Source: Alloascoidea africana
Lineage: Eukaryota > Ascomycota > Alloascoideomycetes > Alloascoideales > Alloascoideaceae
DNA: 64,000 nucleotides
NCBI GenBank assembly: GCA_030581615.1
Contig: JAKTTT010000010.1
Span: 124,001 to 188,000 of the forward strand
Reading direction: 5' to 3'
In this document: positions 1-64,000 of the stretch, piece after piece
Layout of the letters: the number at the start of each line of letters is the position of its first letter
Numbering within the stretch: position 1 is the first letter of the stretch
Notes under the pieces: generated by a model
What the model saw: only the letters and a program-made list of their open reading frames with translations
What the model was told of the DNA's origin: nothing
The model's database searches: none
Translations under genes and position numbers: made by a program

Positions 1-205
1 GATTTTGTTTGTTTTGATAGTTGCTGGTCCAGCTGTTGCATCCAAATTCCTTGATCCCTCTGACATCGGCAAGGACCTTACAGGAATTATGGAGGGTCTT
101 ATTCAGCCCACTGGACAGGATAACAACGATACAGGTCCTGATCATTGTCCAAGTACCTTCCTAACGACAACCCCAGCCACATCATCCTTTGCCACAAAAG
201 CGTAG
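1..205 (+). CDS. FKS1: 1,3-beta-glucan synthase catalytic subunit, C-terminal end (partial)
   Basis: Only the last 67 or so codons are in the window; the gene enters from the left edge and stops at TAG 203-205. The visible peptide is the end of a transmembrane segment (FVLIVAGPAVASKF) followed by a hydrophilic tail with G-I-M-E-G-L-I-Q-P and N-N-D-T-G. This matches, as I remember it, the extreme C-terminus of yeast Fks1/Gsc2 (GPAVAS, then L-F-Q-P, then NNDTG). Family knowledge: Fks proteins are large multi-pass plasma-membrane enzymes that polymerise UDP-glucose into wall beta-1,3-glucan under Rho1 control. FKS1 and GSC2 cannot be told apart from this fragment. The next gene, BNI4-like, is convergent. 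Confidence 0.85.
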   Translation, partial: ILFVLIVAGPAVASKFLDPSDIGKDLTGIMEGLIQPTGQDNNDTGPDHCPSTFLTTTPATSSFATKA

Positions 206-882
206 GAGGAGATTTTAACTGAAAGTGTAATAATAATCATATTACTAATTTTTAAACTGTACACTTTTTTTTTTTAATATATATATACTTTATCTTTGTC
301 GTGTCTATCCTTCTCATTTCATAACTTTCTCTCTTGGCGTTCCAATTCTCATTATATCTTTAAAAGAACCGCATATTTTTTTTGTTGTTGTCATTTATTG
401 TCAAAAATATATCAGTTTTTTATTTTTTCAAAACATCCAAATTTGTTATTTTTTTTTTTTCGTTTAGATTATAAGATAGGATAAATACAAGTGCATGGTT
501 TATCGATATAGCATAGTTCAAGAAGAAAAAAAAAATACTATTGCATGTCTAAAAAACTACTACAAAGTGTTTCTTACTAAATCTATGGAGCAAATTAATG
601 CAATGAGGAGATTCAAGGTTCTCTCCTTTAATTCTGTTTTTTTTTTTTCTGGTAAACTTAGCAAATGAATTAGGGAAGAATTAATCATGGAGTAAATGAT
701 ACATGATGAAGCGATTTAACAATTGTGGAAAGAAAAAAAAAAAAATACTAATAAAAAGATAAGGGTAAGGGTGGTGGGAAGAGGAAAAGTGCATGAGAAA
801 TAAGTAAACAAACAACGAAAAGTCCATCATTCATCTGTTGTTACTGATGCTTCAGATTAAAAAAAAAAAAAAAAAAAAAAGG
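206..882. other. convergent intergenic region, no gene seen
   Basis: AT-rich spacer between the 3' ends of the FKS1-like gene and the BNI4-like gene. It holds several A or T runs (around 265, 445, 640, 735 and 860), as expected for overlapping 3' ends and polyadenylation signals. Small ORFs here lack recognisable sequence. Confidence 0.6.
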
Positions 883-1852
883 TTAAAAGAATAACGTATT
901 CTGTCTGCTCATTGGATGAATGTCCATATCTCTCTTCATCTCATTCAATTCTGCTCTTATCGTTGCGGCCAAAGCAGGTGTGAGTTGATTACACGTTGCT
1001 ATATCGGGGGTTCTATCATAATCTTCCGCATTGAACGTATCAAAAACCAAAATTCGGGAAGAAAATCGAACTGCTGGTGGTGGTGCAGGAGGTGCTCTTC
1101 TCACAGGTCTAAATGGTAGAGGTGGTAATGGTAAAACCGGTGTGGAGGATTCCTCCACTTGTGGTAATGCTGGTGAAGGGTCTTCTTGATTTGGGTTTCT
1201 CGGGGCAAGGGTGGTTGATAAGGCGAGATCAGAGGATGCGGCGGCGGGTGATGAGGAAAAAGGGTTTGATTCCACAGAAGACAATTCAAAATTCTGCTGC
1301 TGTTGTGATAAGAATCGTTTTTGCGAAGAATCTGAGTCTGCTCGAAGTTCAAATTCAAAATCAAAGTCTTGTTGTTGACCCATTGAATTCTCCCTTGAAG
1401 GGATAGGTGATAAATTGGAAGGTATAAACGGGTTATTGCTATACAATTGGGGTTGAGGTTGAGGTTGAGGTTGAGGAGGTTGGGGTGGAGGAGGAGGAGG
1501 AGGATTAGTTGGTGGAGGTAAAGCAGAAATAGAAACTCCATCTAAACTTTGTCCATTACCATTTGGAAATGGTAATTGTTGAATAGCAGGTGATGATGAA
1601 TAAGTGCTATGCTGTTGTTGCTGTTGTTGTTGTTGAGATATTAGAGGAGAATTTATGCTTATTGCAATTGAACTCGATGCGCTTTGTCTGTTATTAAGAG
1701 CCGGTGTACCCATAATACTACCACTATTATTACTCTCATCTGCAGTGAAAGATTCCGAATCTCGTTGTAAACTTGGAGATGAGACATTTGAAGCGGCATT
1801 GGGATCAGGTGAAAGAGACCTATCATTCGGGTGTTGCTGTTGTGGTTGTAAC

Positions 1853-1883
<31 letters not shown>

Positions 1884-4494
1884 GATCTTTTTTAGATGGA
1901 TGCCGCCGTAATGCTTGTTTAATAGAATTAAATCTGGAAGGACCACCACCATTCATTCCAGATCCATTGCCATTTATGGTATTTTTGGTCGAATTCGCAC
2001 TGGAAATACTATCAATTCCAATATCCACATCATCCAAAAAAATTGAACCACGGTTTGTTCCTCCAGGAACACTCACGGATACAACGGTTGGGGAAAGAGC
2101 TTCTCTATCTTTACCAGTGCCAAACCCATCTTGGGAATTATTATTAGTGTTGTTGTTGAGTGTACCCTGGTGTATACTTGGGGTGCTAGTAATACTATCA
2201 GATGGTTTTTTATTTTCAGATGGTAATGATTCAGGTGAAGTTTCCATTCCCATTCCAATCAACCCTGGAATCCCACTGATGCCCAATCCGGCAAACTCAG
2301 ATGGTTTTGCATTTGCATCTGCGGAAGCAGTAGCAGTAGCAGTAGTAGTGTTTCGCGTAGAGTTTGTTACCCCTTGATCAATGCTTGCGCTATTCGTGGC
2401 GGTGGTGTTAAAATTTAAACTCAAACTTAAATCTGGATCGGATGGTTCAAGAGAAAAGCTCGTATCAATATCCATGCCATCAAAACTGATAAAAGAATAA
2501 TCACCAGAAATTCTTGACCTGTTTTTCAAATTCAATTGATGATTTTTTTTATTACCAATGATGGTTGTTGTATCATCAATTCCTCTTTTCTCTTTATCTT
2601 TGCTTGTTGTTGTTGAAGCATTCAAATTCAAATTCAAATTCTTTTTCTTATTCTTTTTCTTTAAAATACTGGATTTACGATTCGTGTTGCAAAGTCCCAA
2701 ATCCTTCATACTTTGTTGTGCCACAAACTCAACAATAAAGTCATCTGTTCGGAAAAGCGCACCCACGTCGCCAATATCCTCAAGTAGTGAGTTCCGCGCA
2801 GATGGTACCGCCGTGTCCACAGTAAGATTTGGTGTACCTGAAATCTGCTGCTGCGGTTGCTGCTGCTGCTGCGGTTGTGGTTGTTGTTGTTGTTGTGATT
2901 GATGCGAAGGGGACTGTGAAATTATGCTTCTGATGGACCGCGTACTTTTGTTTCGTTCCATTGTATTTTTCCTTGCGAGTTCCAACGAGGATTTTATCAT
3001 TTGGGATTCCTCATCATCCAAACTTTTGGGGAAAATTGTATCGTTGAATATGCTATCTGGAGTAGGAACATGGCTCGTTGGTCTTTTCGGTTTCGGGGTG
3101 GCTAGTACTGCAGAATCGACATCCTCTTTTGGATTGGGTTTTGGATCTTGCGTGTCGTTAGTCGAATCTTGTTTCTTTTGTGATCTTTGCTGTTTTTCAT
3201 TGTCTGGTTGTAATGTGGATGCTGGACTGAAAGTTGTGTATGAGCCAAGAGGCGAATGAGTAGATGAGGACGTGGATGTGGTGGAATCTATGCTGCTGTT
3301 GTGTACAGTTGTAGAAGAGCCCGAGCCCGAGCCCGAGCCCGAATTGGGCGGTTGTTGATGATGATGATGATTACGTTTTGGATCTTGAGAAGTGTAGGAG
3401 TTGTCATCTTTTTCATCGGTATCCTTTTTATGCTCAAACAAAGCATGTTGGAGATTGAGATTTTCAGAGTCCACACCGGACAGATCACCGGAGGTCGTGG
3501 TGGCACTTGCATGGCTCCAAACGCTGCTCTTGCGGCTCTTATCAGATTTGGGAGTTGGGAGATCGTGATCATCGTTCACGCTTAGACTAGAGTTTTTCCT
3601 TGAAAAAAGGGAGAAAAAGCTTGATTTTTTCTTTAAGGTTCTGGTACTGTTGCTGCCGGAGGAGGCAGTTGTTGGAGTAGGCAGGTGTGAAGACGATGGG
3701 TGTTGCTGCTGCTGCTGTGGTGGTGAGCTGGCTGAATCTACAGGAGACTGGGTGGACGCGGTGAGACTGACAGGCGTGCTAGCAGCGGCAGAAGTTGAAA
3801 CTGAAAAGTTTGCCGCGGTGGTCGACGGCGTGATTTCGTGATCGTGATCGTGATCGTGATCGTGGGCCAGAAGCGAGTCTGCCGAGGGCAGCGATGGCAG
3901 CGTGTGGGCCAGCGAGGGCTGTTGCTGGTGGGATGTGCTGGAGCCCCCCATGGCGGTCGTCGTGCCCGATCCTGTTCCTGTGGTCAAGCCACTAGGAGAG
4001 GCTATGTGCGAGTGCGAGGACACGGCCAGCGAGACCGGTCTGAACTTGTCGTGATCTGCCGGGGCGGACACAGACCGCAGGCCGGGGCCATGGTCCCGAG
4101 GAGCATGTCGTGAAGTAGGCGTGGGGAGCTGTGACGAGGACGAGGACGAGGCGCGACGTTCTGCCTGGGTCTCGTCTTCCACGAGGCTGGTGGAGGAGCC
4201 GTGCTTGCGGAGCCTGCCAAACAGGCCTCTGTTGATCTTGAAGCCCAGGCTGCTCTTTTTCTTCTGCAGCGTGCGGGCGCTGTTGGAGCTTTGGGGGTTT
4301 GTCTGGGGGTGGAATGCTTCTGAAGGAGACGTGGAATCTGGCGGAGGGGGTTGAGCAGCCGGCGTTGAGGCCGCGGTGGCAGGCCCGTCGCCTCTGAGCC
4401 GGGCAGCCGGGGGCTCTGGGGCATGGGCGGCGGCCGTGCTGGCCGTGCTGGCCGCGCTGGCGGTGATGCTGATGGACGGGATGCTCTGGGACAT
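883..4494 (-). CDS. BNI4: BNI4-like bud-neck / chitin synthase III scaffold protein
   Basis: 1203 codons from ATG at 4494. Nearly all of it is low-complexity and probably disordered: Ser/Thr-rich stretches, Gln runs (about residues 560-580, 880-900, 980-990), His-Asp repeats (DHDHDHDH near residue 215) and a Pro run near 1020. The recognisable part is the C-terminal block, residues about 1142-1203. It opens with VRFSSRILVF, an RVxF-like docking site for the PP1 phosphatase Glc7, continues with D-Y-D-R and T-C-N-Q-L-T-P, and ends N-T-L-F-F. I associate this arrangement with the Bni4 C-terminus. Bni4 tethers chitin synthase III to the septin ring at the bud neck with Glc7. The assignment rests on this block; the rest is uninformative. 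The first third is strikingly GC-rich while the 3' part is AT-rich. The start lies only 121 bp downstream of the globin gene's stop, on the same strand. Confidence 0.65.
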
Positions 4495-4615
4495 GGCCGG
4501 AGAGAGCTGGAGAAGACAGCAACACGGCCGATGTGGTGGTGGTGGATGTGGAGAGGGAGGGAGGATGGAGAGGTGGGATTACTATGGAGACTAACAACAC
4601 ATACACACGAGAAAA

Positions 4616-5707
4616 CTACATCAGCACGCAGTCCTGCTCTCGCCGGACCCGGCTGCCACCGCCAGAACCGATGCCAGAGCCAGAGCCCGTGAGCCCGCCC
4701 AGCGCCGTCCGCCGCCGGCTGCTCGTGTCTCGCAGGCCCGTGTCTCGCAGGCTCGGTCGCGACGCCGTCCGGGCCATGGCCGGCGCGTGGAGCTGGCTGG
4801 ACGTGCGCAGCCGGCGGGCGTCCGAGCCAAAGACCTTGGCCATTTTGGACGGCTTGGGCTTGCGGTCCGCGCAGCTGGGATAGCTGGGATAGCTGGGGGC
4901 CGTGGCCGTGGCGGCAGTCGTCGAGCTGTCCGCGCTGCTGAGGCTGTCCAGGCTCGAGGCCCGGCGCAGGCTGGTCGAGGTCGAGCTGGCCGAGGTCGAG
5001 GTCGAGGTCGAGCTGGTTGAAGTGGATGAAGTGGACGTCCAGGTCGAGGAGCTCGCCGCGTCCGGGACCACGGGGTCGATGCCCTCCTGGAGCAGCTTGT
5101 TGGCGAGAAACGAGTACAGTTTGATCCAGGCGTCCTCGACCTCGAGACTGAACTCGTGCTGGAACCGCTCCTCCAGCGTCTGGATGAACGCCTGGCCCAT
5201 GATGTCGAAATGGAACGTCTCGATGTTGAGAATGCGCGAGTGCCGCTTCGCCAGACACGACAGAAAGTCCTCCAGCACGCCGATGTGGTCCAGTTGCGAG
5301 ATCGAGGTGCTGAGCACGCCGGCGAACGAGATCGCCTGGTGCCGGATGCTGGGGAACAGCGTCTCGAGGTCCGGCTGGATCGCGAGCAGGTTCGCGTAGA
5401 ACTGGCGGCAGAAGATGGACGAAGCGATGCCGCTGCTGGAGCTCAGCTTCGTGCTCGACGTCTGCCGGAAGCTGGGCCCGCTGGACGAAGGAGCTGGAGC
5501 TGGAGCTTGAGCTGGAGTTGGGCCCGAGCCCTGGGGGGCCTCGTCCATCATGCGATGCCAGGTCTCGCGGAGCATCGTCTTTTCGTGCGCGGTGAGCTGA
5601 AGCTCGACCTTAACCGAGACGGACTGCTCTGGGAGAATCGAGGTCCGCGACCGGGCGGCGATGGACGGTGAAGACGGGTGGAGGCTGTGGATTGAGTCGT
5701 CGGTCAT
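4616..5707 (-). CDS. globin-domain protein with C-terminal CaaX box (YNL234W-like)
   Basis: 363 codons from ATG at 5707. Residues about 34-54 (VELQLTAHEKTMLRETWHRM) read as globin helix A. After a Pro/Ser linker the fold resumes at Q-F-Y-A-N-L-L (about 102), with the CD-corner Phe in L-F-P-S (F118), a distal-side R-H-Q (122-124), and a likely proximal haem-ligating His in A-K-R-H-S-R (H156). G and H helices run to about residue 208. This resembles the yeast haem globin YNL234W. The remaining 150 residues are Ser/Thr-rich low complexity, and the protein ends R-R-E-Q-D-C-V-L-M, a C-a-a-X prenylation motif after basic residues, suggesting membrane attachment. Family knowledge: such fungal globins are haem proteins thought to sense or transfer electrons rather than carry oxygen. 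The gene is unusually GC-rich for the window. Confidence 0.75.
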   Translation of the reverse strand: MTDDSIHSLHPSSPSIAARSRTSILPEQSVSVKVELQLTAHEKTMLRETWHRMMDEAPQGSGPTPAQAPAPAPSSSGPSFRQTSSTKLSSSSGIASSIFCRQFYANLLAIQPDLETLFPSIRHQAISFAGVLSTSISQLDHIGVLEDFLSCLAKRHSRILNIETFHFDIMGQAFIQTLEERFQHEFSLEVEDAWIKLYSFLANKLLQEGIDPVVPDAASSSTWTSTSSTSTSSTSTSTSASSTSTSLRRASSLDSLSSADSSTTAATATAPSYPSYPSCADRKPKPSKMAKVFGSDARRLRTSSQLHAPAMARTASRPSLRDTGLRDTSSRRRTALGGLTGSGSGIGSGGGSRVRREQDCVLM

Positions 5708-5879
5708 GGCGAGATGGATATGGAGATGGAGATGAAGATGAAGATGGAGGATCGACGGCGAGATAGAAAGATGGAGATGGAGATGGAGATTGAGCTCTGG
5801 AAACAGCTCCTGTCTGCTTTCTTATATCAATATCCCCCGGCACAAAGCTCTCCGGGGTGTTTTACCTGTGCACGCGGCG

Positions 5880-5946
5880 AAAGAAAGAGAAAGAGAAAGA
5901 CACTAGAACTAGAACTAAAACTAGAGCTAAAACTAAAACTAAAACC
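5880..5946. repeat. degenerate hexamer array (GAAAGA, then ACTAGA/ACTAAA units)
   Basis: Consecutive 6-nt units change from AAAGAG-type to AACTAG/AACTAA-type along the array, indicating replication slippage with drift. It lies about 170-240 bp upstream of the globin start codon. Confidence 0.8.
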
Positions 5947-6361
5947 GTGTGGATAGATTGATTGATTACAGAACAGGAAAGTCCGCCCAATCGAAGCTTT
6001 CCAACGGCCTGGGCGCTCTCACTCGGTGAAAAATAAAATAATATAAAAATAAAATATGTCAATCTTAAACCGCAAAGAACGATTGAAATGAAAGACGGTG
6101 CTACTCCTGGATGAGTATAAACAGAAAACTCAAACCTACAGATCTGAGACAAGTACCACCACCATGCTGTGCAAAACTCAAGTTTGCTTTTCCCTGCATC
6201 AATTCTCTCGCAATGTCAAAATTGTCCTTTGGGCTTAAATGCAGTTCAAACGTATTTTCAATATCAGAGATATGGAAAGCGCACGATATGATATCAACCA
6301 CAGAAAAGCAGAATAGGACAAGCCTCATCCACCCTAATTTCAAATGCAAGGTATGATGAAT

Positions 6362-6452
6362 ATAAACATAAACGTAAATGTAGATGTAAATGTAAATGTA
6401 AATGTAAACGTAAACGTAAACGTAAACGTAAACATAAACATAAACGTAAACA
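6362..6452. repeat. hexanucleotide tandem array (TAAACG / TAAATG)
   Basis: About fifteen 6-nt units; the central ones are GTAAAT, the right-hand ones GTAAAC, ending in CATAAA variants. Non-coding on both strands as far as I can see; the apparent ORFs across it are pure dipeptide repeats. Confidence 0.85.
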
Positions 6453-7750
6453 CGCTTCGCAAATCCACCCACGGCGCGATCTTTGACCTTTGAGTTTTAG
6501 GATTGAGCGAATGCTGCAGAACACCTTATTATTGCATTTATGAGACGGACCAAAAGCCTGCAAATGTGATATCTTTTCCTGTATATTGACATGTGCTAAG
6601 CTTTTGCTCTTGTTTCTTTTTTTCCCCTACTCTTTCCAAACCAGACCCAGTGACCGACGGACCACAAACAATCCCCAATTTTTGAAACCGATGGACATGT
6701 CTGTGTCTGACCTAGACAGAAAGTGCGGAGAGACAGCTGGTCTCATTGTGTTTTGATTGCTTGTCCTGCCGTGCTCAATGGTTTCTTTTCACTCGTCAAA
6801 AAAGGTACGGACGGATATTCATGAAGACCCTGGTTCGCGGAGCTGTACTATCACATTTTTCATGCGTGGACCAAGATAATATACGAAACCCCGGCATGAA
6901 TCTCGTTTCGGCCGATCCATCTATCGGAAAAGATATGAAGAGGATAGCAAAGTAGAAGAGAAAAAAAAAAGGCGTCTTGTTTCTACAGTGAGGCTGATTG
7001 TCCGCTAAGCTAGAAACCTGAATGCAGCTGAACGAAGGGGAAAAAGATTGAAGAAGAAGAAAAAATGCAAAAGCCAACAGTGTAGAACCAGCTGGATGAT
7101 TCCGCCTCATCAACGCTGTTTGCAAAACGTAATCAGTGCTAAACCGATAAGCACGATTGTTTAAAAGTTTTGTCAATTTAACTGTTAATTCTACCTCCTT
7201 TTGTTTCTCTCGATTTGTTAAGAAAAAGAAGTGCTACGATTGACCTGGATCAAGGATTGGCCAGTTTCAATCTCTCCACAATGGCATGGAGCCGCTTACG
7301 TGATTCAAAAAGGCCTACAGTCATTCATCGTTGATGAAAACCTGTTGGATCATCACCAATACGAAATCTAAAGCGTCAAGGTACGAAGGTACGATTTGCT
7401 GATGATGATTACCCCCCACCCCCATTCCCTCCCAAATCCACAACGAATGGTTAGAAAGAAATAAAGGGGGCAATTTTTCTGATTACAAAATCGACTCTCT
7501 AGCTTCATCAAGGACTGAGAGTAACCCTTTCATGCAATTTGATTTGATGGGTTTGTGTGGTTTCAAGGATTGACATTGTTCCAGAATCACAAAATACAGT
7601 GGAAAATATCTGGAGAATTGAAGTTGGTGTCTAACGGTCTTGAACCAACGCTCTATCTATCAAATGGATCTAGAGTTTCATGAAGCATCAATTTGTACAA
7701 TCCAAGCACTTTATTCCATGAAAAATGAACTCTTCATTCTTGCTTGTGTC

Positions 7751-7776
7751 CATTTCCATTTCCATTTCCATTTCCA
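7751..7776. repeat. short CATTTC tandem repeat
   Basis: Four to five perfect CATTTC units in otherwise unremarkable intergenic DNA. Confidence 0.75.
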
Positions 7777-9070
7777 CTGGCAAGATCAAAAAACATTCTT
7801 GTACTTTTCGCATAAATATCTAGAGTTTCGAGGGAGTCTTAACAATGGAAGGACACATTTCCGTTCACCTTCGATCTTTCCAATCTAAACCTAATATGGT
7901 TTTGAGAAGAATGGACACAATGGTCAAACTTTTTTCGCCAAGGTAAAGAAAGAACAAGAGATGGATAAAGCCATCCACCGTTTGGACGTTTAATTTTTTG
8001 GTTGTTGTCATTTTATACCCAGAAGAAGCCAATTTTCCAGATCGATCAATCAAATACGAAAGGAAAGTTCAAGTTTTGGTTTGTTAACTTTCTATTTCCA
8101 CACCAAAAATCTCGCCAACACATCTGAACATTGACATTCTTTTTCTCTATTCATCACCAAAGTACCACTCTCTCTAGTTCTTCGTATCTCCTTCTATGTA
8201 CATACTTTTTAACCCTTCGTTAATGCTTTTACTTCCTTCTTGGGACAAACAGGCGTATCTCTTATATCCACCCACGCTTACTTGGCAATGCCTCACTCTG
8301 TGCCCCTCTTTTTTTTTTTTTCTTCTTTTTTCTTTTTTTCATTTGGTGTACCCCCAGCTACAGTAATTTTTATAAACTTTTTTTTTTCGTTTTTCATAGA
8401 GTTAAAGTTCTGTGTAGATCGTAGATTTCAACTGTACCTGCTGTCTGTTACGTGGAGATTTCTGACACGCTCAAGGATCTTGAAATCGGTTCCAAAATAA
8501 AAGTAAATCAATTAACTCATTTTTCCCAGTTCTTGCCAAGAACCAGGGGAAAAACAATGGGAAAGAATATTGAGTAAACTTATTCAACAGAGAAGCAGAA
8601 ATTCTTAAACTTTGAGATAAAGTTAACCATAAGAGTAGTTAATCTAATGCAAACCTGCAAAAAGTGGTAATAAATGAACAAGTTTCCAAATAACCTCGGG
8701 CAAGGCGAACGCGAAGGAGAACAAGAACAAGAACAAGAACCTGCCTGGTCAATGTGTCAGAACTATACCGGTTCCTATAACTGCCCACCAATTAAAAAGT
8801 AACTCATATCAAGAGATGATGATATGCCAATATTGTGTGTGCTTTCGATGGATCGTTAGCCCAATTTCTGACAAAAAGCGGGTGAACGGCGGTCCCAAAT
8901 ATACCACTACCGCGAAACTCACAGCACACCGCCTTCCGTTTTAGGAAGGACTCGGCCTGGATATTTTTCTCCTTGAGAGGTGGTGTATGGGTGTATTTGA
9001 GATTGCACTCACCAAGAAGCTCTTCAAGCATTTCTCTTTGAATCCCATCTAAGCAGGTTCATCAGAAAAG

Positions 9071-9524
9071 GTATGTCTCTGGCTCCTATTTACCGGTTTT
9101 TTTTTTAAAAAAAAGGGCAGCAACATGAAATTTAAGGGTCTTTTTTTTTTCAGTCACAGTCACCTGGAGCTTGATTGGGGCAACCCTGGAAATGCACATC
9201 GAATATGAACATTCAACTATACCAAGACACTGCAACCAGCACAAATGAGCCCAAAAGATAACAACATTCCAATAAATCTTGGATAATGTTCAAGTTGGCA
9301 AGATCTTGCATCCAATTTACCCAAATCGTCTTCGATCTTGTCATCTTTGACCGATGTATCCAAATGAAACAGGCCATCACTCATTATTTGTCAGCCGACA
9401 TTAGTAATCGCAACATTGGCATCTTGGATGACTATAAAAAGGACTTTTGCTGCCTTTTAATACAGTTGCCACCCCTTTTTTTTTATTGTTTGTATCACAA
9501 CTAACATTGTGAGGAATTAATTAG
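9071..9524 (+). other. candidate 5' UTR intron of RPL10
   Basis: A GTATGT donor at 9071, a branch-like ACTAAC at 9500-9505 and an acceptor TTAG at 9521-9524 would define a 454-nt leader intron ending 8 nt before the RPL10 ATG. The signals match the confirmed introns elsewhere in this window, and leader or early introns are common in yeast ribosomal protein genes. Against it, a TATA-like TATAAAAAGG lies inside the interval near 9432, about 100 bp before the ATG, so transcription may instead begin within it. RNA data would settle this. Confidence 0.4.
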
Positions 9525-9532
9525 TATCAAAA

Positions 9533-10195
9533 ATGGCTCGTCGTCCAGCTAGATGTTACAGATATTGCAAAAACAAGCCTTTCCCTAAATCACGATTCAA
9601 CCGTGGTGTCCCCGACCCCAAGATTAGAATTTATGATTTGGGTCGTAAGAAGGCATCTGTTGATGAGTTCCCACTCTGTGTACACCTTGTTTCCAACGAA
9701 TATGAACAACTTTCTTCCGAAGCTTTGGAAGCTGCCCGAATTTGCGCCAACAAGTATATCACCAAGATTTCTGGAAGAGACTCTTTCCATTTGCGTGTCC
9801 GTGTTCATCCTTTCCACGTTCTGCGTATCAACAAGATGTTGTCGTGTGCCGGTGCGGATAGATTGCAACAGGGAATGAGAGGAGCTTGGGGTAAGCCACA
9901 GGGTCTTGCCGCTCGTGTTAACATTGGCCAGATCATTTTGTCCGTTAGAACAAAGGATAACAACAAGGCTACCGTTATTGAGGCCTTGAGACGATCCCGT
10001 TACAAGTTCCCAGGTCAACAAAAGATCATTATCTCCAAGAAATGGGGGTTCACCAACCTTGATAGACCAGAGTATGTCGCCAAGCGAAGCGCTGGAGAAA
10101 TCAAGGATGATGGAGCCTTTGTCAAGTTTTTGAGCAAGAAGGGCAATCTGGAGGAAAACGTCAGATCATTCCCCGAATATTTTAGCTCGGCTTAG
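9533..10195 (+). CDS. RPL10: 60S ribosomal protein L10 (uL16)
   Basis: 220 codons with no coding intron. The product follows yeast Rpl10 almost residue for residue: [20 protein letters not shown] at the start, [21 protein letters not shown], the universally conserved [26 protein letters not shown] and [12 protein letters not shown]. Length is the family norm (S. cerevisiae 221). Family knowledge: uL16 is one of the last proteins loaded on the 60S subunit in the cytoplasm, displacing Nmd3, and it lines the peptidyl-transferase and P-site region. Codon choice looks biased as expected for a highly expressed gene. The start is fixed by the conserved N-terminus. Confidence 0.98.
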
Positions 10196-10721
10196 GGTAG
10201 TTATAGTAAAATCAGAGTAAATGTGACCTTGAATGCCATAGTCATCACGTAGGTAGAGAGAACTACACCCCTACCACGTACTGGGTTTGTGCGACTTGAG
10301 TCTTCTATTGTACTATTGCCATAACCTTGAAGTCGGCATTTATCTCCTACGTGCTGAATTCAAGATAAAGAAAAAAAGTATCTATACAAAAGAATCTCAA
10401 CAGTTGGTTTCCACAGTGGATTGCACCAGTCTTCCACCTGGTAACAGGGTCTGAGAAAAAACTAATGGCCCGACCCAAACTGCTCTGCTCTGGCCTGAGC
10501 TGCTGCACGCATGCCGAATTCCAAGTTGAACTTTCAGAATTAAAATACCGGAAGGACGATATATAAGCGCTTGGATCTCCCCCTTTTCGCTCTGGGTTTT
10601 CTGTTCCTGACTCCTACGTTCATTCTCTTCTTTTTTCCATCTTCGACAAGTTAACGATACTTCGATCTCTCTCTTACTAAAGTCACTCTTTCCAAACAAA
10701 CAAAACACTTACACACCCACA
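10196..10721 (+). promoter_or_regulatory. RPL10 3' flank and promoter of the GH17 glucanase gene
   Basis: Contains a clear TATA element, TATATAAG, at 10560-10567, about 155 bp upstream of the glucanase ATG, followed by a pyrimidine-rich stretch (10575-10690) and an A/C-rich leader just before the ATG. This layout is typical of strongly expressed yeast wall-protein genes. The left part is the RPL10 3' UTR. Confidence 0.6.
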
Positions 10722-11600
10722 ATGAAGTTCTTCTCTTCTACTCTCCTTGCCGCTCTTGCCGCGTCAGTCCTTTCTCAACCACTTCCTGGTCCTCAACACG
10801 TTCATAACGTTCATAAAAGAGAAGGAGGCTCTTTCAAGTACAAGGGTGTCACTTACACTCCTTATGCCGGAAACGGAAACTGTAAAACCGCCGATGAGGT
10901 TGCTTCTGATTTTGAAAAACTCCATGATTATGAATTTATTCGTATCTACGGTGTTGACTGCTCTGGCGTCGAGAACGTCGTTGCAAATCTAGTCTCTGGT
11001 CAGAAGCTGTTTGCTGGTATTTTCAGCCTCGACAACGTTGAAAACGACATCAACGCTCTTTACAAAGCTCTTGGAAACAGCTGGGATGTTGTCGATACCG
11101 TTTCTATCGGTAACGAGCTTGTCAACAATGGTGCCGCCTCTGTGGCCCAGGTCGCCAGTGCTGTCAAAACAGGACGATCCGTTCTTTCTGGTCTTGGCTA
11201 CAGTGGAAGCGTCGTCACTGTCGATACTTTCATTGCTGTTCTGAATAACCCCGATCTTTGCGACGTTTCTGATTACATTGCCATTAATGCCCATGCTTTC
11301 TTCGACTCCACATGCTCGGCCGAAAAGGCAGGCGAGTGGCTTCTCAGCACTATCGAGTCCGTCTCTGCTTCTTGCGGCGGTAAAAAGACATTTGTCACCG
11401 AGTCTGGCTGGCCCACCAAGGGTGAAGCCAACGGTGATGCTGTTCCCGGCAGTGAAAACCAGCAGGCAGCTCTAAGCAGCATCCAACAATCCTGCAGCGA
11501 CTCTGTTATCTACTTCACCGCTTTCAACGACTACTGGAAGGCCGATGGCCCCTTCAGCGCAGAAAAGTACTGGGGTATTCTCGGTGACGCCAGCGCATAA
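10722..11600 (+). CDS. secreted GH17 beta-1,3-glucanase / transglycosylase-like cell wall protein (SCW4/SCW10/MP65 type)
   Basis: 292 codons. Residues 1-18 form a signal peptide (MKFFSSTLLAALAASVLS), followed by a short pro-region ending at a Kex2 site, Lys32-Arg33. The mature GH17 barrel begins FKYKGVTYTPYAGNG. Expected catalytic acid/base Glu132 lies in S-I-G-N-E-L-V and nucleophile Glu227 in F-V-T-E-S-G-W-P; both are present. The set FIRIYGVDCSGV and WAADGP-like end (YWKADGPFSAEKYWGI) fits Scw4/Scw10 and Candida Mp65 better than Bgl2. Compared with S. cerevisiae Scw4/Scw10 it lacks the long Ser/Thr-rich region between the Kex2 site and the catalytic domain. Family knowledge: these are soluble wall mannoproteins that remodel beta-glucan during growth. 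Driven by the TATA-containing promoter just upstream. Confidence 0.9.
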   Translation: MKFFSSTLLAALAASVLSQPLPGPQHVHNVHKREGGSFKYKGVTYTPYAGNGNCKTADEVASDFEKLHDYEFIRIYGVDCSGVENVVANLVSGQKLFAGIFSLDNVENDINALYKALGNSWDVVDTVSIGNELVNNGAASVAQVASAVKTGRSVLSGLGYSGSVVTVDTFIAVLNNPDLCDVSDYIAINAHAFFDSTCSAEKAGEWLLSTIESVSASCGGKKTFVTESGWPTKGEANGDAVPGSENQQAALSSIQQSCSDSVIYFTAFNDYWKADGPFSAEKYWGILGDASA

Positions 11601-13416
11601 TTTGAGTCCTAGCGCGTTTCTGGCCCGTCTTTTGCTTGAGTCATGACTTCTCGGTTGATGAATTGGTGGCTGGTGCGTGCATATTGAGCCTGAGCGGGAC
11701 GCCCCGTAAGCACGCGTGCACCTGGTAGTTGATGGTTTCTGGTGAGCATCTACTCGATGTTTTAAGTACGCCTGTGCCCGTTTATTTTGTTCTAGGCTGT
11801 ATAGGTTCCTACTGACTTGTGTTCTCTTGATAATCAAATATAACAGTTTGTTTTTCTCTTAATACTTCGTACCGGTAGTTTGGCTTCTCCATTTGGATTT
11901 AGGTTTGGTTCACAGAATATGATTAACCAAGGTTAAGATCGGAACCAGGGTTCTTGAAGCATAGTCTCTCTGTGGCAGCATCGCTTCCAGGGACGGAGTC
12001 CCGGCAGACCCAGAAGGCAGTTGAATTACTTGAAAGCTGTTTACGTTGTAGCATTGGAAGGTGGGCTAAATAGGGGAAATGAGAACATGTGCTTGGCATT
12101 CAAGAGCCTCGAGGAAAGCCAGTCGCCGTCCCCCTAGATTGGATTGTCTTGGATACAATTCCATCTTGCCGAAAATTAGATGAAAAATCAGATTGACTTA
12201 TCATTGCTTCTACATTCATTGTTAATCAGGAGGATCATCCTAGCCCCTTTCCTGACTTCAAAGTGAGCAAATCAAAAAAACCAAAAAAAAAAAAAAAAGA
12301 ACGGAAAACAGCCTTTGTCTCTTACAAGTTTTAGGGGCCTGTCATAACAACCGGGCCTTTCTTTTACATATTCCGTTTCCAGAGCCTAATCAAAAAAGAA
12401 AGTGACGAAATGCTTCTGCTTTTTTTTTCTTCGCTCGAGAGCCATTCCATCTGCAAAAGGAGCATATTCATATTCGATTATTGCCTATTTATGTCGAGAT
12501 GCATGGCCCGAGTGGGCTGCCTGAGTTTGGATGGAGGGAAACCAGTCGGGCAGCTGTCTTGGTTCTCCTATTCCTACTCCTTCTACCGTAGAAATCCTCG
12601 AGCCGTATAGCAAATTCTTGTTTAATTCAAAAACAAAAGCTTCTAAAATGGAAGTTTCTGCTTGCCTGATTTACACCGTGCTGTCTGTTTTTTCTCTAAA
12701 TAGTTCTTGGCGTGCCTTCCGGGTGTTGCTTGCCCAGACCAAGGCGAAAGTGGCATAATGTGTTGGTAAATGCTCGATACTATTCTTATAGATGCTTTTT
12801 TTTTACTACAAACGCACTCCGAGACTCTGTTTTGTGCTTCTTAATAGCAACTCCGTATGTCTTCTTTACATGGCTAACTGATTGGTTAAAAACTGAAATG
12901 AATGGGAACTAGAAGAGGCAATTACTAGCTTATAAAAAGAGCGTTACGTTCTTGATCCAAACAGAGTGCATTCCTCAATCGCGTTTTATCTTCATTCCAT
13001 GTAATGAGCTGTTGTAGCTGAAAAGACTCGAGTGTTTCCATGCTTTCCTACCAAAATGACCTCTAAAAGACTTGTATTTACTTTGAGAGTAGAACCAAAA
13101 CAAAGAAGTCTTGGGATTTTACTGTTTTCAATAAATTACAATCATCTTGAACAATTCTTTCGGTCCCGGCCTTTGTTAATACCACCGTTCAAGGATTGAT
13201 TAAGTGAATCTCAACGGTCAGTTGTTCATGAAATAAAAATGTTGTAAACAGTCTCAAACAATAAAATTTTGTAAGGGTAGTCAATAAACTTATTAGCCTA
13301 AAAATAGAAAGAAGACAGGAACCGAGGCATTATTATGGTCAACAAAAAAACCCAAACCTTTTACAAGTCTTCCATAAAACAAAGCCAACAATAAACAGAA
13401 ACAAGCTCTTATCACA
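11601..13416. other. intergenic region, no gene seen
   Basis: About 1.8 kb between the 3' ends of the glucanase gene and the convergent AIF-like gene. ORFs of 60-120 codons occur but have no family resemblance and unconvincing starts. A-rich tract at 12278-12300. Nothing recognisable such as a tRNA gene was seen. Confidence 0.5.
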
Positions 13417-14908
13417 CTAAGCATTAAGCATTTTTAAAACCCGTTTTGTGGCAAAGTCATCCTGGTAGGACATCTTTCCAATCCTTTCATCCGCAAATAT
13501 CCAGTCAAAGAACTGAGAAATGTAATCCTTTGGTCCAACAAGCATGGCAAATGAATTTTCTCGCTTCTTTAGCAAAGGGATCTTCACATTGGTATTCTTG
13601 TCTCCAGTTTTGACTAAATCGGGTTTTGAAAGCAAAATATGCAACACTTTTGCAACGCTATCACCTTCTTCCATTGCAATCCCTGCAAGTTTTATCACTG
13701 GTCTATTGTTTATATCGCCAATTGCAAAGATATGAGGATGCTTTGGGTTGCATAAATACTGGTTCACCAGGATGGAACCACTAGTTGCAATTAGATCATC
13801 TCTAAGTTCCCCAGAGAGATATGAGGTCTCTGGTTTGCTGCAACATGCCCACACCTAGCATTATCTACTGTTAGTACAAACATAAAAGATTTTTTGGTTT
13901 TCCTTTGAATAACTTACAATCTGGTCTGCCTTAATCTTGTCTCCTTCGGTGGATATAACTGTATGATTTGCTTCGTCGTACTCCTTTACTCTTTTATTTA
14001 AAACAATGTCCACTTTATGTTTACGCAAAGTCCAATATGCAAGCTTTTTAAAGTCGACCGAAACCGGCTCTGGAGGTATGGTATCGTGGGGGTGGATCAC
14101 TGTTACAGTTTTCTTTGGGTAATAATGTTTCAATTCAGAAGCGTACTCGATACCCAATGCTCCTTTAATTGTCAAAAGAGTCAGCAATTGGCTAGAGCCA
14201 AAGACATCAAATTATATGCTTACCGCCTCCAATCACAACCACATCTTTTGTAGATTCGTCTTCAATTGATTTAGCGTGCTCAGATAGAGTCTTCACAAAC
14301 TCCTCTTTTGAGTCACCCTTCAACTCAAAAGGGCTAACTCTTTTCTTCCCGCAAGCAAGAATGCAAATATCAAAGTTTATTTCCTGCAGCTCTTCTGAAT
14401 TTCTGTTCCCAACAGGTTTGTATTTCGCAACATTTTCGCCAAGCTCTGCTAGTCTTCCTTGAATGTGGGTCAGGTCTTTACCCAAATGTGCCTTGAAGGT
14501 GTTAAGTTCACTGTAATCAAGCCAAGTAGTCGCGCCAAACTCTGGGTCGATGATGCTTCTATGCAATCCGACAAGATTCACAAATCCCGATCGTGGCTCT
14601 AACAGCGTTACGTGCACTTTTCCATCTTTCAAGGTATTTGATTTCAAGAGTTTGAAAAACTTGTTCAAGAAGCTGATCCCGGCAAAATTTCCTCCGACAA
14701 GAAGAATGTGTATAGTACCAGACGACTTTGTTTCGTTTATTCGTTGAAACGTGAGCAGTAAGTTCTTGTAGTCATTCTCCGAGTTTGAGGTAACAAAATC
14801 AGGGGTTTTGATGAATTTCCAACTCAAGATAGGTATTTTGAAAATCATCCCCCATAACGAATTCGAAGGAAGCTTAGCAAGCTCTTTATCGATATTCTCG
14901 CTGGTCAT
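13417..14908 (-). CDS. AIF/FSP1-like FAD-dependent NAD(P)H oxidoreductase (three exons)
   Basis: Spliced as exon 1 14908-14224, exon 2 14162-13918 and exon 3 13854-13417, giving 455 residues. Intron 1 (14223-14163) has donor GTAAGC and ends AAAG; joining restores V-V-I-G-G-G-A-L-G-I-E, the central NAD-binding Rossmann motif. Intron 2 (13917-13855) has GTAAGT, TACTAAC and a TAG acceptor; a nearer AG would bring in an in-frame stop. Other landmarks: the N-terminal FAD-binding G-G-N-F-A-G-I-S near residue 72 and the C-terminal A-I-G-D-I-N-N-R-P that contacts FAD. Family knowledge: Pyr_redox_2 proteins of the AIF1/NDI1/FSP1 type oxidise NAD(P)H and may pass electrons to quinones. No clear presequence is visible, so location is uncertain, and I cannot separate AIF1 from its yeast paralogues. 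Confidence 0.8.
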
Positions 14909-16527
14909 GATTCTGTAGGAATGGTCCCAATGATCGTGGCGTTTCTGTGATGCTTGGCCGGGGAAGGAGATGAGACCCTGGCCGGGATCTTTATAGTTGG
15001 ACGGTCTCGGAGTTCTGCCCGCACATATCGGTTATTTAATGCAAGCTCGGAAACATGTCCGGCGCTTACCAGATCGATCTGATTAGCCTCTTTTATATAC
15101 AACGCAAATATTGGGGATACCGGAGATAATCCTTATGTTCAAACAAAATGAAAATCCGCTCTAATAGTTGTTAGCAAAGTCTTATTCAAGAAAATGAGCA
15201 GCTGTGTGGAAAGATTCCTCTAGTTCGATTCTCACAGGGGTCAAAAAGAAACAATTACAATACTTTTCAAAACTAAGATACAATCAAATGGAAATCAAGA
15301 TGCTTACCCAAAGTAGCCTATTTTCTAGAATGTGTCCCACTCATACTGCTGATTCCAAGAATACTCTGGAAAGGTTCAACACGAGTATTAAATGCCAGTG
15401 AAGGTAGAATCGGTGGCAAATCTGTAGCTGCAAACTATTCTAAGCCCATTGATAAGTTAGGGAGAAAAGATGTACGAGGAATTCTAACAAACCACGATCA
15501 TAAATCCAAGTCACATGAGATTGTGTATTATAGGTAGACAAGTATTTTGGATTGTATAATCAATTCATCCATAGATTTCGTTTCTTATGCAAGGGAACAT
15601 ACTTTACAAAAACACATTGGTTGATTGGCAAAGTGCCAAATATGAATCAAAACAATAAATTTTTTTTCTACAATCGTCTTATCTCCCTTTTTTACTTCTT
15701 TTGACTATATCTATAATCATAATCCAATGGCCTGATTAATTGGTTTTTGAATTTATTTGCTCGATCTCTGTATTGCTTCTAAGTACATTAATTGGTACAA
15801 CATTTACAACCAAACAATATTAATCTGAAAAAGGCATTGAAACAAAGGAATTAATCAAAAAACCAAGATCAGAATCAGCTGTTCTTATTTACAAAAGGTA
15901 GGAATTAGACTGAGTAGAAAAAAACTGGGAAAAGTTGAATCACTCATGGTAATCATCGGATTGCTTCTCTTTGCCAAGTAAAGAACCAAAGTATCCGAGA
16001 TTATTGATCAAACACACAATCGAATCTAGCTTGAAAATAATGGGGCCAAGAGTTTTAAAAGCTTAGAAAGATAGTAATTAATAATATAGATAGTGGGTAT
16101 ATAAAGAGAATTAACAGTGGTAGATGCTCTGGCTTTTTGAATAATATAAACAAGTAGTATGGGCCAGAATCCATATGCTAAGACAAAAGCACAAATGTAT
16201 GATAGATATGAATAAAAGAGCAAAGACATATTGTTAGATAGATAGGAGCGAGTTCAGCAAAGTAATACAGGTGACTCAAAAGTGACATATAAACAGCATA
16301 TAGTTTGATAAATGAAATAGACACAGGAAATAGAGACAACATAAGATGAAAAGTCCGACAGGCTTATCAATAACTTGAAGTAGGGTAGAGCTTAAAAGAC
16401 ACAATGAAAAAAAAGAAAAAGAAAATAAATCTAAAGCTTGAAAGAATAAATAATAAATCCAGAACTGAAAAAGATAATCTCTTTCTCAATGAAACCTAAG
16501 AGTCGGCTAATGTTTTTGGTACTTTCA
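14909..16527. other. intergenic region, no gene seen
   Basis: About 1.6 kb of AT-rich DNA between the AIF-like start (left) and the OTU1 stop (right), both on the minus strand. It should contain the AIF-like promoter; a pyrimidine/purine-skewed stretch lies at about 14930-15110. No RNA gene or coherent ORF is visible. Confidence 0.5.
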
Positions 16528-18216
16528 CTAATAGTCTTTGAACCTAGTATGGCCAGTGAGACGAATGTGTCTAGAAACTTCAGCGCTCGTTCTAAACTTT
16601 TCAGTGCATTGATCGCACCCGGTCTTATAACCTGTTGTGTTGGTGTAGTAATTCTTGGTCCTCAACAACTTGATAAGATCGTTAGTGGCGGTCATCACGG
16701 CATTCCCCAAAACTTCCTGGCTATGGAACATTTTTTCCTCAATGCCAGAATTGGAGTGTAATGCAACTGCATCGTAGTGAATTCCAGAGTATATGATATT
16801 ACAAAACTTTTCCTGGTGGGGGTTAAACTGGTCAATTCTGCCGGTAGAAACATCAAATGAATTGATAGTCATTTTAAAGTGTTTTGCCAAAATGGCGAGC
16901 TCAATAGCACCACCCCAGCTCGAACTTTTTAGAATCCAAGAGATGTAATCCTCACGCCTTTGGCCTAAAATCGCATCGCTGTAGTTAACCTTGTCTGCTC
17001 GTATGGTATTGGCCACGATTGCTCGTAACTGCCATTGACATTCGCAGTTGCCCAGGATACAGAAGCCAACCGCTCTGAATAAACAAGAATTGTCATTTTT
17101 CATCACCTTGAGTGTGAGCGAATTGTTCTTGTCAACAGTAATCCGAGGACTGCTCGACTGCGGCGGAATGCGAGTACAGCTCTGAACACAGGGCTTGTCG
17201 GCTACCGACAATTGGGAAAGGGGTAATGTTAGAACACTGGCGGCATGCTGGGGTTGTGCCTGGTACACAGTTTCCTTCAAAATGTCTTCGTAGTAGCTCG
17301 GTCTGCGAGGACTCAAAGGTGGAGTTGGCGGTCGATATTGCTCCTGCTGCTGTTGGTTAAACAGAAATGATTTGGGCCTCGGAGAAGTGGTTGGAGTGTA
17401 CGGTTTTGTTTGAGTGACCACAGACGTGGGCCTGGCACGAGGTCCAGCAAAAGAATACGGGCCAATAAGCCTGGGAGTAGGACTAATAGTGACACTGGCC
17501 TTTGGACTCCCAGGTCCCGTAGCAGAAACGTGCTTGGAAAGACATGTGGACGAGCCAGTACTAACTGATCGTGAAGTGGTACTCAGAGTCACACTTGTTT
17601 GAGGCAAGATTCTGGGTTTTGGAGACAACTGACTGAAGAATTGTGACCTATTCACAACAGAAACAGGAGTAATTTCACCAGAGGGTGTTTTTCTTGCCAC
17701 CGGCCTTGTTGGAGTCACACACACACTGACAGGTGTGGATCGTGCGCTTTTGCTGATGAAAGTTGTGGTGGGCGGAGAATTTGGTCCAGTATTTCCCACA
17801 GATAGAGCGGCTAGGTTGGGACAGGAGGCGGCCAATACGCCCCTTAGTTTGGGGAAGATAGAATTGGTGGTGTAAAATGAGTGTTGTCTCCTTCCATTAG
17901 GACTTTCGGACTCTGAAATTCCCGTAGGACTGGACACTAAAGGGATTTTTGGAGTAGGGCTGGCAAAACTGGAAGCAGGGAGCTTGTTGCAGAGAACGAG
18001 GGTGTCCCCGTTATGAATGCCTAGTGAACTGAGTGTTACCTGCTTGTTTCCAAGGCTAATTGGCCTGGGTGGGAATCCAGCTTTTAGCTCAAATGGCTTT
18101 CCTGAGCGATACTGAGGATGAAGGCGGAATATCTCAGATATGAGATCACCGAGAAGAGAATCCTCCGGAAGCACAATAAACGATATCCGAGAAGCCACGC
18201 GAAGATTTAGCTTCAT
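16528..18216 (-). CDS. OTU1: OTU1/YOD1-type deubiquitinase with long inserted linker
   Basis: 562 codons from ATG at 18216. Residues 1-80 form a ubiquitin-like (UBX-like) domain, from MKLNLRVASRISFIVLPEDS to G-D-T-L-V-L. Residues about 83-365 are Ser/Thr/Pro-rich and look disordered. The OTU protease domain starts with the catalytic Asp-Cys motif N-D-N-S-C-L-F-R (D375, C378) and ends with the catalytic His in S-G-I-H-Y-D-A (H480). A C-terminal C2H2 zinc finger begins at C534 (C-D-Q-C ... H-I-R-L-T-G-H). This is the complete Otu1/YOD1 domain order. Family knowledge: Otu1 binds the Cdc48/p97 hexamer through its N-terminal domain and trims ubiquitin chains. The family is normally about 300-350 residues, so the roughly 280-residue linker is the odd feature. 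Confidence 0.92.
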   Translation of the reverse strand: MKLNLRVASRISFIVLPEDSLLGDLISEIFRLHPQYRSGKPFELKAGFPPRPISLGNKQVTLSSLGIHNGDTLVLCNKLPASSFASPTPKIPLVSSPTGISESESPNGRRQHSFYTTNSIFPKLRGVLAASCPNLAALSVGNTGPNSPPTTTFISKSARSTPVSVCVTPTRPVARKTPSGEITPVSVVNRSQFFSQLSPKPRILPQTSVTLSTTSRSVSTGSSTCLSKHVSATGPGSPKASVTISPTPRLIGPYSFAGPRARPTSVVTQTKPYTPTTSPRPKSFLFNQQQQEQYRPPTPPLSPRRPSYYEDILKETVYQAQPQHAASVLTLPLSQLSVADKPCVQSCTRIPPQSSSPRITVDKNNSLTLKVMKNDNSCLFRAVGFCILGNCECQWQLRAIVANTIRADKVNYSDAILGQRREDYISWILKSSSWGGAIELAILAKHFKMTINSFDVSTGRIDQFNPHQEKFCNIIYSGIHYDAVALHSNSGIEEKMFHSQEVLGNAVMTATNDLIKLLRTKNYYTNTTGYKTGCDQCTEKFRTSAEVSRHIRLTGHTRFKDY

Positions 18217-21200
18217 TGTTACAGCCGCTCTATTATTCCTTTTTTATACCAAAAAAGAGCTCAGGAGGATAATTTTCACAGGCATCAACAAGGGCAAGCT
18301 GTAGAAGAAAATGTTGAAAAATAAATGTAGAATTTTAATGCTCAAAAGTCAACCTGCGTGACCAATAGGGATACCCACGAGCCTGACCGAATCACAAGAC
18401 CTAGATAGTATTTAACCGGCAAATTCCCCATAAAATAATGGGCTTTTAAGCGAGTCACCAAAACAACCCGGGCTTTCTATAAAGTAGTTAGGGCTTAACT
18501 TAATCTCGTTTTGGGACATAAACTTTGACTTCCTCAGCAGCACAGCACAGCGACATCTACAGCGCAGACGGTGAAGCAAAGCTAGGCGGCTACACTATCA
18601 GGATCGTACCACTATCGGGTTATCTGCTATGCTTGAATATATTCTCAGCAATTGATTCGAATAACACAAAATACAATGGTATGGTTCTTGTTCCATGGCA
18701 TATCCAAGATCTGCTGCTGCTGCATTGCTTTTAAGCTTCAATTAGCCGGCTTCTAGGTAAGCAATGGCTATAAGATTTGGTTAACATCATTCCTCTATGG
18801 ACACAATATTTACAAGTAAAATGCGATTCTGAATTGCACGCTAAGCGTATCTCGAATAAGCCAGAGACAAATTAATATAGCCTTTAGAATATTATTGTAA
18901 AAGCCGATATGATTTAGATACCATCTTCACTTACCAGATGCTCCTCATTAGTGAGATTTGGGTTCTACTTGAATGTTCAGAAGAGTTTAAACACGTCGCA
19001 ATCATCAGCTTAATAAATATGTGGGACATGTTTCGATAACGAAGGCTTCCCCACTTTCCGTGATGCAGCAGAGCCAAGGTATTACTCCTAATGCTGCAGT
19101 GATGAGAACCAGAAAAATGGACTGATACATTGGTTTTGATGGTAAAGCAGTCCAGAGCGACAAAAATTGATTTTGTGACCGCTTTCGTTTTGTTTCGTTT
19201 GAACATGCCTTGTCCCTAGAAATGTTCTATCATCGGAAGCTGCACATTTGCAGATCTAATGACATCACTCCTGATATGTGTCTCAATTTGTATCACTCAC
19301 GTTTCTTTCCCCATTTGTTACAAAGTTGAAATGATTTGCAGGAGAAAGAAATGGAGGAATATATTGTATGCTGCATCTTTTCCTTGCGTCTTTTGGAAAC
19401 CCAAAAAGAAAAAAAGTAGTTCTGCAATTAATGACGTCTACACTTGAATATGTTATAGACTGCTAACTATAGACTTAGCATTTAAGAATCAAGCTTTACC
19501 CTTGGAAAACTTGACTTTTGTATTGGTCATCTTAAGATTCAAGTTCTTACATAAAGTAGACTATATATTGAGCCCTTGAGCGACTCTTGGAAGGGCAAGC
19601 TAGACAAGGATGACTTTCTGTGTTATAAGACTAGTAGATTGGTTAATTCAAAGCTCTATTCGCCTACAGAAGCGTAAACGAATGCTTGTGTCTAAGAACG
19701 AGTCCTGGGTTAATAGTTCCTTCAAGACATCAATATGGACATGGATAATTCCGGTGACCTTTCATAAAAGTTTCTGAAAGCCAGAAAAGAACTAAATACA
19801 AATTTATCAAGAAGAAAATTAGGAGTATCTTTTAAAAGGGAAAGACAGGTTTGTAAAAGGAACGCTTCACAAACTGAAAAAATATGATAGGAACAATATG
19901 TATGTGAAATAGGAGTTCCTTTTCGAATTAGACTTGTTATCTGTTTAAGTATGGAAGGCGCTTGTTACGCATTTCTTTAACCGGCTAAATTCTTTTTTGG
20001 CCTATAACAAATCTAACAAACTTCATCAGTTAACCTTTTTAGTAACGCTTACTGCAATTTTGCAAAAGCTTTGAAATTTTTTAGAGTGTTTTGCTCAAGG
20101 TCAATGTTTCCGAATAAGCAATAATGTGCCCTTTAGTCTCTCAGCTGCTACTAATACTGCAAGCCCAAATGATCTGGGTCTTGATTCTGTTCTCCAGCAG
20201 TTATAAATACTGTTTTATGGATACATAAAAATAAGATTATATAGGCTCAGTACATAGGGCCAATTCTGATCACCAGTTTCGATGTCATCGCCATTATCCA
20301 TCATTGAATCATAAAAGAAAATCTGTAGCATACCGGCACATTTGTTTTAATTGATATAAATGGAAACTCGACTTCTTTAACAGTTCGTGCTGTAATATAA
20401 CACAAAGGACCCTAAATATTAATTCGGGCCTGACATCGACACCTAAAAGGCGAACAGTAAGCATAGCTATCTCCAATTCTATCATCAAGTGATTATAAAC
20501 ATGTATGTAAGGTATTCAGCTTAGAAAATGCTATCCAAGTTTGCCTATTCATGACGAAGCTAGCTGCAAATTTTGTCAGCAGTACGTACACAGTTGTTGA
20601 GATTTGTCGAGCATTCCAAATGCCATCAAGACAACTCTCCCCAATATTCATATTCCGAATACTTGAGGCAATGAATCACTGGGCCAGAGCTTTGGAAGCA
20701 AATATTTTTGAATCGTCCCTTGCAAAAGCATTGAAGTTCCGCAAAGGCTTTTAATGCAATTTCTCATGCCTCTTTATACGTTTTGACAATCATTTCGCAC
20801 ATTGGCAAGGCTGAAATACCTGATTCGTTTACAAAGGTGTTCATGTGATGAAAGCTGGTTTACCGATGATAGTCCAACGGTAATTTTAGGGTTACAACGT
20901 CTGATAGTGGTTTTACTAAAGAGGAATCATTTCGTGCTTGTATACTCACTCATAATTCAATTATTCTATAGATTATGCTTTAAGAAAACTAAGATTCTTT
21001 ATAGAAAAAGTAAAATTACTATATATAAGCTTATGGATAGTGTAAGTTTTATTCGAGCATTTATGGGGCTTCACTGCCAAGAAGACCGTTTGAAATCAAC
21101 CATAGAAGACTGAAAACGATGTGTTAATTCCTTTTAATGAATGCAAACAGCAACTTTATTAAAATGAGGAACAAGTTAAAGCTTCTTAGCAAGACAAAAA

Positions 21201-21676
21201 ACCAGGAATATTGAGCCACGACTGCCATATGTAACTGGGTGAACACTCTTATCAGTCGAGCTACATTAAGAAGCAAAATGTATTGAAGGCATACTTAAAC
21301 CGATACTCCAATCAGTTTTAAGAACTTGAATCAAGTAAAAGAAAGTGGTTTAGTTGAGCTAATTATAAGCCTCTCTTATTGAGTATTTGTTCCCAGGTGC
21401 TTTGGTTTTGAGGATATGGTCAATCCACTGCTCGTACCAGGAATCCCTGAAAAGCTATACGCAATTTACTGCGTTCTCGCATCTAGGGGTAAGTCAAAGT
21501 GCTTACAGAATATTTCCTCTTTGCAACAAGGTGTCAAATCTTTGTGTTCTTCTCTTCCTACTGCACATGTTCCAATCTTTTATGCTTCTTGTCTGTGGTT
21601 TTCCTGAAATGCGTTTTTATGCGTTGCATTCCATTCTGTAGTTATTCTTAGTAACATCAAATAATGCCATCAAAAA
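18217..21676. other. long gene-poor intergenic region
   Basis: About 3.5 kb without a supportable gene. The longest ORF (20802-21113) is 103 codons and resembles nothing I know. The sequence is evenly AT-rich with no long tandem array. The OTU1 promoter should lie in the first few hundred bases. I saw no centromere-like or origin-like consensus I could defend. Confidence 0.5.
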
Positions 21677-21749
21677 GCCTTGATGGCCAAGTTGGTAAGG
21701 CGTATCACTAGTAATGATAAGATCGTCGGTTCGACTCCGGCTCGAGGCA
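21677..21749 (+). tRNA. tRNA-Thr (AGT), copy 1
   Basis: 73 nt, intronless. Acceptor strands GCCTTGA and TCGAGGC pair with one G-T wobble; discriminator A. Anticodon stem TATCA/TGATA closes loop CTAGTAA, giving anticodon AGT (read as IGU, Thr). T arm GTCGG-TTCGACT-CCGGC is perfect and carries the B box. A T5 Pol III terminator follows within 8 nt. Confidence 0.95.
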
Positions 21750-21872
21750 ATTCTTTTTGGATTGTTTCACGTTTTTTTATTTTACTTCTATTTTGTGAGT
21801 TATATTATACCCATAGTTTTCTTTTTCTTTTCAGACTTTGACTTGATAGAGCTTTTCTCCTTGTAACAAAAA

Positions 21873-21945
21873 GCCTTGATGGCCAAGTTGGTAAGGCGTA
21901 TCACTAGTAATGATAAGATCGTCGGTTCGACTCCGGCTCGAGGCA
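21873..21945 (+). tRNA. tRNA-Thr (AGT), copy 2
   Basis: Identical over all 73 nt to the copy ending at 21749, with a T5 terminator shortly after. The 123-bp spacer between the copies is not duplicated, apart from a few A residues directly upstream of each gene. This suggests an old or gene-converted local duplication. Confidence 0.95.
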
Positions 21946-22040
21946 TTACTTTTTGAACCTGTTCAGGATTATGGTTTTGTATTTTACCTTCATTTTTGTA
22001 AACTATTCATTACTGAAAATTGGTTGTAACTTCCTGACAT

Positions 22041-22273
22041 GAACAGTTAATTTTACTACTGTTCAAAGAAGCTCTAAGGGTCAATTGACTCAACCCTTGA
22101 TACAATGAAATTGAACCGTAAAGAGCTTGAGAAACAAAAAAACTCATCAATCCTAGCGCTTGTTGGGGCATCCCTAATGATAGGAATAATTATATCTGGC
22201 TAGTAGGGATGTCAATCTGCGTAGTCTCAATTGGGAGATTGACGGTTTTTTCTGTAAACCTCAGAAGTTTACA
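22041..22273. other. cluster of perfect inverted repeats; candidate structured non-coding RNA
   Basis: Six perfect 6-8 bp inverted repeats plus a 4-bp mini-hairpin lie in 233 bp. GAACAGT 22041-22047 pairs with 22058-22064. AAGCTCT 22069-22075 pairs with 22122-22128, enclosing AAGGGT 22076-22081 with 22093-22098 and CAAT 22103-22106 with 22110-22113. CATCCCTA 22169-22176 pairs with 22204-22211. GTCAATCT 22211-22218 pairs with 22236-22243 and is followed by T6 at 22246-22251. TGTAAAC 22253-22259 pairs with 22267-22273. The nested three-way layout and the T6 after a stem resemble a Pol III-type transcript beginning downstream of the tRNA-Thr pair. I recognise no known RNA family, and it may simply be a decayed palindromic element. 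Confidence 0.35.
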
Positions 22274-24045
22274 TTATGTAGTTGGCCCTGCGCAGGCTAT
22301 TCGTTGGAATCCTTGCCGTACTAAACTGCTCCTCTTTCTTTGATTATTCAGTAAGACATGAGGAAAGGATAAAACATTCACTATGTTTCTCTATTTCTCC
22401 TTCTGGAATATTACACACAATGTAAGGAGCAAGTACGAGTTTCATGATTACACAGATGTACTGGTAGCACAACGAAATCATAGTATTATACATAAGGACA
22501 TGATCCTGATGTAAAAAATTGAGTTTTCGAACAAACTCTTGGCTATATTGTATGCTTTTTGACAAGACAATAATTACATAAGTTTGATGGGATCTTGCCA
22601 AACTTAGAAAATCACAGTGGGAAATTTCAACGTTTCCCCGTTCAATTTTTCAATTAGGACAGTCAGAAAGCATACTCAGAAAGCTTATAAATATGGGGGA
22701 AGGCTTTGTTCTTTTGCTATTAAAGCACAGTATTCTTCCAATCAAGTTACAAGCGGTAGTATGATAATCTCCAGCTCGGCATTTTCTCTATAAAAAACAT
22801 AGATATAGAATCGTATAATCACATGAATGAAGCCACAAGACTGATTTTTAGTAAAGCTTTGTCTCGCTATATAACGGCATCTTCCTTGAGCAACCTTCAA
22901 CTGTACAATTCCAAAGAAAAACAACCATATATATTGTTCCTGGATAGAGAACCAGAAATAAATAATTGTATTTTCCGGCGTACTGGCTTTCTTATTTTAG
23001 ATCTGTAGTTTATACACTTCCAATATTATTAAACCAAGATTCGAAATCAACCTCCTCAACTTTTCCTAAATTTACTGTCACTCAACAACACCTTTGATGA
23101 GCAAAGGAGAAAGAGCACCTGTCTTCTTTCTTCTTTTATCCTATCCCCGATTCTTACATGACTCGTATGTTCTGTTGCCAGGAGTTCATTTCTATGTTTC
23201 CGGATGAAATTAAGGAGGTTTTGCAGATCGAGTGTAAGTGATGCATTTTGTCGCGAAACGGGGCGAAATCAGGAGCAGAAAGCAGCCAGCAGGAGACGAT
23301 AAAATGCTTTTATAAAACTCGACCTTTGCAAGAAAAGCCTTAGAAACTAGAGCGTCAAGAGGCGACAAAATACTTTCAAGTGGCTGAAAGAGCCACCGTC
23401 AACATCTTCTATTTACTACAAGCCAGGCGAGCGCAAATATAGGAGAAAGTCGATGCAAAGTCGACGTTCTCGCATAAACATCTTGTGACGTTGGAAAGAT
23501 TCAACATTAGCACGTTTCTTAAATGAGCTTGGATTCTTTTAATGCCACCAACAGAACGAGCTTAAATGTTCATCTCAAGCCTTGAATAAATGTCGGACAT
23601 AAATATTTCGTACCGTCTTTATTCCAATTTTTCTACAAGAATAATCATGATAGCACAATAAGCTATTTACTCAAACAACCCGCGCCTTGTTGACACCCCT
23701 TAGCATTGCATTGTACCTTCAGATCTAGTGCACTGCTGAGACAAAAAGACCGGATGCCGACATTTCTATTTCCATGTAGATTGTGCCAATAGCACGGACT
23801 TTTTGGCAATGTACCGACCAGCCTTGGCGGTTTTCTCTCATTTCCACCGGTTTTGCCAACAGAAGATGCACACGTGCAATTATCTGAGATTCTCACAATT
23901 ACGCATTCTCTGAAATACCAACTATATTTATACCAGCACATACCACCATTTTTCTCCCCAAGATCCCACCTCCATCTTCCTCTTGTTATTCTTCCACATT
24001 GCTTGATCTGGCTCAATTGGCTCTGGATATCCTCATCTAAACAAA
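22274..24045. other. intergenic region upstream of IPP1
   Basis: About 1.8 kb with no gene recognised. It ends in the IPP1 promoter, which has a TATA-like TATATTTATA at 23923-23932, about 114 bp before the ATG, followed by a C/T-rich initiator region. Short ORFs in it are unconvincing. Confidence 0.5.
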
Positions 24046-24912
24046 ATGGCTTACTCTACTCGTCCCATCGGCTCTCCTAATACTTTGGACTACAAGGTTT
24101 TCATCGAGAAAGACGGTGTACCCGTTTCACCGTTCCACGATATTCCTCTCTACGCAGACGAATCAAAGCAGATTTTGAACATGATCGTCGAGGTTCCTAG
24201 ATGGACCAATGCCAAGCTTGAAATCATCAAGGAAAACACCTTGAACCCAATCAAGCAGGACACCAAGAAGGGAAAGCTCAGGTTTGTCAGAAACAGTTTC
24301 CCCCACCATGGGTACATACACAACTACGGTGCATTTCCCCAGACATGGGAGGATCCCAACTCTGTTCACCCTGAGACCAAGGCCAAGGGAGATAATGATC
24401 CATTGGATGTTTGTGAGATCGGTGAGACTGTTGGCTACGTCGGACAGGTCAAGCAAGTCAAGGTTCTTGGAATCATGGCGTTGTTGGATGAAGGCGAAAC
24501 AGACTGGAAGATCATTGCCATCGACGTCAACGACCCCTTGGCTCCCAAGTTGAACGACATTGAGGATGTTGAGCGTCATCTGCCTGGCTTGTTGCGAGCT
24601 ACAAACGAGTGGTTCCGCATTTACAAGATTCCTGACGGAAAGCCCGAGAACCAGTTTGCATTCTCAGGGGAGGCCAAGAACAAGAAGTACGCCGAGGAGG
24701 TCATCCGCGAGACGAATGAGGCCTGGGAAAAGTTGATCAACGGCAAATCTGTTGACTCTAAGGGCATCGATTTGACCAATACAACTCTGCAGGGAACGCC
24801 TTTCTACGCTGATGCTCCTACTCTGAATATCCCAGAAGCCCAGCACCTTGCCCCTGCGCCTATTGACAAGTCCATCGACAAATGGTTTTTCATCTCTGGC
24901 GCTTCTGTCTGA
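24046..24912 (+). CDS. IPP1: cytosolic inorganic pyrophosphatase
   Basis: 288 codons, single exon, the family length (S. cerevisiae Ipp1 287). The sequence tracks Ipp1 throughout: [31 protein letters not shown], the substrate-loop [20 protein letters not shown], the metal-binding G-D-N-D-P-L-D-V, and the ending [14 protein letters not shown]. The Asp residues that bind the Mg2+ ions (D-N-D-P-L-D, and D-V-N-D-P) are intact. Family knowledge: it hydrolyses PPi to two phosphates, pulling biosynthetic reactions forward; essential in yeast. Biased codon use and a TATA promoter suggest strong expression. Confidence 0.98.
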
Positions 24913-25463
24913 AAAGGTGTGTTTGAGTTGGAGTTGCCTAGAACAAGCAGATTGTATGTATTTACGGTATATATCTAGTGGTAGTGGACAATAATAAAAT
25001 CGTCATGTGAGCTATCCTTGCATTATCCGCTGTTGCGAACTGACAGTACCCCTCCTTTTTGGTCGAATGGAAGCTGAGAGATCGTTGAGTCCGAATGAAG
25101 ACTTGAGTCTCTCTATTATCTTGGCGGTACGAATAGATAGAAGCTGGTCGTGTGGCTATATGTCTGTAGAAGCCACAAGTGTGTTGATATAGTTTAAGTG
25201 GAAGACAAAAGGAGCAAAGCGAGTAAGAGAGCGAGCGAGTGAATGAGTCACCGGCTCTTCAGCATCGCGGTTTCCGTTTGTCCATGACATTCTCAAGGAG
25301 GAAGGTTTATTGTAGATCTGAGCCAATCGATTAAGTAGAATGATAAATATATGGCAGGCCACCGATCTGACTGACTGCCAACTTTTTTTTTTTTTTTTTT
25401 AGCTCTGCTCAATTATATAGAGAATTCACCAAAGCTCTGATTTGAGCACACACATTGTCTAAA
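24913..25463. other. convergent intergenic region between IPP1 and RSR1
   Basis: 551 bp between two 3' ends. Contains a poly-T tract at about 25383-25400 and AT-rich polyadenylation-like sequence. No gene seen. Confidence 0.55.
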
Positions 25464-27538
25464 TCACAAAATTACGCATTCTCTTCTTCTTCTTCTTCTT
25501 GATCTCTTTTTTGCTAATCTGCGGCTCCTTTTGGCTTTCCCCTTTCCCCTTGATTCCAAATTGCTTGACGAATTAACAGGCTTCTTCTTCCTTGGCGCGG
25601 GCCTTGCTACTTTCTGCTCAGTCGTCTTTACTTCTTCTGGACCAACCCCAGTTTCCACTTGAGATTTATTATTATTATCAGATTCAGATATAGGTCCGAC
25701 ATTAGCATCTTGTTGTTCTTTTGCAACTGGATCTGTTGAGTATGTTATCTCATCTTTTTGGTCCATTTCTGGATCGGTTTCTCCTTCAGTATCTTCTTTT
25801 CTCTCTTGTGAACTTGTCTCGGGCTGTGTTTGCTCTTGTTGATCTATTATATCTTTCCCATCTTCATTCCGCGAAAGAACAGCCGTACCTTGAGAAGATT
25901 CAGAATTTGACGTTGCATGTTGTGAGCTCTGACCAGGCGCCAACGTATCTGAATGGTTGATCAGTTTTTGAACTATTGAATGGTCTGGAGGGCCGGGCGT
26001 CTTTGAGGAAGACTCTTTACCAGACACACTTTCACCCACTTCCTCTTCCTGTGGTTCTGTATCTCCTTGGTCTGTAGGTCGTTCGGGCGCGGAAGTCGAG
26101 TCTTTAGATCCTATATTTGCATTTGAGTTCTTCCCATTGACTTTCCCATTCTTCGAGTTTATTCTTTTCGGAGTCGAAACATGCAACTTCAAAAGTCCAG
26201 ATTTTGTCTTGTCGTGTATGCTCATGGCCATATTGTTCAAGTTATCAGTAGATCGTAATCTTTTTAGCTCCTTTCGCAGATTAATTTTCGATCTTGAATG
26301 TTGTGGTTGTGACGCTGCCGATTCTTCTTGTTCTTGATTATTCCCATTGCTGCTGTTATCCAACAGTTGTACTTGTGCTCCTCCTGTCCCGGCCGATGAC
26401 GAGGATAAGTGCACACGGTTGAAGCTTACCCCGGAAGATATTTCTACATCCCGAATCAGAATCTGTCTAACCAGATCCACAAAGACTTCGTTCACGTGAA
26501 TCTCTTCCTTTGCTGATGTTTCGTAAAATGGAACATTCCCCCAACTCTGTGATATTTGCATAGCCCTTGTTGGATTTATAAACTTTTCATCACTGTATAT
26601 TCTCATCTCCTCTGGAGATAAAGGAGGTATAGGACTCGAACTGAGTGTGAAGATATTGGGCTCAGGGGTTGCAGGAGGCGTTGCTAAAGATATTGTACCA
26701 GCATCGCCCGTTGAACCATTTTTCGAAAATGTGCTTTGTTTCGATATCAAAGATTTTGAGGTTTTTGACTTTTCATTAGAGTGGTATAACTGTGCTCGTT
26801 TAGCTGAAGAAATTGGGGGTTGATTTTCGATTTCTGGAGTTTTAGTAATCGTCGTATCCTCTGGTTTATCCATGTTGTATGAACCAATATTTCGTAAATC
26901 GCATTTACTCCCCACAAGAACCATTGGAACTTTTTCCTTTCCCTTAATTCTAACTATATCTTTTCTTATTTTCCCCAACTCTTTCAAAGAGTTTTCATCG
27001 TTTATGGCGTAAACCAGTAGGAAACCCTGACCACTTTTAATGTAAAGTTCTCGCATTGCGTTGAATTGGTCTTGACCCGCTGTATCCAAAATTTCCAAAA
27101 AACAATCTCTTCCATCAATTTGGACCAATTTGCGATATGAGTCTTCTATTGTAGGGTCGTAAATATCTGTATAAATGTTCTGAACGAATCTGACTATCGA
27201 ATTGTGTTTTTTTTTTTTTTTCGTTAACCAACTGTCAGCAAACTAGAATTCATGTTCTATTCGTGGAAGATTCAAGGCTTCAATATATATCCTCATCATC
27301 ATGAGGGACATACCTGTTAAACAAGACTTGCCCACGCCGCCGGCGCCTAAAACCACCAGTTTATACTCTTGATAACCGAAAGCAAATAATAATAATAAAA
27401 AAAAATGGTTAGCAAGATCTCATAGATAGATATCATTTCAACTGTTTTTTTTTGTTATTTGTGTCTTCTCTTGCTTCATTTCATGCCCTTGTTGTGCGTA
27501 CCCCTGAACAGATGGGCTAAATTGGACCTACCTCTCAT
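25464..27538 (-). CDS. RSR1: RSR1/BUD1 (Rap-like) small GTPase with internal insertion and long tail (three exons)
   Basis: Exons 27538-27532 (only ATGAGAG), 27367-27314 and 27193-25464 give 596 residues beginning M-R-E-Y-K-L-V-V-L-G-A-G-G-V-G-K-S, as in Rsr1. Intron 1 has GTAGGT, CTAAC and a CAAG acceptor; intron 2 GTATGT, a TGCTGAC-like branch and TAG. Numbering matches Ras: P-loop G10-S17, effector region Y-D-P-T-I-E-D-S-Y-R, D-T-A-G-Q at 57-61. The G4 motif is S-K-C-D (116-119) instead of N-K-x-D. About 100 extra Ser/Thr/Pro-rich residues sit between it and G5 E-T-S-A-K (245-249). A roughly 300-residue tail ends in a polybasic stretch and CaaX box C-V-I-L (geranylgeranyl type). Family knowledge: Rsr1 marks the bud site and recruits Cdc24/Cdc42. 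S. cerevisiae Rsr1 is 272 residues. Confidence 0.88.
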
Positions 27539-28895
27539 GTCAAAACTCAAACAGTTTGTTGTAAATATAAAGGGGAGAACCAAATAGCTGAGCTGCAAGA
27601 AAAAGGAAGTAGCCAACAGCAACGGCAATAAAAGTAGGGAGAAAAACTTGAAGAAAATTATCGAGGGAAGGAAAGAAGATAAAAAAAATCAGGAGGCTAG
27701 AGAGTAGTAGTAATAGTATGTACGAGACATGGCATTACTTGAAACGGAGATCGGCAGCTCGAATGAGCTACATCGCAGCATATCGTAAGGGAGCAGATGA
27801 ACATGATGCCATCATCAATCCAGGAGGGACAAAACAAATTGGGGATCCAGGTGAGAAAAGCAGAAACCACAAAAGAAAGACCATGTTGAAAGACAAGAGA
27901 CAGCTGGCAGGCTGGTTATTGAGTGGATCTGGAAGACATGGGAAAGCTCCATCATGACATGAGATATGGAGGTCGGTTGGGACCAAATACAGTACCAAAC
28001 TAGTGAACCCAGCTATTTTTTTTTTTTTTTGTTGCGTTCTCGAGAAGTATACAATTAGTCTCACTTATTATTATAGTCGATGACAGGGGTTGGATTCCGT
28101 ACATAATTTTTCGATTATAGAGGTGAAGAGTATGAGCATGCCAGGCCGGTAAACAGTGTGTGTCTCTGGGAGCAGAAGACTTGTGCCTGCCTGCCTGCCT
28201 GCTCGTTTTGCTTAGCATCTCGAGAGGTGAAGGGCGTTGAAACGCAGTAAGAGAAACCAAGCTCAGGGGACGCAATGTAAGAAGAAACACACTCCGCGAG
28301 GCTCTAATTGCTCTAATTTTTTTTTTTTAAGGCCAACATTCTGATGGTCGATTTAAAATGGACGAGTGTGCCTTCACAGCAAAAGCACACTGGGATGAAA
28401 AGCTATATGGGCAGAATGATGTCCATTTCAGTATCTCAACAACCCCCTGTTTTCGTGGGCTTTTTTTTTGTGAAACACTAGACCCTTCTAGCGTAATGCA
28501 GAGGAATGGTCGGTAAACAGCTTTTGACTTGTAACCAAAGTCAGCGTTATGGACAACCAATATGACTTTTGTTCTTGTACATTTAAACAGATATTCATCA
28601 AAATTACTCAATCACGATATAGCAAACAAGAAAACTTTCTTATAGTAATAACCACTGTATAATACTCACACAACAAAAGAACACCAATTCACTAATCAAT
28701 CAATAAAATGGATCCATAGATCGCTTACCTTATATCCAAAAACAAACCAAACAATGAGACAATAACAAAGCGATAGTAATAAGCAGAAGAACAATAATAA
28801 CAACAACAACAACAAATACATATAACAAAAAGAGTACAAGACCATCAGTAACAAAGAATCATAAGCATAACTGTATTATTACTCCTTTTCCATCG
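27539..28895. other. intergenic region between RSR1 and RIM101
   Basis: About 1.36 kb: RSR1 promoter on the left, RIM101 3' end on the right. Holds a CCTG-type tetramer repeat near 28185-28203 and homopolymer tracts at 28017-28030 and 28317-28329. A 94-codon ORF on the minus strand (28327-28611) begins at TTG, not ATG, and has no resemblance to known proteins, so it is not annotated. Confidence 0.5.
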
Positions 28896-30929
28896 TCAAT
28901 AAGCAATTATCGTGGGGTACAGTTTTTTGCAACTGTCTCTGGTATTATTATTGTTGTTATTAGTAGCGGAATTAGAAGCGGTCAGATCGCTCAGAACCAT
29001 ATTTCTGCTGCCAGTTGCGATATTATATCCGTTTTTCTTAGTCTCACATTCCACATTCTTTTGCTTTTGTTTCTCCTGTTCCTGGGCTTCCAACAACAAG
29101 CTCGCAATTATCTGGCGGGCCGTGTCAATCGTTCGCTTATGCATGTCCAAATTATGGACATTCATGCCAGATTCTTCTTTTTGTTCTTTTCTACCGTTCA
29201 GCGTCAATGACTTGAATTGCTCTAGCAGCATATCATCCTTGTCCTCATCTGTTTTATTCTCCTTTTGCCGTTCGCGATGTTCTTTAAGAGAAGACTTTTG
29301 AGAAACTCCTTGATATAAGCGGCCAGTACCATTTACAGAAAGTGGCGCTTCAAATCTATTACTGATCATAGGATAAGAAACAGTTCCAAGGACAGAGTTT
29401 TGAGATTGAGGTTGACGTAGAGTTCCATACGGACTTGCAGTAGATTTTGCCATTGTTGGATCAGCAGACACTTGAGTTGTTGTTGAAGGAGGAGGAGGCA
29501 ATGTAGGGTAGTAATGCGTCGTCTGCTGTACAGGAAAGGACAGAGGCGACTCAGCATTACTGTAGAATTTGGGAGGGCTGTTGCTGGTCATTTGAGTGAA
29601 CGGAGCACCAGGGTTAGCAGCTTGCGTTGAAGGGTAAATTTTGGGAAGCGAAAGAGGATACTTTGGCGGACTTTGCTGTAGTTCCGCAGCAGACAGGGTT
29701 GAAGAGGAAACATTTGAAGCCACAGAAGGAGATCTTGAAGCTGCTGAAGTGACTGAAGAAGAAGAGGAGGCGTGTCTTTGATTATCAATATCTGAAGAAA
29801 GTACAGCCAAGAATCTGTCAGTTTCCGCGAGTTCCTGGGCTTTCGTACCCATGGCATAAGGACTGGTTGATGTTGTGACGATGGGCAGGTTACTGGAAGG
29901 CGCGGTTAAGCCAACTCCAGCACTGGCCACCGAACTTGCCGAAGCAGTTGACCTCCTTACGTTAAGCAAATTCTCGAGATTCGCAAGCCTGGCAGCCATG
30001 TCATAGTCGAAATGGGCGCTTGAAGGAGAAGTTCCCCTTGATCTTTTGATACCTCTGTAGAAAGAAGTTATTGCTTCTTCCTGCTTTCGTTTCAAGCCGC
30101 TGAGATCTGTGACTGGAGTCATGACCGATGGAGGTGCCACAGCACCAGGAGTAACGCCAGTAACAGCGGCAGCGGCAGCGGCAGCGTGTTGTTGCTGTTG
30201 TTGTTGTTGCTGCTGCTGGACAGGATAAGACAAATAGGGTGGCATGGAGAGGGGGACTGGCTGCTGAACGGGGGCGGCCTGAAAGGGAATACCAACGGGA
30301 AATTGCTGGTAAGCGAGGTACGAAGGTCCACAGGATCCAACGCCATAAGGATCATAGTACTGGAGCATCGAAACAGGGTGTCCTCCTCCCGCTTGGGATC
30401 CCATGTTTGCAAGCTGTTGGTGGGGGTGTTGAGACGAAACTGGAGGAGCAATCCCCACTGGGGCAGTCCCGAACAGGACGCTTTCATCGGCGTGAGTCTT
30501 GAGATGCTTTTTCAGGTCATGGGGTCTCTTGAATTTCTTGCTGCACACGGCACATTTGTGAGGTTTTAACGGAACATGGACTCTGATATGGGAAGTGATA
30601 TGGTCTCGCTTGACGGTCTGGACATGGCAGTTTTCCCATTTGCAGTCCAGGCTGAGGTTGTTTGTGCTCTTCCTTCCAACGTGATCCTCACACAGATGCA
30701 AGTAGAGGGAGTCTGCGGAGTTGAAAACTTGCTCACAATGGGCCCATCTACATCTCAGTGATTCGTTATCCTCTACGCCTACTCTGGTCCCTTGCACAGC
30801 AGCGTCGTTCGCGGTAACAGTCGACACAGACGAGGTAGAATCGGCGGTCGAAAGGGCAACGGGGCTGGGCTCGCTCGGGGTCGTGGCACTTGCGGTGGCG
30901 TCGGGCGTCGAAGCTATGGACGAAGACAT
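28896..30929 (-). CDS. RIM101: RIM101/PacC C2H2 zinc-finger transcription factor
   Basis: 677 residues from the first ATG in frame (30929); upstream in-frame sequence begins only at GTG, so the longer reading is rejected. Three C2H2 fingers occupy about residues 58-150: C-R-W-A-H-C...H-L-C-E-D-H, C-K-W-E-N-C...H-I-T-S-H-I-R-V-H, and [19 protein letters not shown]. The WxxC spacing of fingers 1-2 and the finger 3 signature are diagnostic of Rim101/PacC. The rest is Ser/Pro/Gln-rich with a Gln-Ala run near residue 240-250 and a conserved-looking acidic patch ([11 protein letters not shown]) near 590. Family knowledge: at alkaline pH the C-terminus is cleaved by Rim13 and the N-terminal part enters the nucleus to control pH, wall and filamentation genes. 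Confidence 0.88.
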
Positions 30930-31491
30930 GTTGTGGAGCGTGGAGCGTGGAGCGTGGACCGGCGATGGAGAGATCCCAGGAGCAGCAGGACGACAAGACG
31001 TCGGTTTTGTTGGATCGAAACACCCGTGCACCCGCTAGCCTTGGCACGCTTGGCGCGGTGCTTGGCACGGTGCTTGGCAGACCTGTGCCAAGCCCGCGCG
31101 TGTGGGCGCTGGAATCTCGTCCTCCATGTGCCCGTCCAGACCCGCCGGCGCCAGGCCTTCGTCAGCGGCCCCGGGGGACTCCAGAGGGCTCCAGAGGGCT
31201 CCAGAGGACCCAGGGGGGAACCCTGGGACGGGCCTGGCGCTGGATGGCGTGGAGGGCCTACGGCGGGTAGGTGGAGAGCCCATCCAAACAAGACCTGAGC
31301 TAGGTTGAAGATAAGCTACAGAGAAGGAAAAGGCACAGTTTGGTACAAAAGCATTTTCTTGCTCCCATACTTGTTAAAGTGCACTGCGATCGGGGCCAAG
31401 GAAGAAAAAAAAGAAAGGTACTTTACAAGAAAAAAAAAATTGGTGAAAAACCTGCCAACCTTCTAGAACGGGGAGCGGGAATCGCTGGTTG

Positions 31492-31528
31492 GCAGAAAGC
31501 AGAAAGCAGAAAGCAGAAAGCAGAAAGC
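31492..31528. repeat. 7-bp tandem repeat (GCAGAAA) x5
   Basis: Five perfect GCAGAAA units in the intergenic region between RIM101 and EIF2A. Confidence 0.85.
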
Positions 31529-31793
31529 ACGGACGAAAGGTGCTTTTGTCTCCAATGGTCGTAGGCACGGGTAGAACAGCCAGAGGAGATCCCAGCGGCC
31601 CTTCCAGGATGCCAGCTCTCTCAAGCTGGCTCCCATCGTTCTGCGCGGGAGGCTATATGTGGTTCGTTGATCACCCTTGGGGATCGATGCATGGTTCAAA
31701 GTTAATACTAATAGTGGACGGGGCAAGCAAAAGCTTTTCCAAACGAGACCCAAAACAAGAATCTGCTTTCGCTTCTTGGCTCCGGCCAGCCTC

Positions 31794-31823
31794 GGTTTCC
31801 GTTTCCGTTTCCGTTTCCGTTTC
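31794..31823. repeat. GTTTCC hexamer repeat
   Basis: About five GTTTCC units, the last degenerate, roughly 100 bp beyond the 3' end of EIF2A. Confidence 0.8.
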
Positions 31824-31915
31824 GGCTTCGACCTGGAACTGAAATTACACAGTTCAAATTAATGAGAGTGCAAACATTGGTGACTACATTCAATCTAACT
31901 AACAAGTGCCGCTCC

Positions 31916-34051
31916 CTAAGAATCGCCCTCTTTCCAACCCAAACTAATCAGCTCCTTCCTCACACTATCCTCCGTCTTGATCTTCATTATCTGAGTCTCC
32001 TCCAACGAATCCCCCTTCTTTTGGCGCTCTTTCAATGTCTGGATCGCGCGTAGCTTCTTCAATAATGACCGGATCTTTTTGGCCTCAAAGCTTTGGGCAA
32101 AGTTTTGTCCCTGGCTGGCTGACTCAGAACCACCACCACTAGGCTTTCCCTGTGTGTTGGTAGATTCCGTAGCAGTAGTCTTCTCCTGGTTATCCTTCTC
32201 CTTGTTTCGCCGGTTCTCCCTCTTCTTCTTGTTTTTGGCAGCCGACTTTGAGAGTGGTTCAGGCTCAGCAGGCGCTGCGCCAGGAACTGTTCGAACTCCA
32301 GGATGCCGAGCACCACTGCCACTGCCACTGCCACCAGCATTAGCGCTTTCCCTCATGTATAATGGGGTCGCAGCAGTCGACGCTCCATTTCTGGCATGGG
32401 GAGGACGATAGGCGCCAGCTGAAACCTTTGGCTTGGCCACCGCAGCTTTGGAATTGGCAGTGGATGGATGGGGTTCCGGAGCAGACTCAAGAGATTTCAA
32501 CGGATACAACTCTTGAGCTTGGGGTCTCCATCCCACGCTGAAAAGCTCCTGGTAGTCAATAACATACATCAACTTGCCCGTATAGTGCCAGATATGGATC
32601 CCATTATCAACACGAAGTCTAGGACTGGTCGTGGCCGTTAGAATAAATCTTCCACAGGGACTCCATTCACAAACACTGGTATTGGATGCCTCAAAAGATG
32701 CAATTTTGGAAAACTTTTGCTGACGGTCATAAACATCCACTTGCCCTTGCAAATTCCCAAATCCTGCAACCAATACAAACCGAGCTTGTGGCGAAAAAAG
32801 TATCGTGTTTCTTGGATTCAGAGGAAGTGAATGAATCGTATTTCCTCGAGCATCAAAAATAGTTGTTTGAGCTGGCATATATCCATACACAACACCAAAT
32901 TCTCGTGAGTTAGGTGACCATGTAATGTCATGGATAGGTCCTTCTTTGCTTAAAGTGATTCGGGAATCGTAATTCCCTGCAATCCCCAATAGATACAGAT
33001 TTGTTTCGCCGTAGTAACTCTTGTTGGAAGAGTCCACGTCAGTTTGTGCCAGGACCAAAATAGAAGTCCCCAGTTTGTTCCATTGCAACTGCGCTTTTTC
33101 CGCTTTGAAAAAAGTCTTTTGAGACACTGGTTGGTTAAAATTGGGAATGTTGTACACTCTAACAGAAGCAGGCTTGCCTCCCTTTTCAGGCACAAACACT
33201 GCAACAGAGTAGTTCTTGCCGGGGCTCAGCGCAAAATCAGTACAATTTTCGGCTCTCAATTTATTCCAGCGGGTGCTAAAGTTTGAAGTATCGTAGAAAT
33301 GAACCTCATTCGTAGCAAGTTGAGCAGCATACTTCTCATCCCCCGTGAACTGAACTTGCCAACCAGCCTGGTTTTTCTGCACAAGTTGGGTGATCAGCTC
33401 ACCAGAAGTTGTACTCCAAATCTTCAAATTTTTGGACCAATTTCCGGTGGAAGGATCTTTGATAGACCTCTCCCAAGTTTGAAGAAATGACCCCTTTGGT
33501 GAAAAGCTCAAATCAAAGATATCGGCCACCTCCAAACGTTGAACATCCTCTCCAGTTTCAGGCTTCACAATTTGGACGCTTCCCGTTTGGCATCCAGTTA
33601 GACATGATTCAGGTCTAGTAAATAAACTCTCGACCAGAGAGAAAAAAAGATAGAGGTGGAATGTGAAAACTTACTATTTTGGTTGGATATATGCCAAAAG
33701 TGAGCCATCTGGTGAATATCGCACAGCCCTGACTTCCTCAGAAGGACTAAAACAATCTGTTAATCATACACGTAATTGATTCGACACTCGCAAGACCAAT
33801 TCCCAAATTGCCTACCTTTCAAAATCTTTAATGTTGTTGTAATCTGGGCTACCCTTGGTCAGCACAACTGACTTGGGCAATCGAGCTACAAATCAACAAA
33901 TTCATAAAAATGGTCAGATCGATCCGTCATCATCTTCTTTTTTTTTGTATACATAATAATAATAATAAATCCACAAGCACGCAGATTAGGTCCCGAGCTA
34001 CACTTGTTCGAAAGTAAACTTACCAAAAAACTGAGTACCGATAGATGACAT
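31916..34051 (-). CDS. eukaryotic translation initiation factor 2A (four exons)
   Basis: Exons 34051-34024, 33885-33816, 33746-33675 and 33578-31916 join in phase to 610 residues, starting M-S-S-I-G-T-Q-F-F. Donors are GTAAGT, GTAGGC and GTAAGT; acceptors TAG, TAG and AAG, the last preceded by TCTAAC. Joining exons 3 and 4 gives Y-I-Q-P-K-Y-V-Q-I-V-K-P. The first 400 residues form WD-like beta-propeller repeats: V-R-A-V-R-Y-S-P-D-G-S-L-L-A-Y, F-S-P-K-G-S-F-L-Q-T-W-E-R, I-T-W-S-P-N-S-R-E-F, C-E-W-S-P-C-G-R-F. A Pro/Ala region, a Lys-rich stretch and a C-terminal helical segment (K-I-R-S-L-L-K-K-L-R-A-I) follow, as in yeast YGR054W/eIF2A (642 residues). Family knowledge: eIF2A binds 40S subunits and initiator tRNA in non-canonical initiation. 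Confidence 0.92.
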
Positions 34052-35230
34052 TTGTCGTGAATAGTAAACAGTACTTGAATTATCGAAATGTATATTGGTT
34101 GGTGTTGTTCCAGTTGGTTGATAAACCTTTAAAAAACCACCACAAATAAATGCTCGGCTAAATGCAATTAATTCTCTTTACAACGCCTTTCTTTCACTGA
34201 GTTTAGAAAACAGTAAAAAGATGAAATTTGAATGGTTTATAAAAAAAAAAACAGAAAAACAAGTTTTTTTTATAAAAACCAGACAAATTTGAATTCAAAG
34301 CCTGTGTAGGAGTGTGAAAAAAGTCTTTCTTTTTCGGTTTCAATGGCCGCTTGTACAGCACACACACACAAAAAAAAAAAAAAACTTTCTCAAAAGGGTT
34401 GTCAGGAGTTTGGACTAGATTCACGAGAAGAGGGGGGCAGATATTTTGGCAAACCCGAGGAATGATCTACCAACAGATATACTGCAACCGATATTTCAAA
34501 GAAACGTTCTCTTGATTTGTGTGACCACAAAAGTTGGAAAAAAGAAGGGCTGTTGGAGGATGTTTTGAAAACTATGCATTACCCGGAGAGGATGGGGAGG
34601 AGGAGAAATGCCGGGCGTAATTTACAGACCGCAGCGTAATTGTTTTAGAGCCCACCAAAAACGGGGAATAGTTTAAGATGGGTGGGCGTTTTTGTGCAAG
34701 ATTACCAGGGGGAATCTCTCATGAAAGCGGAACATAGAAACCTGGTTCATGAAATCCCCCCACGTTTTCTATTTCCCTTTTGAGATTTGCCCTTTGTGTT
34801 ATTCTTCGAGCTGTTTCTGCATGAATATGGAGCAAAGATGATTAAAGCAGAGACGTTAGAAAATAGGACCATCAAAATCAAAATCAAATGTAACCAATGA
34901 AACAGTTGAAAAGGGGAATTTTTCTATTTTATATTGTATATGCTAATTAACGAGTTCCAACACCTCTATACGTCTAAGTACAATGCTATTAGGTTGGAGA
35001 TAAATAATGAAATGCTTTTTTTTTCACCACCACTTTGCCCTTTGTGGTTTTCAGTCAATGAGGACTTTGTCACCAAATGTCGTCGTCAAAATCCATTCTT
35101 TTGGATATGGCATGGCTCCAGCGACTTTTCAGATCAGTCAAACTGGTAAAAATATGAAGCCAAATGTCTGTCACTGTCCGTTTCTTCGAATCAAACAAGA
35201 AAGATGATAGATTTAAAAAGAGTGCATTTT
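34052..35230. other. intergenic region between EIF2A and the SNG1-like gene
   Basis: About 1.2 kb containing the EIF2A promoter. A-rich tracts around 34238-34255 and 34372-34384; otherwise nothing recognised. Confidence 0.5.
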
Positions 35231-36727
35231 TCAACTCTTGCCTGGTCCACCAGCAGCGGTCTTGGCTGCAACCTTTTGTTTTCTCCATTTCGCATACAAA
35301 AGACATAAAGGAAGTAGAGCGTAATTAACCGCTATCCAGACGAAAAGAATACCCACATGCAATCCCATTTGATTTTTGACTCCAAATAGAATCGTTCGAA
35401 CAGCCTGGGATGCATTATAAATCGGTAACGCTCGGCCAATTTTGTACACTCCTGGCAGCAACTCAAATGGCGAGAAAGCTGTAGATGAGTTGATGATAAC
35501 CCACATGATCAAAAAGAACCCAACTAAAGGAGGATAAGTAGAAAATATCACAATGCTTGCATTCTCTGTTGCGCCTCCCAATGCCATCATGGTAATCCAC
35601 ATAACCATCCAATACACCACAAATCCACCATCTCCATAAGTATACGAAAAGTCGACTTGAAAGGCCAATGATACAAGTGAGTAAAACAATGACAGGAAAA
35701 AGAAGGCAAAAACTGTGATGCTGACCCTGTATACCAAGTACTCGATAAAAGGCGTTTTTCCAAGCATAATCATTTGAATGGTCGAAAAAAAATTGAATTG
35801 GAAAAAGGACACAATGATGAGGTAGATGAGTCCAACTTGGACCATACCAAAAGTTACATCACCTTTGAATGGTCTCAAGTCTACTTGAGTAATATTGACA
35901 GGATTAGAAAAGACTTGTGGAGCATTTCTCATCAAGTTCAACGCATGCTCAGCTGGGAAATTGTTGGAAACTGCCTCTAGAAAAGATTCAGATAGCTTTT
36001 CTTTCCAGGCCAATTCCATTTTGTAAACCAATGGGTTTATTGTACTGCCGAATGTTGTTTCTTGTCTTCCGGTTTCAAGAATGTACTGAACTAGATAGGA
36101 AGGCGCATAGCGGTTTGTGTCTTCGACAGCCTCCAGTATAGATCGTGTAGCGTTTTCAGCAATTACTATTATCCCCCATGCTTTCTGCTCTATAACATCA
36201 TGGTGTAGCTGATCATAGTCTCCAACAGCATAATCAGTTTTAACTTCATAACCAAGGTTGGATTTTATATTCGCCAAGCTTGAGGTATAATCGACTAATG
36301 AGGGTCCCACAATTGCATCTGTACCATTAAAGCTTTGATCCCAGTCAACAACAAACAGTTTTAGGTTGTTTATCCGGTCATTTCTCCCATAGTTACTACC
36401 CCAAAAAATAGAGAGTATTCCGAGTACACCCACTCCCATAATCAAAAGAGTTATCAGAACATTCTTGACAACCTGTTTATGAGTGGAAACCAACTCTTTT
36501 TCAAAAATGTGGTAAATATCTTTGACAAATGTAACCGCTGAATTTGATCGGCTTAATGGCACAGTGGCTCTCTCTGTGGCTCTATCCATAGCTACTGGTG
36601 TGTACGCTTGTGTATCATCATCAGTAGATACCTCTTGGGACAACTTCTCTGGATCGGCAGAAGTAGCTCTATTAGCACTCATAATGTTTTGGAGATGTAG
36701 TAAAAAATTAAATGCACTCTGAAACAT
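35231..36727 (-). CDS. SNG1-like multi-pass membrane protein (DUF3533 family)
   Basis: 498 codons from ATG at 36727; an internal ATG at 36682 (M-S-A-N-R-A-T-S) is an equally plausible start. A soluble N-terminus of about 95 residues is followed by a transmembrane segment (V-L-I-T-L-L-I-M-G-V-G-V-L-G-I-L). A lumenal/extracellular domain comes next (L-F-V-V-D-W-D-Q at its start, conserved in the family, with A-W-G-I-I-V-I), then five hydrophobic segments between about residues 295 and 480. This topology is that of yeast Sng1 and fungal DUF3533 proteins. Family knowledge: Sng1 overexpression gives nitrosoguanidine resistance and the protein affects plasma-membrane lipid asymmetry; biochemical activity is unproven. 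Confidence 0.8.
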   Translation of the reverse strand: MFQSAFNFLLHLQNIMSANRATSADPEKLSQEVSTDDDTQAYTPVAMDRATERATVPLSRSNSAVTFVKDIYHIFEKELVSTHKQVVKNVLITLLIMGVGVLGILSIFWGSNYGRNDRINNLKLFVVDWDQSFNGTDAIVGPSLVDYTSSLANIKSNLGYEVKTDYAVGDYDQLHHDVIEQKAWGIIVIAENATRSILEAVEDTNRYAPSYLVQYILETGRQETTFGSTINPLVYKMELAWKEKLSESFLEAVSNNFPAEHALNLMRNAPQVFSNPVNITQVDLRPFKGDVTFGMVQVGLIYLIIVSFFQFNFFSTIQMIMLGKTPFIEYLVYRVSITVFAFFFLSLFYSLVSLAFQVDFSYTYGDGGFVVYWMVMWITMMALGGATENASIVIFSTYPPLVGFFLIMWVIINSSTAFSPFELLPGVYKIGRALPIYNASQAVRTILFGVKNQMGLHVGILFVWIAVNYALLPLCLLYAKWRKQKVAAKTAAGGPGKS

Positions 36728-37573
36728 AGGGAATCTAGTCGGCTTTTATAATTCGGCTAGTTAACATTTGCTATGTAAAAACGTTAGTCATCAACTGCGG
36801 AGTTAAGGGCGTTAGCGTCGACATCGCAATAGCAGGCTCCGAACATATCGGAGCAACTCACTGTTTGGTTTATCCACTATAAAATTTGCCTTACACATAA
36901 TTTTGAAGCCCTTTGTTCTCTCATTCAATTTATGTCCGATAGAAGCGTGGAAGTTTTTCCATTTATGCTTTAGTAATCTAGATGGCTTCTCGACGCAATC
37001 ATTTGTCCTCCCTTCCAAGCAATCATTTGCAAGGGGTTGGTTTAGTTTAGTTAGTCTGAATAGTAAAAATTTTTCTAAGGCAATAATTGGTGAAACTAGA
37101 TCCAGTTCATCTTGCCAAAAATTAAGGAAAGTGTCAACCAAGACACTGCATTCAGGCATAATTAATTCCGAACATCAGAACTCCAGTAATCGGGAAAAGG
37201 TGATGAGTTTATGGGGAGGATAGAATAGGTTATGATGGAAGTTATCCTGATGACGCTTCAAGCAACATAAAAAAAACAACCGCATTCTGAAGCTTAGATT
37301 GAAACTCAATTAATGATAGGTACAAGTAGATAAACGCTCCCTAATGTTGACAAATGTTTTTCCGAAGATCCTAAAAGCATTTTGGTTGCTATGTAGAAAA
37401 CCTTTCCCATAAACTATTCTGGAAAAACATCAAGCACCATACAAAAACATTATTTGAGTAGATACACAATAGACCGCTTTGTATCAAAACAGAAAAGTAT
37501 TGTTTTGGACATCTGTGTTGGTGTAAATGTGTATGTGATTCAGCGAAAAAAAAGGGAAATAAAGACAAAAAAG
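36728..37573. other. intergenic region left of tRNA-Pro
   Basis: 846 bp of AT-rich sequence containing the SNG1-like promoter. Two overlapping ORFs of 106 and 115 codons on opposite strands (36812-37223) have no family resemblance and are not called. Confidence 0.45.
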
Positions 37574-37680
37574 GGGGTCATCCCGGGCTCGATCCGGGGT
37601 CACCTGCAAATTGCTAAACGAATAGCGAATGCTTCTAGTTATCACCCGAAGCAGGTATACTACCACTATACTAATGACCC
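37574..37680 (-). tRNA. tRNA-Pro (CGG) with a 36-nt intron
   Basis: Read on the minus strand: acceptor GGGTCAT pairs perfectly with ATGACCC. Anticodon stem CCTGC/GCAGG flanks TTCGGG, giving anticodon CGG, as in eukaryotic tRNA-Pro (C-TTCGGGT-G). An intron of about 36 nt follows position 37, the standard place. T stem CCCGG/CCGGG is perfect. The T loop reads ATCGAGC, so base 54 is A rather than the usual T, changing the B box slightly. The discriminator is C, as is usual for eukaryotic tRNA-Pro. A T-run terminator lies on the minus strand just past 37574. Confidence 0.88.
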
Positions 37681-38812
37681 TTTTTTTTGAAGTCTAAAAT
37701 TCTGAACTATAACAGATGATGCATTATCTAGAAATACTTTTCCTTTGTGTTTACGTCAATATTTTCTTGTTTTTTGAGTTTCATCTCAAAGCGATTCCAT
37801 TTAGCATCAATTCTATTTGTACCTAACTTGGAAACTACTTCCATTTGGTAACTTTGTCAAGTTTCTGCTTAATACACTCCATTATCTGTCAGATCTGTGG
37901 TCTATCAAAATCTAGCAACTTAATATAGATTTTCAAACAACAAAAATAAAATGTAGATATTGTGTGGTAATAGTATGGAATGGTTGGTTGAGCAAAAACA
38001 ATTTTTACTTTTTGACTTTGTAAAGCACAGTATTTGTGCCGTTAAAGATTTAACAGCATCTCTCAATAGAAGCTGCTAAGCAAGGTAAAAGGATGAATCG
38101 ATCTTTTTTCTGAGTTATGGTTGACCCAGTCATTTTTCTTGACTCGGATCAGAGTTTGGCAATTCTAGCGCTTAACAAATAATCTTTCATCCTGAATTTA
38201 CTACAAGTAGTAGCGAAATGATTCTTAGAAAATGCCCCAATTTTTTATCAATAGAATAGCTATTAAAATTTAGTGTTCTATCCTTCATCCGTACAATAGT
38301 AACTGGACCAATTTTCAAATCGATTGACAGGATTATCCAAAGAATTGTAATCATTGCTGGGAGGATAGATTTTTATTCCACTTTAACTGTGATTTTATTC
38401 TACATTTACCATTTTTGAAATAATTGTGCTTATATCCGCATTTCAACCGTTTTTTTTGGAGGATTCGTATTTGCTTGAGCGAGAATGAACGCGTTAATCA
38501 ACTGACCACAACTGTGACTCGCTACTGGAACAAGTTCCAGCAAAGTCTAATCTCTAGAAGCCAAAAAATTGCTTGTTTTCTACTGGTCTTTATTAAAAAC
38601 TGAAAACTCAGAACTTGCTTTCTTATAGGCTTTACTAGTTGGGTTGAAGCCTCGATCGGGTCACTTTTTCTCCGAAATGACAAACCGACCACCCTACACC
38701 GGGTAACATACGTGGGAGCACTTCTCAGTTGTGGCAACCAGATTCCAAACCCCAGAAGAGGCAGGCCTATTTTCTCCGTCTCCCAGCAGCTAGACAATTC
38801 AATACTGGTTAA
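37681..38812. other. intergenic region upstream of the SIP3-like gene
   Basis: 1.1 kb of AT-rich DNA, turning less AT-rich from about 38600. It presumably holds the SIP3-like promoter. No gene seen. Confidence 0.45.
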
Positions 38813-41800
38813 ATGTCTTCTGCGAAAGATTTGGCAGAGTTGATGCCTATGGACGCTCCAGATCCCATAGACAAACCCGGAAATGAAGAATCAACCAGCG
38901 TAACGAACAACATACCTATACCAGACACTCAGGATGCTGAAGCGGACTCAAGCTCAAGCTTGGAAAAGAATGAGCCATTGGGAGCAGAATCCGACGTTAC
39001 AGATGGCTCGAAAGTGGTCGGCGGAGAATCTGGTTCCAAGCACTCCGAAAGTGCTTCCGGCCATCATCGGCATAAGCGGAACAAGAGCTCAGCATCAGGA
39101 AAACCTACTGATTTGATCAGACTGATTTCTGTCTCTATTAAAGAAGCTACTCTTGACAGCCCTACCTTTAGAGCCTCTGTGAATCACTTAAATGAGCAGA
39201 TCAATCATGTTGAACTCTGGATTGAAGGATATATCAAGCTACTGAGAAAGCTACCCCACCAACTTGCTGAGATGAAACAGTTGAGTAGTGCTTTCAAAGC
39301 ACAAACTACATCACCTTTCATTAAAGAGGGAATGCTAGACCAGGACTTTACAGTGATTTCTATCCACAACTCTTTTGAAGATATGTATGGCTTTTGCGAC
39401 GACCTATTTAATGCTTTAAAGATAGAAGAATGGGAAATGATCGAACCTTTAAATACACTTGTGAAGGGCGATATTAGAAACTACAAGGAAACATATCGAG
39501 TATTTGAGAGTATTCAACTAAAATATGATCAAGCATTGGCAAAATATTCTGCACAAAGCAAAACAAAAGAGCCATCGTCACTAAGAGAAGATGCATTCCA
39601 GTTATCAGAGATTCGGAAAACATACATTACGGCTTCTTTGGATATTTGTATTGCAATTTCTCTCCTGTCTCGCACTTTAGATACCCAATGTATCACGGTT
39701 TTTACGAATTATTGGAATTTGCACACAAAACACTCAATGTTTCAAAACCGGCCAGGGTATGCCGAAAGGAAGGCAACAATGCGCAAAATTCAGGCCTGGT
39801 CGCAGGCACTCCAGGCCTCTGCAAAGTCAATAAAGAACGATATCATTGCAGCAAGAAAACAGATTGAAGAAAGTGCGATCAGCCAGCATATTCCATCTCG
39901 AAACCTCCACGATCATAACCCTGCAAACGCTACTGCTGCAAGCATGCAACTCCGACCAAACGAAGAGCCACCGTCTGAAAAGCATGGATGGCTTTTCTTG
40001 AAGACTACAGTGGGAAAACCAGCTAGACAAATCTGGGTCCGAAGATGGGCCTTTGTTAAGAACGGCATATTTGGTCTTTTGGTCTTATCTCCTTCGAAGA
40101 ATTACGTACAAGAGTCTGGGAAAATTGGCGTGCTACTTTGCAATGTGAAGCTGTCAACTGATGAGGATCGAAGATACTGTTTTGAGATTAAGACTAGTGA
40201 ATCCACTTACACCTTTCAGGCCGAGACTTTTACAGAATTGCGGTCTTGGATTATTATATTTAATGCTGAAAAGAAGCGGGCTATAGAAGCAGAGACAACT
40301 GAGAGCGCTTTCTCCAAATATCCTCCAATGGTACAAGAATTTGCATCATCTGTAAATACGAGTGTTGATGCTGAACTTTCTCAAATTTTGGAATCTGACT
40401 CGAAAAAGCTTGCAAGTGCGCAAAGATCCCAAATAGCTCTAAGATCTTTGGTCTCCCAAGGGCAACTGGCTCCTTCTGAGGGCAATTCTACTTCCGATTC
40501 TGATAACCCTTTTATTTCGCCGTTGCTAAATACCCCAACTACAACGTACATGACTAAAGCTGCTATTTTGTCGCATGCCTTTTTAACGCCCACAACTGTT
40601 CCAACGGCAATGACTGCAAACATATGGGGTAGTGTCAATTGGGGAATTTACTATTTGATCGATAAGGACAAGAAGAATCAATCTTCATCAACATACGGAA
40701 AAACTCTTGATGGCCACTTTCAAAAATGGATTGCTCCTTCCATGGATCATCCCGAAACAGTTGTTTCGCAGATCTACCCTTCTTACTACCCGCAATACTT
40801 GAAAGCTGCAGATGTTCAACTAAAAGCACTTTTTGAGACTGCGGTTGACCAAAGACCGGATGAATATGTCTTACTGGAATTTAGGTGTCTTTTGAGCCCC
40901 AATTCTAAACAGGATTTAACAGGACGTTGCTTTGTCACTATGAATAATATTTATCTCTATATTAGCTGCATGGGATTTGTGTCCCTGAAGAAAAGACCAC
41001 TTGACGATATTATTAGAGTTGAAGGACATGGAGAGAAAGATTGGGATGTGCTACAAGCCTACGACATTAATGGGTTTGTCTTGGTGACACGACTTTTCTT
41101 GGACTCGGGTAAGATTATAAGACAGCAAATGGAGTTGCTAATAAGCAATAAAGCCTCTTCTCAACCAAAGGGATTAAAAGATATGATTAAAGCTCTCGAA
41201 AACTTGGAGCAGGATGACTCCTTACCAGACGGTGGAAAATGGTACGAAAAGGAAACGGAAGTTTTAAGTACTACCGCCAAGGCGAATGCCAATTCAATCC
41301 AAGCTAAACCATTGCTTCCTGTTACATGGAGCGAGGAAAAGTTGGCGTCATCTTCTCGATCCAATGCATCGTTTCCAAAAGTTGATTTTGTTGATGTGAT
41401 GGACCAGATTACGTGTACCGCAGAATTCAATATTCCCGCCCGTGCTCTATTCCATGTCATATTTGGTGACAAGTCTCCTGTCTTCAGACGGACCTATCCC
41501 TTCATTTCAAAATCCAACTTTTCGCAGCCTCCCTGGAAATCGAATAATGGTGTACTCGAGCGGAAACTTTCATATGATGTGTACACAAAGGGAAACGCAA
41601 ATCTTAGCAAACTGGGCCATTCTGTCAACTTTCAAAAGGTTGAGGTCAGTATGCCGAACAAATGTTACATTGTTTATGAAAGACGAGCGGCCTGGCAATT
41701 GCCAATTGGTGATTCGTTTAATTTTGTAAACAGATATGTGATTACATCGGCTGATAAACTAAGATCGCGATTGACAATCTGGTCGGCTATAGAATGGAAC

Positions 41801-42781
41801 AATCCACGCTCAATTGTAAATGGAGTACTACACAAAGTGGCTTTGAAAATGGTGGAATCTGAGAACAGCAAAATGTCTGATGTAATTGCTTCCTGTACGA
41901 AAAAGTTGGGAACACATGGCAGGACACTAAAAGCTATTAGATTTTATGGACATTTGGGAGCAGTTGCGACTAATGGAGTCGCAGAAAACGGAGGCAGTGC
42001 TGCCATAGACTCTAATCAAGATTACGCAGAGAGTAAAATTGTTATTTCTCAGAGTTCTATTTTCCAGCTTGGTACAGACATGATTTACGGATTTACAGTG
42101 AGCACCTGTTCATACATTGTAATGCTAATTCTAGGTGGCTTTAAGATCTTCTTCAAGAACCTTTACATGAACAGAATTCTCATTTTCCTTCTTCTTTTAT
42201 CTTTTGGATATAACATATTTCTGTCTGGCAAAACTGTGACAACGTACTGGATTGCGAGACAAGCGAACCAACTCATGGATAGCTTATCATCATCAGATTC
42301 AGATATAATGCAACGAGCGATTTATTTGAAAGATGCACAAGACTTGATTAAACAATCAGAGCCTAATGCTTTGGGCCATTTGGATAACAGTGTCTGTTTT
42401 TCCAAATATCAAAATGAATCTTTTATACAAAATTATGGCAAACACGATCAGCAATTAGAAAAGTACTACAGTGATCCGTCCACAAAGAGTGTGTTTCAGG
42501 GGTTAAAGTCGTCCTTCAGAGAGCTTGGAATTAAACGTAATGAGCTACTCGTGAATTTACGAATTATAAACCAATTGGAGAAAGAGTTGGTTTTGATGGA
42601 ATGGAGAAATTGGCTCCTGAGTGAGGTTACTCATTGTAATTATGTGAGGAACGAGTTCCAAGAGTACCTCAACCTAAACGAAGGGGAAACAGAGCAGAAA
42701 TTCCCCAAAACTCAGGAACTGTTGGAATACTGTACAAGCTGTGAAAACGAGTATCAATATCTATTGACCAATCCTTTGTAA
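38813..42781 (+). CDS. SIP3: SIP3/LAM-type BAR-PH-VASt membrane-contact lipid transfer protein
   Basis: 1322 codons, single exon. Order: disordered N-terminus to about residue 95; helical BAR-like region about 100-350 (I-R-L-I-S-V-S-I-K-E-A-T-L-D-S-P onward); PH domain about 388-492 (H-G-W-L-F-L-K-T ... L-R-S-W-I-I-I-F); a GRAM-like segment about 675-740; VASt (StART-like) domain from about 862 (C-T-A-E-F-N-I-P-A-R-A-L-F-H-V-I-F-G-D). Two hydrophobic segments lie near 1095-1140, with a lumenal-type tail containing Cys residues. This is the architecture of yeast Sip3/Lam3 (1229) and Ysp1/Lam1. Family knowledge: ER-anchored proteins at ER-plasma membrane contacts that move sterols; SIP3 was first found as a Snf1-interacting protein. 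SIP3 versus YSP1 cannot be settled here. Confidence 0.88.
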   Translation: MSSAKDLAELMPMDAPDPIDKPGNEESTSVTNNIPIPDTQDAEADSSSSLEKNEPLGAESDVTDGSKVVGGESGSKHSESASGHHRHKRNKSSASGKPTDLIRLISVSIKEATLDSPTFRASVNHLNEQINHVELWIEGYIKLLRKLPHQLAEMKQLSSAFKAQTTSPFIKEGMLDQDFTVISIHNSFEDMYGFCDDLFNALKIEEWEMIEPLNTLVKGDIRNYKETYRVFESIQLKYDQALAKYSAQSKTKEPSSLREDAFQLSEIRKTYITASLDICIAISLLSRTLDTQCITVFTNYWNLHTKHSMFQNRPGYAERKATMRKIQAWSQALQASAKSIKNDIIAARKQIEESAISQHIPSRNLHDHNPANATAASMQLRPNEEPPSEKHGWLFLKTTVGKPARQIWVRRWAFVKNGIFGLLVLSPSKNYVQESGKIGVLLCNVKLSTDEDRRYCFEIKTSESTYTFQAETFTELRSWIIIFNAEKKRAIEAETTESAFSKYPPMVQEFASSVNTSVDAELSQILESDSKKLASAQRSQIALRSLVSQGQLAPSEGNSTSDSDNPFISPLLNTPTTTYMTKAAILSHAFLTPTTVPTAMTANIWGSVNWGIYYLIDKDKKNQSSSTYGKTLDGHFQKWIAPSMDHPETVVSQIYPSYYPQYLKAADVQLKALFETAVDQRPDEYVLLEFRCLLSPNSKQDLTGRCFVTMNNIYLYISCMGFVSLKKRPLDDIIRVEGHGEKDWDVLQAYDINGFVLVTRLFLDSGKIIRQQMELLISNKASSQPKGLKDMIKALENLEQDDSLPDGGKWYEKETEVLSTTAKANANSIQAKPLLPVTWSEEKLASSSRSNASFPKVDFVDVMDQITCTAEFNIPARALFHVIFGDKSPVFRRTYPFISKSNFSQPPWKSNNGVLERKLSYDVYTKGNANLSKLGHSVNFQKVEVSMPNKCYIVYERRAAWQLPIGDSFNFVNRYVITSADKLRSRLTIWSAIEWNNPRSIVNGVLHKVALKMVESENSKMSDVIASCTKKLGTHGRTLKAIRFYGHLGAVATNGVAENGGSAAIDSNQDYAESKIVISQSSIFQLGTDMIYGFTVSTCSYIVMLILGGFKIFFKNLYMNRILIFLLLLSFGYNIFLSGKTVTTYWIARQANQLMDSLSSSDSDIMQRAIYLKDAQDLIKQSEPNALGHLDNSVCFSKYQNESFIQNYGKHDQQLEKYYSDPSTKSVFQGLKSSFRELGIKRNELLVNLRIINQLEKELVLMEWRNWLLSEVTHCNYVRNEFQEYLNLNEGETEQKFPKTQELLEYCTSCENEYQYLLTNPL

Positions 42782-42928
42782 GGGTTCTTTCATTTATTGA
42801 GACTTTTCTAATCCATCAAAGACACTATAAAATAGTGATGCAGGAAGCTCGCTATTTCACTTTCATTCAAAATTTCAACATTCCAGCATTCATTCTTTAA
42901 TCAATCTATACGTGGACGACAGCTAATT

Positions 42929-45499
42929 TTATTTAAAAGCCTTTTCATATAGTTTCTTCTGTTGGTCATACTGCTTTTGTAACTTTTTCCTTAAGCTCTT
43001 GGATAGCTCTTGTCCCTCGTTATCCAGCGTAGGTATTCCATTCTCATCCCATGCAGAAAACTTTTGCTTAAACTCTTCAGTCTTGAAAAGTTCATTTGGA
43101 GGAATCTTGGCCTTGGCTTCCTTCTCGGCCTTCTTTTGTTCTTCGAGTTTTAGTGCTGCCATCTTCCTCTCTAGCTTTTCCTTTTCGCGAGCTTCATCGT
43201 TCTCGAGCTTTTTAATCGCCTCGGTTGCCTCTGTAGAATCGAGAAATCTAATAAGGGCACGCTGTCCATCCTTTCGGTCATTAAACGTGACACCAAATTT
43301 TCGAAGGACTTCTTTCCTAAGATTGTCTGTGAAGGAGAGGAATTCCACATGGCCTGCATTCTTTTCAATTAGTTCTGTTACAAAGGAAGTTGAGTTTCTG
43401 ATGAAACTGATCAACTCTGAAACCGAGGAATCTGTGGCAGCTGCTGCTTCCTTCAGAATCGACTCTAAACCTTCCTGTGCCTTGCCCACTGCTGTGCCAA
43501 AACCCGATAATGGGGATTTATCCATAGCAAGTTTCCTCACATCGTCACGCAACGTAGAAAGCACAGATATATGAGGCCTGATCTTATCCTCACGGGTTGC
43601 TTCAGACGACGAGCTGGAATCTGTGACACCTGCATTATCTGCCCAACCAAGCCCATCCTGACGACTAGGGAATCCTAAAATTCTTAGAATCTTTGTAACA
43701 AAAATACAGGACTCTACCAGCACGCTGGTCCTTGTGTCCGACTCGGTCTTCTTCAGATAAACATTCACATTCTGCACTAGCTCGCTTAGTGCCTTTAGGG
43801 CAACTGGAGTTGCAAAATTATCACAAAACGCTTCATGCACCGAGTCCTTAGCATTTGCCAGTTGTGCAAATAATTCCTTCTCAAAAGGACCTAATTTCAA
43901 AGGAATAATGGCCCCTTGTTTTAGAGCATACTCTTCATCGTGGACATGAGCACGCACATTCGCGAAAAAGTTATTAAAGGAACTTTCAAAAGATCTCACT
44001 TCATTGAGTAGGCCTTCCTTAAAATCAACTGGTTGATTCCATTGCTGTAAAGCAAATGCTAGTCTCAATTGTCTGGCAGAGTACTTATCCAGCGCTTCAC
44101 GGATAGTAATAAAGTTCTTCAAACTTTTACTCATTTTTTGACCTTCAATGTGTAGATGGCCTGTGTGTAAGAAATAATTTATCCACTGTTTACAGTTGTG
44201 ATAGGCCTCTGATTGTGCCAACTCATTATCATGATGTGGGAATGCAAGATCAATTCCACCAGAATGGATATCGATTTCAGAGCCCAAAATATTTGATGCC
44301 ATGACCGAGCACTCAATATGCCATCCAGGACGGCCTTTACCCCATGGGGATTCCCAAATTGGCTCGCCTGGTTTGCTTGCTTTCCAAAGTGCAAAGTCAT
44401 TGGGGGATCTCTTTCCAGTTCCGGTTGTTAAAGAACCTTCGCCTTCTTCAATTAAATCTTTCTTGCCTTTATTCCAAGGCTGTAATTTTGCGTAAACATG
44501 ACTTTCATCATCATCGAATCGGTTTGTATCAAAATAGACGCTTCCATCATCCGTTACGTAGGCAAACTTGTTGTCGATGATCTTTTCGACAAATTCAATG
44601 ATCTCAGGAACATATTCAGACACTCTGGTCACAACAGTAGGGGGCAGCACATTCAGTGTTCTCATATCTTCATCATACTTTTTTTCCCAGTATGCAGGAA
44701 GGGCCCTGAAAATCTCTGGATCGTTTACTGAGCCCCCCAATTCATCATCGAGGACTGGGACGAGAACATCCTGAATAGCAGGAAAAAAAGTTTTCGTTTC
44801 TATGTTGTTGTGGTTTAAGAGCGCATCAGCTGCCTGTTGTGCAGCTTTCAGGTTCATGGGAAATTTGGGGTCAGAAGCTGCTTCTTGAGAAACGTCAACT
44901 GATGTTGACCAATTCTTGAACGACACAATGTCAAGATCAGAAGGTGCGTTCTTCAGTGTCTTTTTAATATGGACACTCCAAGCACCATTAACCTTCTTCA
45001 AAACCTCTTCATCTATAACTTGATGCTCAGAAACATACTTGTCAAAAAGGTAGTTCTGTCTAGCTCTCTTGATGATTTTATCATCGATATCTGTTACATT
45101 TTGCACAAAAACAACGTCATATCCAAAATAATCTTGCAATATTCTTCTGTTTATGTCAATTGAAATATAGTTACGACCATGCCCTAAATGTGCAGAGTCA
45201 TATGTTGTGGGCCCACAGGAGTACCATGTTGCTGTCCTTGATTTAATGGGCTTGAAAGGAGCTTTGGTTCTAGTTAGAGTGTTGTAAACCTTGAGCACTG
45301 ATTTCTCTGTTACACTTGGTTCGTGCCACTTGGGCTGTTTGTTGCTTGAATTCTCAGTAGAAGTCATCCCTAGGCTTTGAGTAGAAAAGGAAACTTGTGA
45401 TCGTTTTCTAAGGGCAAACTGATTCGATATAGGAAATTTGCAGAGACTATGACAGGTTCTGAGACTATAAAAAGACGTTTTCAGAGAAGACTGTATCAT
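42929..45499 (-). CDS. CRS1: cysteinyl-tRNA synthetase, probably dual cytosolic/mitochondrial
   Basis: 856 residues from the first ATG (45499); in-frame sequence further up starts only at TTG. A second in-frame ATG at 45367 (M-T-S-T-E-N) would remove 44 residues that are basic, hydroxylated and free of acidic residues, like a mitochondrial presequence. Class Ia landmarks: W-Y-S-C-G-P-T-T-Y-D with Zn-binding Cys, H-L-G-H (HIGH box), G-W-H-I-E-C-S-V-M-A and H-H-D-N-E-L-A-Q-S-E (remaining Zn ligands), and K-M-S-K-S. The eukaryotic insertion between the HIGH and Zn parts and the Lys/Glu-rich C-terminal helix (about 760-820) are present. Family knowledge: charges tRNA-Cys, and alternative starts supply both compartments in several fungi. 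Its 5' end faces RAD50 with only 219 bp between the first ATGs. Confidence 0.95.
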   Translation of the reverse strand: MIQSSLKTSFYSLRTCHSLCKFPISNQFALRKRSQVSFSTQSLGMTSTENSSNKQPKWHEPSVTEKSVLKVYNTLTRTKAPFKPIKSRTATWYSCGPTTYDSAHLGHGRNYISIDINRRILQDYFGYDVVFVQNVTDIDDKIIKRARQNYLFDKYVSEHQVIDEEVLKKVNGAWSVHIKKTLKNAPSDLDIVSFKNWSTSVDVSQEAASDPKFPMNLKAAQQAADALLNHNNIETKTFFPAIQDVLVPVLDDELGGSVNDPEIFRALPAYWEKKYDEDMRTLNVLPPTVVTRVSEYVPEIIEFVEKIIDNKFAYVTDDGSVYFDTNRFDDDESHVYAKLQPWNKGKKDLIEEGEGSLTTGTGKRSPNDFALWKASKPGEPIWESPWGKGRPGWHIECSVMASNILGSEIDIHSGGIDLAFPHHDNELAQSEAYHNCKQWINYFLHTGHLHIEGQKMSKSLKNFITIREALDKYSARQLRLAFALQQWNQPVDFKEGLLNEVRSFESSFNNFFANVRAHVHDEEYALKQGAIIPLKLGPFEKELFAQLANAKDSVHEAFCDNFATPVALKALSELVQNVNVYLKKTESDTRTSVLVESCIFVTKILRILGFPSRQDGLGWADNAGVTDSSSSSEATREDKIRPHISVLSTLRDDVRKLAMDKSPLSGFGTAVGKAQEGLESILKEAAAATDSSVSELISFIRNSTSFVTELIEKNAGHVEFLSFTDNLRKEVLRKFGVTFNDRKDGQRALIRFLDSTEATEAIKKLENDEAREKEKLERKMAALKLEEQKKAEKEAKAKIPPNELFKTEEFKQKFSAWDENGIPTLDNEGQELSKSLRKKLQKQYDQQKKLYEKAFK

Positions 45500-45718
45500 A
45501 AAGCTCGCAACTAGCAAGGGAAATCTTTGATTCCTGAGAGTTAACGAACGAATGTCGATCGTAAAGAGTAAAGTTTGGTCAAATCGATGAAATTTGTGTG
45601 TCACAAAATGACGAATCGGTGTCAAATCAGGGTAACATGGTTGTCTGCCTTAAGCTGAACTGAGACAAACTTTGGCTAAAAACCATCAAACAAGGTCCTC
45701 TATGATTATTTGTTATCA
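45500..45718. promoter_or_regulatory. bidirectional promoter between CRS1 and RAD50
   Basis: A 219-bp spacer serves both divergent genes. An upstream ATG at 45702, out of frame with RAD50, would precede the RAD50 start if transcription begins before it. Confidence 0.5.
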
Positions 45719-48700
45719 ATGTAAGTTAATTTTTTGCATTTATTGTTTTAGTATTCTAACATTGTTAAAGGTCTTCTATTGAAAAGGTATTTTAAATCAT
45801 TAAAGACGAAGCAGTTCCAGACAAGATAACCCCTAACATAGACGCGCCTATAGTTATCCATCCAGGGCATTAGATCTTTTGATAACAGGGTGAAAGAAAC
45901 TATTGAGTTTGGCACACCCCTGACGTTGATTGTTGGCCAAAATGGTTCCGGGAAGACGGTAAGCAGAAAATTTTTATCCCTAGACACAAGCAAGAATACT
46001 AATTAAGAAATCCAGTCGATAATTGAATGTCTGAAGTACATTACTACTGGAATGCTTCCTCCAAATAGTAAAGGAGGAGCTTTTGTTCATGACCCCAAGG
46101 TAAGCTGGATCTACTTATGTACTGGTTCAATGATTAAAAGTTACTGATGAAACATTTAGATCTGCTTAGAGAAAGATGTTAGAGCTCAGGTTAAACTGGC
46201 TTTCAGAAGCAGTGGTGGAATCGAGATGGTGTGCACGAGATCGATGCAGTTATTGCTTAAAAAAACCACTCAGACGTTCAAGACTTTAGAAGGCCAGTTA
46301 ATGTCGAACAATTATGGAGAACGAATTGCATTGAACACGCGTACGTCAGAGTTGGATGAGAAAATGCCCTCTTACTTGGGCACTTCCAAAGCTGTTTTGG
46401 ACTATGTGGTGTTCTGTCATCAAGACGATAGTCTATGGCCACTTTCAGAACCCTCTATTTTGAAAAAAAGATTTGATGAATTATTTGAGGCTCTAAAATT
46501 TACCAAGGCATTGGACGACTTGAAAAAGATCAAGAAAGAGATGCTTATAGACATAAAATTGCTAACGCAATCAGTTGAGCATTTAAAACAAGATAAAGAG
46601 CGTGGTGAGAGAGCCGAACAACGAGCTTCCCAACTGATAGATGACATTGAGCAATACAAGAAAGATGCAGAGGTGATAAACGAGGAAATCAAAGCTGTCA
46701 CAGCCGAATCTCAAAAATTATTCAAGCATAACAAAGAATTCAACCGCATCTTGTCGCGGATTGAGTATCTAAATCACTTGAAAGATACGAATCAAGAGCA
46801 GATTGATCGCCTGGAGCCTACATTAGATCTCATCCATGATTCTGACGAAGAATTGATCAAAGCCTTAGATAACTTTGAGCAAGAGGTAAACAAAAGAAAG
46901 GATAGCTTGGAAGATCGGAAAAAGCAGTATGAGAACTGTGCTGATGATTTGCAATTTGCTCGAGAGAAGCACAGCCGTTTTATGAGAGATGAAGGTCATT
47001 TGAAAGCTGAAAGCGAGACTTATAAGCGCAATCTTCAGAGAAGAGCAGATTTCATAATTGAGACAAGCAGGAATATGGGTTTTGACGTTCTTGGACCAGA
47101 GTTGGAAGATGCAGATATAGAAACTTTTAACAGTGAGCTTGCCGATGAGCAATCTCGAATAACTGGAGAATTGCAAAAAATCATTAAACAAGGTCAGGAT
47201 GAGCAGAGCGTTGCACAGAGAGACTTGCAAAAGATTGTGGAGGAAAAGCTTAGAGAAGAGCAAAAAAAAGTTTCTCATGAAAACGAGGTGAAAGCTATGG
47301 AAAGAGAAATTACAAATCTTAACCAAGAAATATCAGGTATCAAATCTGACGAAGGTGTTATTGCCTATGAAAAGTCTATACTGCATGACCATGAACAAAA
47401 GCTTGCTGATTTAAAAGCTGAAGAGAAATCAAGTAACCTTGGAGAAAGAATTTCTCAGTCGTATACGAAACTATCTGGATTAGACAATTCAATTGAAGAA
47501 TTGCAAAGAGAAGTGGCGAAGGCAAACCAACAAGCAGATGTACGGGCTAAAATTGCTTTGCTTGATGATGATATACGGAGCAGGGAGGCTGCAATTGAGG
47601 CCCTTGTAAGTGCCAACTCCAAACGTTTTTTAGAGGAAGTTGGTACTGAGCTCGATACCTCTGGTTCGGATGCCGATTGGCAGTCTGCACAAGGTGAAGC
47701 GGAACTAGAGTTGGATGAAGCGCAAGATCGTTTTGACAAGGCCAAAAATGAATTATCAAAGTTGGAAACGGAGAAAGACATGTTGGAACGACAATTAAGC
47801 AAGACCAAAAGAGAAGAGTCAAAACTTTTAGCAGAGATTTTGGCTATCCTTGGAGATGATGCTAAAGTTTCTGAGTATGAAGAAATAATGAAAGCTGTTG
47901 AAGAAGATTATAAAAACATGATTGAGGACGCTCAGAGTTTTGCATTTTTCATCAAGTACTATAATAGCGCTATTCAACAGGCAAGGTCTAGATGTCATTG
48001 CATTTTATGTGGTAGAGGCTTTACTCAAGAGCAAGTTCCAAAGTTTATTAGCAAAATTGAAAAAGAATTGTCGGATAAGCCCAAGTCTTTAGAGGAGGCT
48101 CAAAAAAACATGAATGAGGTTAAAGAAGAGGTTGAACAGGCTAAAAGTATTTCACCACAAGTTTCGAGATTCAGAAAGTTGGCAGATGTCGATATCCCAC
48201 ATTTGAAATCTCAGGTAGATGAAATCACCAAAAAGTATGAAGAAGCCAAAATTGAAGTGGAATCAAGGTTGAAAACAGTACAAAAATTAAAGAATAAATT
48301 GGAATCACTTGAGAGTTTGAGACGGCCAGTTAATGATATTTTCCGTGTTGCGGAAGAGATTAAAAATATCAAAAATCAAAAAATTGCAGTTGAAGAAGAT
48401 TTACGATCAATTGGTGTTAGTACCAAATCTTCACAGCAACTTCAAGATCAATTAAGCGAACTGAATTCACAAGCCCGAGCAATTAGATCAGAAATCCAGA
48501 TTCTATCCTCACAAAAGGAAAATCTACAAAGTAAGATGAATAGATTAGAGGGGAACATTAAGGATAGTAGACTTTCAGTTCAACAGTTGGAACATCAGAT
48601 TCAAAGAAAAGACTCTTTGAAGGATCGAATTTCGCACCTTCGTGATAAGATTAGAATCAACGGAGAGGAGTTTGAATTGGCGGAAGAAGCTATAAAGAAA

Positions 48701-49873
48701 GTTAGTGTGAGAATTGAAGCTCAAACCAAAGTGGTAGAAACCATAAAAGCAAAATATTTGGTGTTTGAAGAGGAGAAAAATAAAGATTTTTCAAAAATAA
48801 GGGATATTGTTCAATCTCTTGATGGAATTCAACGTGAAATCGATATTTATACCAATAACGATGGACCAGGAAAATTGTCCAAATGTCGTGAACAAATTAA
48901 TCAAAGTGCAAATGAAATTTCTTTTAAAGAAAATGAATTGAAAAAGTTATCAGATTATATCCATAAAGAAGAGCTTGATTTAGGAGATGTGACTGGGCAG
49001 GAGAGAAACCTACGGGATAATCTTCAATTAAGGAAAGTTAAGAAAGAATTTGGTGAGATTGAAGAGGAATTGGAAGAGTTGAAAAAGAAAAATGCGGAAA
49101 GCAAAAGAGATAGATATGAACAAGAGGCAGCAAAGCTTCAGAGTAAGCATACCAGACTTACAACAGCACATGGTAGTAAAGTTGGGGAGATAAAACAGAT
49201 GGATGATCAATTGGCACAATTGGAAAGGGAGTTGAATACAGAGTATAAAAATATTCAAAAAGATTATCAACGTGAATGGGTTAAACTGCACACGAAAACT
49301 GTTGCTTCAGAAGATCTTACCAAATATTCCAAGGCTTTGGATAATGCAATCATGAAATATCACAGTATCAAAATGGAGGAGACGAATCGGATTATTGATG
49401 AGCTTTGGAAGAAAACTTATAGTGGTACAGATGTTGACACAATTTTGATAAGAAGTGATAGTACTGGAGTTAGGGGAAACCAACAACACAATTATCGGGT
49501 TTGTATGGTGAAACAGGATGCGGAACTCGATATGAGAGGACGTTGTAGTGCTGGTCAAAAAGTTCTTGCCAGTATAATAATCAGATTGGCACTTGCGGAA
49601 TGTTTTGGCAATTATTGTGGGATGATAGCATTGGATGAACCCACGACCAATTTGGATGCTGATAATATTGAATCACTTGCGAGAAGTTTGGGTCAGATTA
49701 TTGAACTTCGTAAAAGTCAGAAAAACTTTCAATTGATTGTAATCACGCATGATGAAAAGTTTCTTCAATATATGGATGCTGCAAAATATACAGATCATTT
49801 TTATCTTGTGAAACGGAACGAACGTCAGAAATCTGAGATTGAATGGGTCAATATTAACAGAGTTGGTGAATAA
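45719..49873 (+). CDS. RAD50: RAD50, ABC-ATPase subunit of the Mre11-Rad50-Xrs2/Nbs1 complex (five exons, start codon split by an intron)
   Basis: Exons 45719-45720 (AT), 45771-45786 (G plus five codons), 45854-45958, 46016-46099 and 46160-49873 join to 1306 residues (S. cerevisiae 1312). The N-terminus reads [16 protein letters not shown], matching the family, so the A-T of the start codon is in exon 1 and the G in exon 2. Walker A is G-Q-N-G-S-G-K-T at the exon 3/4 junction; then [26 protein letters not shown], long coiled coils, the zinc hook C-I-L-C (codons near 48000), signature [14 protein letters not shown], Walker B and T-H-D-E-K-F. Family knowledge: tethers and processes DNA double-strand breaks. 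Intron signals: GTAAGT/TATTCTAAC, GTATTT/CCTAAC, GTAAGC/TACTAAT, GTAAGC/TACTGAT-like. Unspliced intron 1 would read ATG-TAA. Confidence 0.93.
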
Positions 49874-50001
49874 TGTGTGAGTTTTCTTGACAATAACTAA
49901 ATAATTTTAGCCATTAATTTAGTGGGGGAATTCATCTTTCTTATAACAGTATCATTTTTATAGTAGAGTTCAAATTGAAATTGAACGTTTACCAAAAAAA
50001 T

Positions 50002-50102
50002 TGCTCCGTGGGAGGCTCGAACTCTCGACCTTCAGATCACACGTTTTCGTGAGACACGGATAAAATATGAGACTGACGCTCTACCAACTGAGCCAACGAA
50101 GC
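50002..50102 (-). tRNA. elongator tRNA-Met (CAT) with a 28-nt intron
   Basis: On the minus strand the acceptor is GCTTCGT/ACGGAGC, discriminator A. D arm GGCTCAGTTGGTAGAGC, anticodon stem TCAGT/TCTGA with the same terminal mismatch as the S. cerevisiae elongator tRNA, loop CTCATA plus A, anticodon CAT. A 28-nt intron sits after position 37. T arm GAGAG-TTCGAGC-CTCCC. The mature sequence closely follows yeast elongator tRNA-Met, which in S. cerevisiae has no intron as far as I recall. Confidence 0.93.
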
Positions 50103-50208
50103 TCCATTCTACAGCAAAAAATCACGTACTCAGTCAGATCTTCTGAATGTGATGTTACTTTCGAATATGCAATAAATGTGACACAGAAGTGTTTGTTTAA
50201 AAGAGAAC
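50103..50208. other. tRNA-Met 5' flank
   Basis: Short spacer between the tRNA 5' end and the LTR-like relic. Nothing else seen. Confidence 0.5.
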
Positions 50209-50342
50209 TGTTAGGACTCGGGTGATATCTATTCCGGGTAAGCTCGGTCTATAGCTATATAAGTAGTTAGATCCCTATTCTATTGCAATTCAGCAGCTAT
50301 GTGTGTGAATCACAGATCCCTAGCTTCCTTCCGGACCTAACA
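50209..50342. mobile_element. solo-LTR-like relic near tRNA-Met
   Basis: A 134-bp block starts TGTTAGG and ends CCTAACA, the 7-bp inverted ends with TG...CA expected of an LTR. A TATA-like CTATATAAG sits in its middle. The flanking pentamers agree at four of five positions. It lies about 106 bp upstream of a tRNA gene, the usual landing zone of yeast Ty-like retrotransposons. No internal retroelement coding region is present, so it would be a solo LTR. It is short for the family, and the family (copia or gypsy) cannot be told. Confidence 0.45.
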
Positions 50343-50766
50343 AAAACCTGTACCGTGGTAACATCTTCACTTAGATAAAGACCTTCATATTCGGTAAGAA
50401 GAATATCGATGTTGTTTAAAGTATATTTAGGATGATAATGTATAGTTAGTTGATTTAGGCATTATGGAAGCATTACTTAAAGAGCCTGGTCTTCCTTAAG
50501 GAAAAGGGGGCAAAAAGGACAAGAAAAGAGTTAAAAAAAACTAATTAAGAAGAAAGATCAAAGAAAAGGTAAGAATAGCTAGCTAGAGTGGACTAGTATT
50601 CTCATAACTGCTTTGAGAAACACGCAGAGAAAGTATATAAACTGAATAAGAATCCATTGAGAATAGAGATCCATCGAATCTGGACATCATAGGTTTACAA
50701 TCAATGTCTCGGATTTACCAAAAAATCTAGAAATAATAAAATTTAAAAAAAGGATTAAAATTCCTT
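50343..50766. other. AT-rich spacer between LTR-like relic and DNA transposon
   Basis: 424 bp, A/T-rich, without ORF or RNA gene that I can recognise. Confidence 0.45.
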
Positions 50767-50850
50767 GGGTGTATCACCAACCGTTTAATATAAAAGGGAA
50801 ATGGAAACTCTCCTTTTGTAAATTCTTTTTTAAATAAACTAGCGTTAACC

Positions 50851-52398
50851 TTGTATATTCTTTTCAAAATGGATCCAAATAGTTCACGTAAGTTTTCTCT
50901 TGCCATTGAGGCCTACCACGACCCCAGAAATAAAAAACCGCTTCGCCAAATTGCCAAAGATCATAAAGTCCCCTATTCTACTTTACATGGAAGAATTAAT
51001 GGTGCTTCCTCACGACAACAGAATGATATTGATCAGCAATTTCTTTCTCCTAAACAAGAAATGATTCTTGAGTGTTTAATCACTTATTGGGCCCAATCGA
51101 AAATCCTCCCAAGAGGATCCTATGTGTGTGCGCTGGCTGCAAAGATGAATTGCCCCCAAACCCAGAATCCTGTATGCCTTCAAAGGGATGGTTACGCCGA
51201 TTTATCCAACGACACCCTGAGTTAGTCCATGGAAAATATGGACAAATCGATATGCCACGCGCCAGAGCTACTGGAGAGAAATTGATCACACTCTTTTTCG
51301 AGTTACTCGCGAAGTATGAAGCGAAATTCGAGATACTCCCCAACCGCGTCTGGAATCTTGATGAAGCAGGCTTCAAATTAGGCAAACCGGAGCCCAAGAA
51401 TACTTTGTTGTTCCCCTCGGTGCCCAAAGAACGTTAACAGATTCAACTACAGAATCTGTTACAGTTTTGGAGCTTACTTCCGCATTGGGAAAGTCAGGTA
51501 TCCCACTTTTTATTTACAAGGGAAAACTTGTTATGGAAGCATGGTTTCCCCCCCAGAAATCCCAATGGCATCGGCAAACACGCGGTATCGACCTCGAGCA
51601 CTTCATTCATTAACAGCAAGATATTCCTCGACTGGTTTAGGAAGGCATTTCCTTATCAGGAAGGTTGGCAGTTGCTTCTTATGGATGATGATTTCACATA
51701 CTCAAGAGGAATTTATTGTTGAAGCATTGGAGCAACAAGTCATTCCGCTTTATTTTCCCTCTCATATGACCCATATCCTGCAACCTCTTGACAGAACAGT
51801 CTTTGGTTCCTTGAATCAGGCCTTCAGGAAGAGAACTTCCATCAATCTCTGTGAAGGAATTTTTCCCTGCAAGAGGATGTTTTACCATGAATAAATGCGC
51901 ATTCGAGTCATACATCTATTCTTGCTGGATGGAAGCTTACTGACATCTATCCTCGCGATCCCAAAGCTGCAAATCAAGAATTCCGCAGGTTTATGAATCT
52001 TGAGATCAATCCCCCCCAAGTCTCTCGTTCAGAGAGATATTTCACCCGCTCTCCCCCCACAGAGGCTGTCATACATTGACTCGGCAGATGATATTAACTG
52101 GAGGTCCCTTTCTATGCGCCTCAGAAACAGATTTGACCCGAGAATCCTTCATGAAGTGAGGCTCTTATACCAGCATAACCAAGAGCACAAGGCAAAACAG
52201 GTTCTGGATGGCCAGAAAATCATTCAATTTGAAAACAAATTGGAAGCATCTGAACATAAAGCAAGAGGAAAACGGCCCCGCGTGAAAAATGTTAACAAAC
52301 AGGTTGTATTGTTGAATCCTGCAATGAAAGATGATTTGTCCTCTTTCATGTCTACTGTTGAGAATGCTGAGGTCCCAAGCGATAACACTGTATCCTAG
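50851..52398 (+). pseudogene. pogo/Tigger-like transposase, interrupted
   Basis: Starts ATG at 50872 (M-D-P-N-S-S-R-K-F-S). Segments in order: a psq-type helix-turn-helix (F-S-L-A-I-E-A-Y, L-R-Q-I-A-K-D-H-K-V-P-Y-S-T-L), a CENP-B-like helix-turn-helix (F-L-S-P-K-Q-E-M-I), and a DDE_1 core with N-L-D-E-A-G-F (first Asp) and F-P-S-H-M-T-H-I-L-Q-P-L-D. A Lys-rich tail follows. The reading shifts frame or stops at least five times (about 51.18, 51.43, 51.55, 51.70 and 51.9-52.0 kb). The usual D-x-H-x-S-H around the second Asp reads D-D-D-F-T-Y-S. It cannot encode a working enzyme as it stands. Segments are still easy to recognise, so decay seems moderate rather than ancient. Confidence 0.82.
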
Positions 52399-52521
52399 AG
52401 GCATCCTATCATGTATGTAATAAACAAACCACCTTTTGTCAAAGATCTCAAATCTGAAATATCTTTCATCTATCTATATTTTTGATTCTACAATGCCAAA
52501 AAGCATTTAAACTAAAATTAT

Positions 52522-52619
52522 CGAGCTGTGATCGGTTGGCGAGCTGATCGGTTGGCGAGCTGATCGGTTGGCGAGCTGATCGGTTGGCGAGCTGATCGGT
52601 TGGCGAGCTGATCGGTTGG
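52522..52619. repeat. 16-bp tandem repeat (CGAGCTGATCGGTTGG) x6 inside the transposon's right end
   Basis: Five perfect 16-bp units follow one 18-bp unit with a 2-bp insertion. The unit's CGGTTGG is the inner part of the right terminal repeat, and the last unit runs straight into it. Confidence 0.92.
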
Positions 52620-52629
52620 TGTAACAACC

Positions 52630-53543
52630 CCCAGATTGAATTATGAGTCTATCACATTAGAAAATTATCATAAATTAGAACAGCTGTGGTTTTCCTAGTT
52701 CAAGTTCAAGACAACACCATATTTAAATTTTTATATTAATCTCATTTTATAACTATCTTCATCTCATATATAGGCAACTATAATTTTGATTTAGATTCAA
52801 TCAATCACAATAACAAAGATGTTTGTGATGTAAAAAAAAAAAAAACTACAATAATAATAATAATAATAACAATAATAGTAATAATAGGAATAAAGATGGA
52901 GATCAAAAAATTATAGAATCAACGGATTTAGAGATCAAGCAAACAAACAAAACAAAAAGAAAATGAAAAAGATTTCGAAATTATGATTATTGCTATTACT
53001 CTTTCCAAAGATTAAAAGTATAATGAATGAAAAAAAAAAAAAACACACACACACACAGAACAAGACCTGGAAATGAGGGAAGTTGGGGTAAGAAAAAAAA
53101 GAATAGGTCAAAATTAATAGTCAAAAATGTGAAAGTATAGGGGACAAAAAAACAAGCAAGAAAGGGGAATTGGACATGAGACAAAAAAAAAAAAGAGAAA
53201 CAAGTTTGTTGTAAACAGACGTAGTAGTATGTATTTATAGACCAGTATAAATCAAAAACCAATGAGAGAGATCCACATACTTGCCCATTTCAATCTTCAA
53301 TCTCATGGTAATGTATCAAAATGTTTTAAAATATATATATATAACATATATATTTTGGTTTTGGTTTTGGTTTTGGTTTTTCCTCAAAACATAAGTGATT
53401 TCCTGATATTTTTGTGTTATCGTATTCCTAATGATTGTTTAAAATTCCCTCCTAAAATTCATTATTATTCCAGGTGGGATAGTATGGTTTATCTTTTCCG
53501 CGTACTCTAGAACCTCACAAATGTGTATGTGACAAAAATATGT

Positions 53544-53578
<35 letters not shown>

Positions 53579-53629
53579 ATTAGAGTAAGCTAAACAAAGC
53601 ATTCCCCAAATCACAACCCACAAGTACTA
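52630..53629. other. intergenic region, PAL1 3' flank
   Basis: 1 kb of AT-rich, repeat-prone DNA: an AAT/ATA-rich microsatellite near 52850-52890, A-tracts at 53029-53042, an AC repeat at 53043-53056, and GGTTTT hexamers at 53355-53379. No gene seen. Confidence 0.5.
53548..53575. repeat. GCT trinucleotide repeat, nine units
   Basis: Nine perfect GCT (CAG on the other strand) units in the 3' flank of PAL1, about 55 bp beyond its stop; not in a coding frame of any called gene. Confidence 0.85.
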
Positions 53630-55867
53630 TTAAATCTTTCGATTGGACCCACCAACTTTCAAACTTTTAACCCTTTTCAATAATCCTTGACTCCCCCCAG
53701 TGGTGGTGGGTGAACCAATTCTTTGTTGTGATTGTGGAGGTGGTGGAGGTGGAGGAGGAGGAGCTCTTCTTGTGTATGCATTAAGAGCTTCATTTGTTGA
53801 AGTTTTTTGCAAGGAAAGTTTATCCGAGTTTGAGTTTGATTCGAACGAATCATCCGAATCTTGTCCACCATCTTTAACAGGACTTAAAGCATGGTAATTA
53901 ATTGGAGGAGGTAAAGCAGGTGGTGGAGCATTACTTTTCCTTGTAAGCATTCTTGCAATTGATTTTTTACGACCCAATCCAGTGTTTGCCGGATTGATTG
54001 GTTTTATTGAATTTGCCGCCTCTTCAATAATTGCAGATCTTGGAGCAATAGAACCTTCTAAAAATGTTGAACTTCCCAATCCTAAAGTAGGATCACCATG
54101 AATCATTTCATTCTTACGTCTTGTATCAAAAGTTTGAGTATCTTCTGGGCCGTTTCTTCCAAGAACCAAATCAATAGCTTGATTTTTTGTATCTTCTGAA
54201 GGAAGACCACTTAGGACATTATTGGGACCATCTGCAGGGAAAGCATTAACTGGGGCCTTTTGAGTATTTTTGTTACGATGAGGAGTGCAAGCATCAAATG
54301 GACCATCATGATGGAAAGCACCACCACCGAAAAACCCGGTAACATCCAGTTTGTCTATTGTATCTAAAGGAGCACCATCTTTCTTCTTTCGATGTCGATG
54401 ACGACGAGAAGATCGTTCTTTACCGTCCTTGTCCTTTGTGGAACGATGATGACGATGACGATGGCGACGATCTGTGGTTTTATCTTTATCTTTATCTTTA
54501 TCTTTTTCATCACGGCCATAGTCTTTATCCTTTGCATGGCGTTCTCGTCGTCTTCTTTCTCTTTCTCTTTCCCTATCTTTATCTCGAATTTCTAAATTAC
54601 GACCGGCAGAAACAGATCTATGATGTTCCGGATCATGTTTTGCGGAGAGAAGACCATTTTCGGTGGAAGATCTTGGGAAATCGGGTCTATTGGGTCTTTT
54701 AGACCCAGTAGAAGATTTGTAATCCGAATTGTCATAGTTGTCTCGTCTTCGTTCTTTCTCACGGGAGGCGTATTCTGGTGGTTGATTACGAGATTTTTGT
54801 CTTCTAGAATGTCTTGGGGGGGAAGGATCCGAGGCAGTAAAGTCCGAGTCGGATCCACTAGGGGCCGAGTCTGAGAAAGAAGCATGTCTGCTAAATAAAG
54901 ATGACAATGTTAGTAGGTATTGGTAGCCAAAAATTTCAAGTTTCAAAAGACAAAGAATGGAAGCTGCTTACGCTGAGGAAGATTTGAGGAAGCGTGAAAA
55001 GGGATTGGAGCTGTGACTTCTAGGCTTTGTTGAACGGCGTCTAGATAAGAAGGACAAGGTTGGTTAGAGTTTCAAGCAATATAGGTCTGGCAATAGCAAC
55101 GTGTTCGAATCCAAAAGTGTATATTTATAGCAAGCATGGAGGTTAAGTTATAAAAGATGGAAGGAAGGGAGCTTGAAAACGAAATGTAGGTAGGGAACGG
55201 GGTATTCTTCAGAATGTTTGGATTGAGTGATTGATTAATTGATTGATTGTTGTTTGTTGTTTATTTTTGATTGTGAGGCGGCTAATGGAAGGTTTTGGAG
55301 CATCCATCCAAGCTCCAAGCTTGCTTGATAAATAGGCTCGGAGAAAGGCAAAGGCAAAGGCAAAGGCAAAAGTGGCACAACAGCACAGAATACATACCCA
55401 GCGGCCCCACGCTCGAAGCCAAACTCGTCGTCGATGGGGTCGTCGGACTCGGACCCGCTGTCCGAGTAGGAGCGACGTCGGTGCCGTCGAGAGCGAGTTC
55501 GAGAGCGAGAGCGAGAGCGAGACTCAGAGTGCGTGTAGGCTCTGTCGGCATCCCAGCTGCCATTTCTCGCGCGATCTTGGGGTCTTCGGACGGAGCTGTT
55601 GTTTTGGGTTCGGGTTCGGGTTCGGTTCGAGGAGGAGTCTGGATAGGGATCTTGTCTGGAGTAGGCGGAGGGCCGACGGGGCGAGTCTCTGGGCCTGTCC
55701 CTGTCGTGGGGGGAGTCGCGGTCCGGCTCGAGGTCTATCAGGTTGTCTCTGGCCGAGTAGGGGCCGGCCAGGGCGTCGGACGAGCGCGAACGCGGTTTGG
55801 GGCGCGGGACGGGCGCGGCCGGGGCGACGAGCGCTCGGAAAGGGTTGTTGGAGTTGAGGGCGGGCAT
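53630..55867 (-). CDS. PAL1 family cell-morphology protein (three exons)
   Basis: Exons 55867-55398, 55040-54972 and 54890-53630 join in phase to 599 residues. Intron 1 (55397-55041) has GTATGT and a CTAG acceptor; intron 2 (54971-54891) has GTAAGC, TACTAAC and TTTAG. Exon 1 begins M-P-A-L-N-S-N-N-P-F-R, exon 2 adds S-S-N-P-F-S-R-F-L-K-S-S-S, and the diagnostic Pal1 core is in exon 3: D-T-I-D-K-L-D-V-T-G-F-F-G-G-G-A-F-H-H-D, then G-P-F-D-A-C-T-P-H-R-N. The remainder is Arg/Asp/Ser-rich and charged, ending in a poly-Pro stretch and a basic tail. Family knowledge: fission yeast Pal1 supports cylindrical growth, and budding yeast Pal1 works at early endocytic sites. Exon 1 is strongly GC-rich, unlike exons 2-3. 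The start is 137 bp from the divergent GPHR start. Confidence 0.88.
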
Positions 55868-56004
55868 GGCTGGCGAGGAAGAGGAAGAGAGAGAGAGAGA
55901 AGGAGAAGGAGAAGGAGAGGGAGAGGAAGGAGGAGTGGTCGCAGCCCACAAAGACACGCCTCTCCAGCCAAACCTCTCCACGGGAATCTCTGACTCGAAC
56001 ATCG
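55868..56004. promoter_or_regulatory. short GC-rich bidirectional promoter (PAL1 / GPHR)
   Basis: Only 137 bp separate the two divergent ATGs. It contains a GA-rich run (about 55878-55928) of the kind that excludes nucleosomes; no TATA seen. Confidence 0.5.
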
Positions 56005-57966
56005 ATGCTGGCTTCTCTGTGCTTCGCGCTCTCCTTCTCGCAGGCCCTGTACTGGACAAACCGCCTGGTCTATCCGCACCTGCCGAACCAGTACGACCGC
56101 GAGCACGACAGCGACGGCGACAGCGATCGTGCCGGTGCTGGAGACTCCCAGGACCAGGACCAGCACCAGAGCCAAGATCAAGACCCCCAGAACCACCAAA
56201 ACGTCTCGCGGACGCTGCTGCGACGGACGACCCGGCTCGTCTTCGCGCTGACGATCGCGCTCGCACTCGTGTTCATCCAGCTGGTGCTGTGCGAGATCGC
56301 GGGCTGGTTCGATGTCCACGGCCGCTACGTGGTCTGGCGGGCCACCACCGTCGGACTGGTGCTGCTGCTGACCTTCGTGACGCCGCTGCTGATCATCACG
56401 GCCCTGACGGCCTCGCTGCTGCCCGAGCTGTCGCGGCGGGCCGTGGCACTGCTGACGGCGCTGGTCTTTGCCCTGTGGCTGTTTCTGTTCCACCGCCTGG
56501 GCCGATATCTGCCTGAGAACTCGAGCTCGTCAGCGACAGCGACGGGCTCGTCACCAAACAGCTCTCTTAGTGGTTCTCTCACCAGCTCGTCGCTGACCAG
56601 CCAGTGCCTCGCTCGAATCTGCCTCGTGGGCGTCTCGGCCATGGCCACGCTGTCGGGCTTCGGCTCCATCACCGCGCCCTACCAGACCTTTCTCGAGCAC
56701 AAGCGGCCCGTGGACGAGAGCGACGTGCTCCGGCTGCGGCGGTCTCTGGCCAACATGGACCAGCTGCTGCGAATCAAGCGGGCGAATCTGGAGTCCGTGG
56801 CCCAGTATGGGGCCCAGTATGGGGCCCAGTATGGGGACCAGTATGGGGACCAGTCCGTGGCCCGGGCGAACAGCTCGTCCTCGCTCTCGCGGTCCTACTC
56901 GAGCCTGTTTCTGACGGCCCTGGGCTCCATCAACAGGCCGGGGCCTCAGCATCAGCATCAGAATCACCAGCAGGATCACCAGCAAGAGCAGGATCCGGGA
57001 CTGGCCATGGTCTCTGCGAAAGACCAGATGGCCCAGTACCGCGCCGCAGAACGCGCCTATCTCGAAACCGAGATCAAGAGCCTCGCGAAAATGTCGCTCC
57101 AGCTCCAGTCGGACCTGAGAGACCTTCGCAAGGAGCTCCGCGGCCAGAAAATGCGCCAAACCGCGCTGGGTCGGCTCTTCCGCAAGGCCTACGCGGTCTT
57201 CGCGGTCTACTGTGTCTACAAGGTGCTCACCATCTCGTGGAAAATGGCCAGCATGCTCATCTTCTTCAAAAAGCATCCGCACTCGGAGTATCGCCCGTCC
57301 CGCTCGAACGACACCGTCTCCGTGACCATCGCCCATATCCTCATCGCGCTGTGCGGCGGCCACGGCGACGTGGACTACGTGTCCCGTCAAGTGGGCTTTT
57401 TGCTCTCGGGAGGGCTGTTCATCGGCTCCTTGGGGCCCATCCACGGAACCCTGAACCACATGTCCAAGGCCACTCCTCTCTCGTTCGGCTCTCAGTCGTT
57501 CTCCCAGTCCCTGACTCTCGTGAACAACCTGTTCATAGCCCAAATCTCCGGAATGTACATCATTTCCCAGTCCTTGTTGATGAGAGGCAACCTGCCCCGC
57601 GAGCTGGTCTCCAGTTCAATGGTAAACAACCTACTTGTGGGCGCCTCTCTCGACATTTATTTCATCGATAATCTATTCAACAGGTTTTTCTCCATCGGCG
57701 CAATTCTCTGCCTGGTCTGTTTGAAAGTGACTGCCCATTATTACTCCCCGGATGCAGAGGACTATAGCTATATTGATCTAAGCACAGAGGAAGAATTCTT
57801 GGGCTATCCCGCTGCCACCACCAGTACAAGTACAAATACAAATACAAATGCAAACCCGATTAATAACTCTTATTCTGGTACACGCCGATACGATCATGAA
57901 AATGCATTTTCCTCTGATCCTATACACGCCGCCGCATCCGATTACGATGATGCAAAACTGCTCTAG
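56005..57966 (+). CDS. GPHR (Golgi pH regulator / ABA GPCR-like) family membrane protein
   Basis: 653 codons, single exon. Hydrophobic segments near residues 1-25, 78-100, 112-135, 145-170 and 205-220, then a cytosolic loop with low-complexity inserts, then further segments near 395-410, 445-490 and 505-580. The GPHR signature lies around residue 207-225 (V-S-A-M-A-T-L-S-G-F-G-S-I-T-A-P-Y); the C-terminal ABA_GPCR region has F-A-V-Y-C-V-Y-K-V-L and L-R-G-like M-R-G-N-L-P. Inserts include four to five A-Q-Y-G/D-Q-Y-G repeats (about 268-288) and Q-H repeats. Family knowledge: GPHR proteins are Golgi/ER anion channels that acidify the Golgi; animals, plants and many fungi have them, S. cerevisiae does not. 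The first 1.7 kb is GC-rich, falling off sharply after about 57700. Start is the first ATG in frame. Confidence 0.8.
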   Translation: MLASLCFALSFSQALYWTNRLVYPHLPNQYDREHDSDGDSDRAGAGDSQDQDQHQSQDQDPQNHQNVSRTLLRRTTRLVFALTIALALVFIQLVLCEIAGWFDVHGRYVVWRATTVGLVLLLTFVTPLLIITALTASLLPELSRRAVALLTALVFALWLFLFHRLGRYLPENSSSSATATGSSPNSSLSGSLTSSSLTSQCLARICLVGVSAMATLSGFGSITAPYQTFLEHKRPVDESDVLRLRRSLANMDQLLRIKRANLESVAQYGAQYGAQYGDQYGDQSVARANSSSSLSRSYSSLFLTALGSINRPGPQHQHQNHQQDHQQEQDPGLAMVSAKDQMAQYRAAERAYLETEIKSLAKMSLQLQSDLRDLRKELRGQKMRQTALGRLFRKAYAVFAVYCVYKVLTISWKMASMLIFFKKHPHSEYRPSRSNDTVSVTIAHILIALCGGHGDVDYVSRQVGFLLSGGLFIGSLGPIHGTLNHMSKATPLSFGSQSFSQSLTLVNNLFIAQISGMYIISQSLLMRGNLPRELVSSSMVNNLLVGASLDIYFIDNLFNRFFSIGAILCLVCLKVTAHYYSPDAEDYSYIDLSTEEEFLGYPAATTSTSTNTNTNANPINNSYSGTRRYDHENAFSSDPIHAAASDYDDAKLL

Positions 57967-58013
57967 AAGAACATGTGGTGATGATTAACCACCGCTGTAA
58001 TTTTAAACCAATC

Positions 58014-58040
58014 TTTCATCTTTCATCTTTCATCTTTCAT
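58014..58040. repeat. TTTCATC 7-mer repeat
   Basis: Four near-perfect TTTCATC units just after the GPHR stop. Confidence 0.75.
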
Positions 58041-58236
58041 CCAAATTCCCCCGGTACTATTCTTTTCAAATATTTGTAGAATTAATTTAGATTTTTTATT
58101 CTCATTTGCAAAATTGGAAAAGCATTAGCAAAAGCATTAGCATTTAGATGCTAAATATGCAACATCACCCTAATCATTGAATATGGATAACCTATATAAA
58201 ATCAAAAAAAATATACATGTGTGGCAGTAAAAATAC

Positions 58237-59370
58237 TTAACATGCTTCATTCAATTTTTGGGCAATTTCCACAAGATCAAAAATCTCTTTATTTTTGGTA
58301 TCCTCCTCCTCGATTTCAATTTTTGTAAAATTCCTATTCATTAGTGATCCTTTCCCATTTAATACAAATCCATCCATTTTTTTATAAAAACGAAATCGAT
58401 TTCTATTAACCTTGTCAAAAGAATTTAAACTTGGTAAAATGGTTTTGCAAGGAGGATAAAACACAAATTCTTGTTCCACTGGTTCAACCAGTTCCTCTTG
58501 TTCCTTTTGCTCCACTGGTTCCTCAGTTATATCCCCCGAGTCTCTATAAACTCTCCATCCAGGAATAAAACTGTTCAAATATGTTTGTAATTCGTAAACA
58601 TTTCCATCTTTCTCCAACCCAACCATCTTTCTTATTGTATCGGGTCGAATAGATACATAGGACCGAACAATATGCGCCAATATCGTCGTTGTAAGATTCG
58701 CCTTTAAACTTTGAATCAAGGGTAAAATAAACAAAAATGAATTGTTTAACCAGGGATTCCTTTCATTATCATCTTGTTCTATTGAATTTTCTTCTCTGTT
58801 CTCACTTCTGGAGGATCCTCTTATAGGAGAATTCTGATCGGATGTGGCATCTGATAACACCTCATCCTCATCATCGTTTTTAACACCATCGGTTCCATCA
58901 TCAGATTCAGATTCAATTCTTCGATCCCCTTTCAAAATCATCCATATCTTGTTCAAATCCCATTCAACAAAACCCGCTACAAGTTCAATTGAAAGGTTTA
59001 ATTGTTCAGAACTTTTCAACCCAGAAGATTTCATCTTCTCAATTCGCTTTGCAACCAGTCTAGCCTCCATTCTTCATTTTTACAACTTTTTGATTTAGTT
59101 ATCGCGCATTCCAATCAAATCAAATCGCTTTCTATCATCCACTTACAATTCATCATTATCCAAAAGCGCCAACAAATAAACAATATAAAATTGTGAAATG
59201 TAAGGATAATGATCATGATGCATCATATCATCCTCTTGCTCTTGCTTTTGCCGCCATATCACAACCTCATTCATCCGACAATGCTCCACAAGCCATGCAG
59301 ATTGAACGGGCTGAGAATTCAAAGCATTCTTATACCTCACGGGGCTTAAACAATCCAGAGAAACAACCAT
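58237..59370 (-). CDS. CSN8/PSMD8-like PCI-domain protein, probable COP9 signalosome subunit 8 (two exons)
   Basis: Exons 59370-59147 and 59071-58237 join in phase 2 to 352 residues; the intron has GTAAGT, a GATAACTAA branch and an AAG acceptor. The junction restores Y-L-L-A-L-L-D-N-D-E-L-M-E-A-R-L-V-A-K-R-I, closely like the CSN8 stretch Y-L-L-Q-N-D-x-N-N-A-R-x-L-W-K-R-I. After an acidic insert, the winged-helix part reads A-H-I-V-R-S-Y-V-S-I-R-P-D-T-I-R-K-M-V-G-L, again as in CSN8. The ending, I-P-G-W-R-V, fits too. Family knowledge: CSN8 is a small subunit of the COP9 signalosome, which removes Nedd8/Rub1 from cullins; many yeasts have reduced complexes. Alternatives: the Rpn12 or eIF3k relatives of the same fold. 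Divergent from MHR1, 204 bp apart. Confidence 0.6.
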
Positions 59371-59574
59371 AAATATATCACAAGATGATTATTGGTGATC
59401 AGATTTAGGAGGTCCCCTCCTCTTTCTTTTGGGGTGTACGGGTGTTTTGTAGTGGGTAGCAGCACTCCCCACGGCACAACTGTCAAGGCTGCTGCTCGAC
59501 TTGTGCTGGGAAAAACTCAACCACTCGTTTCCGACAGAGAAGAATCACCAAATCTTTTCAAAATCCACCACGGT

Positions 59575-60396
59575 ATGGCCTCGGTTAGATTCAGAAATCA
59601 TCAGTGGCTTGCTTCCAAAGGATTTGCACCCCAGGTGTATCTATTTAGAAACCTGGAGAGTGGCCAGGTTTTGTACTCTCAGAGTCCACACTACACAGTT
59701 CGTACCCTCCTCTTACAATTAATTGTTGTTCTGGCTTTCAATAATCTAACAATCACTGCCCCATTCCATTAGGATTATCAAATTAAAACCCAATTCCAGA
59801 GACCGAACTGGGAAAACAGGAAACCGTCAACACGTCGAGACATTTGGCGAATCATGGCAGTTGCATCTTTCCCGAATCACAGACTTGCAGTTGAAGCTTA
59901 CGAATCATTGGTAACTCTACGGCATTATCGTGAAGTGGTTTTCCGTAAAGATGCAGAAAAATTGCGGAAAAGAAATGAGAATGGGAACATTTGGTATTCG
60001 GCCCAATTTAGACCAACGTGGTCCCAAGAGGCCGTTGCGGATCTGGCAACGGTGACAGAGAATTTAACGCCTAAAGTCTCGGGATTTGTCAGAAACAATG
60101 GAGGGTTTAAAGCTTTGGATTTGAAAAGTATAAAGATTTATTGGGAAGATGAATGGCGGAAGGGGGACTTGAAACACTGGGACTCCCAGATATTGCATGA
60201 GATTCTTCCAAGAACAAGCCCCAGAGAGGAATTTGTGGCCCTGAAAGAGCTCGCAGCAAGGACTCTGGAGGACATTGACCAGGCCGTCGCAGAGACAAAC
60301 CGAATCAGAGACCTCAAGCTCCAGACGACACCGGCCAGTGCCAGTGCCAGTGCCAGTGCCAGTGCTAGCGCTGGGGCCAGTGAGATTAAACCATAG
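59575..60396 (+). CDS. MHR1: mitochondrial ribosomal protein mL67 / recombination protein Mhr1 (two exons)
   Basis: Exons 59575-59697 and 59773-60396 join in phase 0 to 248 residues. The intron (59698-59772) has an unusual GTTCGT donor, a TCTAAC branch and a TTAG acceptor. Exon 1 carries V-R-F-R-N-H-Q, F-A-P-Q-V-Y-L-F-R-N-L-E-S-G-Q-V-L-Y-S-Q. Exon 2 opens D-Y-Q-I-K-T-Q-F-Q-R-P-N-W-E-N-R-K-P-S and continues with R-R-D-I-W, R-K-D-A-E-K-L-R-K-R-N-E-N-G-N-I-W-Y-S, F-R-P-T-W-S-Q-E-A-V-A-D-L and I-Y-W-E-D-E-W-R-K-G-D; each block matches yeast Mhr1 (226 residues). The tail is an Ala-Ser run from a CCAGTG hexamer repeat. Family knowledge: Mhr1 is both the mitoribosomal large-subunit protein mL67 and a mitochondrial strand-pairing factor for mtDNA inheritance. 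Confidence 0.92.
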
Positions 60397-60782
60397 ATGA
60401 ATTGTATACCTTGGTACTTGTAAATAGAAGCCGAGCAAGCCCATCATGTTTTTTTGTTTTTTTTTTGTTTTGGCCGTCATGTGTTTGCGGATTTGGTTTC
60501 TCGCGGATGTTTGTTAGCCAGGAAGGAAATCTCCCCATTTTTTTCCCAGCCTGAACTTTCTCGGGGCGTATTAAATAGGAAGCAAGGACTCTTGGGAAAA
60601 GACATTTAGTTCCTTCTCTCTCCTTCTTCTTCTTCTTCTTCATCATCCTCACCATTCTGTCTTGACCTTCTCGACTGCCGCCCAAGCATCCACGGGGCCC
60701 TGTAGATTTCGCACACTCTGCTCCCACGCTCTCTGTTTTTAGCCTTTTTTTTCCCCTTTCGGGCGTCCTTTTTGGCATCATC
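60397..60782 (+). promoter_or_regulatory. MHR1 3' flank and SUR2 promoter
   Basis: 386 bp; T-tracts at 60449-60467 (terminator-like for MHR1), then a CTT-rich pyrimidine run at 60617-60645 and a C/T-rich leader ahead of the SUR2 ATG. No clear TATA box. Confidence 0.45.
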
Positions 60783-61760
60783 ATGTCTTACTCAAAGCTT
60801 AACTCCACGCTACCACCACCAGTCATCTTGTCCCGCAAGCCAGACCTGCTGCCCTTCGTTTCGGACCAGGCATTGGCTCTGGCGCTTCCGGTGATCGCCT
60901 ACTGGACATATTCGAGTTTTTTCCACATTATCGACATCTACGATCACTGGCCCCAGTATCGAATCCATCCTCCCGAAGAAATAGCAAAGCGTAACAAGGC
61001 AACTCTGCAGAATGTTATCACCGAGGTTATCTTTCAGCACTTTATTCAAACAGTTACAGGAATCGCAATGAATGTTTACGACCCTCCAATTGCAACCACA
61101 GGAATGGAACTTTACGATCTCTGGTCCATTAAACAAAAAGTTCCGATTTTGCCGGACTTTTTCGTATCTTTTTGGTACTACATTCTCCTACCAGCGGGAC
61201 AAATCTTTATTGCCTTTGCAATTATCGATACATGGCAGTATTTTTTGCATAGGTTGATGCATAGTTATCGATTCCTCTATAAACATCTGCACTCAAGACA
61301 TCATCGTCTTTATGTCCCTTACGCCTATGGAGCTCTGTATAACGCTCCCCTTGAAGGTTTCCTTCTCGATACCCTCGGCACTGGGATTGCCTCCATAGTC
61401 ACGAATTTGACTCCAAGACAGTGTATTATCCTTTACACTTTTGCAACGTTGAAGACTATTGATGATCATTGTGGATATGCTTTACCTTGGGATCCATTCC
61501 AAAAATTGTTCCCCAATAATGCAGTTTATCATGATATTCATCATCAACATTTTGGTATCAAAACAAATTATTCCCAACCTTTCTTTACATTTTGGGATAA
61601 ACTTTTGAAAACAGAATATCATGGTAATAAATCGTATTTTGCAAGACAAAAGGAAATTAATATTCGAAAATACAAGGAATTTTTGGAAGATAGAACAACA
61701 AGAATAAATTCTTCATCATCTGAAGATGAGGATGATTTACTTACAAAGAAGAACAATTGA
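60783..61760 (+). CDS. SUR2: sphinganine C4-hydroxylase (fatty acid hydroxylase superfamily)
   Basis: 325 codons, single exon (S. cerevisiae Sur2 349). Three to four hydrophobic segments (about residues 28-45, 85-100, 133-155, 200-220). The diiron His clusters are complete: H-R-L-M-H, H-S-R-H-H and Y-H-D-I-H-H-Q-H-F. The set F-L-Y-K-H-L-H-S-R-H-H-R-L-Y-V-P-Y-A-Y-G-A-L-Y-N, the D-D-H-C-G-Y turn and I-K-T-N-Y-S-Q-P-F-F-T-F-W-D are those of Sur2 rather than the sterol desaturases Erg3/Erg25. Family knowledge: ER enzyme using O2 and cytochrome b5 to convert dihydrosphingosine to phytosphingosine. The C-terminal 20 residues are charged and low complexity. Confidence 0.93.
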   Translation: MSYSKLNSTLPPPVILSRKPDLLPFVSDQALALALPVIAYWTYSSFFHIIDIYDHWPQYRIHPPEEIAKRNKATLQNVITEVIFQHFIQTVTGIAMNVYDPPIATTGMELYDLWSIKQKVPILPDFFVSFWYYILLPAGQIFIAFAIIDTWQYFLHRLMHSYRFLYKHLHSRHHRLYVPYAYGALYNAPLEGFLLDTLGTGIASIVTNLTPRQCIILYTFATLKTIDDHCGYALPWDPFQKLFPNNAVYHDIHHQHFGIKTNYSQPFFTFWDKLLKTEYHGNKSYFARQKEINIRKYKEFLEDRTTRINSSSSEDEDDLLTKKNN

Positions 61761-61974
61761 ACAAGAGAATTGAGCGATTATTATAATGTGAATGATGATA
61801 TGAATTTGGATTATTTTTTTTGTGACTTCTTTTTTTTGGACCTTGATAGTCAAAGCGTGTCTCTACCACACTATGAACCCATTTTTTTTTTTTTTTTGAC
61901 CTAATACATTAATTAATTAATTAATTATAACGCCCCATATACTACTGTATACCTTTCTTTCTTAAAAAAATATT
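61761..61974. other. convergent 3' flanks of SUR2 and the METTL25-like gene
   Basis: 214 bp with T-runs (61815-61840, 61880-61900) and a TTAA tetramer repeat at 61911-61927, typical of overlapping 3' processing signals. Confidence 0.5.
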
Positions 61975-63573
61975 TTATGTACTTTGCAGTTTCACCGCTC
62001 TAATGTTTATATTTCTTGCCGAGATGCTTTCATCAAATAATGCTTCAACATCCACCACAATAGCATCAGTTCCAAGTGTTTCACAAAGATACTCAAATCT
62101 ATCCGTTATGATCAAAGATTCGACAATCGGACCTAAACACGCGGATAAAAAAGTCCACAAAATCGCAACATGATTGTATAAATTGGGGGTTTCATCCAAT
62201 ACTTGTTGATATCGTGTGACCTGCCGATCTTGAGTTTCTCTTGATTTCAAATTTGGGAAAATAGAATCCGGACTCCTCATTTTCGTCCTAACTGCTTCGA
62301 CGTACGATACAAAATCTGTAAACTTGTTATCGTTAATAGAACCAATTTTAAACCTAGCAGAGGAGGATGATGAATCTTGAAAAGTAGAACCGCTAGAAAC
62401 AATGAGCTTTTCCAACATTGCTCGATACAAATGTTTTGTAAAAAAAATTGTCCTTTGGGATTGTGTCCAATTCGAACTTGATTGCATTGATACCATTTTG
62501 GCAATTTTGGTCAAGTTATACCTCCCCCCATTATTTGCCTCTTCTGCCCCAAGAACATGCCGGTAGAAATTACTCAATGGGAATCCAGAATTGATTCCAG
62601 CATTGGTCGATACAAGATTGTAACAACACCCAACGATTGAAATTGCCTTGAATTTCCCATCTGAAGTAAATGCTCTCAAGGCGTGCACAGTTAGATCACC
62701 ACAGGCATGTAAACCAGTTAAAATGTACTTGTCAGGAGAAATTTGCTGGAATAATTCCATAACGTCTTTATGATGTTGAATTCTCTTGGTTAGGTAACGA
62801 ATTTTACCAGAACCTGTCTGAGGCTTTAGATCTTCATGTTTACCTTGATCTCGATCCAGCTTCTTGCTTCCTCCACTTCGCTCTTCATCATCCTCAACGG
62901 CATACACATCAATCCCATATTTCAAAGTCAGAGCACGGCATAGATATCCTTTGCCGCTACCCAGATCCACCACCGTACGAACTCCAGTTTCACAACAAAG
63001 ACTATTCAAATCATGCGCAAGTCGTGACACTTCATGGTTTTTCTTTTTCGACATGCCATCTGATAGAGGCCGCTGTAAAAAAGGAATTGAATCTCGATCA
63101 TGTTTCGGGATTTTCGGTGCTTTCATCAATACGTGGTCAGAAACAATGTTGAGAAAATCTTGTAATGATTTTGGAAATTTTCTATCATTAGCATTTGACT
63201 TTCGAGAGATCAAACAATCAATGACTTGATCCAATGGGACCGATTCAAAATATTCTTGCCATTCTTTTGGGACAAGAATAGTGTATAAATCCGAATCTTT
63301 GCCAATATTCCCACCAGTTTTTTGGTCTATACCATCCTCCGCCTCAGATTTGTCGAAAATGCTCTGCTTGATCCTACTATCTATGAAAAAATCAACAATG
63401 TGTGCTTCTTTTGCTAGTCTTTGTAACCAAAAATGTTTAAAAGCTTCCCCCAACGAAATTGAATATTGATGAATCTCTTCATAACTATATCTTTCTGTAC
63501 ATGCTTTGCCTTCTTGTCGTTGTGGTTGGAATTTTTCAGGTAGTGGGAATTTATGTGGTGGTGGTGTATGCAT
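61975..63573 (-). CDS. METTL25/RRNAD1-type SAM-dependent methyltransferase-like protein (Methyltransf_32)
   Basis: 532 codons from ATG at 63573. The SAM-binding motif I is R-T-V-V-D-L-G-S-G-K-G-Y-L-C-R-A-L (about residues 190-206), followed by V-Y-A-V-E-D-D, then the family marks L-T-G-L-H-A-C-G-D-L-T-V-H-A-L and I-S-I-V-G-C-C-Y-N-L-V. The helical N-terminal half and the C-terminal block ending V-D-V-E-A-L-F-D-E-S fit METTL25/METTL25B length. Family knowledge: human METTL25B (RRNAD1) is a METTL25 relative and human METTL25 has been linked to His methylation, but substrates in fungi are not known to me. No intron or targeting signal seen. Confidence 0.8.
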   Translation of the reverse strand: MHTPPPHKFPLPEKFQPQRQEGKACTERYSYEEIHQYSISLGEAFKHFWLQRLAKEAHIVDFFIDSRIKQSIFDKSEAEDGIDQKTGGNIGKDSDLYTILVPKEWQEYFESVPLDQVIDCLISRKSNANDRKFPKSLQDFLNIVSDHVLMKAPKIPKHDRDSIPFLQRPLSDGMSKKKNHEVSRLAHDLNSLCCETGVRTVVDLGSGKGYLCRALTLKYGIDVYAVEDDEERSGGSKKLDRDQGKHEDLKPQTGSGKIRYLTKRIQHHKDVMELFQQISPDKYILTGLHACGDLTVHALRAFTSDGKFKAISIVGCCYNLVSTNAGINSGFPLSNFYRHVLGAEEANNGGRYNLTKIAKMVSMQSSSNWTQSQRTIFFTKHLYRAMLEKLIVSSGSTFQDSSSSSARFKIGSINDNKFTDFVSYVEAVRTKMRSPDSIFPNLKSRETQDRQVTRYQQVLDETPNLYNHVAILWTFLSACLGPIVESLIITDRFEYLCETLGTDAIVVDVEALFDESISARNINIRAVKLQST

Positions 63574-64000
63574 CGATGAAAAAGTCCTTACCAGGAAGCA
63601 AGTGAGGCACTTGCTCTCCTCACTTGTTCAAAAGTTCAAACAATGACAAATAATCAAACGAGAAGCAAAAAGGATGGAATGGTTTATTTAATGTTTCTTA
63701 ATCGAATATACATCACCGAGCAGTTTCCAAGTCGGTTGGCTATGTCAAATTTGCAAATACGTGCAAGTGTTAGACATTACTAGCCAATCAGTGTTGGGGA
63801 GAAGGGATAGCGTCCTCCCCCAATACTATTACCAAACGACAAAGTACATCCACAATCAATCATAATGGATGAGACTTCTCGGAAAGATGATTTGATCATT
63901 CCTATTTGATGGAAAAGAACAGAGATGTAAAACCCAGGAAGAATATCTAGGAAATGTATATACCGAGGACCGGAATTCTATAAAACGATAATTTTGGTTC
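63574..64000. other. upstream region of the METTL25-like gene, window end
   Basis: 427 bp without a gene. Two overlapping perfect inverted repeats lie 24-53 bp before the start codon: AGCAAGTG 63597-63604 with CACTTGCT 63608-63615, and CAAGTGAGG 63599-63607 with CCTCACTTG 63618-63626. They could be a factor-binding site or a leader hairpin. Confidence 0.45.

Follow-up and report, generated by a model that had tools for sequence, protein, structure and literature searches.

Our analysis confirms that the start codon of RAD50 in Alloascoidea africana is divided, AT|G, by a predicted GT-AG intron, with the conserved Rad50 N-terminus appearing once this intron is spliced out. The gene lies in the window, by which we mean the whole stretch of 64,000 nucleotides that was analysed, taken from an assembly of 23.2 Mb in 138 contigs. 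The reading that we favor, with a probability of about 0.83, is that a normal spliceosomal intron, most likely removed constitutively, separates the second and third bases of the start codon (T and G) and is followed by a micro-exon and three more short introns close to the 5' end. Splicing of intron 1 would then create the AUG of RAD50, the mature mRNA would begin Rad50 as MSSIEK, and RNA left unspliced would read AUG-UAA and probably decay. The sequence itself shows the splice signals, the open frame, the conserved product and the matching arrangement in RPL19, RPL43 and RPL20; we infer the use of intron 1 in RNA, its constitutive splicing, as would be expected for ribosomal genes with divided start codons in this and other yeasts, and the decay of unspliced RNA.

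Table 1 Features of the window and their coordinates.
Feature	Position	Strand	Remarks
Cysteinyl-tRNA synthetase gene	42929-45499	-	Pfam PF01406; divergent from RAD50
Upstream ATG	45702..45704	+	out of frame with spliced RAD50, 17 nt upstream of its start
RAD50 exon 1 (coding)	45719..45720	+	A45719 and T45720 of the start codon
RAD50 intron 1	45721..45770	+	50 nt, phase 2, between T and G of ATG
RAD50 micro-exon	45771..45786	+	16 nt; start-codon G and SSIEK
RAD50 intron 2	45787..45853	+	67 nt; donor GTATTT (5.5); CCCTAAC probable branch site, by eye
RAD50 exon 3	45854..45958	+	LSIQGIRSF to Walker A GQNGSGKT
RAD50 intron 3	45959..46015	+	57 nt; donor GTAAGC; TACTAAT by eye
RAD50 exon 4	46016..46099	+	
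RAD50 intron 4	46100..46159	+	60 nt; donor GTAAGC; TACTGAT by eye
RAD50 exon 5	46160..49873	+	remainder of the protein to its stop, with the CHCILC zinc hook (by eye) and the Walker B region
tRNA-Thr (AGT), two genes	21677-21749, 21873-21945	+	123 bases apart

Removal of the four introns gives a complete protein of 1306 residues with no internal stops, in which the Walker A motif GQNGSGKT (residue 34) and the zinc hook CHCILC can be read by eye. The spliced N-terminus is MSSIEKLSIQG, and its first 197 residues match, with residue 1 as the starting point on both sides, the five Rad50 sequences found in the PDB (9bi4_C, 5da9_A, 5dac_A and 7zr1_C, whose alignments were inspected, and 9q9h_A, which was tabulated), so that the alignment starts at Met1 of the solved chains. 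The best match among them is 9bi4_C (E 6.5e-92), which we take to be S. cerevisiae Rad50. Two Pfam families match exon 5 above their cut-offs, AAA_23 (31.9 bits) and SbcC_Walker_B (28.3 bits), and SMC_N matches it under its own cut-off. As judged by its predicted product, the gene is RAD50, encoding a full-length ABC-ATPase chain that carries Walker A, zinc hook and Walker B, and the gene model is very likely right. The preliminary description had made the same identification, which the alignment of the first 197 residues from Met1 bears out; its 50-nt intron, 16-nt micro-exon and second small intron were placed exactly, and the full model is open.

Intron 1 has a GTAAGT donor, a TTCTAAC branch site, whose CTAAC ends 10 nt ahead of the 3' splice junction, and an AAAG acceptor. 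A TAA at 45766-45768, just 5' of the acceptor, closes the SSIEK frame, so exon 2 could start only at 45771, and among three AG acceptors tested the frame is open only with the one at 45769-45770. Joining exon 2 to an upstream exon requires a codon of the form NN|G, and nine donors between 45400 and 45735 have an in-frame ATG upstream. The donor at 45721 scores 9.4 and the next 1.2, the eight competitors ranging from -6.6 to 1.2; exactly MSSIEK results from two of the nine, 45721 and the weak 45554 (score -1.2). The donor matrix was built from 38 predicted introns, some of them probably false, picked by a score that favors GTAAGT, GTATGT and GTGAGT; these were the candidates away from the pattern sites that passed a score of 16, among 377 from a second crude intron finder, a first one having been so strict that a single intron remained. 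As the matrix is partly circular, the gap between 9.4 and 1.2 counts for more than the value of the score. In dinucleotide shuffles of 45498-45768 with the acceptor fixed, AT|GTAAGT at the head of a 40-130 nt intron arose 416 times in 100,000, and 7 times in 100,000 when a CTAAC whose last base lies 4-25 nt before the intron end was also required; with the looser donor GT[AG][ATG]GT the corresponding counts were 2128 and 27 in 100,000. The AT|G split that had been proposed for this gene holds up, given that the joined exons yield the conserved N-terminus and that 45721 is by far the best of the nine donors. The start context has a T at -3, as do 7 of 31 crude start contexts. A gene finder that demands an intact ATG would miss this model, and the titles and abstract openings of the literature searched contained no report of a split start in RAD50.

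Pattern scans of the whole genome show how the evidence for such a start has to be weighed. The bare motif ATGTAAGT-N25-55-CTAAC-N2-15-AG has 32 matches against 28 in the reversed control, and two further split-start patterns gave 11 against 12 and 43 against 40. Because the bare motif is hardly commoner than in the control, it is the conserved joined product together with the quality of the sites that constitutes evidence. The places translated numbered 30 of 32, 11 of 11 and 30 of 43, the third scan overlapping the first and some loci covering the same place twice; judged by eye and with no family search, only RAD50 had a recognizable N-terminus among these products (for the later scans, the best 16 of 41). 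One promising place (L023/L065) was rejected as a split start: by eye, the intron there is the final one in a gene for a proteasome beta-subunit. The scans are no census: restricted to short, CTAAC-bearing introns, they failed to pick up the ribosomal genes described below. Relatives were also sought by a scan of viral contigs, in which none were found. Two of the matched places (L025 and L026, contig C21), about 45 kb apart, have identical matched sequence with a G+C content of 0.54, compared with 0.42 for the window, and are perhaps a duplicated or repeated element.

RPL19, RPL43 and RPL20 each occur at two places in this genome (L083-L088), and all six copies examined read as split starts, with AT|GTAAGT, identical to RAD50, in the four copies of RPL19 and RPL43 and A|GTATGT in the two of RPL20. 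These donors were picked by eye with the S. cerevisiae positions as a guide. For each pair, one copy's spliced product was set against solved ribosomal proteins and agrees with them: the RPL43 and RPL20 products align with chains of 7pzy from residue 1, and the RPL19 product has one extra residue near its start, its third residue aligning to residue 2. Both RPL43 translations end at 72 residues, as they run into a further intron. One RPL19 copy, L083, also has an in-frame ATG within the intron, close to its 3' end, which could serve as the start, so that this copy alone is no proof of a split start; the other five, including L084 (RPL19), are without such an ATG in the stretch of open frame that leads up to the exon. 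The predicted arrangement in RAD50 is of the same kind, although these are ribosomal genes with introns of 55-403 nt; in this genome, split starts would thereby extend past the ribosomal genes to a gene of DNA repair.

In S. cerevisiae, six genes whose first coding exon measures one or two bases appear in Table 2 of PMC3226532: RPL19A, RPL19B, RPL43A and RPL43B, where it is AU (AT|G, the split seen in RAD50 here), and RPL20A and RPL20B, where it is A (A|TG). As in RAD50, the intron lies inside the start codon and the AUG exists only after splicing; unlike these ribosomal genes, RAD50 here is a DNA-repair gene in which a 50-nt intron is followed by a micro-exon. That both copies of RPL19, RPL43 and RPL20 read as split here, as they are in S. 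cerevisiae, suggests that a divided start codon can be an ancient and stable position rather than an oddity. For Yarrowia lipolytica, PMC2911113 gives 47 genes whose first coding exon is a single base, and PMC13309789 (2026) gives 42 introns with the donor directly after one of the three start-codon bases, A, T or G, a count that takes in introns after a whole ATG and is in no close agreement with the 47. That yeast has 5'-biased introns that lie in or at the start codon, much as in RAD50 here, and phase-2 GTGAGT and GTAAGT donors always produce a stop (PMC2911113), which in this position is immediate. The class counted there in 2010 is A|TG, whereas RAD50 is AT|G, and the branch site in Y. 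lipolytica averages one base from the acceptor motif, in contrast to the CTAAC of RAD50, which ends 10 nt before the intron end. To call split start codons rare, as the preliminary description did, is an overstatement in view of the six S. cerevisiae genes in PMC3226532, the 47 Y. lipolytica genes in PMC2911113 and the six of six ribosomal copies here. Since other yeasts and other genes of this genome have split starts as well, intron 1 of RAD50 appears to be an ordinary intron, unusual in its position, rather than a switch.

In unspliced RNA the ATG at 45719 reads M-stop, as had been claimed; the AUG-UAA follows automatically from an AT|GTAAGT donor. The next in-frame methionine, M54, lies downstream of Walker A. 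Retention of intron 1, 2, 3 or 4 would give 1, 8, 56 or 84 residues, respectively, and skipping of the micro-exon removes the start. The proposed all-or-none effect is right in that unspliced RNA yields M-stop, but it is not peculiar to intron 1, which is not the sole silencing intron because retaining any of the four truncates Rad50. The genome encodes a UPF1 zinc-binding domain, which makes decay of unspliced RAD50 RNA plausible, and transcripts escaping splicing would probably be lost in this way.

The M-stop is also what recommends the idea that splicing acts as a gate, with removal of intron 1, or of the weaker intron 2, suppressed during growth and permitted in meiosis or upon DNA damage, so that Rad50 would be produced at those times alone. 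We regard this as unlikely. There is a precedent in S. cerevisiae, where the introns of MER2, MER3 and AMA1 depend on Mer1p (PMC3226532) and the production of a meiotic protein turns on splicing; Mer1p is a known factor, whereas none is known for RAD50, for which such control had been proposed. Introns that need extra factors generally have low site scores according to PMC3226532, and those of MER3 (-7.4) and MER2 (4.7) are low and their donors weaker than that of RAD50, but AMA1 (8.8) is not low, so a regulated intron may have a good donor. In RAD50 the intron 1 donor stands at the top of the scores (9.4) and is accompanied by a CTAAC branch site, which tells against a gate, while the intron 2 donor, which favors one, is lower (5.5). 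A gate would also not need the start-codon position, as a truncated protein results whichever RAD50 intron is retained, and Rad50 is required outside meiosis too. Among three other recombination genes of this genome none has a split start: in MRE11 (L080), whose first nine residues are unaligned, the ATG is by eye intact and an intron follows early on; SPO11 (L090) has, by eye, an intact ATG; and MND1 (L089, reverse strand) has a 59-nt intron directly after its ATG, identified by eye and translated, whose donor is GC (GCGAGT…CACTAAC…TAG). In S. cerevisiae MND1 the first coding exon is AUG alone (PMC3226532). The tie to meiosis or stress found no support, the top-scoring donor of intron 1 being at odds with the generally low scores of extra-factor introns (AMA1 excepted), and the indirect evidence leans to constitutive splicing of intron 1.

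A related proposal, which we think less probable still, is that retained intron 1 places an AUGUAA at which ribosomes could stall and decay be triggered, the level of Rad50 then being set by how efficiently splicing proceeds in meiosis or damage; the AUGUAA minimal start-stop of Arabidopsis NIP5;1 is an analogue for such stalling and decay (PMC11915504). Two features of the leader, the intron 2 donor and the upstream ATG, point away from plain constitutive splicing. As the GTATTT donor of intron 2 is weaker than the GTAAGT of intron 1, complete splicing of the leader is not assured, and a proximal AG at 45840-45841, 4 nt past the CTAAC of intron 2, would if used give MSSIEKTRL and then an in-frame stop. 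If the transcript begins upstream of 45702, the ATG there opens a 24-codon uORF that overlaps the RAD50 start.

We give slightly less credence again to a real 5' exon elsewhere, in which another upstream ATG and donor would be joined to the micro-exon to produce the same or a longer N-terminus. The nine in-frame combinations between 45400 and 45735 supply candidates, such as ATG 45702 with donor 45725, and ATG 45552 with donor 45554 also yields MSSIEK. The eight other donors are, however, weak (-6.6 to 1.2 against 9.4), and seven of them lengthen the N-terminus, while the aligned solved Rad50 proteins begin MS-x-I. Least probable of all is a non-AUG start in some transcripts or a sequence error mimicking the split of an intact start: the model is known from the genome sequence alone, but splice signals and homology agree with no alteration of that sequence, and six other gene copies here also read as split starts.

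Downstream of RAD50, an intron-bearing tRNA-like sequence suspected by eye near 50005-50103 gave no ARAGORN match. The divergently oriented cysteinyl-tRNA synthetase gene has two in-frame ATGs 44 codons apart, and its longer form begins MIQSSLKTSFYSLRTC, which by eye resembles a mitochondrial presequence; one gene may accordingly serve both compartments.
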